Virus record (IMG/VR): IMGVR_UViG_3300023500_000010
Span: 1-41,963 of that record
DNA from: a virus
Length of the DNA stretch: 41,963 bases
Reading direction: 5' to 3' (one strand)
The notes under the pieces are model-generated. The model saw only the letters and a program-made list of their open reading frames with translations. It ran no database searches and was not told where the DNA came from. The position numbers and the translations under genes are program-made. Positions 1 through 41,963 of the stretch are shown piece after piece. Numbering within the stretch: position 1 is the first letter of the stretch; each line of letters starts with the position of its first letter.

Positions 1-52
1 GTGGTGGTGGTGGTGGTGGTGGTGGTGGTGGTGGTGAATACTGGTGGTGGTG
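1..52. repeat. GT-rich triplet repeat at the left contig end
   Basis: Twelve GTG triplets (1-36) followed by a second short run (43-52). The other contig end is also a GT-rich tandem array in the same orientation, so the sequence probably starts inside a repeat that the assembly could not cross. No convincing reading frame runs through it. Confidence 0.9.
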
Positions 53-59
53 AATCGCC

Positions 60-104
60 CAAAGAAGCCAAAGAAGCCAAAGAAGCCAAAAAATCCAAAA
101 AATC
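60..104. repeat. 9-bp tandem repeat, five copies
   Basis: Three copies of CAAAGAAGC followed by two of CAAAAAATC, in perfect 9-bp register. No start codon or ribosome-binding site places it in a gene, although a 9-bp period would preserve a reading frame. It is one of several short tandem arrays in this genome. Confidence 0.85.
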
Positions 105-147
105 CATATCCTGCTAAGCAGGAGAAATACTCTTATATATATTTATA

Positions 148-225
148 ATGGATGTAATAAATATAGTATTAATAGCACTAGCAGTAGGGATTTTTTGGCC
201 TCGCTATTTAGCTGTTAGCTGTTAG
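148..225 (+). CDS. possible 25-residue single-helix membrane peptide
   Basis: A short open frame that the six-frame length cut-off would miss. It begins MDVINIVLIALAVG and is almost one transmembrane helix (residues 3-17), ending in a short Arg/Tyr-containing tail. The nearest purine-rich site (AGGAG near 120) is too far upstream to be a normal ribosome-binding site, so expression is doubtful. Its end runs into GTTAGCTGTTAGCTAA, a variant of the operator-like motif used elsewhere on the arms. It may be a real small membrane peptide or chance. Confidence 0.2.
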   Translation: MDVINIVLIALAVGIFWPRYLAVSC

Positions 226-228
226 CTA

Positions 229-321
229 ATGACCGTTCATCTGATTTTTCTTGCATTGTCGGCGGGTTTGCTGTATTCACGCGCACGTTCCTCTATATAC
301 GCAGATTCAAGGGGCGCGTGA
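229..321 (+). CDS. possible 30-residue peptide with N-terminal helix
   Basis: Starts at an ATG inside the sequence TTAGCTAATGACCGTTCAT, which looks like a collapsed copy of the arm promoter lacking its -10 box. The product begins MTVHLIFLALSAGLLY (hydrophobic) and ends in a basic/polar tail. There is no clear ribosome-binding site. It is recorded because two consecutive hydrophobic short frames occur here; it may be the remnant of a promoter-gene cassette. Confidence 0.18.
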   Translation: MTVHLIFLALSAGLLYSRARSSIYADSRGA

Positions 322-364
322 GGATTCGGCCAGTAATTAATCACAATCAGTTAGCTCTTAACTG

Positions 365-423
365 TTGCACACAGTAGCTAACCTGTTATAATGACCATTC
401 ACACACAAACGGAGTTACAAAAA
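365..423 (+). promoter_or_regulatory. arm promoter P1 and conserved leader
   Basis: TTGCAC at 365-370, a 16-bp spacer containing AGTAGCTAACCTGT, and TATAAT at 387-392. The leader CACACACAAACGGAGTTACA supplies GGAG at 411-414, nine bases before the ATG at 424. The same promoter and leader recur before many small genes on both arms. An upstream ATG at 391 lies inside the -10 hexamer and cannot be the start. Confidence 0.85.
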
Positions 424-978
424 ATGCTCATCCGAGATTTAGAAGCTGTTGCCCTATGTATGCCCCGCGCCAACGTGCGCGACTGTCTCAATGGTGTACT
501 GTTCGCCAAGAATGGCGATATTGTCTGTACTGATGGCCAACGGTGCCACGTTGTCCAGACAGGGGAGAGCCGCGAAGCCGCGTTCATTTTGGGCTACGCT
601 GATGTTAAGCGCGTCATCCAAGCGGCCTCAGCAGCACAGCGCAGGCAGGGAGCTACATTCTTCGCGGATTTAGCTGCTGGAGTGGTACAGGTCGGAGCGG
701 CTACGTCTGACATTTTATGCAAACCGATTAACGCTGAATATGTCGATTACGTCGATTTTTTCCCCAAGGCCAACGAACAGCCTCAAGCGTTCGACTCGGT
801 AGGGTTAACCCTGCATGGGGAATACATGCACCACGTCACTAAAGGGCTGGCACTCCATACGGGGGCTAAGGAAGCGGCTAGTGTGCCTCTACATTTCTAC
901 CGCAACCGGAGCCGTGATTTTATGATACTGCTGCAAGAGGATTTCCGCGCTGTCGTGGTGGTGCAACGCATTCTATAA
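424..978 (+). CDS. beta sliding-clamp-like protein
   Basis: Product of 184 residues resembling one domain of the DNA polymerase III beta clamp. The N-terminal part has the clamp signature of a helix, then a strand with L-NGVLF, then CTDGQRCHVV (about residues 32-48), matching the clamp pattern in which a short strand leads into ATDGHRL. It is much shorter than a full clamp (about 370 residues), so it would have to oligomerise further or act as a clamp mimic or regulator. The start at 424 is chosen over 391 because 391 lies inside the -10 box of P1 and GGAG sits nine bases before 424. It is the first sizeable gene of the left arm, driven by its own promoter. The clamp-like assignment rests on motif recognition only. 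Confidence 0.6.
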   Translation: MLIRDLEAVALCMPRANVRDCLNGVLFAKNGDIVCTDGQRCHVVQTGESREAAFILGYADVKRVIQAASAAQRRQGATFFADLAAGVVQVGAATSDILCKPINAEYVDYVDFFPKANEQPQAFDSVGLTLHGEYMHHVTKGLALHTGAKEAASVPLHFYRNRSRDFMILLQEDFRAVVVVQRIL

Positions 979-1014
979 GGGTTTCATTTAGTTAACTAAA
1001 ACAGTGTAAATAGG

Positions 1015-1085
1015 TTGCATCTATTAGCTAACCTGTTTATACTGACCGCATACACACACAAACAAACAAACAAAGAGTTAATAAA
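1015..1085 (+). promoter_or_regulatory. arm promoter P2 and leader
   Basis: TTGCAT at 1015-1020, a 17-bp spacer with ATTAGCTAACCTGTT, and TATACT at 1038-1043. The leader has CACACACAAAC runs and AGAG at 1075-1078 before the ATG at 1086. It is nearly identical over about 45 bp to P3, so the two form direct repeats flanking the gene between them. Confidence 0.8.
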
Positions 1086-1337
1086 ATGAATGCCTACACC
1101 ACCGTCCGCACAGTCCGCAAGTTATTAGCCGCTCAGTTAATCGCTAAGAAGTACGCACGGCGCGTATTGTTGCGCGTAGCTGCATGGCTTAAGAGCCGCA
1201 CCCTTCCACGCGGTGGGTGGTTTGCTGCTGCTGAAATTGGTTACGTTGCGGACCGCTGCGCGGTTCGCGCGGTGGCCTCAATCAGCGTGGAGGCTGTTAC
1301 AGCCGTTCTACTAATTGGTGCTAATGTTTATAAATAG
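1086..1337 (+). CDS. small basic hypothetical protein
   Basis: Product of 83 residues that I do not recognise. The first 40 residues are strongly basic (many Arg/Lys with Ala/Leu, helix-prone); the last third is hydrophobic and could form a membrane-associated helix (about residues 63-80). It has its own promoter P2, and the next promoter P3 starts one base after its stop codon, so it is a self-contained promoter-gene cassette. Plausible roles include a small host-takeover protein, but nothing in the sequence identifies one. Confidence 0.6.
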   Translation: MNAYTTVRTVRKLLAAQLIAKKYARRVLLRVAAWLKSRTLPRGGWFAAAEIGYVADRCAVRAVASISVEAVTAVLLIGANVYK

Positions 1338-1338
1338 G

Positions 1339-1402
1339 TTGCATCTATTAGCTAACCTGTTTATAATGACCGCATACACAAACAACGGAGTTAAACAAAA
1401 TC
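1339..1402 (+). promoter_or_regulatory. arm promoter P3 and leader
   Basis: TTGCAT at 1339-1344, 17-bp spacer with ATTAGCTAACCTGTT, TATAAT at 1362-1367, then the leader CATACACAAACAACGGAG. The first ATG downstream (1403) opens a frame of only five codons, so this full promoter currently drives no substantial protein and may precede a deleted gene. Confidence 0.8.
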
Positions 1403-1420
1403 ATGAACCACCCACCGTAA
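1403..1420 (+). other. five-codon mini-ORF after P3
   Basis: The reading frame after P3 and its GGAG encodes MNHPP and stops. It may be the relic of a lost arm gene, or a translated leader. Its placement is exactly that of the real starts in the other cassettes. Confidence 0.3.
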
Positions 1421-1447
1421 ATAGATAACAAGTAAGCAAATAAAAGC

Positions 1448-1507
1448 TTGCACTTAGTGGCTAACCTGTTATAATAGACACATACACAAACAACGGAGTT
1501 ACAAAAA
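1448..1507 (+). promoter_or_regulatory. arm promoter P4 and leader
   Basis: TTGCAC at 1448-1453, 16-bp spacer with GTGGCTAACCTGT, TATAAT at 1470-1475, and GGAG at 1495-1498, nine bases before the ATG at 1508. This is the fourth copy of the cassette on the left arm. Confidence 0.82.
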
Positions 1508-1606
1508 ATGATCCCCATCCACCATGCAACACGCAACACGCAACACGCACCCAGCGAAACGCGCAGCCGACAGAAGCACGGAGGTAGCCGACAGAAAAAC
1601 GGGTAG
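1508..1606 (+). CDS. 32-residue basic, His/Gln/Arg-rich peptide
   Basis: A short frame with a well-formed promoter (P4) and ribosome-binding site. The product starts MIPIHHATRNTQ and is rich in His, Arg, Gln and Lys, with no hydrophobic core. The DNA contains small internal repeats (ACACGCA units and two copies of AGCCGACAGAA), so the peptide may be a decaying or recently shuffled gene. I cannot assign a function. The expression signals are stronger evidence than the peptide itself. Confidence 0.4.
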   Translation: MIPIHHATRNTQHAPSETRSRQKHGGSRQKNG

Positions 1607-1916
1607 CCAACGGAGGCCACCAACGCCCCGCCAGAAAACGCACCCCTAGGCCAATGCCAGAAAGCCAAAAAAGCCTAGCAACCCCTTAAACCCACTTAAC
1701 CCAATTTTAGAGCTTATTAAATTTGTTAACTTTTAGGCTACCGTCAGGTACAAGCTTATCTCGTTATTTATTTTATTTTATTTTATTTTATTTTATTTTA
1801 TTTTAGTGGTTTGCCTTGGCTGGACAAGCTAACCTACCCTCCGTAAGCAGAAGAACTTTTTGAGATCCGTGTCACCGAGTACCAAACCGGCGGCGCACTA
1901 AACTGGAATGAACAAT
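1607..1916. other. 310-base intergenic stretch
   Basis: Contains short imperfect repeats around 1607-1680, an A/T-rich stretch and the TTTTA array (1771-1805). I see no convincing gene, tRNA or sigma70 promoter in it. The downstream gene at 1917 may be read through from P4. Confidence 0.6.
1771..1805. repeat. TTTTA pentanucleotide array, seven copies
   Basis: Seven perfect TTTTA units preceded by a related TTATTTA. It is purely AT, lies between two genes, and is likely length-variable by slippage. Confidence 0.9.
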
Positions 1917-2438
1917 ATGAGAGCTAAACAGTACACCAAGCGACCTGCATATCTGCGCCTTAACTCAATCCGTAGCTTAATGCTGGTGGGCTTGATGGCT
2001 AGTAGCCTACTGCTCAACGCATCTACACCTGAGAAGGCGTATCAGGCCAACTGGTGCGATGGGCAGACGGAGTATCGGCTGCTTGACGCAACACGGGTGG
2101 ATTGCTTGACCGACAAGCGAGCTATAGAGTTTGATTTTGATAGCAAATGGGCAGAGTCCATGACGCAAGCCCTTCATTACGCCCGTATAACTAATAAGCG
2201 AGCAGCGGTGGTACTGATTGAGCGGTCTAACTCGTATATGAAGCACTTCCACCAACTAAAGCGGGTCATCGACTACAGCAATTTAGCGGTAGATTTGTGC
2301 TTAATCAGTAAGACTGGCCGTTATCTACTCGGTACTGCCCGTTCAGGGTGGTGCGTACACCGAACACTGGAGCCTAAACAGCGAGCTAACTGTGTTAGCT
2401 GCCACCAAGAGATCGGAACTAAGATAGCTATACCATAA
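1917..2438 (+). CDS. exported PD-(D/E)XK nuclease-like protein with CxxCH
   Basis: Product of 173 residues. A basic N-terminus is followed by a hydrophobic segment (about 21-34), which looks like a signal peptide or anchor, so the rest is probably periplasmic. The body has a restriction-endonuclease-like pattern: D62 in TRVDCLT, E71 and K78 in AIEFDFDSKW, then a helix and a buried strand AAVVLI. Small secreted bacterial proteins with this arrangement are familiar to me but their substrate is not settled. Near the C-terminus CVSCH (159-163) fits the heme c-binding motif CxxCH, or a metal site. The start at 1917 is preferred over 1908 because GGA (1905-1907) lies nine bases upstream of 1917 but touches the ATG at 1908. 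A strong terminator follows. Confidence 0.55.
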   Translation: MRAKQYTKRPAYLRLNSIRSLMLVGLMASSLLLNASTPEKAYQANWCDGQTEYRLLDATRVDCLTDKRAIEFDFDSKWAESMTQALHYARITNKRAAVVLIERSNSYMKHFHQLKRVIDYSNLAVDLCLISKTGRYLLGTARSGWCVHRTLEPKQRANCVSCHQEIGTKIAIP

Positions 2439-2592
2439 AGTCTCTAACACCTAAGCCATCTATACTACTTTAGTTGAGGTACTAAATTTATTACACTTAA
2501 TAAATACTATACCAGCAGGAAAAAGGTATTCTAGGATTTATTAAGTTTAATTAGTTCTTGACAGAGAGGCCGGTATTCCGTAAGCTTGATCG

Positions 2593-2674
2593 GGAAGGCA
2601 GGAAGCCATCAACTCCTTAAGACGTGTGTGAATTTAACCCCAGCAGTTGCTCCCAACTTCTGGGGTTTCTTTTT
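2593..2674 (+). ncRNA. candidate small RNA ending at the terminator
   Basis: TTGACA at 2558-2563 is followed, 17 bp on, by a weak -10 (TAAGCT, 2581-2586). A transcript from about 2593 would end at the strong terminator 2636-2674, giving roughly 80 nt with no coding frame. The 3' end abuts the stop codon of the oppositely oriented terminase gene. The weak -10 makes this tentative; the stretch may just be the 3' untranslated region of the upstream gene. Confidence 0.25.
2636..2674 (+). terminator. rho-independent terminator of the left arm
   Basis: Stem AACCCCAG paired with CTGGGGTT, continued by an inner stem AGTTG/CAACT around a CTCC loop, then TTCTTTTT. It ends rightward transcription of the early arm just before the convergent terminase gene. 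Confidence 0.88.
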
Positions 2675-2679
2675 GCCTG

Positions 2680-4377
2680 TTATAAACTGATTCCGCCTAT
2701 AACCTGCGCTGACTGCGCCCCGTGGTCACGGGCTTCTCCGGTGCTGTAGACCCGTTCGAGCGAGCGACCACTGATAAGGTACAGTAGGATATATTGCACC
2801 ATGTAGCGGGTAGCATCGGCACCGTGGTTCCAGTGCGCCCGACGAGGGTGTGTATTCCATGTGTTCGCTGTGTCGTTCCACTCTTTCGTATACTTCAACA
2901 TGCAATCGCTGATATAGCTACACTTCTTATCCAGATGTACGAAGGGCATAAATGCGCGGACGTTCTCTATGCCGTTCAGCAGGCCACTTTTGGGTAGGAT
3001 GGTGGTCTGAGTAAGCCCTCTGCTGTTCAAGATGTCCTCACGGCTCATACGCTCCTCTGATGAGATGTCCTTGACAGCCGCATCATGGGGTAAGCCCACA
3101 CGCGCAACTTGCCATCCCCTCCGTTCGACGATCTGGTGAAGGACATAATCGGCGTAGAATCCAATGAACTCCCCTGAGTTGTAATACTCCCCGATGATCC
3201 GCACACTGGGTACCCCGTCTAGCCCCTCAAAATATTGGAAGAACAGCAGCACTGTTAGATCATTCACGCCGATGTCGGCCACCATGTGTACTGGTAAGGC
3301 AGGGTCATATAGATCTTCTACTACGCGGTCAAGCCGCACCACATACTCAAGGTACCTCCGCGCCCAATAAGTGCCGTCTTTCGCTGCTGCAAAGGCTTCC
3401 TCTGGTGTTGCTGGGTACTCTTGGTGGATGTCGCCTTCCAACTCCCTGTGCTGGGAGACCCAGAAGTATTTTTGGTGCAGGCTTAGGTTAATGCCGTGCT
3501 TGGCCTTGAGCATGTCGAAGTAGTCCAGAGCCTTCTGGTCAATAGGCTGCTTGATGGTCTCAAGGCAATCTGGGTCGGTATGCCAAGGTAAGAAAACCGG
3601 CATAAAATCTTTTCCAGACAGTTCTTGAGCTGTCGCTTGCAGGCTGACTGCTGTATCCCACATAGTCTTGAAATCGTTGGCACCTTCGGCGGTTGACTCA
3701 ATGGCACCGATATTACCGGCTTTCAGGGTTTGCAGGGTGCCGGTCTTGGTCTCTCTGGCTCTCCGAGGGTTGTCATTGGCAATCTTGCCGAATTCGGAGA
3801 TGTGGAGGCGTTGCAAGGTGGCCGACCGGAAGCTGGTACGAATGAAGATGGAGGAGTTGTTTGTATAGCTACGCTCTGTGGTGTTTTTTGTCTGTACTCG
3901 TAGGTCAAGGAAGCTTAAGATTGCAGGGTCGAGGGTATCCCACAAGGTTTGCACCCTATCCAGCAGTGTAGCGGCCTCTGCCTTACCTTGAGCCATAAGG
4001 CCGCACTTAAGATTAGATCTAGTGAGGGCATCATCGTTGAATGAGACCAAGAAGTAAGTGGAGATCCCTTGTTGGCGGCTCTTTAAGATGATTAGCCGCC
4101 AATGCTGGAGGAGATACGAATGAACTACAAACTGCGCTCTGTTCATCTTGAACTCCACCAGATCGCCATACTTATTAACCACTGAGTACAGGTTATTCAT
4201 TCGCCAGAGCTTTGACGGTAGGTACTTCTCTATAAGCTCACCCTCTGTGCGTGGTTTGCTGTTAAGAAGCTCCCATAGATCGGATCGGTTGTTGAATAGT
4301 TGTAGGAATTCTTCCTCTCCTATGGCTGGCATTAAGTAACTACCGCCGTTAGCAGGAATGTAGAGAAGCTTACCCAT
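2680..4377 (-). CDS. terminase large subunit
   Basis: Product of 565 residues, a normal length for the packaging motor ATPase/nuclease. Seen: a Walker-A-like KSRQQGIST (99-107), Walker-B-like LHISEFG (191-197, catalytic Glu 195), and a C-terminal RNase-H-type nuclease with Asp in MVADIGVND (D368), the VGLPHDAAVKD segment (D432) and HGADA (518-522). Known role: it binds the portal, translocates DNA into the prohead and cuts the concatemer. It is the last gene of a leftward operon of RHH protein, small terminase and a membrane protein, and overlaps the membrane protein gene by 46 bases. The ribosome-binding site is weak, so translation may be coupled; ATG 17 codons further in is an alternative start. 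The gene is antisense to the structural block, which is unusual. Confidence 0.93.
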   Translation of the reverse strand: MGKLLYIPANGGSYLMPAIGEEEFLQLFNNRSDLWELLNSKPRTEGELIEKYLPSKLWRMNNLYSVVNKYGDLVEFKMNRAQFVVHSYLLQHWRLIILKSRQQGISTYFLVSFNDDALTRSNLKCGLMAQGKAEAATLLDRVQTLWDTLDPAILSFLDLRVQTKNTTERSYTNNSSIFIRTSFRSATLQRLHISEFGKIANDNPRRARETKTGTLQTLKAGNIGAIESTAEGANDFKTMWDTAVSLQATAQELSGKDFMPVFLPWHTDPDCLETIKQPIDQKALDYFDMLKAKHGINLSLHQKYFWVSQHRELEGDIHQEYPATPEEAFAAAKDGTYWARRYLEYVVRLDRVVEDLYDPALPVHMVADIGVNDLTVLLFFQYFEGLDGVPSVRIIGEYYNSGEFIGFYADYVLHQIVERRGWQVARVGLPHDAAVKDISSEERMSREDILNSRGLTQTTILPKSGLLNGIENVRAFMPFVHLDKKCSYISDCMLKYTKEWNDTANTWNTHPRRAHWNHGADATRYMVQYILLYLISGRSLERVYSTGEARDHGAQSAQVIGGISL

Positions 4378-4520
4378 GAGCAGGTTAACAAGACCAAGTT
4401 AACCCCTGTCAACCAAGGCCACAGCCCACCAACCGGCATAAAGTGTACGAGAGCTGCGCCCAAACCCCCTGTAGCAACTGTAGCTCCTAGCCACAAAATA
4501 ACACTTACGCTAAGTTCCAC
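4332..4520 (-). CDS. two-helix membrane protein between terminase subunits (holin-like?)
   Basis: Product of 62 residues, starting with GTG at 4520. AGGAG (4526-4530) with a six-base gap is one of the best ribosome-binding sites here. Two hydrophobic helices (about 5-28 and 37-60) are separated by a short PVGGLWPW turn; helix 1 is rich in Gly/Ala (TVATGGLGAAL). There is almost no charge. The size and two-helix hairpin fit a class II holin or antiholin, but a clearer holin lies at 6900-7061, so this could be a second holin, an antiholin or a packaging-associated membrane protein. It begins one base after the small terminase stop and overlaps the large terminase start by 46 bases. Confidence 0.65.
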   Translation of the reverse strand: MELSVSVILWLGATVATGGLGAALVHFMPVGGLWPWLTGVNLVLLTCSWVSFSTFLLTAVVT

Positions 4521-4521
4521 T

Positions 4522-5022
4522 TTAATCTCCTAAGAATGCTTCGAATTTGGATGCTTGAGCCACATCGGTACTGGCCGCTTTGCCGTTAAAAGATAGCTGT
4601 AGTTTAGCTAGGATTTCAGCCGCTATCAGGCAGTCATCAATGGGGGTGCTTGTGGTGACGTTATCATGTACACGCTGCACCAGCCGTAAGGCTGCCAGCT
4701 CTAAAGCGGCTGGAAGGCCACCACCTGTGTCTACTTCTTCCACCAGTTCACCAGACAAGGCTGTTTCTAGGTTGAACCCTGTAGTTATATCACCCGCTAC
4801 GTTAGCGGTAGTTGCTTCGGTCAATAACCGCGCTGTTTCGAGTACCGTCAGACCTGTGTAAGAGTGTAGCTCCCCATCAGCAGCAGCAGCGGCGGCTTGC
4901 TTGCCTATCTTTAGTGCGTAGGCATAAGCGGTGCCGGTCATGGTAGCAGCTTCTCTGGGTGTTTTGCCTGTGGTTATGAGGGCGATTAGTTTTAAGCGAG
5001 TGTCTTCATTTTCTGCTGGCAT
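4522..5022 (-). CDS. terminase small subunit (probable)
   Basis: Product of 166 residues. The N-terminus (about 6-45) has a helix-turn-helix-like pattern, KLIALITTGKTPREAATMTG, as in phage small terminases that recognise the packaging site; Ala-rich and acidic helices follow, as expected for an oligomerising middle and a C-terminal segment that contacts the large subunit. Position, size and orientation just upstream of the large terminase support the call; the sequence alone would not. AAGGA precedes the ATG. Its start overlaps the end of the RHH gene (5006-5173) by 17 bases, implying coupled translation. Confidence 0.65.
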   Translation of the reverse strand: MPAENEDTRLKLIALITTGKTPREAATMTGTAYAYALKIGKQAAAAAADGELHSYTGLTVLETARLLTEATTANVAGDITTGFNLETALSGELVEEVDTGGGLPAALELAALRLVQRVHDNVTTSTPIDDCLIAAEILAKLQLSFNGKAASTDVAQASKFEAFLGD

Positions 5023-5173
5023 CTGCCTGTTCCTTTTCTTTCAGCAAGTGCAGCCCTTGTAGCACATAGAAGCTGAAAGATCGCCCACTGGCAGCGGCTT
5101 GTGCCTGTAGAGCTTCGATCAATTCGTGATCTGTTCGTTTCTTCGCAGAGAAGCTGTAAGTTTTAGCTGCCAT
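5006..5173 (-). CDS. ribbon-helix-helix (Arc/CopG-like) DNA-binding protein
   Basis: Product of 55 residues, below the usual ORF length cut-off. Layout: strand KTYSFSAKK (4-12), helix DHELIEALQAQAAASG (15-30), turn RS, helix FSFYVLQGLHLLKEKE (33-48). This strand-helix-helix spacing is that of the Arc/CopG family, which bind operators as dimers through the strand. AGGCGGG lies a few bases before the ATG. It is the first gene of the leftward packaging operon and overlaps the small terminase gene. It is the only clear candidate transcription factor I find in the phage, so it may regulate its own divergent promoter region or the TTAGCTAA-type sites, or it may help DNA recognition during packaging. 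Those roles are inference. Confidence 0.7.
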   Translation of the reverse strand: MAAKTYSFSAKKRTDHELIEALQAQAAASGRSFSFYVLQGLHLLKEKEQADASRK

Positions 5174-5192
5174 GATCCCGCCTAAAAAGGCT

Positions 5193-5236
5193 AGTTTATT
5201 ATTTTTATTGCCTATTTGTCAAGGTACGGGTATCAT
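5193..5236. promoter_or_regulatory. overlapping divergent promoters, packaging/late blocks
   Basis: On the minus strand, TTGACA (5217-5222) with an 18-bp spacer to TAAACT (5193-5198) could drive the packaging operon. On the plus strand, TTGCCT (5208-5213) with a 17-bp spacer to TATCAT (5231-5236) could drive the scaffold gene. The two overlap, so their use may be mutually exclusive. Both are judged only by consensus match and spacing. Confidence 0.5.
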
Positions 5237-5266
5237 GGAGGTTTTTACCGCTGCTAGGAGTTACTT

Positions 5267-6037
5267 GTGGGTATAAAAGAAGGTCAAGAAGGTCAAGAAG
5301 GTCAAGAAGGCCAAGAAGGTCAAGAGAATACCGACAAGGCTGCTACCCCCTCGTTTCAGGAGGAAGTAGTAGGGATTGTCAAGCGTATGGTGGTGGATGA
5401 AGGTGGGGTAGCGCGTGTCCCTAGCGATATTAAGATGTCGGCGGAAGTGGCGTACACTGTCGGGGTGGAGAAGCGGCAACGCGATACGCAGTCAGCCTTC
5501 TTAAAGCAAGCGCAAGAGTTGGCCTCGTTGCGTGCAGAGCGTGAAGGTCTACGACAGCAGGTTATGGAGGCCAACCCCTCGCAGCTTACCGAGGGGCAAC
5601 AGTCTGAACTTGACGATTTGAAAATGGAAGACCCCGATGCTTGGCGTAACAAGATTAACAAGCTTGAAGAGGCCAACAAAGCGGATGTGCAAGCCAAGCT
5701 GGACAAGCTTACAGACAGCGCACAAGCGGCTACTTCTGGTGACGTGCGGCAAGAGCTATACAAGCAGTTTCAAGCCGATACGGGTATGGCGTTGACTGAC
5801 GATATTGTTGATAATGACTTGCCAGCGGCTTATAAGGCCGGTCTTGAGAGTGGTAAGTTGAGTTTCGAACAGTTTCTTACCAAGGCAGCCGAATTTCTAG
5901 GCCGCAACGCGACTGTACGCCAACCCACCGACGCGGCCAAGCAACCTAACTTAGGCGCGGCGGCTGGTTCACACGATCCAAGTGCCGTAGCCCAAGTATT
6001 AGACTCCGATGCAACCTACGAAACTGAGATTTACTAA
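5267..6037 (+). CDS. scaffold-like head assembly protein
   Basis: Product of 256 residues, acidic and Gln/Glu/Lys-rich, with a long predicted coiled coil (about 72-160) and no hydrophobic core, as in phage scaffolding proteins. Residues 5-19 are five Gly-Gln-Glu repeats encoded by a 9-bp tandem repeat. A disordered Ala/Pro-rich segment precedes a short acidic C-terminus. GTG start at 5267, with TAGGAG six to seven bases upstream. It opens the rightward late block but is separated from the capsid gene by the endolysin, holin and thyX genes, an unusual split. The scaffold call rests on composition and position, not on a recognised family signature. Confidence 0.5.
   Translation: MGIKEGQEGQEGQEGQEGQENTDKAATPSFQEEVVGIVKRMVVDEGGVARVPSDIKMSAEVAYTVGVEKRQRDTQSAFLKQAQELASLRAEREGLRQQVMEANPSQLTEGQQSELDDLKMEDPDAWRNKINKLEEANKADVQAKLDKLTDSAQAATSGDVRQELYKQFQADTGMALTDDIVDNDLPAAYKAGLESGKLSFEQFLTKAAEFLGRNATVRQPTDAAKQPNLGAAAGSHDPSAVAQVLDSDATYETEIY
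5282..5326. repeat. 9-bp in-frame tandem repeat GGTCAAGAA, five copies
   Basis: Five nearly perfect copies encoding Gly-Gln-Glu units at the N-terminus of the scaffold-like protein. A 9-bp period allows copy-number change without breaking the frame. Confidence 0.9.
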
Positions 6038-6069
6038 TTACTTAGTTAAAGTGTTTGGCTACCCGTGAG

Positions 6070-6792
6070 CTAAAACACCAGACCCAACGCCTGATAAGTA
6101 TTGCGACCCGCGATACCATCGGCTTGCAAACCGTGATTGCCTTGCCATTCGCGCAAGGCTGAATCGGTGTCTGTGCCAAAGTCACCGTCTGGCACCAGAT
6201 CCAACACCTGCTGAAGCTTTTTGACCCATTCACCTTTGGAACCCAGCTTCACGGTTTCATAATCCACCGACGGAATCACGCCACCAGCCATATCCAACGC
6301 CGCCTTACGCACCTCTTCCACTCGTCGCCCCCAACCTGCACCAAACGTGTTCCAAGTACGCAGATGGTGCAAAAAAGCCAAGCGTTCATCGCAGACCGAA
6401 TCACACACATGCGCCGATTCCGCTGCTGCCACTTGCGCCAAGGTTTTTGCACCTATGATACCGTCACGTTTGGCACCCACTGCGCCTTGTAACCACTTGG
6501 CACTGCGATATGACCCCGAATTTACTGCGCCATCAAAGACCACATAATCCACTCCTGCTGGCAGCTCATCGCAGTGGCATTTGTCCCAATAGCCCTCACG
6601 GTAGATTTGTTCTAGCTGTGCATCGCTGATGTTACGCAGATCATTTTTGCTTTGATTTTGTCCAAAATGCCGCCGAAAGGTGGTTAATGTCACCCCCTTC
6701 ATGGTGGCACCGCCGGGATCTTTGGGGTGATCCGCCCAACCGCCTTCATGAACCAAAACGTGTTTTAGTGCTTCTTTGAAATTGTTTCCCAT
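6070..6792 (-). CDS. endolysin: GH108 muramidase with peptidoglycan-binding domain
   Basis: Product of 240 residues. The N-terminal catalytic domain (about 5-160) has the glycoside hydrolase family 108 signature EGGWADHPKDPGGATMKGVT, with the catalytic Glu at about residue 16. The C-terminal domain (about 180-238) is a PG_binding_1 repeat domain (LGSKGEWVKKLQQVL, then DGDFGTDT and the ADGIAG motif). Known role: cleaves the glycan backbone of peptidoglycan once the holin opens the inner membrane. No signal peptide is visible, so it needs a holin. The start at 6792 is preferred over 6798 because AAGGG abuts the first ATG but is suitably spaced from the second. It is divergent from the holin gene, so the lysis genes are on opposite strands. 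Confidence 0.92.
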   Translation of the reverse strand: MGNNFKEALKHVLVHEGGWADHPKDPGGATMKGVTLTTFRRHFGQNQSKNDLRNISDAQLEQIYREGYWDKCHCDELPAGVDYVVFDGAVNSGSYRSAKWLQGAVGAKRDGIIGAKTLAQVAAAESAHVCDSVCDERLAFLHHLRTWNTFGAGWGRRVEEVRKAALDMAGGVIPSVDYETVKLGSKGEWVKKLQQVLDLVPDGDFGTDTDSALREWQGNHGLQADGIAGRNTYQALGLVF

Positions 6793-6899
6793 ACTCATCC
6801 CTTACTTTATTAACTGCTGGTACCTACGCTGCCATAGTATGTTAAAGTGTGCGTGTTTGGTAGATTGTTGTTATATCTTAATTATTGGAGTTATATGGT

Positions 6900-7061
6900 A
6901 TGCAGTATTTGGTTGATCGGTTAAGTGAGTTTTCCACTTGGCGGGGTTTGGCTTTGCTTGGGGCGGCTGTCGGTATTGTGGTCAGTCCAGCGGATCTGAT
7001 GGCTTATTATAGTGTGTTCGTTGCTTTGGTTGGCGCATATAACGCTGTGACTAAGGGCTAA
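6900..7061 (+). CDS. holin (small two-helix membrane protein)
   Basis: Product of 53 residues, missed by length cut-offs. It starts MQYLVDRLSEFSTWRGL, then one hydrophobic helix (about 16-29), a Pro-Ala-Asp turn and a second helix (about 33-50), ending in Lys-Gly. This RLSE-STW-GLALL pattern is common in short phage holins of Gram-negative hosts. It would pore the inner membrane and release the endolysin encoded divergently next door. GGAG (6887-6890) is nine bases before the ATG. Its TAA overlaps the ATG of thyX by one base, so the two are probably co-translated. Confidence 0.72.
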   Translation: MQYLVDRLSEFSTWRGLALLGAAVGIVVSPADLMAYYSVFVALVGAYNAVTKG

Positions 7062-7672
7062 TGCGGGTAGAGCTGCTACATAGCACCCCTTTGTGGGTGT
7101 GCGCCCGTGCCATACGCAAGTGTTGGGCTTCGGAAGGGCGTTCAGATGCAGGTGGAGATAAAGATAAAGAGCTTATCGACCGTGTAGGCAACAAACACAA
7201 ACATGCCTCAACATTGGAACACTTGGTGTATACCTTCGAGATTGAAGGTATTGCCCGTGCCGTACTCCAAGAGTTAGCTAGACATAGGTTAAGTTCTTTT
7301 AGTGTTAAGTCTACGCGGTATACTCTCAAAGAGCTTAAAGAGGCTGATAGCATTACCTCCACCGTTGAAGCTAGTAGGTACTGCGTTATGACGGGTGCGC
7401 CTTTGGTGGACAAGGCGACAACTATGGCGTTAGCGGCTACGCAAGAGGCACTACGGGCAGGGGTCAAGAATGACCAAGCAAAGTTTAGTTTACCTGAGTC
7501 ATACCGCACTTCTTTAGTTTGGACAATCAATGCGAGAGCGTTACAGAATTTCTTGCAACTTCGCATGGCTCGCTCCGCTCTGTGGGCAATCCAAGATTTA
7601 GCTCTCGCTATCTATGATGCTTTGCCCGAAGACCACAAATACTTATTCAAAGAGCAACTACCCCAAGAGTAG
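7061..7672 (+). CDS. thyX: flavin-dependent thymidylate synthase
   Basis: Product of 203 residues. The ThyX signature RHRxxSxxxxSxR is present as RHRLSSFSVKSTR (74-86), and the substrate-binding segment with the helix NARALQNFLQLRMA follows near residue 165. Known reaction: dUMP plus methylene-tetrahydrofolate to dTMP, using FAD and NADPH. It supplies dTMP for phage DNA together with the dUTPase at 36.3 kb, which makes dUMP, and the dNMP kinase-like protein at 30 kb. Odd point: it lies in the late structural/lysis block, one base overlapping the holin gene, rather than with the other nucleotide genes. Confidence 0.95.
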   Translation: MRVELLHSTPLWVCARAIRKCWASEGRSDAGGDKDKELIDRVGNKHKHASTLEHLVYTFEIEGIARAVLQELARHRLSSFSVKSTRYTLKELKEADSITSTVEASRYCVMTGAPLVDKATTMALAATQEALRAGVKNDQAKFSLPESYRTSLVWTINARALQNFLQLRMARSALWAIQDLALAIYDALPEDHKYLFKEQLPQE

Positions 7673-7674
7673 TA

Positions 7675-7833
7675 TGCTATAATCCGTGTATAGCATGTGT
7701 ATTCCGCTTGTCGCTACAACATGCAAGTAGCCCCTTAGACTGATTTTTAGTTGCTCTACTTGCGTATTCAGCAACGAGAAAAGTAAGCCGTGGTGCTGTA
7801 AATGACCCAATCAACTTATTTAGGATGCACATT
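7675..7833 (+). promoter_or_regulatory. capsid gene promoter and structured leader
   Basis: An extended -10 (TGCTATAAT, 7675-7683) directly after thyX has no good -35. It overlaps an inverted repeat, TGCTATA (7675-7681) and TATAGCA (7689-7695). Further down, GCAAGTAG and CTACTTGC (about 7732-7764) form an 8-bp inverted repeat, and GTTGCT/AGCAAC nearby could pair as an alternative. The leader is about 145 nt long, and AGGA lies eight bases before the capsid ATG at 7834. It suggests a strong, possibly regulated capsid transcript. Confidence 0.5.
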
Positions 7834-8979
7834 ATGGCTACCGCTGCCTTAGCATTGAACTCCGCCCTTATCCGCAAAAAGTGGATGCGTGAAGGCTTAC
7901 TCCAAGCCGCCTCACAAAGTTTTTTCTCCCCCTTTACCGGCAGCAGCCGTAAAAGTATCGTCTACCAATCAACCAACACTTCGGCTAAAGAAGGCCATAC
8001 GGTGACGTTTGATTACAGTGGCAACTTGTCTGGTCGCGCTCGCAAGAACAAAGAAACTGCCTACGGCACTGGTGAGACCAAGAAACAGTTCAGTGAAACT
8101 CTGACTGTTGATCGCTATCGCCTTGTGGCTGGTAACGGTGACGCTTTTGACGGTGTTGAAATTGGTAATCTTGAGCTTACCCAGCACAGCGACTCCCGTG
8201 CAAAACTGGGTGATCGTTTCGTTCGCTTCAAAGATCAAAGCTTGTTCGATGCAGGCCAAGGCACTTTGGCTGTCGGCGGTGCTGTTAAGGCTCCGACCCA
8301 TGTTATTGACCTAGGTACTGTGTTTGACTTTGGTACCTTGATCAATATCGAGAAGACCCTTAAGACTTCTCAAGGCTATATTGGCGGTATGCGCCGTCCT
8401 CCTGATCCCTACATGACTAAAGACGGTCGCCCCGTCTGGTTGTTCATTGCTGATGCGGCCATGTTAGCCAAACTGCGCCAAGACACTGCTGGGTGGCAGA
8501 CTGTTGTCAGTCAAGCTGATGTTCGGGGTGCCAGTAACCGCTTGTTGCAAGGTGTTGTTGGCCGTGTTGGTAACTTGCTGATTATGGAAGCTCCTAGCTT
8601 CTTCGGTGATACCGATGGTTCGGTGGCTGGTTGGGGTATGCAGGCTTCCGATGTTGAGATCTCTGGTCTGCGCCAATATTCAGGTGCCAGTGCAGCTACC
8701 GCCCTCTGGTCTGGTCAAGCTGGGTTTGACCCAGCAGCAGGTAGCTTGCATTCTCGTGGCATGATCTTGGGTGCCGGTGCATTACAATTAGCTATGGGAA
8801 AACAGCCTGATTACAAGTTCCAAGCGTCTGACGATTTTGGGATTACTTCCGAGTCGGCTGTTGAGTTTTGGATGGGTACCCAGAAGTCTAATATGACTGC
8901 GGAACAAGGCGACTACAAACAGGCTAAGCTTGGTGGAGTCGATTATGGTTGTATCGCAGTTGATTTGCAGATCAACTAA
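7834..8979 (+). CDS. major capsid protein (N4-gp56/DUF4043-like)
   Basis: Product of 381 residues. The N-terminal part follows the N4-gp56-type capsid pattern: helix with RKKWMREGLL, an FSPFTG loop, then YQSTNTSAKEGHTVTFDYSG and a glycine-rich E-loop-like segment with a TLTVDRYR strand. The middle is a mixed alpha/beta body with GMRRPPDPYM and a conserved-looking VWLFIADAAMLAKL helix. It should build the icosahedral shell. The start at 7834 is chosen over 7825 because AGGA is eight bases before it but touches the earlier ATG. A very stable TTCG hairpin follows the stop, as is common after highly expressed capsid genes. Confidence 0.85.
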   Translation: MATAALALNSALIRKKWMREGLLQAASQSFFSPFTGSSRKSIVYQSTNTSAKEGHTVTFDYSGNLSGRARKNKETAYGTGETKKQFSETLTVDRYRLVAGNGDAFDGVEIGNLELTQHSDSRAKLGDRFVRFKDQSLFDAGQGTLAVGGAVKAPTHVIDLGTVFDFGTLINIEKTLKTSQGYIGGMRRPPDPYMTKDGRPVWLFIADAAMLAKLRQDTAGWQTVVSQADVRGASNRLLQGVVGRVGNLLIMEAPSFFGDTDGSVAGWGMQASDVEISGLRQYSGASAATALWSGQAGFDPAAGSLHSRGMILGAGALQLAMGKQPDYKFQASDDFGITSESAVEFWMGTQKSNMTAEQGDYKQAKLGGVDYGCIAVDLQIN

Positions 8980-8986
8980 TTGATGA

Positions 8987-9004
8987 CCAGCCCTTCGGGG
9001 CTGG
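8987..9004 (+). terminator. TTCG-loop hairpin after the capsid gene
   Basis: CCAGCCC-TTCG-GGGCTGG is a perfect 7-bp stem with a stabilising tetraloop. No T-run follows, and the next ribosome-binding site begins almost at once. It is more likely an mRNA-stabilising element or partial attenuator than a full terminator. Confidence 0.7.
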
Positions 9005-9016
9005 TTGGAGAGTTTT

Positions 9017-9448
9017 ATGGCTATTCATAATTTGTCACGCATGGACAACAACAACAAGAAACGGGAGTCCGCGTTTGCGGTCTATCGTGTTGATCTGTCT
9101 GAGCGCACGTACGCTACTGGTGATGTCCTACAAGTCGGCGTACTCCCTGCTGCTGCTTTGGTGCTGAGTTCTGCTTATTCGGTATCAGTAGCTACTATCG
9201 CGGGTGCTTCTGTTGCAGCTAACATCGTAGCTGCAACAGGGACTCGCTCACTAGGCGGCGGAAAGGCATTAAGCTTGCTTAGTACGCAGACCCTGACTAC
9301 CGCTATCCCGCCTTTAGGTGCTGAGGCGGTGGTGGAACTTACGCTGAGTTTTACTGGCGCGGTGCCTGTTGTTGGTGTCTTTGAGGTCTTCGTTGAATTT
9401 ATTGAGCCAAACTTAGCTTCTGGTTCTTTGTCTAACTATGTGGAGTAA
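9017..9448 (+). CDS. virion protein, paralogue 1 (possible capsid decoration)
   Basis: Product of 143 residues, rich in Val/Ala/Thr/Ser and predicted all-beta. It starts MAIHNLSRMDNNNKKRE and has a VDLSERTYATGD.LQVGVLPA core that recurs in the next gene. The shared start (MAI-NLSR), the VD-TGD-L-GLPA segment and the terminal F-V-V-Y/E strand show that the two arose by duplication. Position directly after the capsid gene suggests a decoration or head-surface protein, which is inference. The start is ATG 9017, with GGAG at the right distance, not the TTG at 9005. Confidence 0.6.
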   Translation: MAIHNLSRMDNNNKKRESAFAVYRVDLSERTYATGDVLQVGVLPAAALVLSSAYSVSVATIAGASVAANIVAATGTRSLGGGKALSLLSTQTLTTAIPPLGAEAVVELTLSFTGAVPVVGVFEVFVEFIEPNLASGSLSNYVE

Positions 9449-9454
9449 TAGCTG

Positions 9455-9877
9455 ATGGCTATTCTTAACTTGTCCCGTAAGGGGGACAACCAAGCCCAAC
9501 GGCCTGTTGTGGCTTCGATGTTTTCCGTTGACATGGCGTTAACGCCTGTTGTGACTGGTGATACGTTGGTGCTTGGCACTTTGCCTGCTGGTTGTGTTAT
9601 TCAATCGGTAGTTGTGGTGCCTTCCGTACCGTCTGATGCGACGACAGCTACCGCCATGTTACGTTTAGCGGGTGTAGCTACTACTGCTGCTAATGTCACT
9701 ATGCCTAGTGTACAAGCCATCGCAGTACCCGCGACAGCTCAAGCCCGTAGCACTGTCACGGTGGTATCTCTTGGGATGACAATTACAGGTGTACAGACCG
9801 TTGGCGCGTTTGATGTCATCGTAACTTATGCTGATGTTGCGCGGCGTTTGGGTACTTACACTAATGAAGTGAAATAA
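9455..9877 (+). CDS. virion protein, paralogue 2 (possible capsid decoration)
   Basis: Product of 140 residues, all-beta and Val/Ala/Thr-rich. It begins MAILNLSRKGDNQAQRP and shares the VD...TGDTLVLGTLPAG core with its upstream neighbour. The ribosome-binding site GGAG overlaps the end and stop codon of that neighbour, so the two are translated in tandem. Functions compatible with the position are capsid decoration or head-fibre support. Confidence 0.6.
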   Translation: MAILNLSRKGDNQAQRPVVASMFSVDMALTPVVTGDTLVLGTLPAGCVIQSVVVVPSVPSDATTATAMLRLAGVATTAANVTMPSVQAIAVPATAQARSTVTVVSLGMTITGVQTVGAFDVIVTYADVARRLGTYTNEVK

Positions 9878-9879
9878 TC

Positions 9880-10704
9880 ATGGCACGAGTTCAGGAGATT
9901 TTAACCAACGTCCGCTATCGTCTTAACGACACAGCAGTAGGCAACCAGCGGTGGGATGATGTATACCTGCTACGGCTTCTGAACTCTGGTTTGCGGGATC
10001 TTGTTCGTAGATCCCGTGTACTTACAGACACGGCTATAATTCCCTTAGTTGATAATCAATCCAGCTATGTTCTACCTATCAATTTAATTGAATTGACCGC
10101 TGTTATTTATCGGGATAAAGAGCTACCTTTGGTCAGTTCCAGACAGCTAGAGGCTACCAAAGGTAAAGCTTGGCGTACCCGAACCACAGCAGCAAAACTC
10201 ACTAACGCTGTATACGATAAAGTAAATTCACGCAATTTGCGGGTGTACCCTGTACCGACTACAGTGCTTACCACAGGGACATACCAGTTAACGCCTACCG
10301 CGAATGGCGTTGACGTAGCTTTGATAGGTGCTGCTAACCCCGCACAACTGTATGGTGTAATAAGCGGTGTTACCGTGGCAGGTTCCGATGTGGGTACGCC
10401 TTACGGTGTATTCACTGGTGGTACTGTCTTGAGCGAAGTGCTTGTACTTGTCTATGAACGGTTCGCCGCTTTGGTGACTGACTTGCTTGGTGATCCTGAA
10501 ACTCCTGAAACGGCTGACCAAGCTTTAGAATACTATATCGTTGGTCATGCCTTACGGTCTGACACAAACCAAGAGAACCGTGCGTTCGGTGCCGAAGAGC
10601 TTAAGTTGTACTTCGGTGAGGTTAACGCCCTCCGAGTTATTGAGTCGCACGGCACAGTTGGTAGTGACCACCAGCCTGTCAGGTATAGTGGTATGGGTTT
10701 GTGA
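9880..10704 (+). CDS. head-tail adaptor-like protein
   Basis: Product of 274 residues. The N-terminus (VQEILTNVRYRLNDTAVGNQ, then RWDDVYLLRLLNSGLRDLV) is the helical start typical of podovirus adaptor (DUF6682/gp4-like) proteins, which form a ring under the portal. A beta-rich middle and a helical C-terminus (ETADQALEYYIVGHALRSD) follow. Its stop overlaps the GTG of the next gene. Order adaptor then nozzle-like protein fits a short-tail assembly series. Confidence 0.62.
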   Translation: MARVQEILTNVRYRLNDTAVGNQRWDDVYLLRLLNSGLRDLVRRSRVLTDTAIIPLVDNQSSYVLPINLIELTAVIYRDKELPLVSSRQLEATKGKAWRTRTTAAKLTNAVYDKVNSRNLRVYPVPTTVLTTGTYQLTPTANGVDVALIGAANPAQLYGVISGVTVAGSDVGTPYGVFTGGTVLSEVLVLVYERFAALVTDLLGDPETPETADQALEYYIVGHALRSDTNQENRAFGAEELKLYFGEVNALRVIESHGTVGSDHQPVRYSGMGL

Positions 10705-12743
10705 AACTGACGAAGTTTGACCGAGGGCTGCACCAACGATTAGCCGCCCACTTGGTGCCAGAAGGTTACGGGGTTGCCGCGACCAATACTGATTATGAAA
10801 GCGGCGTGTTACAGCCGCTAGCCAGTAAGCTTTTGGAGTCAGTAGCCCCCGCTGACTTCGCTTACTTCTCGACAACTTTAGCTGCTTGGCGGTTTACGCC
10901 CGTGGTTAATGACTATGTAGAGGGTGACAAGAAGTTAATTTATACTGACCGCACCACAGGGTTGCGGGTGACTGATGGCACTTACGATATACCCGTTGGC
11001 GTTCAGCCTATGGTCGGTAAAGCTTCTGTAGCCGTGGTGGATATTGGTGTTGAGGGGCATCGAACAGATGTCATCGACCAATCGGATTACTCCTTGACAT
11101 CATCAGAGATTACAACATTAGCTAAGACTGTTGCAGGTATCACGATACTAGCTGATTCGTTAGCAGCTGGTTTCAGCAGTCTTGACTATGCCGCCGTCCC
11201 TGTTAGGTACAGTTCTGTGCTAGGTGTTGATTTTCCTGTTCGCGGTACGCCTATGTACCGGTCGCTGGCTGTCACTAGCCTGTTGGTGCGGTCAGTGACC
11301 ACATATTTCCAGATTGGGTTTGATCCACGGGTGTTCTATAATTTTGACCCTGCTAACCCCACTACTACGTTTGCTGATGCGATAGAGTTGTACCGGAAGT
11401 TCAACGGGGAGTGGTACCTACTGACTACATTGGTAGACCCTGCCAATGCTGCCACTTCGGGGTACGGGGACACTACTTACGATCTACCAAACACGGGTCG
11501 GCTACCTTCGGTGTTACCTAGGGGGACGGGTTTTGCTGGTGACATCAAGTATTACATTACTGCCTATGATCCGACCTCTGGTTTTGAGTCTACGCCTACT
11601 GAGATAGCCGCTGTACAGCTCACACGCACGGATGAGCTAGTGACCGCTACTGTAGGGTTCCCAGCGCGACAGGTAACAGCTACATTTAAGCGGGAGCAGG
11701 GGGTGATACTGTCTGCCATCCCTACCAGTGCAACACCTAAAAAGCGGCTGTACCGGTTAGGTGGTAGTCTGACCGTGCCTACTTTGGTAGCTGAACTCGA
11801 CGCGGGGCATACAGTTTACGCAGATTATGCTGCTGATGATGCTGTCGAAGGGTCTCTGCTGGATACGCTGAACACCTTACCGCAAGTTGATCTAAAGTAC
11901 CTCACTGAATCCAACGCTATTCTGTTTGCGGCTCTAGGGTCTAAGGTTTACTACTCTAAGATAGCTGCTTGGCATATATGGCCTAGCAGCTACTTCTTAG
12001 AGTTCACACAGGCTGTCACAGGTCTTGCGGCTGTGTCGGGCGGCTTGTTGGTGTTTACGGAACACTCCACACATTTAGTTACCGGTACGAGTCACAGTAC
12101 GTTCGCCACACGCCAACTTTGTTCTGATGTAGGTTGCTTATCACACGAAAGCGTACAGGTTGTGAGTGGCGAAGCGGTGTGGCTGGCACATGGGGGTCTT
12201 TTCACCTCCTCCGGTACCAGCCCTAAGACGCTCACCCGTAAATTGCTGGGTAGGCTGGTGTTAGATGTCAAAGATTCGGCTCTGGTTGACCGCAAATACT
12301 ACCTGTTAGATACGGCTGGAAGGATCTTAGTTGTGGATTTTGTATTCGATGTTGTGCAACATATCCGTGATGGGGTGCTAGTGTCGCTGGCTACGCGGGG
12401 GGCTGACCTATATGCCGTAGCTAATACTAACTTATACAAAATGTTCAGCGGCACTACGAAGCTTTCGTTAGAGTTCCTACCAGCTACCGTAGCGTCGAGT
12501 GGGCTTAGTCAGGCTAAAGTCTTCAACCGCCTTAAAGTTGTGTACACAGGCAGTTTATCGTTTCTTGTTTCGCTGGATACGGGTGCCTTACCTACGGTGA
12601 CATTGACTACGACCAAAAGATTTGGTACAGATTACATTCAGGTGCCAGCGGGTCTTACCCGTAGCTCTAGTATTACTATGCTCATTAAAGGTACAGGCAC
12701 GTTGTACGAATTGGACATTGAGGAGGCTTCGGCTAATGTCTAA
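10701..12743 (+). CDS. tail nozzle-like / tail tubular B-like structural protein
   Basis: Product of 680 residues, large and almost entirely beta. Its centre (about 395-520) has a repeated-blade pattern (ILFAALGSKVYYSK, HIWPSSYFLEF, TGLAAVSGGLLVFTE) resembling the beta-propeller-like nozzle proteins at the tip of podovirus tails. An N-terminal segment (LKKFDRGLHQRL-like start, AHLVPEGYGVAATNTDYESG) is typical of these proteins. The GTG start at 10701 overlaps the previous stop (GTGA), so translation is likely coupled. The family is recognised by pattern, not by catalytic residues. Confidence 0.6.
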   Translation: MKLTKFDRGLHQRLAAHLVPEGYGVAATNTDYESGVLQPLASKLLESVAPADFAYFSTTLAAWRFTPVVNDYVEGDKKLIYTDRTTGLRVTDGTYDIPVGVQPMVGKASVAVVDIGVEGHRTDVIDQSDYSLTSSEITTLAKTVAGITILADSLAAGFSSLDYAAVPVRYSSVLGVDFPVRGTPMYRSLAVTSLLVRSVTTYFQIGFDPRVFYNFDPANPTTTFADAIELYRKFNGEWYLLTTLVDPANAATSGYGDTTYDLPNTGRLPSVLPRGTGFAGDIKYYITAYDPTSGFESTPTEIAAVQLTRTDELVTATVGFPARQVTATFKREQGVILSAIPTSATPKKRLYRLGGSLTVPTLVAELDAGHTVYADYAADDAVEGSLLDTLNTLPQVDLKYLTESNAILFAALGSKVYYSKIAAWHIWPSSYFLEFTQAVTGLAAVSGGLLVFTEHSTHLVTGTSHSTFATRQLCSDVGCLSHESVQVVSGEAVWLAHGGLFTSSGTSPKTLTRKLLGRLVLDVKDSALVDRKYYLLDTAGRILVVDFVFDVVQHIRDGVLVSLATRGADLYAVANTNLYKMFSGTTKLSLEFLPATVASSGLSQAKVFNRLKVVYTGSLSFLVSLDTGALPTVTLTTTKRFGTDYIQVPAGLTRSSSITMLIKGTGTLYELDIEEASANV

Positions 12744-12885
12744 GGCACTGCTTATTCCTAATGACCTTTCGGATGAAGAGAGCTTACGGGCTTTCTTGGT
12801 TCTACTTGCTGACCACTTGGCTGTAATAGCGCAGGAGTTGGCAGACACTAACGAAAAATTGACTAACTTGCAGGCCACTCTATGA
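12736..12885 (+). CDS. 49-residue helical protein of the tail block
   Basis: Product of 49 residues, starting at an ATG preceded by AGGAGG nine bases upstream. One or two amphipathic helices cover most of it (EESLRAFLVLLADHLAVI and a Glu/Leu-rich C-terminal coil). It overlaps the end of the nozzle-like gene by eight bases and the start of the next by four (ATGA), so it is embedded in the operon. I do not recognise it; a small assembly factor or coiled-coil partner is plausible. Confidence 0.6.
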   Translation: MSKALLIPNDLSDEESLRAFLVLLADHLAVIAQELADTNEKLTNLQATL

Positions 12886-13280
12886 TCTTTCAAATAGCTA
12901 CTTCGGTAGCCAATGCGGTTGCAGATGCTTTCGAGGCATCCATTGGTACAGGTGTGACACTGGAGTTTTGGGCTGGTGCAATGCCTATCGACACTATGGC
13001 TAGCCCTACGGGTTCGTTGCTGGGTTCGGCGGCTTTGGATGCAGATTGGATGTCACCTGCCACCACACGGGCGAAGACTATTTTAGGGGCTTGGTCAGTT
13101 ATTACCGTGGCCGCTGGTGACATCTCCTATTTTAGGCTGACTGTGGCCGGTGTGTGCAAAGCGCAAGGTGATGTGACGGTTACAGGTGGGGGTGGGGCTT
13201 TAACAGTTGCCGCCCTTGCCGTTGTGCTTGACCAAGCCATTACGGTGACTTCGGCATCCCTCGTAGCAGGGAACGCATAA
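12882..13280 (+). CDS. phage structural protein, beta-rich
   Basis: Product of 132 residues. It follows a pattern seen in many uncharacterised tailed-phage proteins: helix, then GVTLEFWAGAMP, an LL-SAALDADW strand pair, AGDISYFRLTVAGV and a C-terminal VTVT-rich strand. No enzyme motif is present. The position between the nozzle-like and lectin-like proteins suggests a tail or fibre attachment component. The start overlaps the preceding stop by four bases. Confidence 0.6.
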   Translation: MIFQIATSVANAVADAFEASIGTGVTLEFWAGAMPIDTMASPTGSLLGSAALDADWMSPATTRAKTILGAWSVITVAAGDISYFRLTVAGVCKAQGDVTVTGGGGALTVAALAVVLDQAITVTSASLVAGNA

Positions 13281-13281
13281 G

Positions 13282-14586
13282 GTGGCACTCACAGGTTGGG
13301 CGGCTCACGCTATATTCAATGTACCTGCTACAGCCTACCCCGCTGACGGCGCACCCTTTCCGTGGGTGTTCCGCTTGGTTGGTGACGTTGACCTACAAGC
13401 CAATGCTTCGGCTAACGGCGGCGACATTCGGATGTCTTTAGCTGATGGCACGGCCTTGGCCTACGATATTGTGCTGTTTGACGCGGTTGTAGGTGATGTA
13501 ACGGTTGTGGCTTTGCTGCCTCCCAGTGATGGGGTGACAGCTCTTGAAGTACATTTAGACGTGGGGAATGCCACCGCTGTCACCACTCAAAACCCTGCTG
13601 CTGTTCACCCTACAAGTACCGTACTGGCTCATTGTGCGGGAGATCCTGCTGTCGTGGGTGCTGTTGACTCTGGTGTGACTGCGACCGCGCCTACAATAGT
13701 CGGTACCCTTGTCCCAGCGCGAACGCTGTCTCCTATGGGTACCGGCTTTTTTGATGACGGGGCAGGTAATGAGGTGGATTGTAGTCGCGCTTTTGATGCT
13801 TACGGCTGGACAGTAAGTTACTGGGTGGCGGACTCCGGTGCCGGTGCGTCCGTGAACTGTTGTGGTATCGGTGGCGGCGCGGAGGATATTCTGCGCTGTG
13901 ATGAGGATGGCACCATCCCAGAGATCGCGGGTAAGCATGATTGGTTGGCTTCTGGTGGTTGGGCGTTCCCTATCACTCCGACCGGCTGGCACCGCCGCAC
14001 GATAACCTATGATGATGCTACCGCCACCATGTCGGTATATGAGGATGGTGTCCTCGTAGGTACCGATGTCGGAGGCAACATACCGGCGGGTGTTGCAGGT
14101 ACTTACATCCACTTTGGCGCACGGCATCTAAGCGCAGGTGCGTTTGTGTGGGATCTAGCAGAGTTAGAGCTAAAAACCGATATTAATACGGCTGCACGGG
14201 AGCTGGCTTTTTACACCAACCAAGCCACCCCTACAGCGGGGTTTGTGGGGTGGGCGGCCAATACCATTACGTCTGCCCTTACAGGCACCTTTCAGCTTGA
14301 CCCGCTGGCTTTCACTGGTTTAGCTACTGTAGCCACTTACACTGTGACCCAAGCATTCAACCTAATGGATAACAGCCCGATCCCTGATGGGGTGCTGGTC
14401 ACTGCGTACTTGGCTTCGTCTTTCGGTTCAAACTTAGTTTTTGCTGGCTCCGCCCTTACGCTAGGTGGCCAAGCGGCTGTCACAGTCAATACGGCACTGC
14501 CTGTTATCTTGATAGTTGACTATTACAACGTCAACATGGGTGGCCAAGTGGCCTTGACCAATCCTACAGTACCGGCGGTGGCTTAA
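13282..14586 (+). CDS. tail/fibre protein with concanavalin-like (LamG-type) domain
   Basis: Product of 434 residues, GTG start. The N-terminal half is beta-rich; about 170-300 carries a concanavalin A-like lectin pattern (YGWTVSYWV, then GWHRRTITYDD, ATMSVYEDGVLVG and a final WDLAELEL strand). A C-terminal beta domain follows (about 310-434). Such domains bind glycans or act as fibre structural modules, so it probably contacts the host surface. It abuts the previous gene and its stop overlaps the next ATG by one base. Confidence 0.62.
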   Translation: MALTGWAAHAIFNVPATAYPADGAPFPWVFRLVGDVDLQANASANGGDIRMSLADGTALAYDIVLFDAVVGDVTVVALLPPSDGVTALEVHLDVGNATAVTTQNPAAVHPTSTVLAHCAGDPAVVGAVDSGVTATAPTIVGTLVPARTLSPMGTGFFDDGAGNEVDCSRAFDAYGWTVSYWVADSGAGASVNCCGIGGGAEDILRCDEDGTIPEIAGKHDWLASGGWAFPITPTGWHRRTITYDDATATMSVYEDGVLVGTDVGGNIPAGVAGTYIHFGARHLSAGAFVWDLAELELKTDINTAARELAFYTNQATPTAGFVGWAANTITSALTGTFQLDPLAFTGLATVATYTVTQAFNLMDNSPIPDGVLVTAYLASSFGSNLVFAGSALTLGGQAAVTVNTALPVILIVDYYNVNMGGQVALTNPTVPAVA

Positions 14587-15734
14587 TGGCTGTTTGGGCG
14601 CGGTTACTCACAGAACCCGTTGTTAGTTGGCTTGCAGAGCAGGCACCTACAGCGGGTACCCTGCTTACGTTAGGTAGTGCTACTGTGGGTGTTGCACCTA
14701 CAGAACTGGCATTGAACGCCTTAGTGGGGACTCTGGTACAGGCCGCCAATGTGACTACAGCCACCGGTACTGTAGGTTACGATGTCGGCATCTCATTGAA
14801 CCCAGCAAGTGCCGTTGTTGCGGTCGCTGCGTTCACCTCAAGCATAGGTGCTGGTGCTGATATTGGTTTTGGCTTCGCTTCGGTTGTAGCGCAAGCTACC
14901 ACGATCAATTACGATATGGCGGACATTGTGGCAATCACTGGCACCTCCACTAACCTTGTCGGAGCAGAGTCTTTTATCGTGGCCGGTACGCGCTTGGCAC
15001 AGGCTGTTGGCCTTGTGACCGGCGTAGGTGTAGCCTTAGCGGTTGATAGTGGTGTCACGGCTTTGTATGGAGCTGGTAGTGTGACCGGCGCGGGTGCCGC
15101 TGTCGCTGTCGGTGTGGGGATAACCTATACTGTGCCGCTGACCTCGGTCACGAGTGTTGGGAACTCCCTCATTACAGATAACGGCTATGGGCTGGCTGCG
15201 AGTTCGGCGGTTGTAAAGCTTCCTGCCTATCCGATGACTATTGGGGCTGGTGCTGTTACTGTGGTACAATCCAGTTCGGCTGTGGTGCAGCCAGCAGAAC
15301 TTACCCTACAGGTTTTGGGGGGTTTGGCACCAATAGCGGGATCAGCCACTTTGAGCGGTTCTGCCTTGTCGTACAGCAGTTCTGTAACTTTCGGGGCTGC
15401 TCCCGTAACCGCTACGGGGCTGGCCACCAACGTAGTTGCCGCCACTGATACGCTAGTCCCGCTAGGGTTAGGTACCGTCAGTGCAACAGGTGTATCGGTT
15501 GGGGTACTTACAGCTTACGATGTACAGACTAGCATATCGTCGGTGCAGACACAAGCTAGCCGTTTAACTTACGATGCTGGCTACGGTATTAGCCCCTATA
15601 GTGGCACAGTCATAGGGCGCGGTAAGAGTTACGCCGCTACCGGCGCAGGGTTTAGTGTAAACGAGCATATACAGTTTAATGCCGCGCTCATAACTGAACT
15701 TACGGCTGAATTCACTTCAATATTAACTGAGTAA
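14586..15734 (+). CDS. Ala/Val/Gly-rich repetitive virion protein
   Basis: Product of 382 residues with strikingly low complexity: runs of Ala, Val, Gly, Thr and Ser in short alternating strands, several imperfect repeats of a G-V-G-V/T unit, and no charged core. This composition fits a beta-stranded fibre shaft or a surface-exposed tail protein. A more polar C-terminus (about 340-382) may be a trimerisation tip. I do not recognise the family. It overlaps the preceding stop by one base. Confidence 0.55.
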   Translation: MAVWARLLTEPVVSWLAEQAPTAGTLLTLGSATVGVAPTELALNALVGTLVQAANVTTATGTVGYDVGISLNPASAVVAVAAFTSSIGAGADIGFGFASVVAQATTINYDMADIVAITGTSTNLVGAESFIVAGTRLAQAVGLVTGVGVALAVDSGVTALYGAGSVTGAGAAVAVGVGITYTVPLTSVTSVGNSLITDNGYGLAASSAVVKLPAYPMTIGAGAVTVVQSSSAVVQPAELTLQVLGGLAPIAGSATLSGSALSYSSSVTFGAAPVTATGLATNVVAATDTLVPLGLGTVSATGVSVGVLTAYDVQTSISSVQTQASRLTYDAGYGISPYSGTVIGRGKSYAATGAGFSVNEHIQFNAALITELTAEFTSILTE

Positions 15735-15739
15735 TCGTT

Positions 15740-16054
15740 ATGTCAGACACACCAGAAGCACCCCGACATGTTCGGACGGCACCTAAGCGCACTGTAGCCA
15801 AAGCAACCCCGACAAAATCGGTCGGTGCGGCTGTTTACATCAATGTTTCCGACAAAAGCCCCGAAGATCGCGCAAGCCGCGCACGGGTGCGAGTTGATAA
15901 CCTTGAGCGCAAGATCGAACGCCTCACTAACCGCCCGTTCGCAGGTCACAGCGCACAAGCTAAAATTGATGCCCAAGCCTCACTGAATGCGTGGCGTAAA
16001 GTTTTAGCTACTGCTGAATTCGAGATCAACTACACTGACGGGGAGGCAAGCTAA
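15740..16054 (+). CDS. small basic helical protein of the tail block
   Basis: Product of 104 residues. A disordered Pro/Lys/Thr-rich N-terminus (1-30) is followed by a charged helix rich in Arg/Glu (DRASRARVRVDNLERKIERL, about 42-61), then a second helix ending in an acidic tail. No enzyme motif. Its stop overlaps the next ATG by one base. It may be a chaperone or minor virion protein; the function is unknown. Confidence 0.55.
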   Translation: MSDTPEAPRHVRTAPKRTVAKATPTKSVGAAVYINVSDKSPEDRASRARVRVDNLERKIERLTNRPFAGHSAQAKIDAQASLNAWRKVLATAEFEINYTDGEAS

Positions 16055-16491
16055 TGGCTTGGCAGATACATTCCAAATGGATTGAAAACCAGCTCAACGC
16101 GACAACCGCGCTTGATCTTGACGGAGCCGGTGGCGCGTCTACTATCCATATCGGGTTTGTTACGGACTCCGTTATTAACCCCGACACGATTAACCTTTAC
16201 AGTCAGTTAACCCCCGTAGCCACAGGTACCGCTTGGACGGGTACAGCAGCTTTAGTTAATATGACTTGTGGCCTTGATGCGAGCAGTAATGTTGTATTCG
16301 ACGCGGACGACCCAGCCCCGATTCCCAAAGATGCAGCGGGTGGCTTTGCTAATGCAAGAGCGGCTGTGATCTTTGATGTCACCAGTGGTGCTGTATTGGC
16401 TACGGCCATTGAGCCGGTTATGTTTGGTAATGTAGCGGGTACTTTGACAGCAAGCTTTGATGTTGCTGGCATTCTCTCCTTCATTATCTAA
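16054..16491 (+). CDS. beta-rich structural protein
   Basis: Product of 145 residues, with an acidic middle (NVVFDADDPAPIPKDAAGG) and strands typical of small tail-fibre-associated phage proteins. It ends in a hydrophobic strand (GILSFII). No catalytic motif. It follows the helical protein by a one-base overlap and precedes another small beta protein. Confidence 0.55.
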   Translation: MAWQIHSKWIENQLNATTALDLDGAGGASTIHIGFVTDSVINPDTINLYSQLTPVATGTAWTGTAALVNMTCGLDASSNVVFDADDPAPIPKDAAGGFANARAAVIFDVTSGAVLATAIEPVMFGNVAGTLTASFDVAGILSFII

Positions 16492-16499
16492 GGTATGCT

Positions 16500-16766
16500 A
16501 TGAACTACGCTGGCTTTGACTTCAATACATCGACCATATTAACGCACACACTACCGCACTCGAACGCGGTAGACACGCTATCAGTCTTAGTTACGGCTGG
16601 TCAAGTGCAGGTGCAAGTCTCTTGGGATAGCGTAGTTTTTCATGTTGTTGGTAATTTTGTGTCCGGTGATAACCGCCTTATACGCGGGATGTTCGGAATC
16701 AAAAAAATTCAGTTGGTTGCTATAAGCTCCACTACGGGGCATGTAGCAGGTAGCTACACAACATAA
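16500..16766 (+). CDS. small beta-strand protein
   Basis: Product of 88 residues, mostly predicted beta strands (LSVLVTAGQVQVQVSWD, VVFHVVGNFV, IQLVAI), ending in a short polar tail. No recognised family. It is the last of the small structural genes before the ejection-type proteins. Confidence 0.5.
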   Translation: MNYAGFDFNTSTILTHTLPHSNAVDTLSVLVTAGQVQVQVSWDSVVFHVVGNFVSGDNRLIRGMFGIKKIQLVAISSTTGHVAGSYTT

Positions 16767-16776
16767 GGTTGTCAGT

Positions 16777-17388
16777 ATGATTCTCGAACTAGCTTTAGCT
16801 GCCTACTCCGCCTATTCCGCTAATCAAGCTTCTAATGCTGCTGATAAGCAGCAGGCCAAAGCAGATGCGCTTGCAGCAGATACGCTTGCTTTCTCCCGCG
16901 AGCAGCTAGCACAGTGGGAACAGAATTATGGGAGTATTGAGCGTAACCTGTCTGCGTACTACAAAGGCTTAGATGTTGGTGAGTACACCGCCAAATCCTT
17001 GCAGCAGTTTGAGCAGGAGAAGAATCGCTCCCTTACGGCCATGCGTGAGCAACTAGCTCAACGCGGCTTAGAGTCTAGTGGTTTGGCTGTCGATCTTGAG
17101 TTCCAGACAGCCTTACAATCAGCTTCGCAGAGAGCTTCGATTCGACAGGACGCACCCGCCAAGATTGCAGAACAACAACAAGGCTTTATGACGGTAGGCC
17201 TATCGCGTGACCCGTCGAAAAATGTGCAAAGTACATTGACTACGCAAGCCGCTGATGCGGGGACGCTAGCTTCCCAGTATAATAGAACAGCCGGTAAAGC
17301 ACAGGCCAGTGCTGTAGAGGCGTTTGGTAAAGTGATTGACTCTACAGACGCTTCGAAAGCTCTTGACGGACTACTAGGAGTAGGTTAA
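16777..17388 (+). CDS. internal virion / DNA ejection-type protein
   Basis: Product of 203 residues with an N-terminal hydrophobic helix (LELALAAYSAYSA, 3-15), then long Ala/Gln/Glu-rich helices (about 16-170). This resembles the small ejection proteins packed under the portal in podoviruses (analogues of T7 gp14), which move into the host envelope at infection. The gene is in a block ejection protein, larger ejection-type protein, portal, very large ejection-type protein. The call rests on composition and neighbourhood. Confidence 0.55.
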   Translation: MILELALAAYSAYSANQASNAADKQQAKADALAADTLAFSREQLAQWEQNYGSIERNLSAYYKGLDVGEYTAKSLQQFEQEKNRSLTAMREQLAQRGLESSGLAVDLEFQTALQSASQRASIRQDAPAKIAEQQQGFMTVGLSRDPSKNVQSTLTTQAADAGTLASQYNRTAGKAQASAVEAFGKVIDSTDASKALDGLLGVG

Positions 17389-18987
17389 ATGACTAACCCT
17401 TACATCGGAGCCGGTGCAGCAGCAGGGGCTAATGCAAGCCTAGACCGATTTACTCCCGAAGGTAAAGCAAACTCCGCGCTGGCTAGACAAAAAGCCAGTG
17501 CTGCTAAGTTGCTTACCTACCAAAACGAGCAGGCGTTGGCGCAGAAGCAGTCACCAGCCGGTGAAGCTTACGATGCAAAGGCGTTCAAGCTGATGCAAGC
17601 TGCACAGAGCCAGCTAATGCAGAATGCCGCGCAGAATATAGCAGTCACAGCTATAGGTAACTTCAAGAATACGCACAACCCAGAGTACCTGAACCGCATG
17701 AAGGCGGATCTAACTAGTTTAAATGGGGGTATTGGCTACGAGGGTATCCAGCGGTTCGAGCCGTTGACGGAGGCGGACCGGGAGGTCATCAGTAGCAGCG
17801 GTTACGATCCTGACAAAGCTTTGTACGCCCCTAACGCTGCTTTTGATATGGTGCGAGTGGTACGAACAGGTGGCGAAGTCGCCGCCATGCCTACCGCTAC
17901 GATGTTTGGGATGCACGGGTATCAAAGCCAGTTAAGAACGCAGAAGGTAGCTGAGGCTGCTGCGAACCAAGAGGCTATTACCAATTTAGGCGCACAAGGA
18001 GAGCGTGATGCGGCGGCGGTAGCCAAGGAAGCTGCTGAGTATGGTACCCCTGAATACAACACGGCTTACGTTGAAGAGCGCAAGCGACAAGCAGCCGAAG
18101 CTGCTGCTGCTAAGGTACAGGCCGATAGCGCGAAGTTTGCGCAAGAGCTTGTCAAGCAGAGAGTTGTGAATGCAGGTAAGACCCCACCACCAGACAGATC
18201 ACGCGAAGCTAGAGTAGAGCGGGTGCGCGTGAACCTCAACAAACTATCCTTAGAGAAGTTTGGTGTTCCTATCGAAGAGGCAGATTTCAATGATCCTGCT
18301 GTCAAGAAGGCGTTAAGCAGTAAGGTGATAGTCTATATCGCGGAAGGAAGCCAAAAGCTGGGTGACGCTGAACTAAAAGTGTCACGCCGCATCCAGAATA
18401 TCGTATCTCTTACAGATATAGCTAAGGGTTTGAACAAACAGTCCACGGGTATGATTGACTCTATGTTCGTTACAGCTTCCCACTACATAACAGAAAGCAC
18501 TACCGACCAAACAAAAGCAGTAGCTGCTTTTGGTGCTATGCGTACCGCTCTGGCGCATGCCTTGTTTGGGGCAAGTCAAACAAGCTCTGAAATGAAGTCT
18601 TTTCGGGATGTGATGGGCGATACAAACCTGAAACTGGGTACCCTGCTAAACCATATGATAGTGCAGTTGGGGAATACACGGGATGAGATTGCGGGGATGA
18701 AGCAAGGTGGAGATGGGATACGCAACAATTTCTATTTTGGTAACATCGAGGCACGAATAAGTAAAACTATAGAAGGGTTACAGGCGCGTATAGACACGGT
18801 TAACTATATGGAGGCTAACACCCACGCTACCAATGCTGAGGTACTACAGCACTTTAAGGATAAGAAAGACGCTGAGGCAATGCAAGCTAAAGGCGATACA
18901 GGAACCAGCCAGCCTTCCGTGCCTCCCATACCTCCTGAGATGAAGGCAAAATTAGACGCTATTTTCAGAGACCGTAAGATCCCATGA
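17389..18987 (+). CDS. internal virion / ejection-type protein
   Basis: Product of 532 residues, mostly helical, Ala/Lys/Glu/Gln-rich, with a likely coiled coil (about 185-260) and a C-terminal Pro-rich segment (SQPSVPPIPPEMKAKL). The N-terminus (GAGAAAGANASL) is small-residue rich, like the membrane-active start of ejection proteins. It begins directly after the previous stop, and the portal gene overlaps its end by four bases (ATGA). Role inferred: part of the DNA ejection apparatus. Confidence 0.5.
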   Translation: MTNPYIGAGAAAGANASLDRFTPEGKANSALARQKASAAKLLTYQNEQALAQKQSPAGEAYDAKAFKLMQAAQSQLMQNAAQNIAVTAIGNFKNTHNPEYLNRMKADLTSLNGGIGYEGIQRFEPLTEADREVISSSGYDPDKALYAPNAAFDMVRVVRTGGEVAAMPTATMFGMHGYQSQLRTQKVAEAAANQEAITNLGAQGERDAAAVAKEAAEYGTPEYNTAYVEERKRQAAEAAAAKVQADSAKFAQELVKQRVVNAGKTPPPDRSREARVERVRVNLNKLSLEKFGVPIEEADFNDPAVKKALSSKVIVYIAEGSQKLGDAELKVSRRIQNIVSLTDIAKGLNKQSTGMIDSMFVTASHYITESTTDQTKAVAAFGAMRTALAHALFGASQTSSEMKSFRDVMGDTNLKLGTLLNHMIVQLGNTRDEIAGMKQGGDGIRNNFYFGNIEARISKTIEGLQARIDTVNYMEANTHATNAEVLQHFKDKKDAEAMQAKGDTGTSQPSVPPIPPEMKAKLDAIFRDRKIP

Positions 18988-20819
18988 AAACCGACATCGA
19001 AACGCTGAAAGATTCGTTCTGGCTAGGCTACGATATGTACCAAGACTCTCGTAGGGAGATGTCCGAAGTTACCGATATGTATCACAATCGCCAGTGGTCA
19101 GCAGAGCATTTGGCCTTGTTAGAACGCCGTGGGCAGCCGAAGGAGACGTTCAACGTAATCAAGATGTTTGCACGTCTACTTGTGGGTTACTACTCCACTG
19201 TGGCCAACCACATCCAAGCCACCCCAAGGCAAGATTCGGACATTACAGCAGCCTCCGTAGCTTCTGATCTGTTGGCATACATCTTCAATCAGAATAACAT
19301 GGATATTGAAGGCGATAAAATCAAGCTATCCGCTATTCTTACCGGCTTGATGTGTTCGTACACACAGCCTGTCAAGACAGGTGAGACTGATCAGTTTGGC
19401 CGCCCAATCTACGACATTGAAATTAGCTATGTACCACCCACTGAAATTGTAATTGACCCGCTGAGTACCCAAGAAGATTACAGTGATGCACGGTTTATGC
19501 ACCGCTTTAAGTGGATGCCACGAGAGGCGGTAGATACAACCTTCGGTGCAGGATCAGCCGACAAGTTGGAGACCCATTACAATCACCTTAATATCGACGA
19601 AGCGGAGTTTGAGTATCAGCATGTAGGCGGGTTTCAAGGCCGTTACCGCGTGTTCGATAACTACTTAGTTGTGCATACGGTTATTACCGATGATGCCGGT
19701 AAACGATGGTCTATTTTTTGGTCTGGTGACGTTGAACTGCAACGTGACGAGATAACGTACCGCGATATGAAGTGGAACTACCGTGTGGTCAAGCTGCATA
19801 CAAGTGACCGCGTAGAGCATTATGGTATTTTTCGGGAGGTTGTGGAGACCCAGAAAGCCATCAATCAAGCCCTCATTAAGCTGCAACTTATCGTAAACAC
19901 GCAGAAAGTGATGGTGCAGGACGGGTCGGTTGACAACTTAGCTGCCTTTGAGGATGCGTTTAACCGCGTATCAGGTGTTATCCCTGTTCGCAAGTTGGCT
20001 GGGATTAAGGTAGAGAACTTATCGCGTGATGTGCTTGACCAGTACGTTATTATTGACCGCGCCTTAGACCGCATCAAGCAGGTACTTAGTATCAGTGATG
20101 CGTTCTTAGGTAAAGCTTACGCAGCAGACAGTGGCCGAAAAGTTAAGTTGCAGCAGAACTCCACGATTATGGCACTGCGTTATCTGACCACTCGCATAGA
20201 GTTGTTCTACAAACTACTTGGTTCTGATGTACTGGCACTGATTAAGCAGTATTACACAGCTAACCGCGTTGTGTCTATTGTAGACGAGATTACCGGCGCA
20301 CGGTTCATTGAGCTGAACAAGCCGATGATGCAGTGGTCAGGTCAGATGGACGCAGCCGGTGAACCGATCCACGAACCGATCATGGACTTAGCTACCAATC
20401 CTGCTGATGGTGAGCCAGAACTTACCGAAGATGGGTCTTTGATTTACGCCCCTGTTAACGAAGCAGGCTCCGACCTCGCTTTATCGACTCTCGATATAGT
20501 GATTACTAGCATAGCTTCACATGATGATGATGAGCGGTCGCAACTACTGCTAGAAACTATGATGTCAGGTGCTATAGGGCAGATGACCGCTCAAGTTAAC
20601 CCGACAGGCTTTTTCGAGATGGCGGCGTTGTTACTTAAGACAACCAAGACCAAGTACAGCCCAGAACTAGCTGATATACTACAAAGGACTGCTGCCTCAT
20701 TGGGTGGCAATCCAGAGGCGGCGCAGCAAGCGCAGAGTGCAGGTGCAGGTTTGTCTAACCAATCAAGCCAACAAAGTAAAAGCCTAAAATTACCTGCTAA
20801 TACGAATGAGGGTTTGTGA
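18984..20819 (+). CDS. portal protein
   Basis: Product of 611 residues, a usual size for P22/T7-type podovirus portals. The N-terminal helical clip region includes FWLGYDMYQDSRRE and the RRGQPKETFNVIKMFARLLVG segment, characteristic of portals that start near the crown/stem boundary. The middle has a VPPTEIVIDPLS strand-loop and long helices (KAINQALIKLQLIVNTQKVMV). A flexible, Gln/Ser-rich C-terminus (about 575-611) precedes the stop. Twelve copies should form the DNA channel and terminase dock. Unusually, it lies about 10 kb downstream of the capsid gene, among ejection-type proteins. The ATG overlaps the preceding stop. Confidence 0.88.
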   Translation: MKTDIETLKDSFWLGYDMYQDSRREMSEVTDMYHNRQWSAEHLALLERRGQPKETFNVIKMFARLLVGYYSTVANHIQATPRQDSDITAASVASDLLAYIFNQNNMDIEGDKIKLSAILTGLMCSYTQPVKTGETDQFGRPIYDIEISYVPPTEIVIDPLSTQEDYSDARFMHRFKWMPREAVDTTFGAGSADKLETHYNHLNIDEAEFEYQHVGGFQGRYRVFDNYLVVHTVITDDAGKRWSIFWSGDVELQRDEITYRDMKWNYRVVKLHTSDRVEHYGIFREVVETQKAINQALIKLQLIVNTQKVMVQDGSVDNLAAFEDAFNRVSGVIPVRKLAGIKVENLSRDVLDQYVIIDRALDRIKQVLSISDAFLGKAYAADSGRKVKLQQNSTIMALRYLTTRIELFYKLLGSDVLALIKQYYTANRVVSIVDEITGARFIELNKPMMQWSGQMDAAGEPIHEPIMDLATNPADGEPELTEDGSLIYAPVNEAGSDLALSTLDIVITSIASHDDDERSQLLLETMMSGAIGQMTAQVNPTGFFEMAALLLKTTKTKYSPELADILQRTAASLGGNPEAAQQAQSAGAGLSNQSSQQSKSLKLPANTNEGL

Positions 20820-23800
20820 TGGACGAGACTACGCTCCAAGCAATAATGAGCGAAACAGGTGCTAGTCGGGAGCAGGTGATGGCGTACCAGCAGTCCCGAC
20901 AAGCGCCTGCTCCTGCTGCTCCTGCTGCTCCTGCTTCTCAAGCTCTGGACGAGACTACGCTCCAAGCAATAATGAGTGAAACAGGTGCTAGTCGGGAGCA
21001 GGTGATGGCGTACCAGCAGTCCCGACAACCTGCTCCTGCTGCTCCTGCTGCTCCTGCTGCTCCTGCTGCTCCTGCTGCTCCTGCTGCTCCTGCTGCTCCT
21101 ATGGCTTCTGCTGCTCCTGTAGCTCCTGCTGCTCCTATGGCTTCTGCTGCTCCTGTAGCTCCTATGGCTTCTGCTGCTCCTGTAGCTCCTGTAGCTCCTA
21201 TGGCTTCTGACCCTCAAGCTCCTGTAGCTCCTATGGCTTCTGACCCTCAAACTCCTGACCCTAGGATCGCGGCTTTAGACGCAGAAGCTAGGCAGCTACA
21301 CTCTGATGGACTGTCGTTCGGCGCGATTGCGGAGTACCAGAAGCCAGCCGGTGGTGTGGATTACAGTCAGATAACTGAGGCTGATCTAGCCCGTCCAGAC
21401 CCCGCCCTTGCCAATACCGAATTCGATAACCCTGATTTACCTTTTTGGCCGCCTACCGATGCGTTTGCCTTGTTAATGGCTAATAAGAGCATGTTGCGTG
21501 ATACCGTAGTGCTGCAACGAGCTAAAGCTCTGGGTGTTGACCCACGGACTACCGCCGGTGTTAACGCGGTATACTATACGGAGTCCATGCGGGATGCAGG
21601 TGCGGGTGCAAGTGCGCGGATTGCAGAGTTAGAAGTTACTCGCAACTATGAAAGCATGTATGAGGATGTAGGTTCCCTTATGAGCGGCGACCTAGCCAGA
21701 TTGGTAGCTGACAGGACTGTTGCTAATAAAGAGTATGTTGCAGGGGTACTGGCTAAAGAGGGGTTGCCAATCAAGATTGTGGACGGTGAGTATGTACTCA
21801 CTGACCCTGAATTTCCTGATCGGAAGGTAACACCTGATATGTGGGACGATATAGCAGCAAACCCAGCAGGGCTAGCCCTTGCAGCGGTTAGTGGTGGTGG
21901 GGTCTACCGTTACCTCTTGAAGAAAGGCTTTCAGCTAACCGCTGCAACTATGGGTGCTTACGGCACAGCCGCCGTAGGCGCAGCAGCAGGTTCGCAAATT
22001 GATTATGCTATCGCGTTAAAAGATACCCAAGAGGAAGTTAGCCTTAAACTAGCTGTTGACAAAGCCGGTGGTGCAGCTATGTACAGCATTGTTGGCGGTG
22101 TTCTAGGTGCGGCGACTGTTAAAGGGTTAATCGGGGCGGGGTCATATACTGCTGACAGTTTTAGGTTTCTTGCTAAGGCTGTTCGGACTATGCAGCTTGA
22201 CAAGGCTACTCAAGCTATAGCTGCCTTGTACCCCGATATTACACCCGCTAAGAGGGCGGAGATTGTCCACGCTATCGAGACGCAGTTAGGTATCCCACTA
22301 CGCGGTAATCAGCGAGAGAAAGAGCTTGTCGCTATGACCATGACGCAGAGGGGTGGGATCACTACCATGCGACATTCGGAGACGTACAGCACAGGTACCG
22401 TTGACAACTTCGCGCACCTCGCTATCCAACGAGGGAAACAAGTAACAGCCCTAGCTGAATCTCTGGATGGTAAGGTTACAGGTACGGCTGTCAGTGATGC
22501 ACTAGAGGCGTACAAAGTTCAAGTGGGCGCGTACTTCGAGACGACCAAACAAGGTGGGGCTAAATTAGCTCCGTCTACCTACACATTTAACCCAAGCCAG
22601 TTAGCTACATCGGCATTTACGCAGGCTTCCAGCCCATCTTTAGCTGATTGGGTCTTGCCTTCAGCCTTTACGCATATGGCACATACAGGTGACAAGCTAA
22701 AACTGTCAGGTACAGCCCGTGGTCAGATCCGTGCGATCAGCCAATTGCTTAATAGTATACCTAAAGAAAATAACAGCTTTGGTGGGCTGCTACACTTAAG
22801 GCAAAAAATAAATGCAGAGACGTTTACCGATGCAGGCGGCACTACACGCACAGGTGCCGATCTGAAAAATGTTATTACGGCGATTGATGAAGAGATTGCC
22901 TCGGTAATCAAAGCCAACCCACACATGGCCGATTGGGGTGTCCAGTGGCAGCGAGCCTTAGATGTTTATGGTGAACAAGCTGCTCTGGTCGCTACCGCTG
23001 TAGGGCAGACGCTAAAGAAGGGTAATCTCTCCGAAGATGCAGCCGCGAAGCTGCTTCTTGACAATGCGGAGAATGTGAACAGCGTGTACCGGCGTGTGGT
23101 GTCCTCAATGACCCCAAAACGTGCCGCGCATGTCGAGATGTCGATGATAAATAGTGCTGTTAAACGCGCCACCACGTCTGATGGGGCAATCAACTTCGCA
23201 GAGCTTCGAGCTGCTTTGAGCTTTAGCCCCCGATCTGTGCAGGGTACTAAGTTTAAATACATGGTCGAGCAATTCGACGATCTAGTGAAGTCAGACCACA
23301 CTATGGGGCAGTTTAAAGGTGTTACGAAGTCCCAAAGTGACGGGGATAGAACGCTAGCGACCTCCCTGCCTGGCTGGTTCAAGCGCAAAGCCCTTTCGTT
23401 TATGCTATCCACCGCATCCACCTTCCAGTCCGGTTCAGATATTAACCACAAACTGGTTGCACGGGTATTCGCCCGTTTGATGAAAGACCCACTGAACGCT
23501 GATTTGTCAAAGACCTTGACCAAGCAGCTCTCTAGCCACCCTGATATATTGCAAACGGTTCGAGAGGTGCAGCGGGTGACAGCGCAGCAGGCAGCAAACA
23601 AACAACACGCGAATAGCCCTACGTTTAGTTTTGCTTCAAATGGTACCGGTACACGCCTAAACCTTGCAGTCACTAAAGATGGTAAGGGTTTCGTTGTGGT
23701 GGACACACCCGCGAATCGGCGCAGTAATACCCGTGAAATGTTCCCTGCTTCGCAGGTACTCACAGAAGATAAGTTTGCTGTTCGCTTCGGCGTACCTAAG

Positions 23801-23899
23801 CTCAGAGCTGAATACCTTGACCCTATCACCCGCAAAGTCTTGATCAAAGATGGCTACAAAGTCGTCTTTGGTAAAAATGGCACCGCATACAAACTATAA
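20819..23899 (+). CDS. large ejection-type virion protein, duplicated N-terminus
   Basis: Product of 1,026 residues. The first 27-residue helical unit (DETTLQAIMSETGASREQV...) is repeated at about residues 43-69, followed by a long Ala-Pro-rich linker. The body is helical; a Gly/Ala-rich membrane-like stretch at about 355-390 is consistent with insertion during ejection. The C-terminus is basic. Position directly after the portal and the size suggest an analogue of T7 gp15/gp16. The ATG 20819 start is preferred over the GTG at 20816 because GAGGG lies six bases before it. Confidence 0.52.
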   Translation: MDETTLQAIMSETGASREQVMAYQQSRQAPAPAAPAAPASQALDETTLQAIMSETGASREQVMAYQQSRQPAPAAPAAPAAPAAPAAPAAPAAPMASAAPVAPAAPMASAAPVAPMASAAPVAPVAPMASDPQAPVAPMASDPQTPDPRIAALDAEARQLHSDGLSFGAIAEYQKPAGGVDYSQITEADLARPDPALANTEFDNPDLPFWPPTDAFALLMANKSMLRDTVVLQRAKALGVDPRTTAGVNAVYYTESMRDAGAGASARIAELEVTRNYESMYEDVGSLMSGDLARLVADRTVANKEYVAGVLAKEGLPIKIVDGEYVLTDPEFPDRKVTPDMWDDIAANPAGLALAAVSGGGVYRYLLKKGFQLTAATMGAYGTAAVGAAAGSQIDYAIALKDTQEEVSLKLAVDKAGGAAMYSIVGGVLGAATVKGLIGAGSYTADSFRFLAKAVRTMQLDKATQAIAALYPDITPAKRAEIVHAIETQLGIPLRGNQREKELVAMTMTQRGGITTMRHSETYSTGTVDNFAHLAIQRGKQVTALAESLDGKVTGTAVSDALEAYKVQVGAYFETTKQGGAKLAPSTYTFNPSQLATSAFTQASSPSLADWVLPSAFTHMAHTGDKLKLSGTARGQIRAISQLLNSIPKENNSFGGLLHLRQKINAETFTDAGGTTRTGADLKNVITAIDEEIASVIKANPHMADWGVQWQRALDVYGEQAALVATAVGQTLKKGNLSEDAAAKLLLDNAENVNSVYRRVVSSMTPKRAAHVEMSMINSAVKRATTSDGAINFAELRAALSFSPRSVQGTKFKYMVEQFDDLVKSDHTMGQFKGVTKSQSDGDRTLATSLPGWFKRKALSFMLSTASTFQSGSDINHKLVARVFARLMKDPLNADLSKTLTKQLSSHPDILQTVREVQRVTAQQAANKQHANSPTFSFASNGTGTRLNLAVTKDGKGFVVVDTPANRRSNTREMFPASQVLTEDKFAVRFGVPKLRAEYLDPITRKVLIKDGYKVVFGKNGTAYKL
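20821..21030. repeat. two copies of an 82-bp direct repeat, 126 bp apart
   Basis: The unit at 20821-20903 recurs at 20947-21030 with one base difference (GCGAA versus GTGAA), in frame. It encodes the duplicated N-terminal helix of the ejection-type protein and shows a very recent internal duplication. Confidence 0.92.
20904..21250. repeat. Ala-Pro codon repeats (GCTCCTGCT and variants)
   Basis: Low-complexity GCTCCTGCTGCT tracts and imperfect GCTCCTATGGCTTCT units encode an Ala-Pro-Met-Ser linker. The opposite strand of the same repeats reads as a spurious Arg/Ser frame. Confidence 0.85.
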
Positions 23900-23908
23900 G
23901 GCACCTTC

Positions 23909-25876
23909 ATGGCCGAAGTAACAACGATTGAAAAAGCACTAGCCACGCATCAAGACATGCTAATTGGTGTAGGTACCACGGCACAAGTGCGCCAAGGTGC
24001 TAATGTGCAGGTAGCTAAGATTGGGCTTAACTGGCTGCTTGCTGATGTAGCGCAGATGGTAGCGTTAAGTGCCGCTTACTCGCATGTAGCTATTGTAGCT
24101 GGTACGTCTGCGCCTGTCGAGTACATTTACGATGCTGCATCCACAGCCGTTGAGGACGGTGTTAATGTTATAACACCAGCACATGGTGTTGGTAACTGGG
24201 TGCTAGTCCCAGCAGCGACCGGTGGAGGCCAAGGGGTCTACCTTCGGGCGACAGTGGCGGATACCGTAGCGGATACCACTATCCCTGTAGGTGCTTTGGT
24301 GCAGACTACGGCTTACGCAGCGGCTTCGGCTACAGCCACTAAAGGGGCTTGTTTGTACGTCAAAGTAGCAGGCCAGATCCCAGCCGCCGATGGTGGCAGG
24401 GTGCTTTACACGGCTGATGGCAACCACTTAGATGCGCAGTTTACGCAGACCCCGACTGTGGCACAGTACGGAGCTATTGGTGACGGGGTGGCCAACGACA
24501 CAGCCGCGATCATAGCAGCTATAGCAGCAGAACCCGAGGTGCATTGTGAGGCAGGTATTTATATATGCACTTCAACGCTGGCAGTGATTGCGAACAAGCG
24601 AATTACAGGGTCAGACGCGACCATCCTTACTTCGGCCTTGTACGGCATTGCAGTTGCAGCTGATGGGTTTCCGGCTGGTGTGCAAGGCTTGACGATTAAG
24701 GCTAACGGTGTACAGGCTAATTCGGTAGGTTTAATCTGCACAGGTTCCGATGTTGTTGTGGCTGATTGCACTATTAGAGGTTTCAGTACCAATCTGTATT
24801 CAAAGGCAGGAGGTGCAGATTATTCTAATGTCACTTGTGGCGATGCAGCTAATGGTGCTGTCGCTAACATAGGTACTAAGGCTGTTGTTGTGGACGGTGC
24901 CGCTGTAGTCTCCTTTAGTAACCTTACTATTGGCGGTGTGTTGGCCGCAGGCAATTTCTTAAACCCTAGGCACCCAGCCGAAACAGCTATTAGTTTTACC
25001 GGCTTAACCAGTGTGTCCCATATCACAATCACAGATTCAGATCTGACGGACTTAAACGGTACGGCTACTACCACATTCGAGTACCTAGCCGGTACCGACA
25101 ACCGCGCCTCCGTAAACGTGTCTAACACCCTCATCCCTGTTAGTGGGGCAACGTGGGATACACCTACGGCTGGCAATGTGAACCCCTCCATGCGCTTTGA
25201 TGCTTGTACGTTTGTGGGGGCGGAGCTGGACGTGCTTACCACCAGTGGGCGAACAGGTGTGGTAGCTGGCTTGTTCGACTTCTACAATTGCATATTTAAG
25301 GGCCCTTACGCTGTGACTTTCACATTGTGGTCGGGGTCGGCTGTAGGTTGCCAGTTCCTTAGTGGCGGCGCACCCGTACTTATCAACACGGCGGCAACCA
25401 CCAGCGGCCATATTACGGGCTGCCACTTCAACACAGATCTATACATCGCAGGCACGACAACAGGTGCGCTAACAATCGCAGCTAACCGTTTCCAAGGCGC
25501 ACACAGAGTAATCATGGCCGCGCCAACCACTAGCGCAACCGTGGTAGGTAACACCAGTGATACTAACACATCTAACCAGCTATCACAAGCGCGTATAAGC
25601 GAGAACTACCTTAGCGTAGGTGAGGGTATCGCCAACACTACGTTGACCTTCGAGGGTACCGCCTCCGCTACAGGTACCGCAACTGTCGTCCACGGCGTAT
25701 CGCAGGTGCAGGCCAAGATATTAGCTACTGCTGTCTACTCCAGTCTAAGTGGCGTATTCGCTGTGGGTGTTGTGGGCGCGATAACAGACGCAAACATAGC
25801 TTGTTCTGGGTTAGTAGCTAACGGACTATACCGGCTCACGCTACAAATTTCTAATGAGGTATTGGCAGGGTGGTAA
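23909..25876 (+). CDS. tailspike with pectate-lyase beta-helix (probable depolymerase)
   Basis: Product of 655 residues. The N-terminal 170 residues form a head-binding-like region with the loop ITPAHGVGNWVLVP. The segment VAQYGAIGDGVANDTAA (184-200) is the entry signature of pectate-lyase-like right-handed beta-helix proteins. Following strands repeat at about 20-25 residues (LTIKANGVQ, DCTIRGF) up to about 570. A short beta C-terminus may trimerise. Role: binds and probably cleaves a surface polysaccharide. Catalytic residues cannot be identified by eye. Last large gene of the late block. Confidence 0.8.
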   Translation: MAEVTTIEKALATHQDMLIGVGTTAQVRQGANVQVAKIGLNWLLADVAQMVALSAAYSHVAIVAGTSAPVEYIYDAASTAVEDGVNVITPAHGVGNWVLVPAATGGGQGVYLRATVADTVADTTIPVGALVQTTAYAAASATATKGACLYVKVAGQIPAADGGRVLYTADGNHLDAQFTQTPTVAQYGAIGDGVANDTAAIIAAIAAEPEVHCEAGIYICTSTLAVIANKRITGSDATILTSALYGIAVAADGFPAGVQGLTIKANGVQANSVGLICTGSDVVVADCTIRGFSTNLYSKAGGADYSNVTCGDAANGAVANIGTKAVVVDGAAVVSFSNLTIGGVLAAGNFLNPRHPAETAISFTGLTSVSHITITDSDLTDLNGTATTTFEYLAGTDNRASVNVSNTLIPVSGATWDTPTAGNVNPSMRFDACTFVGAELDVLTTSGRTGVVAGLFDFYNCIFKGPYAVTFTLWSGSAVGCQFLSGGAPVLINTAATTSGHITGCHFNTDLYIAGTTTGALTIAANRFQGAHRVIMAAPTTSATVVGNTSDTNTSNQLSQARISENYLSVGEGIANTTLTFEGTASATGTATVVHGVSQVQAKILATAVYSSLSGVFAVGVVGAITDANIACSGLVANGLYRLTLQISNEVLAGW

Positions 25877-25878
25877 GG

Positions 25879-26205
25879 ATGAGTAAACAAGACGAGAGGA
25901 TTTTCGAATTGGAACTGCGACGAAAGTATGACGGTGCGGCGATGGACAATCTAAAAAAATCAATCGACAACACAGGAAAAGATATAGCAGACCTTAAGCA
26001 ATCCCTACACACGTTGGCGCGTGACCTTGAGGAACACCACAAAGATCAACTGGACACAAAGAAATTGCTGTCAGACGTTATCAACCCAGCAGTTAAGGAT
26101 CTAGCGAGGCTTAAAACTAAGGGGACTGGCTTTGTGTTAGGGCTAACGCTGGCTGGAATTGGCAGTGGTGCTAGTGCCACTGCCTTGTTGAAGTTAATGG
26201 GCTAA
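25879..26205 (+). CDS. coiled-coil protein with C-terminal membrane helix (XhlA-like)
   Basis: Product of 108 residues. Residues 2-75 are a charged coiled coil (DERIFELELRRKYDG, then DLKQSLHTLARDLEEHHKD), and about 84-105 a Gly/Ala-rich membrane helix (GFVLGLTLAGIGSGASA). This layout matches XhlA-type proteins associated with lysis or with tail attachment to the membrane. The start at 25879 gives AGGG eight bases upstream; a GTG at 25870 is an alternative. It is tail-to-tail with the VRR-NUC gene and overlaps it by 12 bases, so no separate terminator exists between the late and replication blocks. Confidence 0.55.
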   Translation: MSKQDERIFELELRRKYDGAAMDNLKKSIDNTGKDIADLKQSLHTLARDLEEHHKDQLDTKKLLSDVINPAVKDLARLKTKGTGFVLGLTLAGIGSGASATALLKLMG

Positions 26206-26478
26206 GGTAGCCATTTGCCGCTTGAAGTGGGCGTACCCATGCGCCACAAGGGACAAACCTTTGTTCTTGGCTACTTTAGCTAAGAACACTTTCTGCAAGC
26301 CGCTTGAAACGCCCCCAACTTCTTTCTTCATCTCCACGGCTAAGAACCGGCCATCAGGTGTACAAGCCACCAAGTCGGCTACACCAGCTTTACTGGCAGC
26401 AACTACCCGTACAACCACATAACCTCGTGCCTCCAACCAGCGCACCACGGCGGTCTGTTCCTCTGTCTCCGTCTTCAT
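26194..26478 (-). CDS. VRR-NUC type nuclease
   Basis: Product of 94 residues, the normal size of phage VRR-NUC proteins. Motif: Glu in the first helix (TEEQTAVVRWLEARGY), then GVADLV (Asp 35) and FLAVEMKK (Glu 49, Lys 51), the PD-(D/E)XK core, and a Gln-rich helix SGLQKVFLAKV. Family members are often Holliday-junction or structure-specific nucleases. It ends the leftward replication operon and its ATG overlaps the ligase stop (ATGA), so a role in recombination or replication-intermediate processing is plausible. Confidence 0.85.
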   Translation of the reverse strand: MKTETEEQTAVVRWLEARGYVVVRVVAASKAGVADLVACTPDGRFLAVEMKKEVGGVSSGLQKVFLAKVAKNKGLSLVAHGYAHFKRQMATLAH

Positions 26479-27716
26479 TTATCATCCCGAAAGCATTTAA
26501 ATCGTGGCAGAAACAGGCTAGATCTACCTGTCACCTTATCGCAAGTGACTGTATTGTATAGTACCTCAACGGTACGGCCTCTAAAATAGCTGGGTGGCTT
26601 CGCTCTAAGTTCCTCCGTCAAACCAGAGACAGCGACAGAAACGTAAGTGTCGTTATCGACAAAGCCAGAGCAGACCAACGCACCAATCATACCAGCATAC
26701 TTACCTGTACCCTCGGTGCAGCCTAGACAGTTTAGATCCGCTGATACCGTCTCTTTCATTTTAGCCCAATCACCTGTTCGCTTGAACGAATACAGGTGCT
26801 TAGGCTGTTTCAGGATCAGCCCTTCCATACCTCTGTCGATGTGTGCAGCATACACTCGGTTGATGTCTGCGACCGTATAGCAGGTGGTGACGGTACTTAA
26901 CTGTACCGCGTTGTGGTTTATCTGTTCGACCACCTTAGCTGCTGCCCTACGGCGGGTAAGGTACTCTAAGGAGCAGCTACCAAGCTGCCAAGCTGCCAGT
27001 GGCAGGTGGTCGAACACTTTAAACACCAACCCAGCACCTTCGGTATCGGCGTTACCGTGTAAAGCTTTTGTGACGATCCCTGACACAGTTGTACGATCAG
27101 ATGTAGACCCTTCAGCCATTACCAGCTCTCCATCCACTACACACGGAGCTATCTGTGTCTCGAACAAATCAGAGATAGCAGGCAGAAATACCTGTTTACC
27201 GTTACGGGTAAACATCTTAACACCCAGAGTATTTACAACCACAATCAGCCGCACTCCGTCATACTTTGTTTCAGCGCAGACAGGCAGCTTTATTTTAGCT
27301 AAGGGAACTACTTTAGCTAACTGCACGTCGAATGTAGGGATAGGTGCTGGTAAGCCTATCGCGCACCACGCGGCGTTAATACCTTTGGTACCTAGCCCGA
27401 TGCGTAAATCTTTACGGATGATAAACGCAAGCAGCGGGTTTCTTTCGATACCGCTAGCTACTGCTTTGGCAGCAGCACCACCGCTAAGTCTGCGCTGCGC
27501 TAGGTCAATGAGCAGGTTGTGGTCTTCGGGACTTAGGCAGGTACAGCCGTCAAACGTGTCTAGTGCCTCCGGCTTGACCCCATACACATAGTCCTTACCG
27601 TATGTGTAGTGCATGATGTCAGTCATAGCGGAAGCGGCATCAGCCGTCAGCAGCTTTTTCTTAGCTGCTCCTTTAGCTTGTTGCAACGAGGTAAGTAATT
27701 TAGCTAGTGATCTCAT
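26475..27716 (-). CDS. ATP-dependent DNA ligase
   Basis: Product of 413 residues. The nucleotidyl-transferase motifs are visible: motif I ETKYDGVR with adenylated Lys 151, motif III DGELV (195-199), motif IV EGLILK (298-303) and motif V WAKMK (317-321). A C-terminal OB-like region follows (about 325-413). Known reaction: seals nicks in DNA using ATP. It overlaps the helicase stop and the VRR-NUC start by four bases each, so these are translated as one operon. The N-terminal ~120 residues are an extra helical DNA-binding region. Confidence 0.93.
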   Translation of the reverse strand: MRSLAKLLTSLQQAKGAAKKKLLTADAASAMTDIMHYTYGKDYVYGVKPEALDTFDGCTCLSPEDHNLLIDLAQRRLSGGAAAKAVASGIERNPLLAFIIRKDLRIGLGTKGINAAWCAIGLPAPIPTFDVQLAKVVPLAKIKLPVCAETKYDGVRLIVVVNTLGVKMFTRNGKQVFLPAISDLFETQIAPCVVDGELVMAEGSTSDRTTVSGIVTKALHGNADTEGAGLVFKVFDHLPLAAWQLGSCSLEYLTRRRAAAKVVEQINHNAVQLSTVTTCYTVADINRVYAAHIDRGMEGLILKQPKHLYSFKRTGDWAKMKETVSADLNCLGCTEGTGKYAGMIGALVCSGFVDNDTYVSVAVSGLTEELRAKPPSYFRGRTVEVLYNTVTCDKVTGRSSLFLPRFKCFRDDK

Positions 27717-29011
27717 AGTATATGCTCCTCAAACGTCGAATCTACGAAGTTTCTTTTGTTGGTACTTACAGTGGTGTAAACCTGCTCTGACACAGCACCT
27801 CTGGTGAGTAGATAGTGGACATTGATTGCCTTATCTCTATCGAACCCTGCTTGTCTAGCCCTCCGCTGGACATACTTTGCAGTAGACCAGTCCATACTGT
27901 AGACTATGCAGGTATCAATATGACTAAGTTCTACGCCTTCGGCATAAGCCGTGCCTTGTAATATCTGCGCGTACTTGAAGTGGCTTTTAAGCTTAAGCAA
28001 CTCTGCCTTGTACTGATAGAAGATTACCATTTGTTCAGTGTCACCCCAAGTGCGCTTAATATACTCGACCTTCTCGGTGTTGTCTAACACTAAATACGCT
28101 ACTGTTAGCATAGCCTCGTCTACAGTGCTTGTCTCAACGTGGCAGTGCTGCACATTACCTAGTGCGGAATCAATAGCACCTTGTGCTATGTTGCCCCCAA
28201 TGAATGACCACTTCATTACGCCACCTTCCAGCATGTGCAACGTGGCTCTGAGTTTCATAGAGCTGTCAGCTAAAAATGACTCCTCTAACGGTTCGGCCTC
28301 TAGCAGCTTGTCCCGCATGAGCCTGTTATACCGCTCCCGTGTATCAGCAGCTAACTCTACGAAGTGTACCGTGTCGTTAGGCTCATGGGGAAAGCCTAAG
28401 CTAGCCCTTGTGCGTGTGACAAATAGGTGATCTACACCTACCCTGCAAGCGTCATCCTGCATCTCTGTGTACACATTCAGCGTCTTACCATGCACCTGTA
28501 TTGTCTTTGGTTTGCCGTAAGCACGGAACCAAGCGTAGAACGTGCTGAACTTCCGCCACGGGGAGAACGAACTTACCTGTAGCTGGTGGAACAGTTGGTG
28601 ATACCCTTGTGCGTGAGGTGTGGCTGAAACGTAAATCAAAGGCAACTTAGTTGCCAGCACCCTAACTGCCTTCTGGGTTTTAGAAGGCTTCGGCATTGCT
28701 GTAAGGTAGGCATGAGCTTCGTCTAATATGATTAGATCCGGCTTCTGTGCCACCTTGTGCAACATCTGGTATGTTGTCACCTCATAGTTTTTGTTGTGGG
28801 CAAAGGCAGCTAAGGTCTCCTCCCAGCCTACCACTGCTTTACGCTTTGTCAGCACTAAAACATTAGCTATATTTTTGCACCGCTCCGCTATGATGATGGC
28901 AGTTATAGTCTTACCCACCCGCTCTTGGGCGGATAGGTAGGTGAGGCCGTACTTGCTCAGGATGTCAAACCCCTGATCGGCCATATCGAGTTGGTAATCT
29001 CTAGCTTCCAT
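27713..29011 (-). CDS. SF2 (SNF2/DEAH-type) DNA helicase
   Basis: Product of 432 residues. Motif I is QERVGKT (29-35), an unusual form of the usual GxGKT; motif II is DEAH (97-100); motif III is SATPH (129-133); motif VI is QRRARQAG near residue 390. This is the compact phage SNF2/DEAH pattern, expected to translocate on DNA. The start at 29011 is chosen because it overlaps the upstream stop as ATGA and has AGGGG eight bases upstream; the GTG at 29020 is less likely. Next to a Cas4-like nuclease and a ligase, it probably serves recombination-dependent replication or DNA repair. Confidence 0.82.
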   Translation of the reverse strand: MEARDYQLDMADQGFDILSKYGLTYLSAQERVGKTITAIIIAERCKNIANVLVLTKRKAVVGWEETLAAFAHNKNYEVTTYQMLHKVAQKPDLIILDEAHAYLTAMPKPSKTQKAVRVLATKLPLIYVSATPHAQGYHQLFHQLQVSSFSPWRKFSTFYAWFRAYGKPKTIQVHGKTLNVYTEMQDDACRVGVDHLFVTRTRASLGFPHEPNDTVHFVELAADTRERYNRLMRDKLLEAEPLEESFLADSSMKLRATLHMLEGGVMKWSFIGGNIAQGAIDSALGNVQHCHVETSTVDEAMLTVAYLVLDNTEKVEYIKRTWGDTEQMVIFYQYKAELLKLKSHFKYAQILQGTAYAEGVELSHIDTCIVYSMDWSTAKYVQRRARQAGFDRDKAINVHYLLTRGAVSEQVYTTVSTNKRNFVDSTFEEHIL

Positions 29012-29835
29012 CAATCCCACCCCTTACGGAAACCGCACTCTTTATAGAAAGCACAGTATTTCTCACTGCACAGGTAATGCTTAGGGTTGCCGCTGAATAC
29101 CAGCTTTGGGTCTAAGCCCTCAAACACAGCATTTGCTCTGGCGATTAGGCTCTTTAACGTGACTTTCGTAAACGCCATGCGCTCGTCGGCTCTGGTTGGG
29201 TCAAGCTCAAGGATCATACCGTCAACGCCGGTCTTTCTAAGCACAACTCCGTGGATTAGGTTTTGTTTGACCGTAACCCCGTTAGCCTCAACCAGCATTT
29301 TGTAGGTGGTCTGCTGTAAATCGTAGTTACCTAATACCGGTTTACGCTGTGATGTCTTAACGTCCGCAATCACAGCACCCGCACGGTAATCCAGTGTACC
29401 GCTGATCGCTTTAATGACAGGGCTATTAGGAACGCGGACTGTGTAGCGCACCTCCACATCATCGGGGATCGTGGCGTATGGCGCGATGTCCTCTAGGTAG
29501 GAGGCTACACCAGCCTCTACTTCCCGCTGCGCCCCTCCAACAGACTCAAAATCTTCTAGCACCACACCTTCGGCTGCTTTGGTGTACTCTATTTGAGCAG
29601 CACCTACATATTCAGCTAAACCCGTCCCTACCTCCCGCGTCTGTTGCGCCTCTTTCCACAGTCGCTCAACACCTGCATGGATGGCCGTACCGATGGCCGC
29701 ACGGTTGGAGGGGATCGAATTGCGCCCTAGCATGTAGGTGTTAAACCACTGCCACCCGCAACTTAGGGAGTTGGCGATAGAGCTAGGGCGAATAATCATA
29801 TTCTCGTTAATCTGATAGTCCACCAACTTATTCAT
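29011..29835 (-). CDS. Cas4/RecB-like PD-(D/E)XK nuclease with Fe-S cysteines
   Basis: Product of 274 residues. Motifs: GTAIHAGVE (49-57), SGTLDYRAG with Asp 149, and ADVKTSQ with Asp 158 and Lys 160, then a Gln-helix. Four cysteines fit an iron-sulfur cluster: C26 and C256, C261, C267 in the C-terminal LCSEKYCAFYKEC. Cas4 and related RecB-family exonucleases resect DNA ends. There is no CRISPR array here, so a replication or recombination role is likelier. The gene overlaps the kinase gene by eight bases and the helicase start as ATGA. Confidence 0.86.
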   Translation of the reverse strand: MNKLVDYQINENMIIRPSSIANSLSCGWQWFNTYMLGRNSIPSNRAAIGTAIHAGVERLWKEAQQTREVGTGLAEYVGAAQIEYTKAAEGVVLEDFESVGGAQREVEAGVASYLEDIAPYATIPDDVEVRYTVRVPNSPVIKAISGTLDYRAGAVIADVKTSQRKPVLGNYDLQQTTYKMLVEANGVTVKQNLIHGVVLRKTGVDGMILELDPTRADERMAFTKVTLKSLIARANAVFEGLDPKLVFSGNPKHYLCSEKYCAFYKECGFRKGWD

Positions 29836-30385
29836 TAGCAGTCACCATAAGCTCTACCGCCTCTTTCAGTGAGTCCAGCGAGGCTCTTGTGTAGTCAAAC
29901 GTCAGGAATGCAGGTTGCGAACCCATAATAGGGTTCTCGATAGCCTGTAAGTGCAGGTTAAGATCCTTGTACGCCTCATAGAGTGCCGCTTTATGTCGCT
30001 GCACTTGCTGTACATGCGCCTCGGTATCATGTGCTTTAACGATGTGTGTAGACATATCAAGCACCAAAGACTTAGGTGGCATACACATTACCAGCACAAT
30101 GTTATTAGTTACGAGAAGCGACTCAACTAATACAGCAGATCGGTGTAGCTCGGTCTCGTCTAAACCGTTCAGCACACACTCATAGATAGGGTGTGATATT
30201 AGGCGTGTCCGGTCAAGCACAACAGCCTGACCTAGCATACCCAGTTGGTCGGCGTATACATCGCGGGTATGCGCAACAGCCGCCCCTCCGTGCTGGTATT
30301 TGTAACCTAGGTGTTCTGCCACTGCTTTAGCTGCTGTGGTTTTGCCACTGTTGTCGCAGCCTTCAAAAATTACTAACGTACTCAT
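29828..30385 (-). CDS. thymidylate/deoxynucleotide kinase-like
   Basis: Product of 185 residues. Walker A at the N-terminus is FEGCDNSGKTTAAKAV (7-22), typical of P-loop dNMP kinases; an Asp-Arg pair in VVLDRTRL (about 57-64) matches the thymidylate kinase DR(Y/H) motif. It should phosphorylate dNMPs, which fits ThyX and dUTPase in the same genome. The start at 30385 follows GGAG with a six-base gap. An N-terminal extension to 30472 is rejected because it overlaps the polymerase end and has no ribosome-binding site. Confidence 0.75.
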   Translation of the reverse strand: MSTLVIFEGCDNSGKTTAAKAVAEHLGYKYQHGGAAVAHTRDVYADQLGMLGQAVVLDRTRLISHPIYECVLNGLDETELHRSAVLVESLLVTNNIVLVMCMPPKSLVLDMSTHIVKAHDTEAHVQQVQRHKAALYEAYKDLNLHLQAIENPIMGSQPAFLTFDYTRASLDSLKEAVELMVTANE

Positions 30386-30398
30386 ATTATTCTCCGTG

Positions 30399-32105
30399 TT
30401 ACTCAAATGTGATCTGTTGGTCGAACTGCCCGTTCTCGATGTCGCCCCAATTAGTGCCGATGAACACATCAACAGGCATCGGTAGGTCAGTGACTTTGGC
30501 GTTACTGATTACCTGAAACCACGCTTTCTGCATACACTCCCCTATAATAGTAGCCGCCTGTACTGCTTGGTCTCTAGGTACGACCGCTATATAGGAGTCA
30601 TGGATAAAATTAGCTATGTTGTCCGTGATACCTGCCTTGTTCATGTAGTGCAGGGCTAACTTAGCTACCTCTGCGCCGGAGCCTTGGTTCTCGATGTTTA
30701 GCTGGTCGGTCATGCGGTCGCCCATATATTCGCGGCCTAGCAGGGTGCTACCCAGTCTTTTAGCTCTAAAATCGCGGATTCCTTGCTGTTGCCAAGCCGT
30801 CACACCGCTGTATAGGTGGTGCCATTTACGTTTATTGTTACGCAGCTCTGCCTCTGGTACAACCAAACCGGCTTGCTTAAGCAGGATAGCCCCTAACATC
30901 CCAGCCCCACCGCCATACAGTAGGTTAAAGTTGCAACCTTTAGCGATTGTGCGGGATCTGCTTGTGCGTTCCGCACCTCTACTAACTACAGACTCGTCCG
31001 TTACTGCGTGGATGTCCTCGTTGACGCGGTACGCAGCCACCATCTTTGGGTCGCCTGTGATGGCTGCGATACAGCGCAGCTCTAGCTGGCTGTAATCACT
31101 GTAGATCAACACCATACCGCTTTCAGCAGATACCCCGAACAAGCCTTTCAGTGCGCGGGGTATCTGCTGTAAATTATCCTCCTTACAAGAGAACCGTCCC
31201 GACCGCGTGGAGGGGCTGAACACACCGTGGATGCGTCCGTCTACCGTGTTGCGTGAGTATTTCTTAGCTGTGCTGATCTGCTTGGCCACCTGCTTGTACC
31301 GAATAATATCCGCCACCATATCGTTACCTTCGGCAGCCAAACCAGCCAAGAAAAGGCCGTCAGATTGGTCAGTGCCAAGCAACTCACGCACTTGCTTGTA
31401 GCTATTAGGGTTTAAACCCTCCGGTAGACGGGCTTTAAGCGAGGCCACTTCAACATCAGCTACTTTAATAAAGGCGGTGGCTTTCTCTGTGTCGAAAGGC
31501 ATTCCCACAAGCTGCATTTTCAAGGCCGCTTGTAGGGATAACATATCTAGCTTGTACGCTACTGTATCAACGTGGCTTTTAACACCCTCGTAGACCTCTG
31601 GCATATAATAGACATCGGTCGCGGCGTACACTAACTGCTCGTCTGACAGGCTCGCTGTCCATTTACTCTTCTGTAGCGTCTTTTTATCTAAGCCTTGTGC
31701 AGTGTACGGGTCATCCCCTAAGACGTAGGCCATAACTTTGTCTAGGCTGTATGCACCTAGCCGTGGTAGCGCAAGGCGCGATAGATAGAACGTGTCGTCA
31801 AACTTACTAACGTCTAACGTCACGCCACTTTGACGCTGAATCGTGGAAACCTCGTAACTTGCGTTGTGGCACACTACGCGGGTTTGTTCGCACACACGCG
31901 CCAGCATTGCCGCCAGTGCTTCGGCGTTAGGCTTTAACACCATACGGACAACGGGATGGCCTTCTTGGTAGAATTGAGCCAGCATTATGGCACCGTAGAA
32001 CCCATCGGTCTCTACATCAAAATATACCAACTTGGCGGGGTTGAGCGAGGCTTCGATATTATCGAGTGTACCAATAATATAAGGGGTGGTCTTAATTACA
32101 GACAT
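30399..32105 (-). CDS. family A DNA polymerase with 3'-5' exonuclease
   Basis: Product of 568 residues. Exonuclease: DVETDG (D30, E32), NASYE (81-85) and YAATD (D164). Polymerase: motif A SDYSQLELR (D337), motif B RTIAKGCNFNLLYGG (K389, F393, Y397), motif C FIHDSY (D503). Motif C is HDS rather than the usual HDE; motif B has Asn after the Phe where Gly is common. The start at 32105 is set by GAAGGA nine bases upstream; the upstream extension is rejected. Replicative polymerase of the phage, 3' of the SSB gene and a small hairpin. Confidence 0.95.
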   Translation of the reverse strand: MSVIKTTPYIIGTLDNIEASLNPAKLVYFDVETDGFYGAIMLAQFYQEGHPVVRMVLKPNAEALAAMLARVCEQTRVVCHNASYEVSTIQRQSGVTLDVSKFDDTFYLSRLALPRLGAYSLDKVMAYVLGDDPYTAQGLDKKTLQKSKWTASLSDEQLVYAATDVYYMPEVYEGVKSHVDTVAYKLDMLSLQAALKMQLVGMPFDTEKATAFIKVADVEVASLKARLPEGLNPNSYKQVRELLGTDQSDGLFLAGLAAEGNDMVADIIRYKQVAKQISTAKKYSRNTVDGRIHGVFSPSTRSGRFSCKEDNLQQIPRALKGLFGVSAESGMVLIYSDYSQLELRCIAAITGDPKMVAAYRVNEDIHAVTDESVVSRGAERTSRSRTIAKGCNFNLLYGGGAGMLGAILLKQAGLVVPEAELRNNKRKWHHLYSGVTAWQQQGIRDFRAKRLGSTLLGREYMGDRMTDQLNIENQGSGAEVAKLALHYMNKAGITDNIANFIHDSYIAVVPRDQAVQAATIIGECMQKAWFQVISNAKVTDLPMPVDVFIGTNWGDIENGQFDQQITFE

Positions 32106-32131
32106 AGTATTTAATCCTTCGAGTAGTTTAA

Positions 32132-32162
32132 AGACTGCCCACACATTGCGTATAGGCAGTCT
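32132..32162 (-). terminator. hairpin between SSB and polymerase genes
   Basis: Inverted repeat AGACTGCC/GGCAGTCT with a 15-base loop, followed on the minus strand by TTTAAAC. The T-run is short, so this is likely a partial attenuator that gives more SSB than polymerase transcript. Confidence 0.5.
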
Positions 32163-32168
32163 ATCGTG

Positions 32169-32855
32169 TTACAGGTCTACGGTAGGTGCTGATCCGTGGC
32201 CATCATCAGCGGGTAGTGCTGGCTCCGGCTTACCGCTAGTAGGTTCTTCCACCAACTCTGGCTCTATGCCCTCAAAATCACCTTCGGCCTCTGCCAGCGC
32301 AGAAGGTGCCTCAACTTGTGATGCGGCATAAGGTTTAAACTTAGCCAGTTGAATGCCTTTTAGGTAGAGACTTACACCACAGTTCGCTACTGCTTTGGTT
32401 TTGTCGTCGTAAATTGTGTAAACTTTCAGGGTACCTAGCAATAAGCCTCGGCTCCCGTTACCAATCTGCTGTGCGCCTAAACTTACTTTAGCTCCCTTAG
32501 CGTTGAATACTGCTACAGCTTGGATCTCGCCCTTGGCGTTGAATTTGCGTGTTGTAGAACTGAACTGCGTGTACTCGGTATCCTCGTACACTGGGTCGCC
32601 GTTCTCGTCCTCCTCGTCCGTTTTCAACCGTTTAGTGCGGAAGGGGAGCTTAGGGTTCTTCGCGCCTTGCGCTTTATTCTCCTTCCACTCGTGACGAATG
32701 GCGGCAATCAGCTCCTTACATTCGGGGCTGTCGGTCAGTAGCTCTAAGGTAGCTTTAAACTTGACTGCACTGTTGAGGTAAGAAGCCCCATCGGTGATGT
32801 CAACCCAAGCAAGATCGCCAATAGGAGTTTTAATATCTGTGCCGTATTTAGCCAT
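32169..32855 (-). CDS. single-stranded DNA-binding protein (gp2.5-like)
   Basis: Product of 228 residues. A mixed OB-fold-like body (LAWVDIT, a strand KVYTIYDDK) is followed by a long acidic C-terminus rich in Glu/Pro and ending VDL, the usual partner-binding tail of phage SSBs. It would coat single-stranded DNA during replication and recombination. A promoter at 32910-32937 and a 16-bp palindrome lie just upstream, suggesting separate regulation. The start at 32855 is the first ATG of a well-formed N-terminus; the ribosome-binding site is weak. Confidence 0.62.
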   Translation of the reverse strand: MAKYGTDIKTPIGDLAWVDITDGASYLNSAVKFKATLELLTDSPECKELIAAIRHEWKENKAQGAKNPKLPFRTKRLKTDEEDENGDPVYEDTEYTQFSSTTRKFNAKGEIQAVAVFNAKGAKVSLGAQQIGNGSRGLLLGTLKVYTIYDDKTKAVANCGVSLYLKGIQLAKFKPYAASQVEAPSALAEAEGDFEGIEPELVEEPTSGKPEPALPADDGHGSAPTVDL

Positions 32856-32885
32856 AATATGTGTAGCCTTTTGTAGTTGAGTTAG

Positions 32886-32901
32886 CACCTTAGCTAAGGT
32901 G
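32886..32901. promoter_or_regulatory. 16-bp perfect palindrome, likely operator
   Basis: CACCTTAGCTAAGGTG at 32886-32901 is a perfect 16-bp palindrome with the TTAGCTAA core seen on the arms. It lies just downstream of the predicted start of the SSB transcript and so could block or modulate it. Confidence 0.65.
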
Positions 32902-32909
32902 TGTGTCGA

Positions 32910-32937
32910 ATTATACAGCTTTTATAGTTGGCTGCAA
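32910..32937 (-). promoter_or_regulatory. SSB promoter
   Basis: TTGCAG (32932-32937) with a 16-bp spacer and TATAAT (32910-32915) on the minus strand. It gives SSB and the downstream replication genes a promoter internal to the primase-to-nuclease operon. Confidence 0.78.
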
Positions 32938-32945
32938 CAGCTAAT

Positions 32946-35210
32946 TCACACTTCGTCAAAATCACCGCTGATTGCTATCAGCCGTTGCTCATCCCGATAC
33001 CAATTCTGTAGCTGTGGTATCGTGTATTTAAACGATTTAGCCCCTTTGTGTGTCGTGGCACTCTTGGCAAAGGCGATAAAAGCTTTTGACAGTCCTCGCT
33101 TTGTACCTGCATCATCGGTGAGTTCAAGGTACAGCTCTAGTAGATCATGCTCATAGACGATACCTAGGTCGGCATACTTTAATATACCTGTGTAACCATA
33201 CAAAGTAGCCTCTGCCTGAAACTCGGTGAACATGCCGTGGTGTAGCAGGTACGCCATGCGCTGACCGGCTGAATACATAGACGCTAACAGTAACCGTTTT
33301 TCCTGTGTTGCTGGTGGCTCCATGTACTCGTCGAGTGTTAGTTCGTCCACCTGTGTTGCCAGCCAGTAACAAAAATCTACTGTCTCTGATTCCATAGCCG
33401 CCATGACCGTTGCCAAACCTCCCGCCTCCGCAACCCACTCTGCCTCACCTAGTTTGTTAGGTGTGTTGCAGTACGCCACGCGCCTGTCGTCATGGTCAAA
33501 CGTGAGGGGGTTTTTGTTCGCGGTCATAATGAATGTGACGTTGTGATTGTAACTAAACGAATCTGTACGCATAAGGCGCACATCAATGGATTGTTTACCC
33601 GTGTATGCCTTGAGTTTACCTAATGCCAGCTCCTTATCCTCGTAGCGCGTGAGTTGGTTGCCGTACTCGTCAAGTTGGACAAAGTAGGTATCAAGCATAT
33701 AGCCGTTGTACACCTCCAAAAACCCCTTAGCTGATGGGGCAGACGTAGATGCCTCTCCCATGATGCGTTGGATCAACTTAAAGAGCGTGTCTTTACCCGA
33801 CCCCGATGCACCTATTAAATAGATAACAACTGGAGAATATTCAAAGCGGCTAAATTTACGTTTTAGGAACCCTAAAATATACCGGCGCATGGTGGGGCAG
33901 GGGATCAAGGTCTCTAGGTACTTGATCGTATTGTGTGGGCGGCTGTACCTGCTGGCATATACTGTAGGGTTACGCAGCACTGACAGTGCCGGTGTCGGGT
34001 TGAACGTATTAAACGCAACATCCTCTGCGCCGAAAAATCCGTAGTCCCGTGACGGGTCTGCACCTACATCGACCAAAGGCAACGCCAACTTTACAGCAGG
34101 CTTTTTAGGCGTGGATAATGCAATAGACTCTATATGCTGGTACATAACATCAAACCGGTCAAATTTGATGTGTTTAGCGGCTACTGGGTTGATGAGGTAA
34201 TACAGCATTCGGGCAGGATCGTAGAATGCCTCAATCAACTCCTTGCGTTTTGTAACTAACGATAGGCGGGAGCTTTGCCACGCCTCATCATACTGCCAGA
34301 TCACTACGCCATCCGCGTTGCTACGCGCCTCAACCATAGGGTCAGTAATCGTGGCCTCGAATTGCCGCGTGGCCATAGGCGTAGAAAATGAGCTATTAAC
34401 GAAACTCATAGCCTGCAAATACAGCTCTTCGTCGATGCTACAATCAGCCCCTAAAATAGCAGAGACCTTGCTTAAATACTCGCTACCCCGCCCCTCTGGT
34501 ACATCGTCGGGGTGCAACCAGCCATTGGCAACATAGGTAGGTAGATCACGAAAATCTTTGGGTGTAATGACCTTAAACAGCGGCTTGTTAAGCTGCTGCG
34601 TCAGAACCATGTTCTGCACCTGTGGCTGTAGATGCAGTGTCCAAGTTTTCGTGGCCTGTGTTAGCATTGACGCTGTAGACTGCGTAGGTTTCAATGCCAA
34701 CACCAACGCCTTCACAGCAGACGGCATGGGTTTCAGCAGATCCAGAGTCTCTGCTGTGAGTGGCACTTTTGTCTTGTTAGCTGAGGTCGCGGCATAGATA
34801 AACCCATTATCAGCGTAGTAATCTAACTGCACGGCACTGTCTGCCCGTTTATACGTTGTCGCTACGTCCTGCTCATACTGGTACAGTATCGTGAGAGAGT
34901 CGATAGGCTCTCCGGCTGCGTCCATCTTGCCTACACCTGCAAACACAACAGGGTAATCAGGGTCTAGTGACCTAAACAGGTTAGATACTACTGTGCTGTC
35001 GCAGTCTATCGCAACAAACCCGCTATGAATGCCTGTGAGGAGGCCGCCTAGTACGCTGTCTTTAGTAGACCGCTCACGGGAATGGCGTTCTCTCCAATTA
35101 GCCTGAAATACAGGTATTGATTTTTTGCCTTTTGCATCGCGGACAAGCTGCCCTTCCAGCGGAACCGTCCAGTACCCTCTATCAATAAACGGCTGTAATG
35201 ACTCAATCAT
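32946..35210 (-). CDS. primase-polymerase / SF3 helicase
   Basis: Product of 754 residues. The N-terminal half has a primase-polymerase (AEP)-like core: GFVAIDCDS (64-72) and VQLDYYADNGFIYAATS (127-143). The C-terminal half is an SF3 helicase: Walker A GASGSGKDT (467-475), Walker B VQLDEY (511-516), motif C TANKNP (563-568) and arginines DDRR (574-577). It primes and unwinds DNA for the polymerase. Its ATG overlaps the upstream small frame stop (ATGA). Confidence 0.88.
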   Translation of the reverse strand: MIESLQPFIDRGYWTVPLEGQLVRDAKGKKSIPVFQANWRERHSRERSTKDSVLGGLLTGIHSGFVAIDCDSTVVSNLFRSLDPDYPVVFAGVGKMDAAGEPIDSLTILYQYEQDVATTYKRADSAVQLDYYADNGFIYAATSANKTKVPLTAETLDLLKPMPSAVKALVLALKPTQSTASMLTQATKTWTLHLQPQVQNMVLTQQLNKPLFKVITPKDFRDLPTYVANGWLHPDDVPEGRGSEYLSKVSAILGADCSIDEELYLQAMSFVNSSFSTPMATRQFEATITDPMVEARSNADGVVIWQYDEAWQSSRLSLVTKRKELIEAFYDPARMLYYLINPVAAKHIKFDRFDVMYQHIESIALSTPKKPAVKLALPLVDVGADPSRDYGFFGAEDVAFNTFNPTPALSVLRNPTVYASRYSRPHNTIKYLETLIPCPTMRRYILGFLKRKFSRFEYSPVVIYLIGASGSGKDTLFKLIQRIMGEASTSAPSAKGFLEVYNGYMLDTYFVQLDEYGNQLTRYEDKELALGKLKAYTGKQSIDVRLMRTDSFSYNHNVTFIMTANKNPLTFDHDDRRVAYCNTPNKLGEAEWVAEAGGLATVMAAMESETVDFCYWLATQVDELTLDEYMEPPATQEKRLLLASMYSAGQRMAYLLHHGMFTEFQAEATLYGYTGILKYADLGIVYEHDLLELYLELTDDAGTKRGLSKAFIAFAKSATTHKGAKSFKYTIPQLQNWYRDEQRLIAISGDFDEV

Positions 35211-35368
35211 CTAATCGTACCCCCCTTGTACCCATCTAGTTTGTACTCGTGAATAGGTGTGTTGTTAACCAGCAATTTAACATCGCTGGCTCTATCACTG
35301 GGAGTCGGTAGCAAACGCTCTCGACAGACTCCCAGCCTGTAGTTGTCAGACTCGCTACGATAGCGCAT
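35207..35368 (-). CDS. alternative-frame 53-residue frame ending at the primase ATG
   Basis: An open frame in the -1 frame relative to 35236-35541 starting at an ATG six bases after AGG. It ends in TGA that overlaps the primase ATG as ATGA. The product has an ordinary charged composition, including KLLVNNTPIHEYKLDGYKGG. It could be a separate small protein, a -1 frameshift continuation of the upstream gene, or simply an overlapping frame. Coupling to the primase is the main argument for it. Confidence 0.35.
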   Translation of the reverse strand: MRYRSESDNYRLGVCRERLLPTPSDRASDVKLLVNNTPIHEYKLDGYKGGTIR

Positions 35369-35541
35369 AGGTGGCCTACATCCCTTTGAGAGATCCACCA
35401 GCCATCATGCGCCTGAGTAGGCTCATTCCTGTGGAATGTGATTAAACCTGTGCGGTTATCTAATGCAACGTAGCTATACTGCTTTAGTGCATCCTCTGGG
35501 TTGCTGCATACCTTAATAATCTGTACTCGTCTGCTCGTCAT
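35236..35541 (-). CDS. hypothetical protein with an RTGL motif
   Basis: Product of 101 residues. ATG 35541 is preceded by AGGAG six bases upstream. The segment VALDNRTGLITFHR resembles the conserved FRI.DNRTGLVV core of the right-arm paralogues, so it may be a distant member. The C-terminal third overlaps the alternative frame 35207-35368. It begins the replication operon upstream of the primase; its function is unknown. Confidence 0.5.
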   Translation of the reverse strand: MTSRRVQIIKVCSNPEDALKQYSYVALDNRTGLITFHRNEPTQAHDGWWISQRDVGHLCAIVASLTTTGWESVESVCYRLPVIEPAMLNCWLTTHLFTSTN

Positions 35542-35629
35542 GACCATCTCCTGTGTGTGAGGAGCCAGTGTACAGGGTAGGGTGAGATTGTGCATTAGTT
35601 TATTAGCAGCGCAGCTTGTGAAATATAGC

Positions 35630-35658
35630 TAGACAAGGGTTGCGCACACTACTATAAT
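35630..35658 (+). promoter_or_regulatory. sigma70-like promoter for the 35.7 kb gene
   Basis: TAGACA (35630-35635), 17-bp spacer and TATAAT (35653-35658). Just downstream, CATGT-CACA-ACATG is a short perfect inverted repeat (about 35664-35677) that could be an operator. Confidence 0.78.
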
Positions 35659-35712
35659 GAGGCCATGTCACAACATGTGGCTAACCACTAACTCTCAATG
35701 GAGAATATATAC

Positions 35713-36261
35713 ATGGCTCAAATTTTACAACGCTTCGTGCTGATCAATGACGCACTACAAGCAGCAGCCGAAGTTGGCGCGTCCGTTGCTGAAGTGTACC
35801 CAGCATTGTTGACTATGATGCAAGCACAGCGCAGTAACAGCACTACTGTACTGCGTAACGCGGATAAGGTTATCACCCACATTCGGTGCGCGTACCACAA
35901 ACGATATGAGCCTGTTGCTCCTCTCGGTACCTCTGATGAAGACATTGCAGCCCTTGGTTTGGTGAAGTTCGGGCGTAAAGCAACCTCTGCCCACGGTTAC
36001 GCCCATGCGTGTGCGGAAGGTATCAATCAGCAGGCTACCCAGAAGCGCACTTCGAAACGCGAACTTGCCTCCATCATGGATGGCATCCTAGATGGCTCTA
36101 TCGACCGTGCGGATGGTAGTTTAATGCGAACCAACAGTTTAGCAGTAGCCGCTATTATCATTGATCGCGCTGACGGTGCAGGCTACGAAGATGCCGAAGA
36201 CGCGAAAGCCACTTGGGATGGGGTGGCCTTCGAAGACCCCGAATACCGCGAAGAAGACTAA
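35713..36261 (+). CDS. hypothetical protein in a stand-alone transcription unit
   Basis: Product of 182 residues that I do not recognise. The N-terminal two thirds is helical (LQRFVLINDALQAAAE, then a Lys/Arg-rich helix near 95-120); the C-terminus is very acidic (EDAEDAKATW ... EDPEYREED). It has its own promoter (35630-35658), GGAG nine bases before ATG 35713, and a strong terminator (36281-36307). The self-contained, monocistronic layout is typical of moron or regulatory genes. A start at 35698 is rejected because it lies before the ribosome-binding site. Confidence 0.55.
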   Translation: MAQILQRFVLINDALQAAAEVGASVAEVYPALLTMMQAQRSNSTTVLRNADKVITHIRCAYHKRYEPVAPLGTSDEDIAALGLVKFGRKATSAHGYAHACAEGINQQATQKRTSKRELASIMDGILDGSIDRADGSLMRTNSLAVAAIIIDRADGAGYEDAEDAKATWDGVAFEDPEYREED

Positions 36262-36280
36262 GCACACCACCAAAACCAAC

Positions 36281-36307
36281 AAAGCCCTCTAATACGAGGG
36301 CTTTTTT
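36281..36307 (+). terminator. rho-independent terminator
   Basis: AAAGCCCTC-TAATAC-GAGGGCTTT followed by TTTT. It is a strong perfect 9-bp stem and has A-runs on the other side, so it may work in both directions. Confidence 0.88.
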
Positions 36308-36325
36308 ATTATAGGCGTTAACTAA

Positions 36326-36979
36326 ATGAATCATGCAGAGTACGATGCTGCGTATGAGATACTGACCACCTTATTACCCATGCAGGATGAGCTGAACCAA
36401 AAAACCCAAGATACCTTAGACGCAGATAAACCTTGGCGCAGTGTTAACCGGCCTTGGGCGCGGTACTTGTATATGGAGGCGGCGGAATTAGCTGAGGCTC
36501 TAGGCGGCTGCCACTGGAAAACGGCTCCCGACATCAGCGTAATACAGATACAACTAGAGCTAGTGGATCTGCTCCACTTTAGCTTGTCCTATCACATGCA
36601 GTGTGATGATAACCTAGAGAAAGTGCTGGCGCGTGATGTAGGTGACTTGACGGGATTGACGGCCTTGCAGCTATGTGATGTGTTGGTGTGTGTTAACAGT
36701 ATGGGGCAATCTGGTTTAGCGGTTATATTAGCATTAGCTAAAAAGTTGGGGCTAACTATGTTAGCACTAGGGCGTTTATTCACAGCTAAGAACGCCTTAA
36801 ATGAACACAGACAGGCAGGTGGCTACTCAAAAGGTGAGTACAAGCGAATCAACGGTGGTTTTGATGATAACCAAACCCTTGAGCGGGTGCTGGCCACAGA
36901 CGGGCTGCCACCAGACCTTCGAGAGTTCCGTACCGAGATTTTAAGCCGACTAGCCGACAAAGCCCCAAGCAACTTATAA
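36326..36979 (+). CDS. dimeric dUTPase (all-alpha NTP pyrophosphatase)
   Basis: Product of 217 residues. The dimeric dUTPase/MazG-like metal sites are visible: YMEAAELAEAL (E51, E54) and ELVDLLHF (E78, D81), with a substrate segment NEHRQAGGYSKGEYKRINGG (about 157-176). Reaction: dUTP to dUMP and pyrophosphate, which keeps uracil out of DNA and supplies ThyX. It follows the 35.7 kb unit's terminator and precedes the repeat region; no strong promoter is visible, so readthrough or an unseen promoter must serve it. Confidence 0.9.
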   Translation: MNHAEYDAAYEILTTLLPMQDELNQKTQDTLDADKPWRSVNRPWARYLYMEAAELAEALGGCHWKTAPDISVIQIQLELVDLLHFSLSYHMQCDDNLEKVLARDVGDLTGLTALQLCDVLVCVNSMGQSGLAVILALAKKLGLTMLALGRLFTAKNALNEHRQAGGYSKGEYKRINGGFDDNQTLERVLATDGLPPDLREFRTEILSRLADKAPSNL

Positions 36980-37077
36980 GGCTCACCTACTTTTGTAACC
37001 GGCTCACCCGCGTTTTTTATACCCCTTCGGACGTGCTGGTGGGCAGCTCGTTTTGTTACCCCACTTTTCGCCTTGCC

Positions 37078-37257
37078 AAAAAGATTTAGGCGGCCAACCC
37101 CAATTTTGTATCCGCAAAAAGATTTAGGCGGCCAACCCCAATTTTGTATCCGCAAAAAGCTTTAGGCGGCCAACCCCAATTTTGTATCCGCAAAAAGATT
37201 TAGGCGGCCAACCCCAATTTTGTATCCGCAAAAAGCTTTAGGCGGCCATCTCAAATT
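37078..37257. repeat. 38-bp tandem repeat, five copies
   Basis: Units at 37078, 37116, 37154, 37192 and 37230, the last truncated or divergent. Consensus AAAAAGATTT-AGGCGGCC-AACCCCAATT-TTGTATCCGC; units 3 and 5 have GCTTT instead of GATTT. Each complete unit contains GTATCCGCA, two mismatches from the DnaA-box form TTATCCACA. There are no spacers, so it is not a CRISPR. A likely candidate for an origin or partition site. Confidence 0.92.
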
Positions 37258-37289
37258 TTTGCTAGTATAAGAGGTGTATGGCGCGTGTC

Positions 37290-37333
37290 ATGGATCTGCT
37301 ATGGATCTGCTATGGATCTGCTATGGATCTGCT
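37290..37333. repeat. 11-bp repeat ATGGATCTGCT, four copies
   Basis: Four perfect 11-bp units, each with a GATC Dam-type site, followed by a partial copy. Their 11-bp period places the GATC sites one helical turn apart. TGGATCT is the reverse complement of AGATCCA, which I recall as the heptamer of the P1 plasmid origin. Confidence 0.92.
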
Positions 37334-37343
37334 ATGGGTCAGG

Positions 37344-37628
37344 CTACCCACGACAGCGATTTTTCCGCATTCGTGACAGACTCCGCTTAGTAGGGTTTGC
37401 GGCTACCCACTGAATCAGAGAGTCCCGACACACCACCAGCCCCGTGCGGTGGTCGAAAATGCGTACTGCGTAGCGGTGTAAATCACCCCGCCACAGTGGG
37501 CTGGTGCTATCCAACACCGTGCAGACCTCCCGCCATGTGCGGCAGTGCGCTTGCGGTCTATAGGGGGTGTAATAAAAATCCCCTTCGGCGTACCCTACCC
37601 CTGCCTGCTGCTCTATAGTGTAACTCAT
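37344..37628 (-). CDS. right-arm family protein A (RTGLVV family)
   Basis: Product of 94 residues. It shares with B, C, D and F the N-terminal MSYTI, then RTWREVC, the FDHRTGLVV core (about 58-66) and a basic C-terminus MRKNRCRG. Relative to C and F its 3' end is shifted by a frame: the DNA still reads TGGGTAGCCTG, but in another frame, so it lost the LPW-A ending. Own promoter at 37661-37689. Function unknown. Confidence 0.62.
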   Translation of the reverse strand: MSYTIEQQAGVGYAEGDFYYTPYRPQAHCRTWREVCTVLDSTSPLWRGDLHRYAVRIFDHRTGLVVCRDSLIQWVAANPTKRSLSRMRKNRCRG

Positions 37629-37660
37629 CTATTTGCTCGCTCTGTTGTGTGTGTGCGGTC

Positions 37661-37689
37661 AGTATAAACAGGTTAGCTAATGACCGCAA
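37661..37689 (-). promoter_or_regulatory. arm promoter for gene A
   Basis: TTGCGG (37684-37689), 17-bp spacer with ATTAGCTAACCTGTT, TATACT (37661-37666) on the minus strand. Upstream lies a 16-bp perfect palindrome (37698-37713). Confidence 0.78.
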
Positions 37690-37697
37690 GCACTAAA

Positions 37698-37713
37698 TCC
37701 CGTTTAAACGGGA
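37698..37713. promoter_or_regulatory. 16-bp perfect palindrome TCCCGTTTAAACGGGA
   Basis: Sits just upstream of the -35 of promoter A. Its sequence differs from TTAGCTAA, so it may be a site for another factor. Confidence 0.65.
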
Positions 37714-37751
37714 CTCAATGCTTCTATCTACGGCTGAGGTCTCCTTGTAGC

Positions 37752-38033
37752 CTAGGCTTCATGCGCCCACGGGAGGGTTTTTTTAGTCATTTTAGTCATG
37801 TGTGTATCAGGGTTTTCGGTCTCCCAGTCTGTGATATTCTCGCGGAACACCACAAGCCCTGTGCGGTGGTCGGTAATGCGGAAATCGTAGCCGTACCATA
37901 GGGGGCTACTACTCTGGTCTAGTTCATGGCAGACTGATAACCACGTACGGAACTGCGTTTGTGGCCTATAAGGTGCATAGTAGGGGCGGCCATCGTTTGT
38001 ACTGCCGTCGTGTTGCTCTATAGTGTAGCTCAT
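37752..38033 (-). CDS. right-arm family protein B (RTGLVV family)
   Basis: Product of 93 residues: MSYTIEQ start, FRTWLSVC, DFRITDHRTGLVV (about 50-62) and a C-terminal KKTLPWA. It has its own promoter (38069-38096). The paralogues differ mostly between the conserved blocks. Function unknown. Confidence 0.62.
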   Translation of the reverse strand: MSYTIEQHDGSTNDGRPYYAPYRPQTQFRTWLSVCHELDQSSSPLWYGYDFRITDHRTGLVVFRENITDWETENPDTHMTKMTKKTLPWAHEA

Positions 38034-38068
38034 GTTAGTTGCTCGCTCGCTCTGTTGTGTGAATGGTC

Positions 38069-38096
38069 ATTATAACAGGTTGGTTAGCGTGTGCAA
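38069..38096 (-). promoter_or_regulatory. arm promoter for gene B
   Basis: TTGCAC (38091-38096), 16-bp spacer ending AACCTGT, TATAAT (38069-38074). The leader retains CATTCACACAACAGAGCGAGC before the ATG, close to genes A, C and D. Confidence 0.78.
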
Positions 38097-38143
38097 CCGC
38101 TAACTAGCCTGTTTTAGCCATTTTGTGTGAATGGTGGTGGTGG

Positions 38144-38419
38144 CTACTTGCAGGCTGCCCACGGGAGGGTTTTTTTCCTCATTTGCCTGCACGTTTTTGG
38201 GTAGTTGGCCGCTACCCACAGACTCACGGAGGATTGGGAGACCACCAGCCCCGTGCGGTTGTCGCAGATCCTAAATTCGCGGCCATACCATAGGGGGCTA
38301 CTACTGCATAAAGCGGCGCAGACCTCCAGCCATGTGCGGTATGTTGCAAAATGGACGTATGAGGCGGCGCATTTTTCGCAACGGGGGTGGCCGTTTTGTT
38401 GCTGAATTGTGTAACTCAT
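38144..38419 (-). CDS. right-arm family protein C (RTGLVV family)
   Basis: Product of 91 residues: MSYTIQQQNG, YRTWLEVC, EFRICDNRTGLVV (about 48-60) and MRKKTLPWAACK at the end. Its ATG immediately follows the stop of D; the last four codons of D double as the leader of C. No promoter of its own, so it is probably read with F, E and D. Function unknown. Confidence 0.62.
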   Translation of the reverse strand: MSYTIQQQNGHPRCEKCAASYVHFATYRTWLEVCAALCSSSPLWYGREFRICDNRTGLVVSQSSVSLWVAANYPKTCRQMRKKTLPWAACK

Positions 38420-38695
38420 CTATTTGCTCGCTCTGTAGGTGGTGGGGTCAGTCCACGGAAGGGATTTTTTCGGCATCCGCCCCACGCGGCGGTATGGGTA
38501 GCCTATGTTAATCCACTCTACAACGTCTGCTCGCATTACTACCAACCCAGTGCGGTTGTCGAGGATTCGGAATCTAGAGCCGCACCAGATGAGGCTATCG
38601 CTAACACTCAGGGCGCGGCATACCTCCCGCCATGTGCTATATCGGCTATAATGCGTGTAGTAATCCCCGCCCAATTTCTCTACCGTGTACCTCAT
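38420..38695 (-). CDS. right-arm family protein D (RTGLVV family)
   Basis: Product of 91 residues: MRYTVEKLGG, YSTWREVC, FRILDNRTGLVV and KKSLPWT near the end. The last codons (Arg-Ala-Ser-Lys-stop) have the same DNA as the untranslated leaders of A and B. This shows that the family cassettes were duplicated and rejoined. It follows E closely and is probably in the same operon. Function unknown. Confidence 0.62.
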   Translation of the reverse strand: MRYTVEKLGGDYYTHYSRYSTWREVCRALSVSDSLIWCGSRFRILDNRTGLVVMRADVVEWINIGYPYRRVGRMPKKSLPWTDPTTYRASK

Positions 38696-38727
38696 CTATT
38701 TGCTCGCTCCGTGGCTAGTGATTAAAG

Positions 38728-38997
38728 TTAATCGTTAAAGAAGCAAAAATGGGGCTTTTCCTGTGCCTGCATACGCAAGGCAGTAATGGCCTTTCTTGGG
38801 TTTTTGATATAGAACGTGCGCGTGTGCGCCTCATATTTTGCGCTACCATAACAGATTTCAGTACATCTATTCCCTGAAATCAATACCCGTCTGGGAGCAT
38901 CTTGGGGTAAATAGGTATCGAGGGTTGCGGTTAACGGCGCGGGCTGCTTAGCTACACGGGCTGCTTTCTGTTTTCTGTTTTTTCGCATATTGCTCAT
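38728..38997 (-). CDS. small basic right-arm protein E
   Basis: Product of 89 residues, unrelated to the RTGLVV family. The N-terminus is very basic (MRKNRKQKAARVAKQ), the C-terminus aromatic (HFCFFND). AAAGGA is eight bases before the ATG. Its leader keeps fragments of the arm promoter (AACTAACC and ATTCACACAC) but lacks the -10 box, so it likely depends on the F promoter. Function unknown. Confidence 0.55.
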   Translation of the reverse strand: MSNMRKNRKQKAARVAKQPAPLTATLDTYLPQDAPRRVLISGNRCTEICYGSAKYEAHTRTFYIKNPRKAITALRMQAQEKPHFCFFND

Positions 38998-39042
38998 GGT
39001 AAAAATCCTTTGCCCCCATAAGGGGCGTGTGTGAATGGTTAG

Positions 39043-39321
39043 TTACTTGCAGGCTACCCACGGGAGGGCTGCGGCCTGTACCTGCCGCAAATGTGGTAGC
39101 ACTGGTGGGGAGCCTGCCTCTATAGCATGCCCCTGAATGCACAGCTCGGTTAGGTTCCGATTGTCGGTAATGCGAAAATTAGATCCATCCCAGAGCAGGC
39201 TATTGACGCGCTCCAGCTCCGTGCAGACCGCCGACCATGTTCGATAGGTAGAAAAATAAGTGTAAGAGGGGGTTCCATCGGGGCGCAGGCTACCGTTCTG
39301 CCTCTGGATAGTGTAGCTCAT
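39043..39321 (-). CDS. right-arm family protein F (divergent RTGLVV family)
   Basis: Product of 92 residues. The first 60 residues match the family (MSYTIQRQNG, YRTWSAVC, FRITDNR), but RTGLVV is replaced by NRNLTEL and the middle is different before the family ending ALPWVACK. It may be a recombinant or decaying copy. First gene of the probable F-E-D-C operon with its own promoter. Function unknown. Confidence 0.58.
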   Translation of the reverse strand: MSYTIQRQNGSLRPDGTPSYTYFSTYRTWSAVCTELERVNSLLWDGSNFRITDNRNLTELCIQGHAIEAGSPPVLPHLRQVQAAALPWVACK

Positions 39322-39354
39322 TTTTATTACTCCGTTGTTGTTAGTGTGTGGGTC

Positions 39355-39383
39355 ATTATAAACAGGTTAGTTAGTGACTGCAA
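39355..39383 (-). promoter_or_regulatory. arm promoter for gene F
   Basis: TTGCAG (39378-39383), 17-bp spacer with CTAACTAACCTGTT, TATAAT (39355-39360). It is nearly identical to the promoter of gene J and has GGAG in the leader. Confidence 0.8.
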
Positions 39384-39406
39384 GCACTAACTAACTATTA
39401 TTTTGC

Positions 39407-39481
39407 TTATGGTCGGCGTTCCGCCTTTACTAACTTAAATAGATCCCATAAGCCGCGCATTACATCGAGGACAAATAGCAT
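39407..39481 (-). CDS. 24-residue peptide behind a double operator
   Basis: Short frame with GGAG in the conserved leader position. The peptide MLFVLDVMRGLWDLFKLVKA plus ERRP is an amphipathic, basic-ended helix, possibly membrane-active. Its promoter carries the two best copies of the palindrome GTTAGCTAAC. It may be an autoregulated peptide. Real translation is unproven. Confidence 0.42.
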   Translation of the reverse strand: MLFVLDVMRGLWDLFKLVKAERRP

Positions 39482-39515
39482 TTTTATTACTCCGTTATTG
39501 TTAGTGTGAACGGGC

Positions 39516-39557
39516 AGGGTAACACGTTAGCTAACGATTACAAGCGTTAGCTAACGC
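39516..39557 (-). promoter_or_regulatory. promoter with two perfect GTTAGCTAAC palindromes
   Basis: TTGTAA (39538-39543), 16-bp spacer and weak -10 TACCCT (39516-39521). CGTTAGCTAACG (39525-39536, 12 bp) and GCGTTAGCTAACGC (39544-39557, 14 bp) are both perfect, with centres 20 bp apart, about two helical turns. They flank the -35, as in a repressed promoter. Confidence 0.72.
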
Positions 39558-39823
39558 TAGGTCAGGGGTTTTTGCCCCTCCGCTAGTGGCCATAATAGGT
39601 ACAGATTGCACGAATTACAGATCTTGAGCCGCTGAGATCTTAACAGCGTAAAACCGGTTGAGCCACAGACGCACGTTTTAGTGCTGTACCCCATCGGCTG
39701 CGCTAGTTGGTAGTGTCTAGCTAGGGGCTGCACGTTAGCTATAACAAAAATATTATTGTCCTCATCCTGCACACGCTGGAGCAGCGGCGCGTCTCGCAAG
39801 TGTGTTAGCAATTTAAACTGCAT
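39557..39823 (-). CDS. zinc-ribbon-like right-arm protein G
   Basis: Product of 88 residues. Four cysteines in CVCG (C51, C53) and CNSC (C69, C72) fit a zinc ribbon; the N-terminal half is ordinary alpha/beta. Start 39823 has GAGG nine bases upstream and overlaps the end of H. Possibly binds nucleic acid or a protein partner. Its stop overlaps the operator at 39544-39557 by one base. Confidence 0.55.
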   Translation of the reverse strand: MQFKLLTHLRDAPLLQRVQDEDNNIFVIANVQPLARHYQLAQPMGYSTKTCVCGSTGFTLLRSQRLKICNSCNLYLLWPLAEGQKPLT

Positions 39824-40181
39824 TTTCTGCTGCCTCATAGTTAGCGAGGGTGTACCAGCGGATCAGATTTTTGCAGACTGCTGTAATGTCTGCAATCCCG
39901 TCTAACTCTGCGTTGTCCTCGTCGTCATCCTCGTGGATGTCCCTCACCTCTGACAGCAGGTAAAGTAGCGGGACATCCCCCGCAAAAGCTGCCACTTCGA
40001 GGCGGCGTAGCAGCCGATACAGCAGGGGGCTAGCCCCGTCTGTTGTATCGGCGCGGTAGCCTCTGTTATAGGTTGGATAGTTACCCGATTTGTCCATTAA
40101 CCACTGACCCCGTGTAATAACGGCGATTAAATCGCCATCGGGAATGTGTAGGGTCAAGCTGCGTTGCTGGTGGTGGCTCAT
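39813..40181 (-). CDS. hypothetical right-arm protein H with acidic segment
   Basis: Product of 122 residues with an acidic run DIHEDDDEDNAELD (about 81-94) and otherwise helical composition. GGAG precedes the ATG. It has a different type of promoter (40244-40272) from the arm cassettes. Co-transcribed with G. Function unknown. Confidence 0.55.
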   Translation of the reverse strand: MSHHQQRSLTLHIPDGDLIAVITRGQWLMDKSGNYPTYNRGYRADTTDGASPLLYRLLRRLEVAAFAGDVPLLYLLSEVRDIHEDDDEDNAELDGIADITAVCKNLIRWYTLANYEAAENAV

Positions 40182-40208
40182 TTTACTGGCTCCTTTTGTG
40201 CGGCGTGT

Positions 40209-40224
40209 GCCGTAAAACTACGGC
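40209..40224. promoter_or_regulatory. inverted repeat GCCGTA-AAAC-TACGGC
   Basis: Perfect 6-bp arms with a four-base centre between the H promoter and the H start. It could act as an operator or form an RNA hairpin in the leader. Confidence 0.6.
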
Positions 40225-40243
40225 GCAAGGCACCTAATTAAGC

Positions 40244-40272
40244 AGAATAAAAATCGTGTGCATTAGTTACAA
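40244..40272 (-). promoter_or_regulatory. promoter for gene H
   Basis: TTGTAA (40267-40272), 17-bp spacer, TATTCT (40244-40249) on the minus strand. It lacks the CTAACCTGT element, so H and G may be regulated differently from the neighbours. Confidence 0.6.
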
Positions 40273-40284
40273 TTGCACCAGATT

Positions 40285-40731
40285 CTAACACCTCGCATTG
40301 ATCAGAGCGCACGAGGTCTTCAAAACGCCCTCCCAATCTACGTTATGCTGGAGCCATGCGGGGACATCGTACCCAAGCAGCGAGCTACAGCAAGCTGCAC
40401 ATTCGGCGCGGCTACCTTGAAAAATCACAGCCTCCCCCAGCCGTCTCACTAGGTCGCCAGTGGCATCCACGCCGCCTATATCCACCAGCCAGGCTAATAC
40501 TTCTAGTTCTGTATCATCCAGCCCTTCCCAGATCTCAACCCACGCGCAGAGATCCCGCGCGGTGGTCAGGCTAACGCCGCTCCGTTCAAGCAACCGCCAT
40601 GCTGCCTCGTCATTCGTGGCATCGTGTGACGTAAACAGTACGACGCGGTCAGTAGCTACCGTTTTAGTTGCTGCGATGAGTTCGGCGGCTGTACCAATCA
40701 GGCCGCTATCTAAGTTTTTGAATTTAAGCAT
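40285..40731 (-). CDS. acidic right-arm protein I
   Basis: Product of 148 residues, helical and acidic (about 22 Asp/Glu against 12 Lys/Arg), with a segment LCAWVEIWEGLDDTELEVLA (about 72-91). The acidity and fold-like pattern recall DNA-mimic antirestriction proteins such as ArdA, but no ArdA signature is certain. GGAG precedes the ATG 40731. Own weak promoter at 40760-40788. Confidence 0.55.
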   Translation of the reverse strand: MLKFKNLDSGLIGTAAELIAATKTVATDRVVLFTSHDATNDEAAWRLLERSGVSLTTARDLCAWVEIWEGLDDTELEVLAWLVDIGGVDATGDLVRRLGEAVIFQGSRAECAACCSSLLGYDVPAWLQHNVDWEGVLKTSCALINARC

Positions 40732-40759
40732 TGTCTGAAGCTCCGTTTGTGTGTGGTCT

Positions 40760-40788
40760 AGTATAAACAGGTTAATTACTGGCAGCAG
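40760..40788 (-). promoter_or_regulatory. arm promoter for gene I
   Basis: Poor -35 (CTGCTG, 40783-40788) because it overlaps the last codons of J; then AATTAACCTGTT and TATACT (40760-40765). The rest of the cassette is conserved. Confidence 0.6.
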
Positions 40789-41234
40789 ATAACATACTGA
40801 CCGCATTCTACGGCGGTTCCGTCAGGGGCGAAGTGCGCCCCGTAGCCGTCACAAGCAGCGTATTTTTGTTGCAGTTCTTCCAAAGCCCCTTCATGACCTA
40901 ATATCAGTTCACCCAGTGCCTCAAACTGGCCGGCTTTTTGTATACCCTCGATGCACTCCGTGGATACATCGAGACAATCCGCCAGCAGCCACGGCATAAA
41001 ACAGCCCAACATATCGGGATCATCGCTTAATTCGATTACTTGGATTGAATCAATAACGCCCTCATCTATGAAGCGCAGATCTGAAACCATAAAATCATGG
41101 CTCCCTTGAGCTAATTGTTGTTCTAGCTCTGCTAGCTCTGACACGCTCAGGTAGGAAAGGTCTACATCAGCGGCTTTAAACGCCTCTATTTGGTCGGCTA
41201 CAAGTTGAGCAGTTTTAGCTATTTTGTGGTTCAT
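40776..41234 (-). CDS. highly acidic right-arm protein J (paralogue of K)
   Basis: Product of 152 residues with about 28 acidic and six basic residues. It shares with K the segment DLRFIDEG.ID, the helix around LGELILG and a nearly identical C-terminus GYGAHF.PDG.AVECGQYVI. Extreme acidity suggests a DNA- or protein-mimic role, such as anti-restriction or anti-defence, but this is inference. Start 41234 follows GGAG and the conserved leader. Confidence 0.6.
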   Translation of the reverse strand: MNHKIAKTAQLVADQIEAFKAADVDLSYLSVSELAELEQQLAQGSHDFMVSDLRFIDEGVIDSIQVIELSDDPDMLGCFMPWLLADCLDVSTECIEGIQKAGQFEALGELILGHEGALEELQQKYAACDGYGAHFAPDGTAVECGQYVICCQ

Positions 41235-41268
41235 TTTTTTGAAGCTCCGTTTGTGTGTGTGAATGGTC

Positions 41269-41297
41269 ATTATAAACAGGTTAGTTAGTGACTGCAA
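41269..41297 (-). promoter_or_regulatory. arm promoter for gene J
   Basis: TTGCAG (41292-41297), 17-bp spacer with CTAACTAACCTGTT, TATAAT (41269-41274). Its -35 lies inside the inverted repeat 41292-41318. Confidence 0.82.
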
Positions 41298-41318
41298 CAG
41301 CTATAATAGCTGTTGCAG
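41292..41318. promoter_or_regulatory. perfect 13-bp inverted repeat between K and J
   Basis: CTGCAACAGCTAT and ATAGCTGTTGCAG separated by one base. It overlaps the -35 of gene J's promoter. It could be an operator or a bidirectional hairpin that also ends transcription of K. Confidence 0.72.
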
Positions 41319-41326
41319 CAGATTAA

Positions 41327-41776
41327 TTACTGGCAGCAGATAACATACTGACCGCATTCAACGGCGGCTTTACCGTCAGGGGAAAAATGCGCCCCGTACC
41401 CTCTATGCCAAGTGTAGCTCCGTTGCAGCTCTTCTACTGCGTTGGGCTGGCCTAACAGCAGTTCACCGATACGGCGGAACTCGGCGGCGGCTTGTAGGCT
41501 CTCGATGTAGGCTAGGGGGTGGTTAAGTAGCCGCTGGACTAGAGTCCAAGGTGCGAAACTCCCTAGGTGATCTTGGTCGGCGCGTAATTCCTCGACCATT
41601 ATCAAATCTATAAAATTCTGATCTATAAAGCGCAAATTTGAGATTGTAAAGTCGAACGTCCCCTTAGCTAAATGCACTTTTAGTTCTGATAGCTCTGTAG
41701 AGTTGAGTCCAGACAGATCAACACCAGCGGCGACGAGGTGATCAGTTGTAGTAGTAGCTGTAGTAGTGTGGCGCAT
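41327..41776 (-). CDS. right-arm protein K (paralogue of J)
   Basis: Product of 149 residues. Thr/His-rich N-terminus (MRHTTTATTTT), then the J-like segments NLRFIDQNFID and IGELLLG, and the C-terminus GYGAHFSPDGKAAVECGQY. Less acidic than J. GGAG precedes the ATG 41776. It is the outermost gene of the right arm. Confidence 0.6.
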   Translation of the reverse strand: MRHTTTATTTTDHLVAAGVDLSGLNSTELSELKVHLAKGTFDFTISNLRFIDQNFIDLIMVEELRADQDHLGSFAPWTLVQRLLNHPLAYIESLQAAAEFRRIGELLLGQPNAVEELQRSYTWHRGYGAHFSPDGKAAVECGQYVICCQ

Positions 41777-41822
41777 TGTAACTCCGTGTTTGTGTGTGTT
41801 TGTGTGTTTGTGTGTGGGGTCT

Positions 41823-41851
41823 ATTCTAAACAGGTTAGCTACTAGGCGCAA
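41823..41851 (-). promoter_or_regulatory. arm promoter for gene K
   Basis: TTGCGC (41846-41851), 17-bp spacer with GTAGCTAACCTGTT, TAGAAT (41823-41828), followed by a long CACACAAACA-rich leader and GGAG. Confidence 0.78.
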
Positions 41852-41894
41852 GCTATTTATTCATTTATTTATTTGTTTATTTGTCTATTTGTTT

Positions 41895-41963
41895 GTGGTG
41901 GTCTGTGGTGGTCTGTGGTGGTCTGTGGTGGTCTGTGGTGGTCTGTGGTGGTCTGTGGTGGTC
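41895..41963. repeat. 10-bp tandem repeat GTGGTGGTCT at the right contig end
   Basis: Seven copies (the last one base short), reaching the last base. The left end also starts in GTG repeats, so the two ends may belong to one array. Confidence 0.92.

Follow-up and report, generated by a model that had tools for sequence, protein, structure and literature searches.

The window, by which we mean the whole virus record of 41,963 bp analysed here, carries 11 copies of a promoter-leader cassette in front of about ten small genes that appear to be early, judging by their position and type only (Table 1). Each unit occupies about 60 bp and consists of a -35 element (TTGC), a spacer containing CTAACCTGT, a -10 element, an A/C-rich leader and an SD sequence, with 57-75 nt from the -35 to the start codon across the 11 copies. 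The preliminary description had counted four rightward and seven leftward copies, and all 11 are present at or adjoining the places where it had put them. Its account of the individual elements fits most copies but not all: TTGCA, from the proposed TTGCAN, is exact in 7 of 11 and the spacer block CTAACCTGT in 8 of 11; a TATAAT-like -10 is found at 16-17 bp in ten copies, but copy 39543 reads TACCCT instead; and the leader ends in GGAG in most copies, with AGAGCGAG or AGAG in three. Because copy 39543 is without a -10 and the -35 of copy 40788 (CTGCTG) is poor, we count nine to ten copies as apparently functional. For the first gene the start codon is at 424 and not, as had been proposed, at 391, where the ATG lies inside TATAATG; its orthologue in a second phage (G002, see below) aligns from 424.

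Table 1. Cassette copies, cassette fragments and inverted repeats in the window. In the text, copies are named by the first base of their -35, which is the lower coordinate on the + strand and the higher one on the - strand; PWM, score against the 24-nt position weight matrix.
Feature	Position	Strand	PWM	Description
Cassette 1	365..423	+	36.4	TTGCAC-16-TATAAT, leader, GGAG; clamp-like gene from 424
Cassette 2	1015..1085	+	36.5	83-aa gene 1086-1337
Cassette 3	1339..1402	+		5-codon ORF only (MNHPP) downstream; core identical to cassette 2
Cassette 4	1448..1507	+	33.9	32-codon ORF downstream
Cassette 5	41777..41851	-	35.5	gene 41327-41776
Cassette 6	41235..41297	-	37.3	gene 40776-41234, paralogue of 41327-41776
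Cassette 7	40732..40788	-	28.6	gene 40285-40731; -35 replaced by 3' end of preceding gene
Cassette 8	39482..39543	-	27.8	24-residue ORF 39407-39481; -10 lost; perfect 12-bp inverted repeat (p=0.005)
Cassette 9	39322..39383	-	37.3	gene 39043-39321 (MSYTI family)
Cassette 10	38034..38096	-	30.2	gene 37752-38033 (MSYTI family)
Cassette 11	37629..37689	-	36.6	gene 37344-37628 (MSYTI family)
Decayed G002-type cassette	40210..40228	-		TTGCGCCGTAGTTTTACGG, no -10; before gene 39813-40181
Cassette remnant	39027..39045	-		TAACTAACC joined to ATTCACACAC, without 14 nt containing the -10
Leader fragment	38125..38133	-		CATTCACAC, promoter absent
Mirror half-cassette	38091..38114	+	22.3	opposite cassette 10, no -10
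11-bp inverted repeat	39366..39395	-		around the -35 of cassette 9; scored terminator-like, tail CTGTTTATAA
Similar inverted repeats	38074-38113 and 39525-39556			similar to the repeat at 39366..39395

The MSYTI (MSYTIEQ) family comprises five paralogues of about 92 aa within 37344-39321; the members scanned had no Pfam match, and comparing the predicted structure of the family (pLDDT 83) with the PDB and with viral models gave no significant hit. Two further paralogous early proteins, of about 150 aa, are encoded at 40776-41776, and the one at 40776-41234 matches hypothetical proteins of large Aeromonas, Rheinheimera and Pseudomonas phages at 33-37%. No homologues of the 40285 family were found in bacterial genomes, the structure predicted for 1086-1337 was too poor to use, and neither a regulator nor an HTH protein was recognised in the window with Pfam and PHROGs. 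Downstream of the MSYTI genes lie five tandem 38-bp units of the GGCGGCCAACCCCAATTTTGTATCCGCAAAAAG type (37039-37266), which may have a role in replication or packaging.

Portal, primase-polymerase, capsid, terminase and replication genes place the window among the Kafunavirus-like podoviruses. Its portal is 78% identical to that of the closer contig G001 and 61% to that of MW202744, and Pseudoalteromonas PH1, Vibrio VPMS1, Edwardsiella KF-1 and Dickeya Amaethon are other relatives in the lineage. A ThyX-type thymidylate synthase (7061-7672) stands just before the major capsid gene in the window, whereas the relatives keep this gene among those for replication. The two sets of cassettes had been assigned to both genome arms; they probably belong to one early region of a circular or circularly permuted genome, the apparent arms being an effect of the contig cut, because relatives are recorded as circular with the order terminase, small genes, primase at this place. 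Separate arms were rejected since the related Kafunavirus-like genomes are circular and have a single early region in the same position. No overlap was found between the window ends, and we infer their join from the relatives only. Both ends finish in GTGGTGG-type repeats: GTG-rich tandem repeats occupy 1-50 and 41891-41963 (GTGGTG; TGTGGTGGTC). In G002 (L017 1-120), GTGACGTG repeats form the contig end and lead directly into the first cassette, so that the two contigs are interrupted at a similar repeat where the early region begins.

We derived a 24-nt matrix from these same 11 copies and scanned both strands of the window. On either strand the 11 highest-scoring places are these copies (27.8-37.3), followed by the mirror half-copy at 38091 and then by unrelated sites from 13.2 down, and in leave-one-out scans no copy ranked lower than 12th among about 84,000 positions. 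Twelve places scored above 14, against a mean of 0.17 per genome in first-order Markov sequence, where the highest score was 23.9, in one of 60 simulations; the repetition that had been described is thus well beyond chance. All matches above 14 are confined to the early region and adjoin promoters or promoter remnants. Furthermore, CTAACCTGTT occurs 9 times against 0.12 expected. Identity between copies is 0.91 in the -35 TTGC and 0.94 in CTAACCTGT, 0.45 in the variable part of the spacer and 0.39 in the 12 nt upstream. That one half of the spacer is fixed and the other free argues against recent common origin alone, and the conserved block would seem to be more than shared ancestry.

In 10 of the 11 copies the two hexamers are 16-17 bp apart, within the 16-18 bp of sigma70-type early promoters, with a -35 (TTGC--) that only weakly matches TTGACA; because of this weak match, a simple sigma70 scan did not show the region to be enriched in promoters. 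The window proteins searched did not include a phage RNA polymerase, which makes the host polymerase the enzyme likely to read the cassettes. No RNA family in Rfam matched.

The proposed spread by duplication is supported by cores that are 100% identical before unrelated genes and by gene-less cassette fragments. The cores at 1015 and 1339 are identical, one before the 83-aa gene and the other before a five-codon ORF, and so are those of cassettes 6 and 9 (41297 and 39383) though their genes are unrelated, which points to cassettes that move independently of genes. Inverted repeats of 11-16 bp are centred on the -35 in copies 39543, 39383 and 38096 (p 0.005-0.010), and copy 41297 has a 12-bp repeat just upstream; in the remaining seven copies, including all those on the + strand, the repeat is weaker or absent (p 0.015-0.83). 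We looked for one dyad that all 11 copies would share and rejected it, the best axes differing between copies.

The MSYTI gene family, used as a query, led to a second phage, IMGVR_UViG_3300009408_000010 (G002), which has one MSYTI orthologue (72% identity). It gave no portal match to the window and has different DNA polymerase, connector, primase and ribonucleotide reductase genes, while the two phages have in common four families of early genes (58-77% aa) and an endolysin that is 90% identical. G002 carries five cassettes, TTGC[A/G]CCGTAA-N3-TTACGGTGTA, which share with the window cassette the TTGC -35, a 16-bp spacer, a TATAAT-like -10, a CACAC leader (in most) and orthologous genes. On the other hand, some of their leaders contain a stem-loop and their spacer is a perfect dyad, CCGTAA-N3-TTACGG, with invariant arms and AAA, TCG or TTT at the centre (5 dyad cassettes observed, 0.0016 expected). 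Fixed arms around a varying centre look like the signature of a dimeric protein's site; the window site, unlike that of G002, is not a clean dyad. Each of three orthologous gene pairs (window/G002 1086/3503, 77% aa; 424/2461, 58%; 40285/963, 61%) carries the spacer type of the resident phage, in both genomes. A shared host is plausible, since GC is equal (50.2% in the window, 50.1% in G002), the endolysins are 90% alike and in oligonucleotide usage the window resembles G002 (0.48) more than it does most of its own lineage (0.22-0.36, but 0.76 for G001). If the host is shared, its RNA polymerase itself would need no CTAACCTGT.

The window's own spacer was found in no other genome, either by exact searches of 2.9 million viral contigs or by a distant search of phage records. 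The cassette is absent from the closest relative, G001, whose contig ends inside the early region and which has repeated leaders of its own. In MW202744 the repeated unit is a hairpin, a TTATACTA-N9-TAGTATAA dyad and a leader; three such 86-nt units stand before small early genes (L008 40533-41204), their arms fixed and their centre variable. A distant relative by the clamp-like gene, L022, has a TTGAC promoter with different spacer palindromes; its five 86-nt promoter-leader copies (589-3336; TTGAC..TAAAAT, AAGGAG) have a palindrome that varies within the genome. No comparable repeat family was seen in the early region of KF-1, VPMS1, PH1 or Amaethon. Such units are common but not universal among these phages.

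We think it probable that the cassettes are sigma70-type early promoters whose spacer is a putative operator for a phage-specific regulator. Each unit would be a strong promoter for the host RNA polymerase fused to a standard translation leader, and the conserved block TA[A/G]CTAACCTGTT would most likely be the operator of a phage-specific DNA-binding protein. The host polymerase would fire every copy at entry, until the accumulating regulator covered the spacer between the -35 and the -10 and blocked all copies together, shutting down coordinately, or otherwise timing, the whole gene set; most likely it would act as a repressor and bring early transcription to an end. With its A/C-rich sequence, low structure and GGAG, the leader would ensure efficient translation. 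Copies would arise through duplication and recombination, separately from genes, and would be kept alike because any early gene under control must carry the resident operator. We infer that the promoters are active and fire early, that a phage-specific regulator binds the spacer, and that it represses instead of activating. Conservation of CTAACCTGT at the level of the -35, with far more variable bases between them, counts for an operator, as do the invariant dyad arms in G002, the resident spacer type on each of the orthologues and the G002-type relict without a -10 in the window; the lack of a recognised regulator and of a clean dyad in the window site counts against it, and so do the searches that met the window's spacer in no other genome and the sigma70 scan. 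The phage-specific regulon of small early genes that had been suggested, perhaps under one factor, finds good support in the same layout with a different palindromic spacer on the G002 orthologues, but the controlling factor was not found.

The main rival is a T4-style optimised promoter, an 'uber' early promoter in which extra consensus bases aid the host polymerase and no phage regulator is bound. T4 early promoters do carry extra consensus regions beyond the standard elements (PMC2988021), and in the copies with a 16-bp spacer CTGT-TATAAT forms an extended -10. The TG is nevertheless off the extended -10 distance in the 17-bp copies, and G002, probably in the same host, has an unrelated palindromic spacer on orthologous genes, so that we regard this explanation as unlikely. 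Recombination among the copies of one genome, with no selection on the spacer, could by concerted evolution alone have produced the two pairs of identical cores, and active duplication and deletion are evident from the fragments and remnants; we consider it quite improbable, however, as variation is restricted to certain parts of the unit, one half of the spacer being far more variable than the other, and, in G002, to the dyad centre between two fixed arms.

We give very little credence to composite terminator-promoters of the PeSL kind, in which an inverted repeat would insulate neighbours and act as a recombination site, the identity of the copies serving recombination and not a regulator. 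The strong repeats at 39543, 39383 and 38096, the one upstream of 41297, the terminator-like score of one repeat and the hairpin, dyad and leader unit of the sister phage MW202744 speak for it; seven copies with a weaker repeat or none, and the lack of a proper U-run after the repeat, speak against it. Where the inverted repeat is strong, in three or four copies, the cassette may have such a terminator-promoter function.

Small early genes preceded by repeated promoter units have been described in a few model phages, most of them temperate. The closest known kind is the ESAS of cluster K mycobacteriophages, intergenic units of about 46 bp repeated before small genes, which combine a -35/-10 promoter of 17-18 bp spacing with an inverted repeat, differ in consensus between subclusters and are linked to a translation-start element (PMC3203893, PMC11373665). 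Like them, the window cassette is a repeated promoter unit before small genes, tied to a translation-start element. ESAS, however, come from temperate phages of an actinobacterial host and are unrelated in sequence; their SAS is a 13-bp start-site motif where the window has an A/C-rich leader, and the variable element of the window cassette lies within the promoter spacer and is not a clean dyad. An inverted repeat conserved across copies is present in G002, but is strong in only 3-4 of 11 window copies, and instead of the SAS motif GGGATAGGAGCCC downstream the leaders read CACACAAAC..GGAG.

SPBRE of SPbeta, a repeated element in many promoter regions bound by the master regulator MrpR (PMC10516654), indicates that such repeats can be the sites of one repressor. 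As in the window, a conserved element recurs in many promoters within a single phage, and most of the genes behind it have no known function; SPBRE differs in belonging to a temperate Bacillus phage, in its unrelated sequence and in having a known regulator, whereas no candidate regulator was found in the window. The stoperators of cluster A mycobacteriophages are numerous asymmetric repressor sites whose phage-specific motifs set regulatory identity (PMC6550527, PMC9283540). The window sites are likewise phage-specific motifs, but stoperators are spread over the genome and stop elongation, whereas the window sites are confined to early-region promoters, with none scattered genome-wide outside promoters. 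As the window unit lacks the defining sequence features of both ESAS and stoperators, it is of their general kind and not a member of either. PeSL cassettes of T4-like phages, as far as they are described where PMC4503421 cites Arbiol 2010 and Comeau 2014, similarly join an early promoter to a stem-loop and are linked to the shuffling of small early genes; they come from T4-like myoviruses, and in the window a significant inverted repeat accompanies the promoter in a minority of copies (3-4 of 11).

Two otherwise unrelated phages thus carry orthologous genes in a common frame with a different putative operator, which suggests that each virus labels its own early genes with a private regulatory tag. 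This amounts to a natural operator-swap experiment, in which the requirements of the host polymerase can be told apart from the contribution of the phage, and it makes testable how newly acquired genes come under phage control. The cassettes also offer a sequence-based starting point in the search for the early regulators of the two phages. More tentatively, and with some doubt on our part, phages from separate lineages but probably with the same host could exchange small early genes and re-dress each with their own private operator inside an otherwise shared promoter-leader frame. If so, the spacer would be a tag of regulatory identity, spreading within the genome as it takes the place of the spacer on newly arriving genes, and would allow a phage to silence its own early genes while leaving those of a co-infecting rival untouched.

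Follow-up and report, generated by a model that had tools for sequence, protein, structure and literature searches.

The genome of an uncultivated bacterial virus, IMG/VR record IMGVR_UViG_3300023500_000010, raises the question of what two adjoining tandem arrays near 37 kb are for. The whole record (41,963 bases, here termed the window) was analysed. An earlier note reported five 38-bp repeats adjoining four GATC-containing 11-mers, and proposed a replication or partition site. The repeats themselves are real (4.8 and 4.4 copies by TRF, with scores far above those of shuffled sequence). They occupy a non-coding junction between convergent genes, with the following features:

36980-37343, no strand: non-coding convergent junction with both arrays (ORF list, gap table)
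37077-37259, no strand: array of 38-bp direct repeats (repeat finder; TRF, 95% match, score 331)
37290-37337, + strand: array of 11-bp direct repeats, ATGGATCTGCT (TRF, 100% match, score 96)
36986-37001, + strand: degenerate copy of the 38-mer core, CCTACTTTTGTAACCG (local alignment)
36326-36979, + strand: gene for a dUTPase/MazG-like NTP pyrophosphohydrolase (PF08761, E 2.7e-17; phrog_173, E 5e-15)
37344-37628, - strand: gene for an early protein of ~92 amino acids, member of a tandem family (translations compared)

Over 30 dinucleotide-shuffled genomes the TRF score reached 55 at most, and therefore neither array is due to chance. Copies of the 38-mer (unit CAAAAAGMTTTAGGCGGCCAACCCCAATTTTGTATCCG) start at 37077, 37115, 37153, 37191 and 37229. 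The first four differ at a single variable position (A or C), while the fifth agrees with them in its first half and diverges after. Because the copies are nearly identical along their whole length, they appear to be recent, and no protected core stands out. The unit contains a weak 20-bp dyad, CCGCAAAAAGMTTTAGGCGG (p 0.017 in the C form, 0.13 in the A form). Every 11-mer holds the heptamer TGGATCT with one GATC, giving four TGGATCT units with an 11-bp period. The degenerate copy CCTACTTTTGTAACCG precedes the first array core by 113 bp (3 x 38 - 1), nearly in register, and is the sole further core match in the window at up to three mismatches; its alignment has a p value of 0.018, uncorrected for the testing of several flanks and strands. 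Its sequence hints at an older copy, and thus at an older array whose core may have persisted. A coding repeat is ruled out by the 38-bp period, which is no multiple of three. A terminator is likewise ruled out, as no intrinsic-terminator-like site is listed in 36980-37343 and the RNA folding of either strand of the arrays is no better than that of shuffles. An Rfam scan over 36000-41963 gave no match.

The junction (364 bp) is the second-largest gap of the gene list used, and is entered from the left by the pyrophosphohydrolase gene and from the right by the early gene at 37344-37628. The latter belongs to a tandem family of ~92-residue early proteins (MSYTIxxx...) that spans 37344-39321, and the translations suggest that, compared with its paralogues, its tail has shifted frame at an A-run. 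The shifted tail and the many tandem loci fit a weakly constrained region. Early genes on both strands are preceded by about ten copies of a promoter type, TTGCnn-17-TATAMT with the spacer CTANTAGCTAACCTGTT:

377, 1027, 1351 and 1460, + strand: early promoters
37677, 38084, 39371, 40776, 41285 and 41839, - strand: early promoters
39531, - strand: weaker early promoter

The replication genes match those of the KF-1/PH1-like podoviruses, with 39-47% (DNA polymerase) and 42-47% (primase) identity to Pseudoalteromonas phage PH1, Vibrio phage VPMS1, Edwardsiella phage KF-1, Dickeya phage Amaethon and two Manatee Spring genomes. The closest relative found, IMGVR_UViG_3300013233_000312 (G001), is syntenic with the window and shares 58% identity in the primase, 71% in the polymerase and 82% in the product of the gene at 7825-8979, which from its position is presumed to encode the major capsid protein. 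A scan of genome contigs recovered one distant relative only. Both ends of the window are simple repeats, (GTG)n at 1-52 and (TGTGGTGGTC)7 at 41894-41963, so that the genome is probably circular or permuted, its assembly having been interrupted within a repeat.

Neither array is conserved. No other copy of the 38-mer or 11-mer unit was found in the IMG/VR, phage or plasmid sequences searched, an absence that is weak for the 11-mers, which the low-complexity filter of the plasmid and phage blastn search may mask. The best 20-base matches of the 38-mer unit in six relatives fall within shuffled values, and repeats of TTAGGCGGCC occur elsewhere in three contigs, none resembling the 38-mer unit. 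Three TGGATCT units at a fixed 11-bp spacing recur in just one further IMG/VR contig (L164), in a short intergenic stretch, so that the heptamer array is no recurring origin module. A gapped TGGATCT pattern is present in more than 100 contigs and, among the matches listed, all but one have a 12-bp period.

The gene pair that lies inverted to the left of the array is found in one relative (L076), and an inverted dUTPase/MazG-like gene occupies the same place in another (L050). No array is present at either junction, the next gene overlapping by 9 bp in L076 and following after a 38-bp gap in L050. In MW202744 (L004) the matching junction contains an unrelated 21-mer array. The G001 contig ends 28 bp beyond the end of the matching gene; assemblies tend to stop at repeats, and the break is circumstantial evidence that a repeat could lie there.

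The most economical account is that tandem duplication, specific to this lineage, produced both arrays at a convergent junction that tolerates insertions, in a repeat-prone genome, a reading that we favour tentatively, with somewhat less than even confidence. Where convergent transcription units meet in a non-coding junction, insertions would be cheap, and one 38-bp and one 11-bp segment would have been multiplied there by replication slippage or unequal recombination. The window contains 17 distinct tandem-repeat loci with a score of at least 40, versus 2-7 in seven relatives (G001 being partial), and shuffled sequences contain a mean of 0.7 tandem arrays. Tandem repeats also occur inside genes (e.g. 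a 123-bp duplication at 20820-21062), and several of the neighbouring early genes are tandem paralogues. The arrays and their non-conservation are observed directly; that they arose by duplication of this kind, and have no dedicated role, we infer. Against tandem expansion, small phages seldom retain as much as 230 bp of useless DNA; the CCTACTTTTGTAACCG copy, the MW202744 array at the matching junction and the G001 break also count against it.

The main rival, possible though on balance doubtful, is that the 38-mers are iterons of a main or accessory origin, bound through a winged helix by the phage primase-helicase, which would load itself and melt the DNA; the GATC 11-mers could contribute a further step, either melting or one sensitive to methylation. 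The P4 alpha and PICI Pri-Rep proteins self-load and melt DNA at their own repeats. The candidate binder is encoded 1.9 kb from the arrays, which are non-coding and lie upstream of its gene:

32946-35210, - strand: primase-polymerase/SF3 helicase (profile search: phrog_19785, E 8e-239; NrS-1 primase, E 1.3e-17)

The 754-residue product has the PrimPol/SF3 layout. Its AlphaFold model (mean pLDDT 87, pTM 0.62) aligns with the C-terminal region of the NrS-1 protein (6k9c; Z 26, rmsd 5.5, 392 residues) and with SaPI5 Pri-Rep (Z 16-17), and D5 is also among the best matches. No P4 alpha chain appears in the VIA-align listing, which carries no weight. In the model the last 70 residues form a strand-helix-helix-hairpin, predicted to be a winged helix, and the SF3 helicase-primase with winged-helix tail expected of a P4/PICI-type system is thus present in predicted structure. 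This tail shares 44% identity with the G001 protein, versus 67% for the helicase core. Such divergence would be expected of a tail that tracks changing DNA sites, although divergent tails are common in any case. P4 alpha binds its origin repeats through a winged-helix-type domain (PMC4234260) and PICI origins bear iterons (PMC6092414), precedents that favour an iteron origin. Like P4 alpha and the PICI and SaPI Pri-Rep systems, the window combines non-coding direct repeats with a nearby SF3 helicase-primase and its predicted winged-helix tail. In PICI origins, however, an A/T-rich stretch separates two iteron sets immediately 3' of the initiator gene; the window has a single array, which lacks such a core and lies 1.9 kb 5' of the primase-helicase gene. 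A replication role of the arrays via the SF3 helicase-primase is possible, but nothing ties the protein to the repeats. The persistence suggested by CCTACTTTTGTAACCG also speaks for iterons; the absence of the array from relatives with matching neighbours speaks against them.

Several sequence features expected of an origin are missing. The DnaA-box-like GTATCCGCA of the earlier note differs from TTATCCACA at two positions, a distance that 137 sites in the window match or better; within 36980-37343 there is no DnaA box within one mismatch of TTATNCACA. Nor is the reported A/T-rich stretch borne out, as the AT content is 55.7% in the 38-mer array and 54.2% in the 11-mer array versus 49.8% for the genome. 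In 8% of all 100-bp windows stability is lower than in any at the arrays, and the three least stable start at 1705, 2458 and 87. The A/T-rich melting region that a P4/PICI-type origin requires at its repeats was thus not found; a conserved A/T-rich candidate lies instead 3' of the terminase gene. The 38-bp period is a non-integer number of helical turns. Skew, analysed at fourfold sites with a logistic model that included gene strand as covariate, gives no support: the best origin model lies near 31-33 kb and owes its place to TA skew, the score at 37 kb is 17 log units lower, and modelling of the relatives gave inconsistent positions, so that skew provides no usable origin position.

The likeness to the P1 plasmid origin holds in layout. 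In P1 oriR, read directly from NC_005856, five 19-bp RepA iterons with a 21-22 bp period are followed after ~40 bp by GATC heptamers (GGGATCT, TGGATCT, GGGATCT, TGGACCT and TGGATCT, 10-12 bp apart) and then by two DnaA boxes, beside repA. The window likewise has iteron-like repeats, a gap and then TGGATCT-type GATC units, alike in order, relative orientation and heptamer spacing, which favours the origin reading. The likeness fails in the DnaA boxes (two perfect ones in P1 oriR, none in the window gap) and in the helical phasing (21-22 bp in P1 versus 38 bp, or 3.6 turns, in the window); in addition, the window repeats are 38 bp long, unrelated in sequence and located between convergent genes. 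The statement that no Rep gene is visible is upheld for the genes searched: PHROGs, Pfam and NCBIfam profiles revealed no RepA-type initiator, like the one encoded beside P1 oriR, among the genes covered, namely the replication genes, the left-end genes and the early genes apart from some small ORFs.

Two Vibrio cholerae systems offer further comparisons. At oriII, RctB binds 11- and 12-mers, short direct repeats with a GATC in each (PMC2865523), a general form that the window 11-mers share; an RctB-like gene, in contrast, was not seen among the window genes searched. In the PLE satellites, semi-palindromic repeats of ~30 bp serve as iterons (PMC8263062) and are bound by a RepA_N-type initiator, whereas the window dyad is weak. 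The window contains 133 GATC sites, close to the 149-164 expected. A second cluster, four GATC sites within ~100 bp (5079-5177), lies at the start of the presumed small-terminase gene and immediately before it.

An improbable alternative is that the 11-mers and 38-mers are operators for a phage or host regulator around a leftward promoter at 37291-37264, through which the two + strand genes would be under antisense control. A promoter-like ATGACA-16-TATACT (10/12) is indeed present on the - strand exactly between both arrays, the 11-bp spacing would place the GATC units on one helix face, and the C form of the 38-mer has its 20-bp dyad. However, the region has 3 promoter-like sites versus 7.8 in shuffles, making the match weak; the site is without the GCTAACCTGTT spacer of the clear early promoters, and its transcription would be antisense only. 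A site for packaging (pac), partition (centromere) or recombination (resolution), with the repeats as binding sites, is more improbable still: loci of these kinds typically have tandem binding sites, but the genes searched revealed neither ParA/ParB, which leaves the earlier partition reading unsupported, nor a recombinase, and the terminase genes are ~7 kb away. Least probable of all is a lytic-phage origin that joins iterons of the NrS-1-like primase-helicase to a P1-like methylation-sensitive GATC array and that arose independently of RepA/DnaA control.

Tandem expansion at 37 kb thus remains the preferred reading, and comparison with the KF-1/PH1-like phages draws attention to a different locus. 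In many of these phages a conserved palindrome, TTAATAAATTTATTAA, lies 3' of the terminase large-subunit gene, a position shared by the window (2430-2680), L002-L008, L010, L012, L015, L021, L022, L025, L027, L028, L035 and others. Most relatives have at least one copy of AATAAATTTATT (with up to one mismatch) downstream of this gene, often in tandem units, and in many a GC-rich motif like GGACTGGCCCTAGCCC, read by eye, comes after the palindrome. In G001 no AATAAATTTATT palindrome directly follows the terminase gene. The window has a reduced form:

2455-2530, no strand: reduced AT-palindrome element 3' of the terminase gene, with TACTAAATTTATTA at 2480

The palindrome TTAATAAATTTATTAA is absent from 36980-37343, its nearest forms in the window being at 155, 1715 and 2480. 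The terminase-side arrays of the relatives, with tandem units of 16-83 bp, are non-coding like the window arrays. They differ in that they contain or flank TTAATAAATTTATTAA, whereas the window 38-mer, ~7 kb away, does not contain it. The relatives' arrays belong to a conserved non-coding element, so that function may be common among the arrays of this family, which counts against tandem expansion as the explanation at 37 kb. Next to the reduced element, between a + strand gene and the terminase gene, 2540-2670 carries TTGACA followed ~90-100 bp on by a hairpin with a T-run on the + strand, possibly a small RNA.

If an origin at the 37 kb arrays were true, it would show how PrimPol-helicase phages pick their replication start, and would bear on the gating of a lytic phage by host Dam methylation. 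For now the main use of the locus is as a caution, as iteron-like arrays in repeat-prone phages need evidence of conservation or binding. The comparison has also yielded, from sequence, a better family-wide cis candidate than the 37 kb arrays, namely the palindromes 3' of the terminase gene, which may act as an origin, packaging or control element in the KF-1/PH1-like phages.
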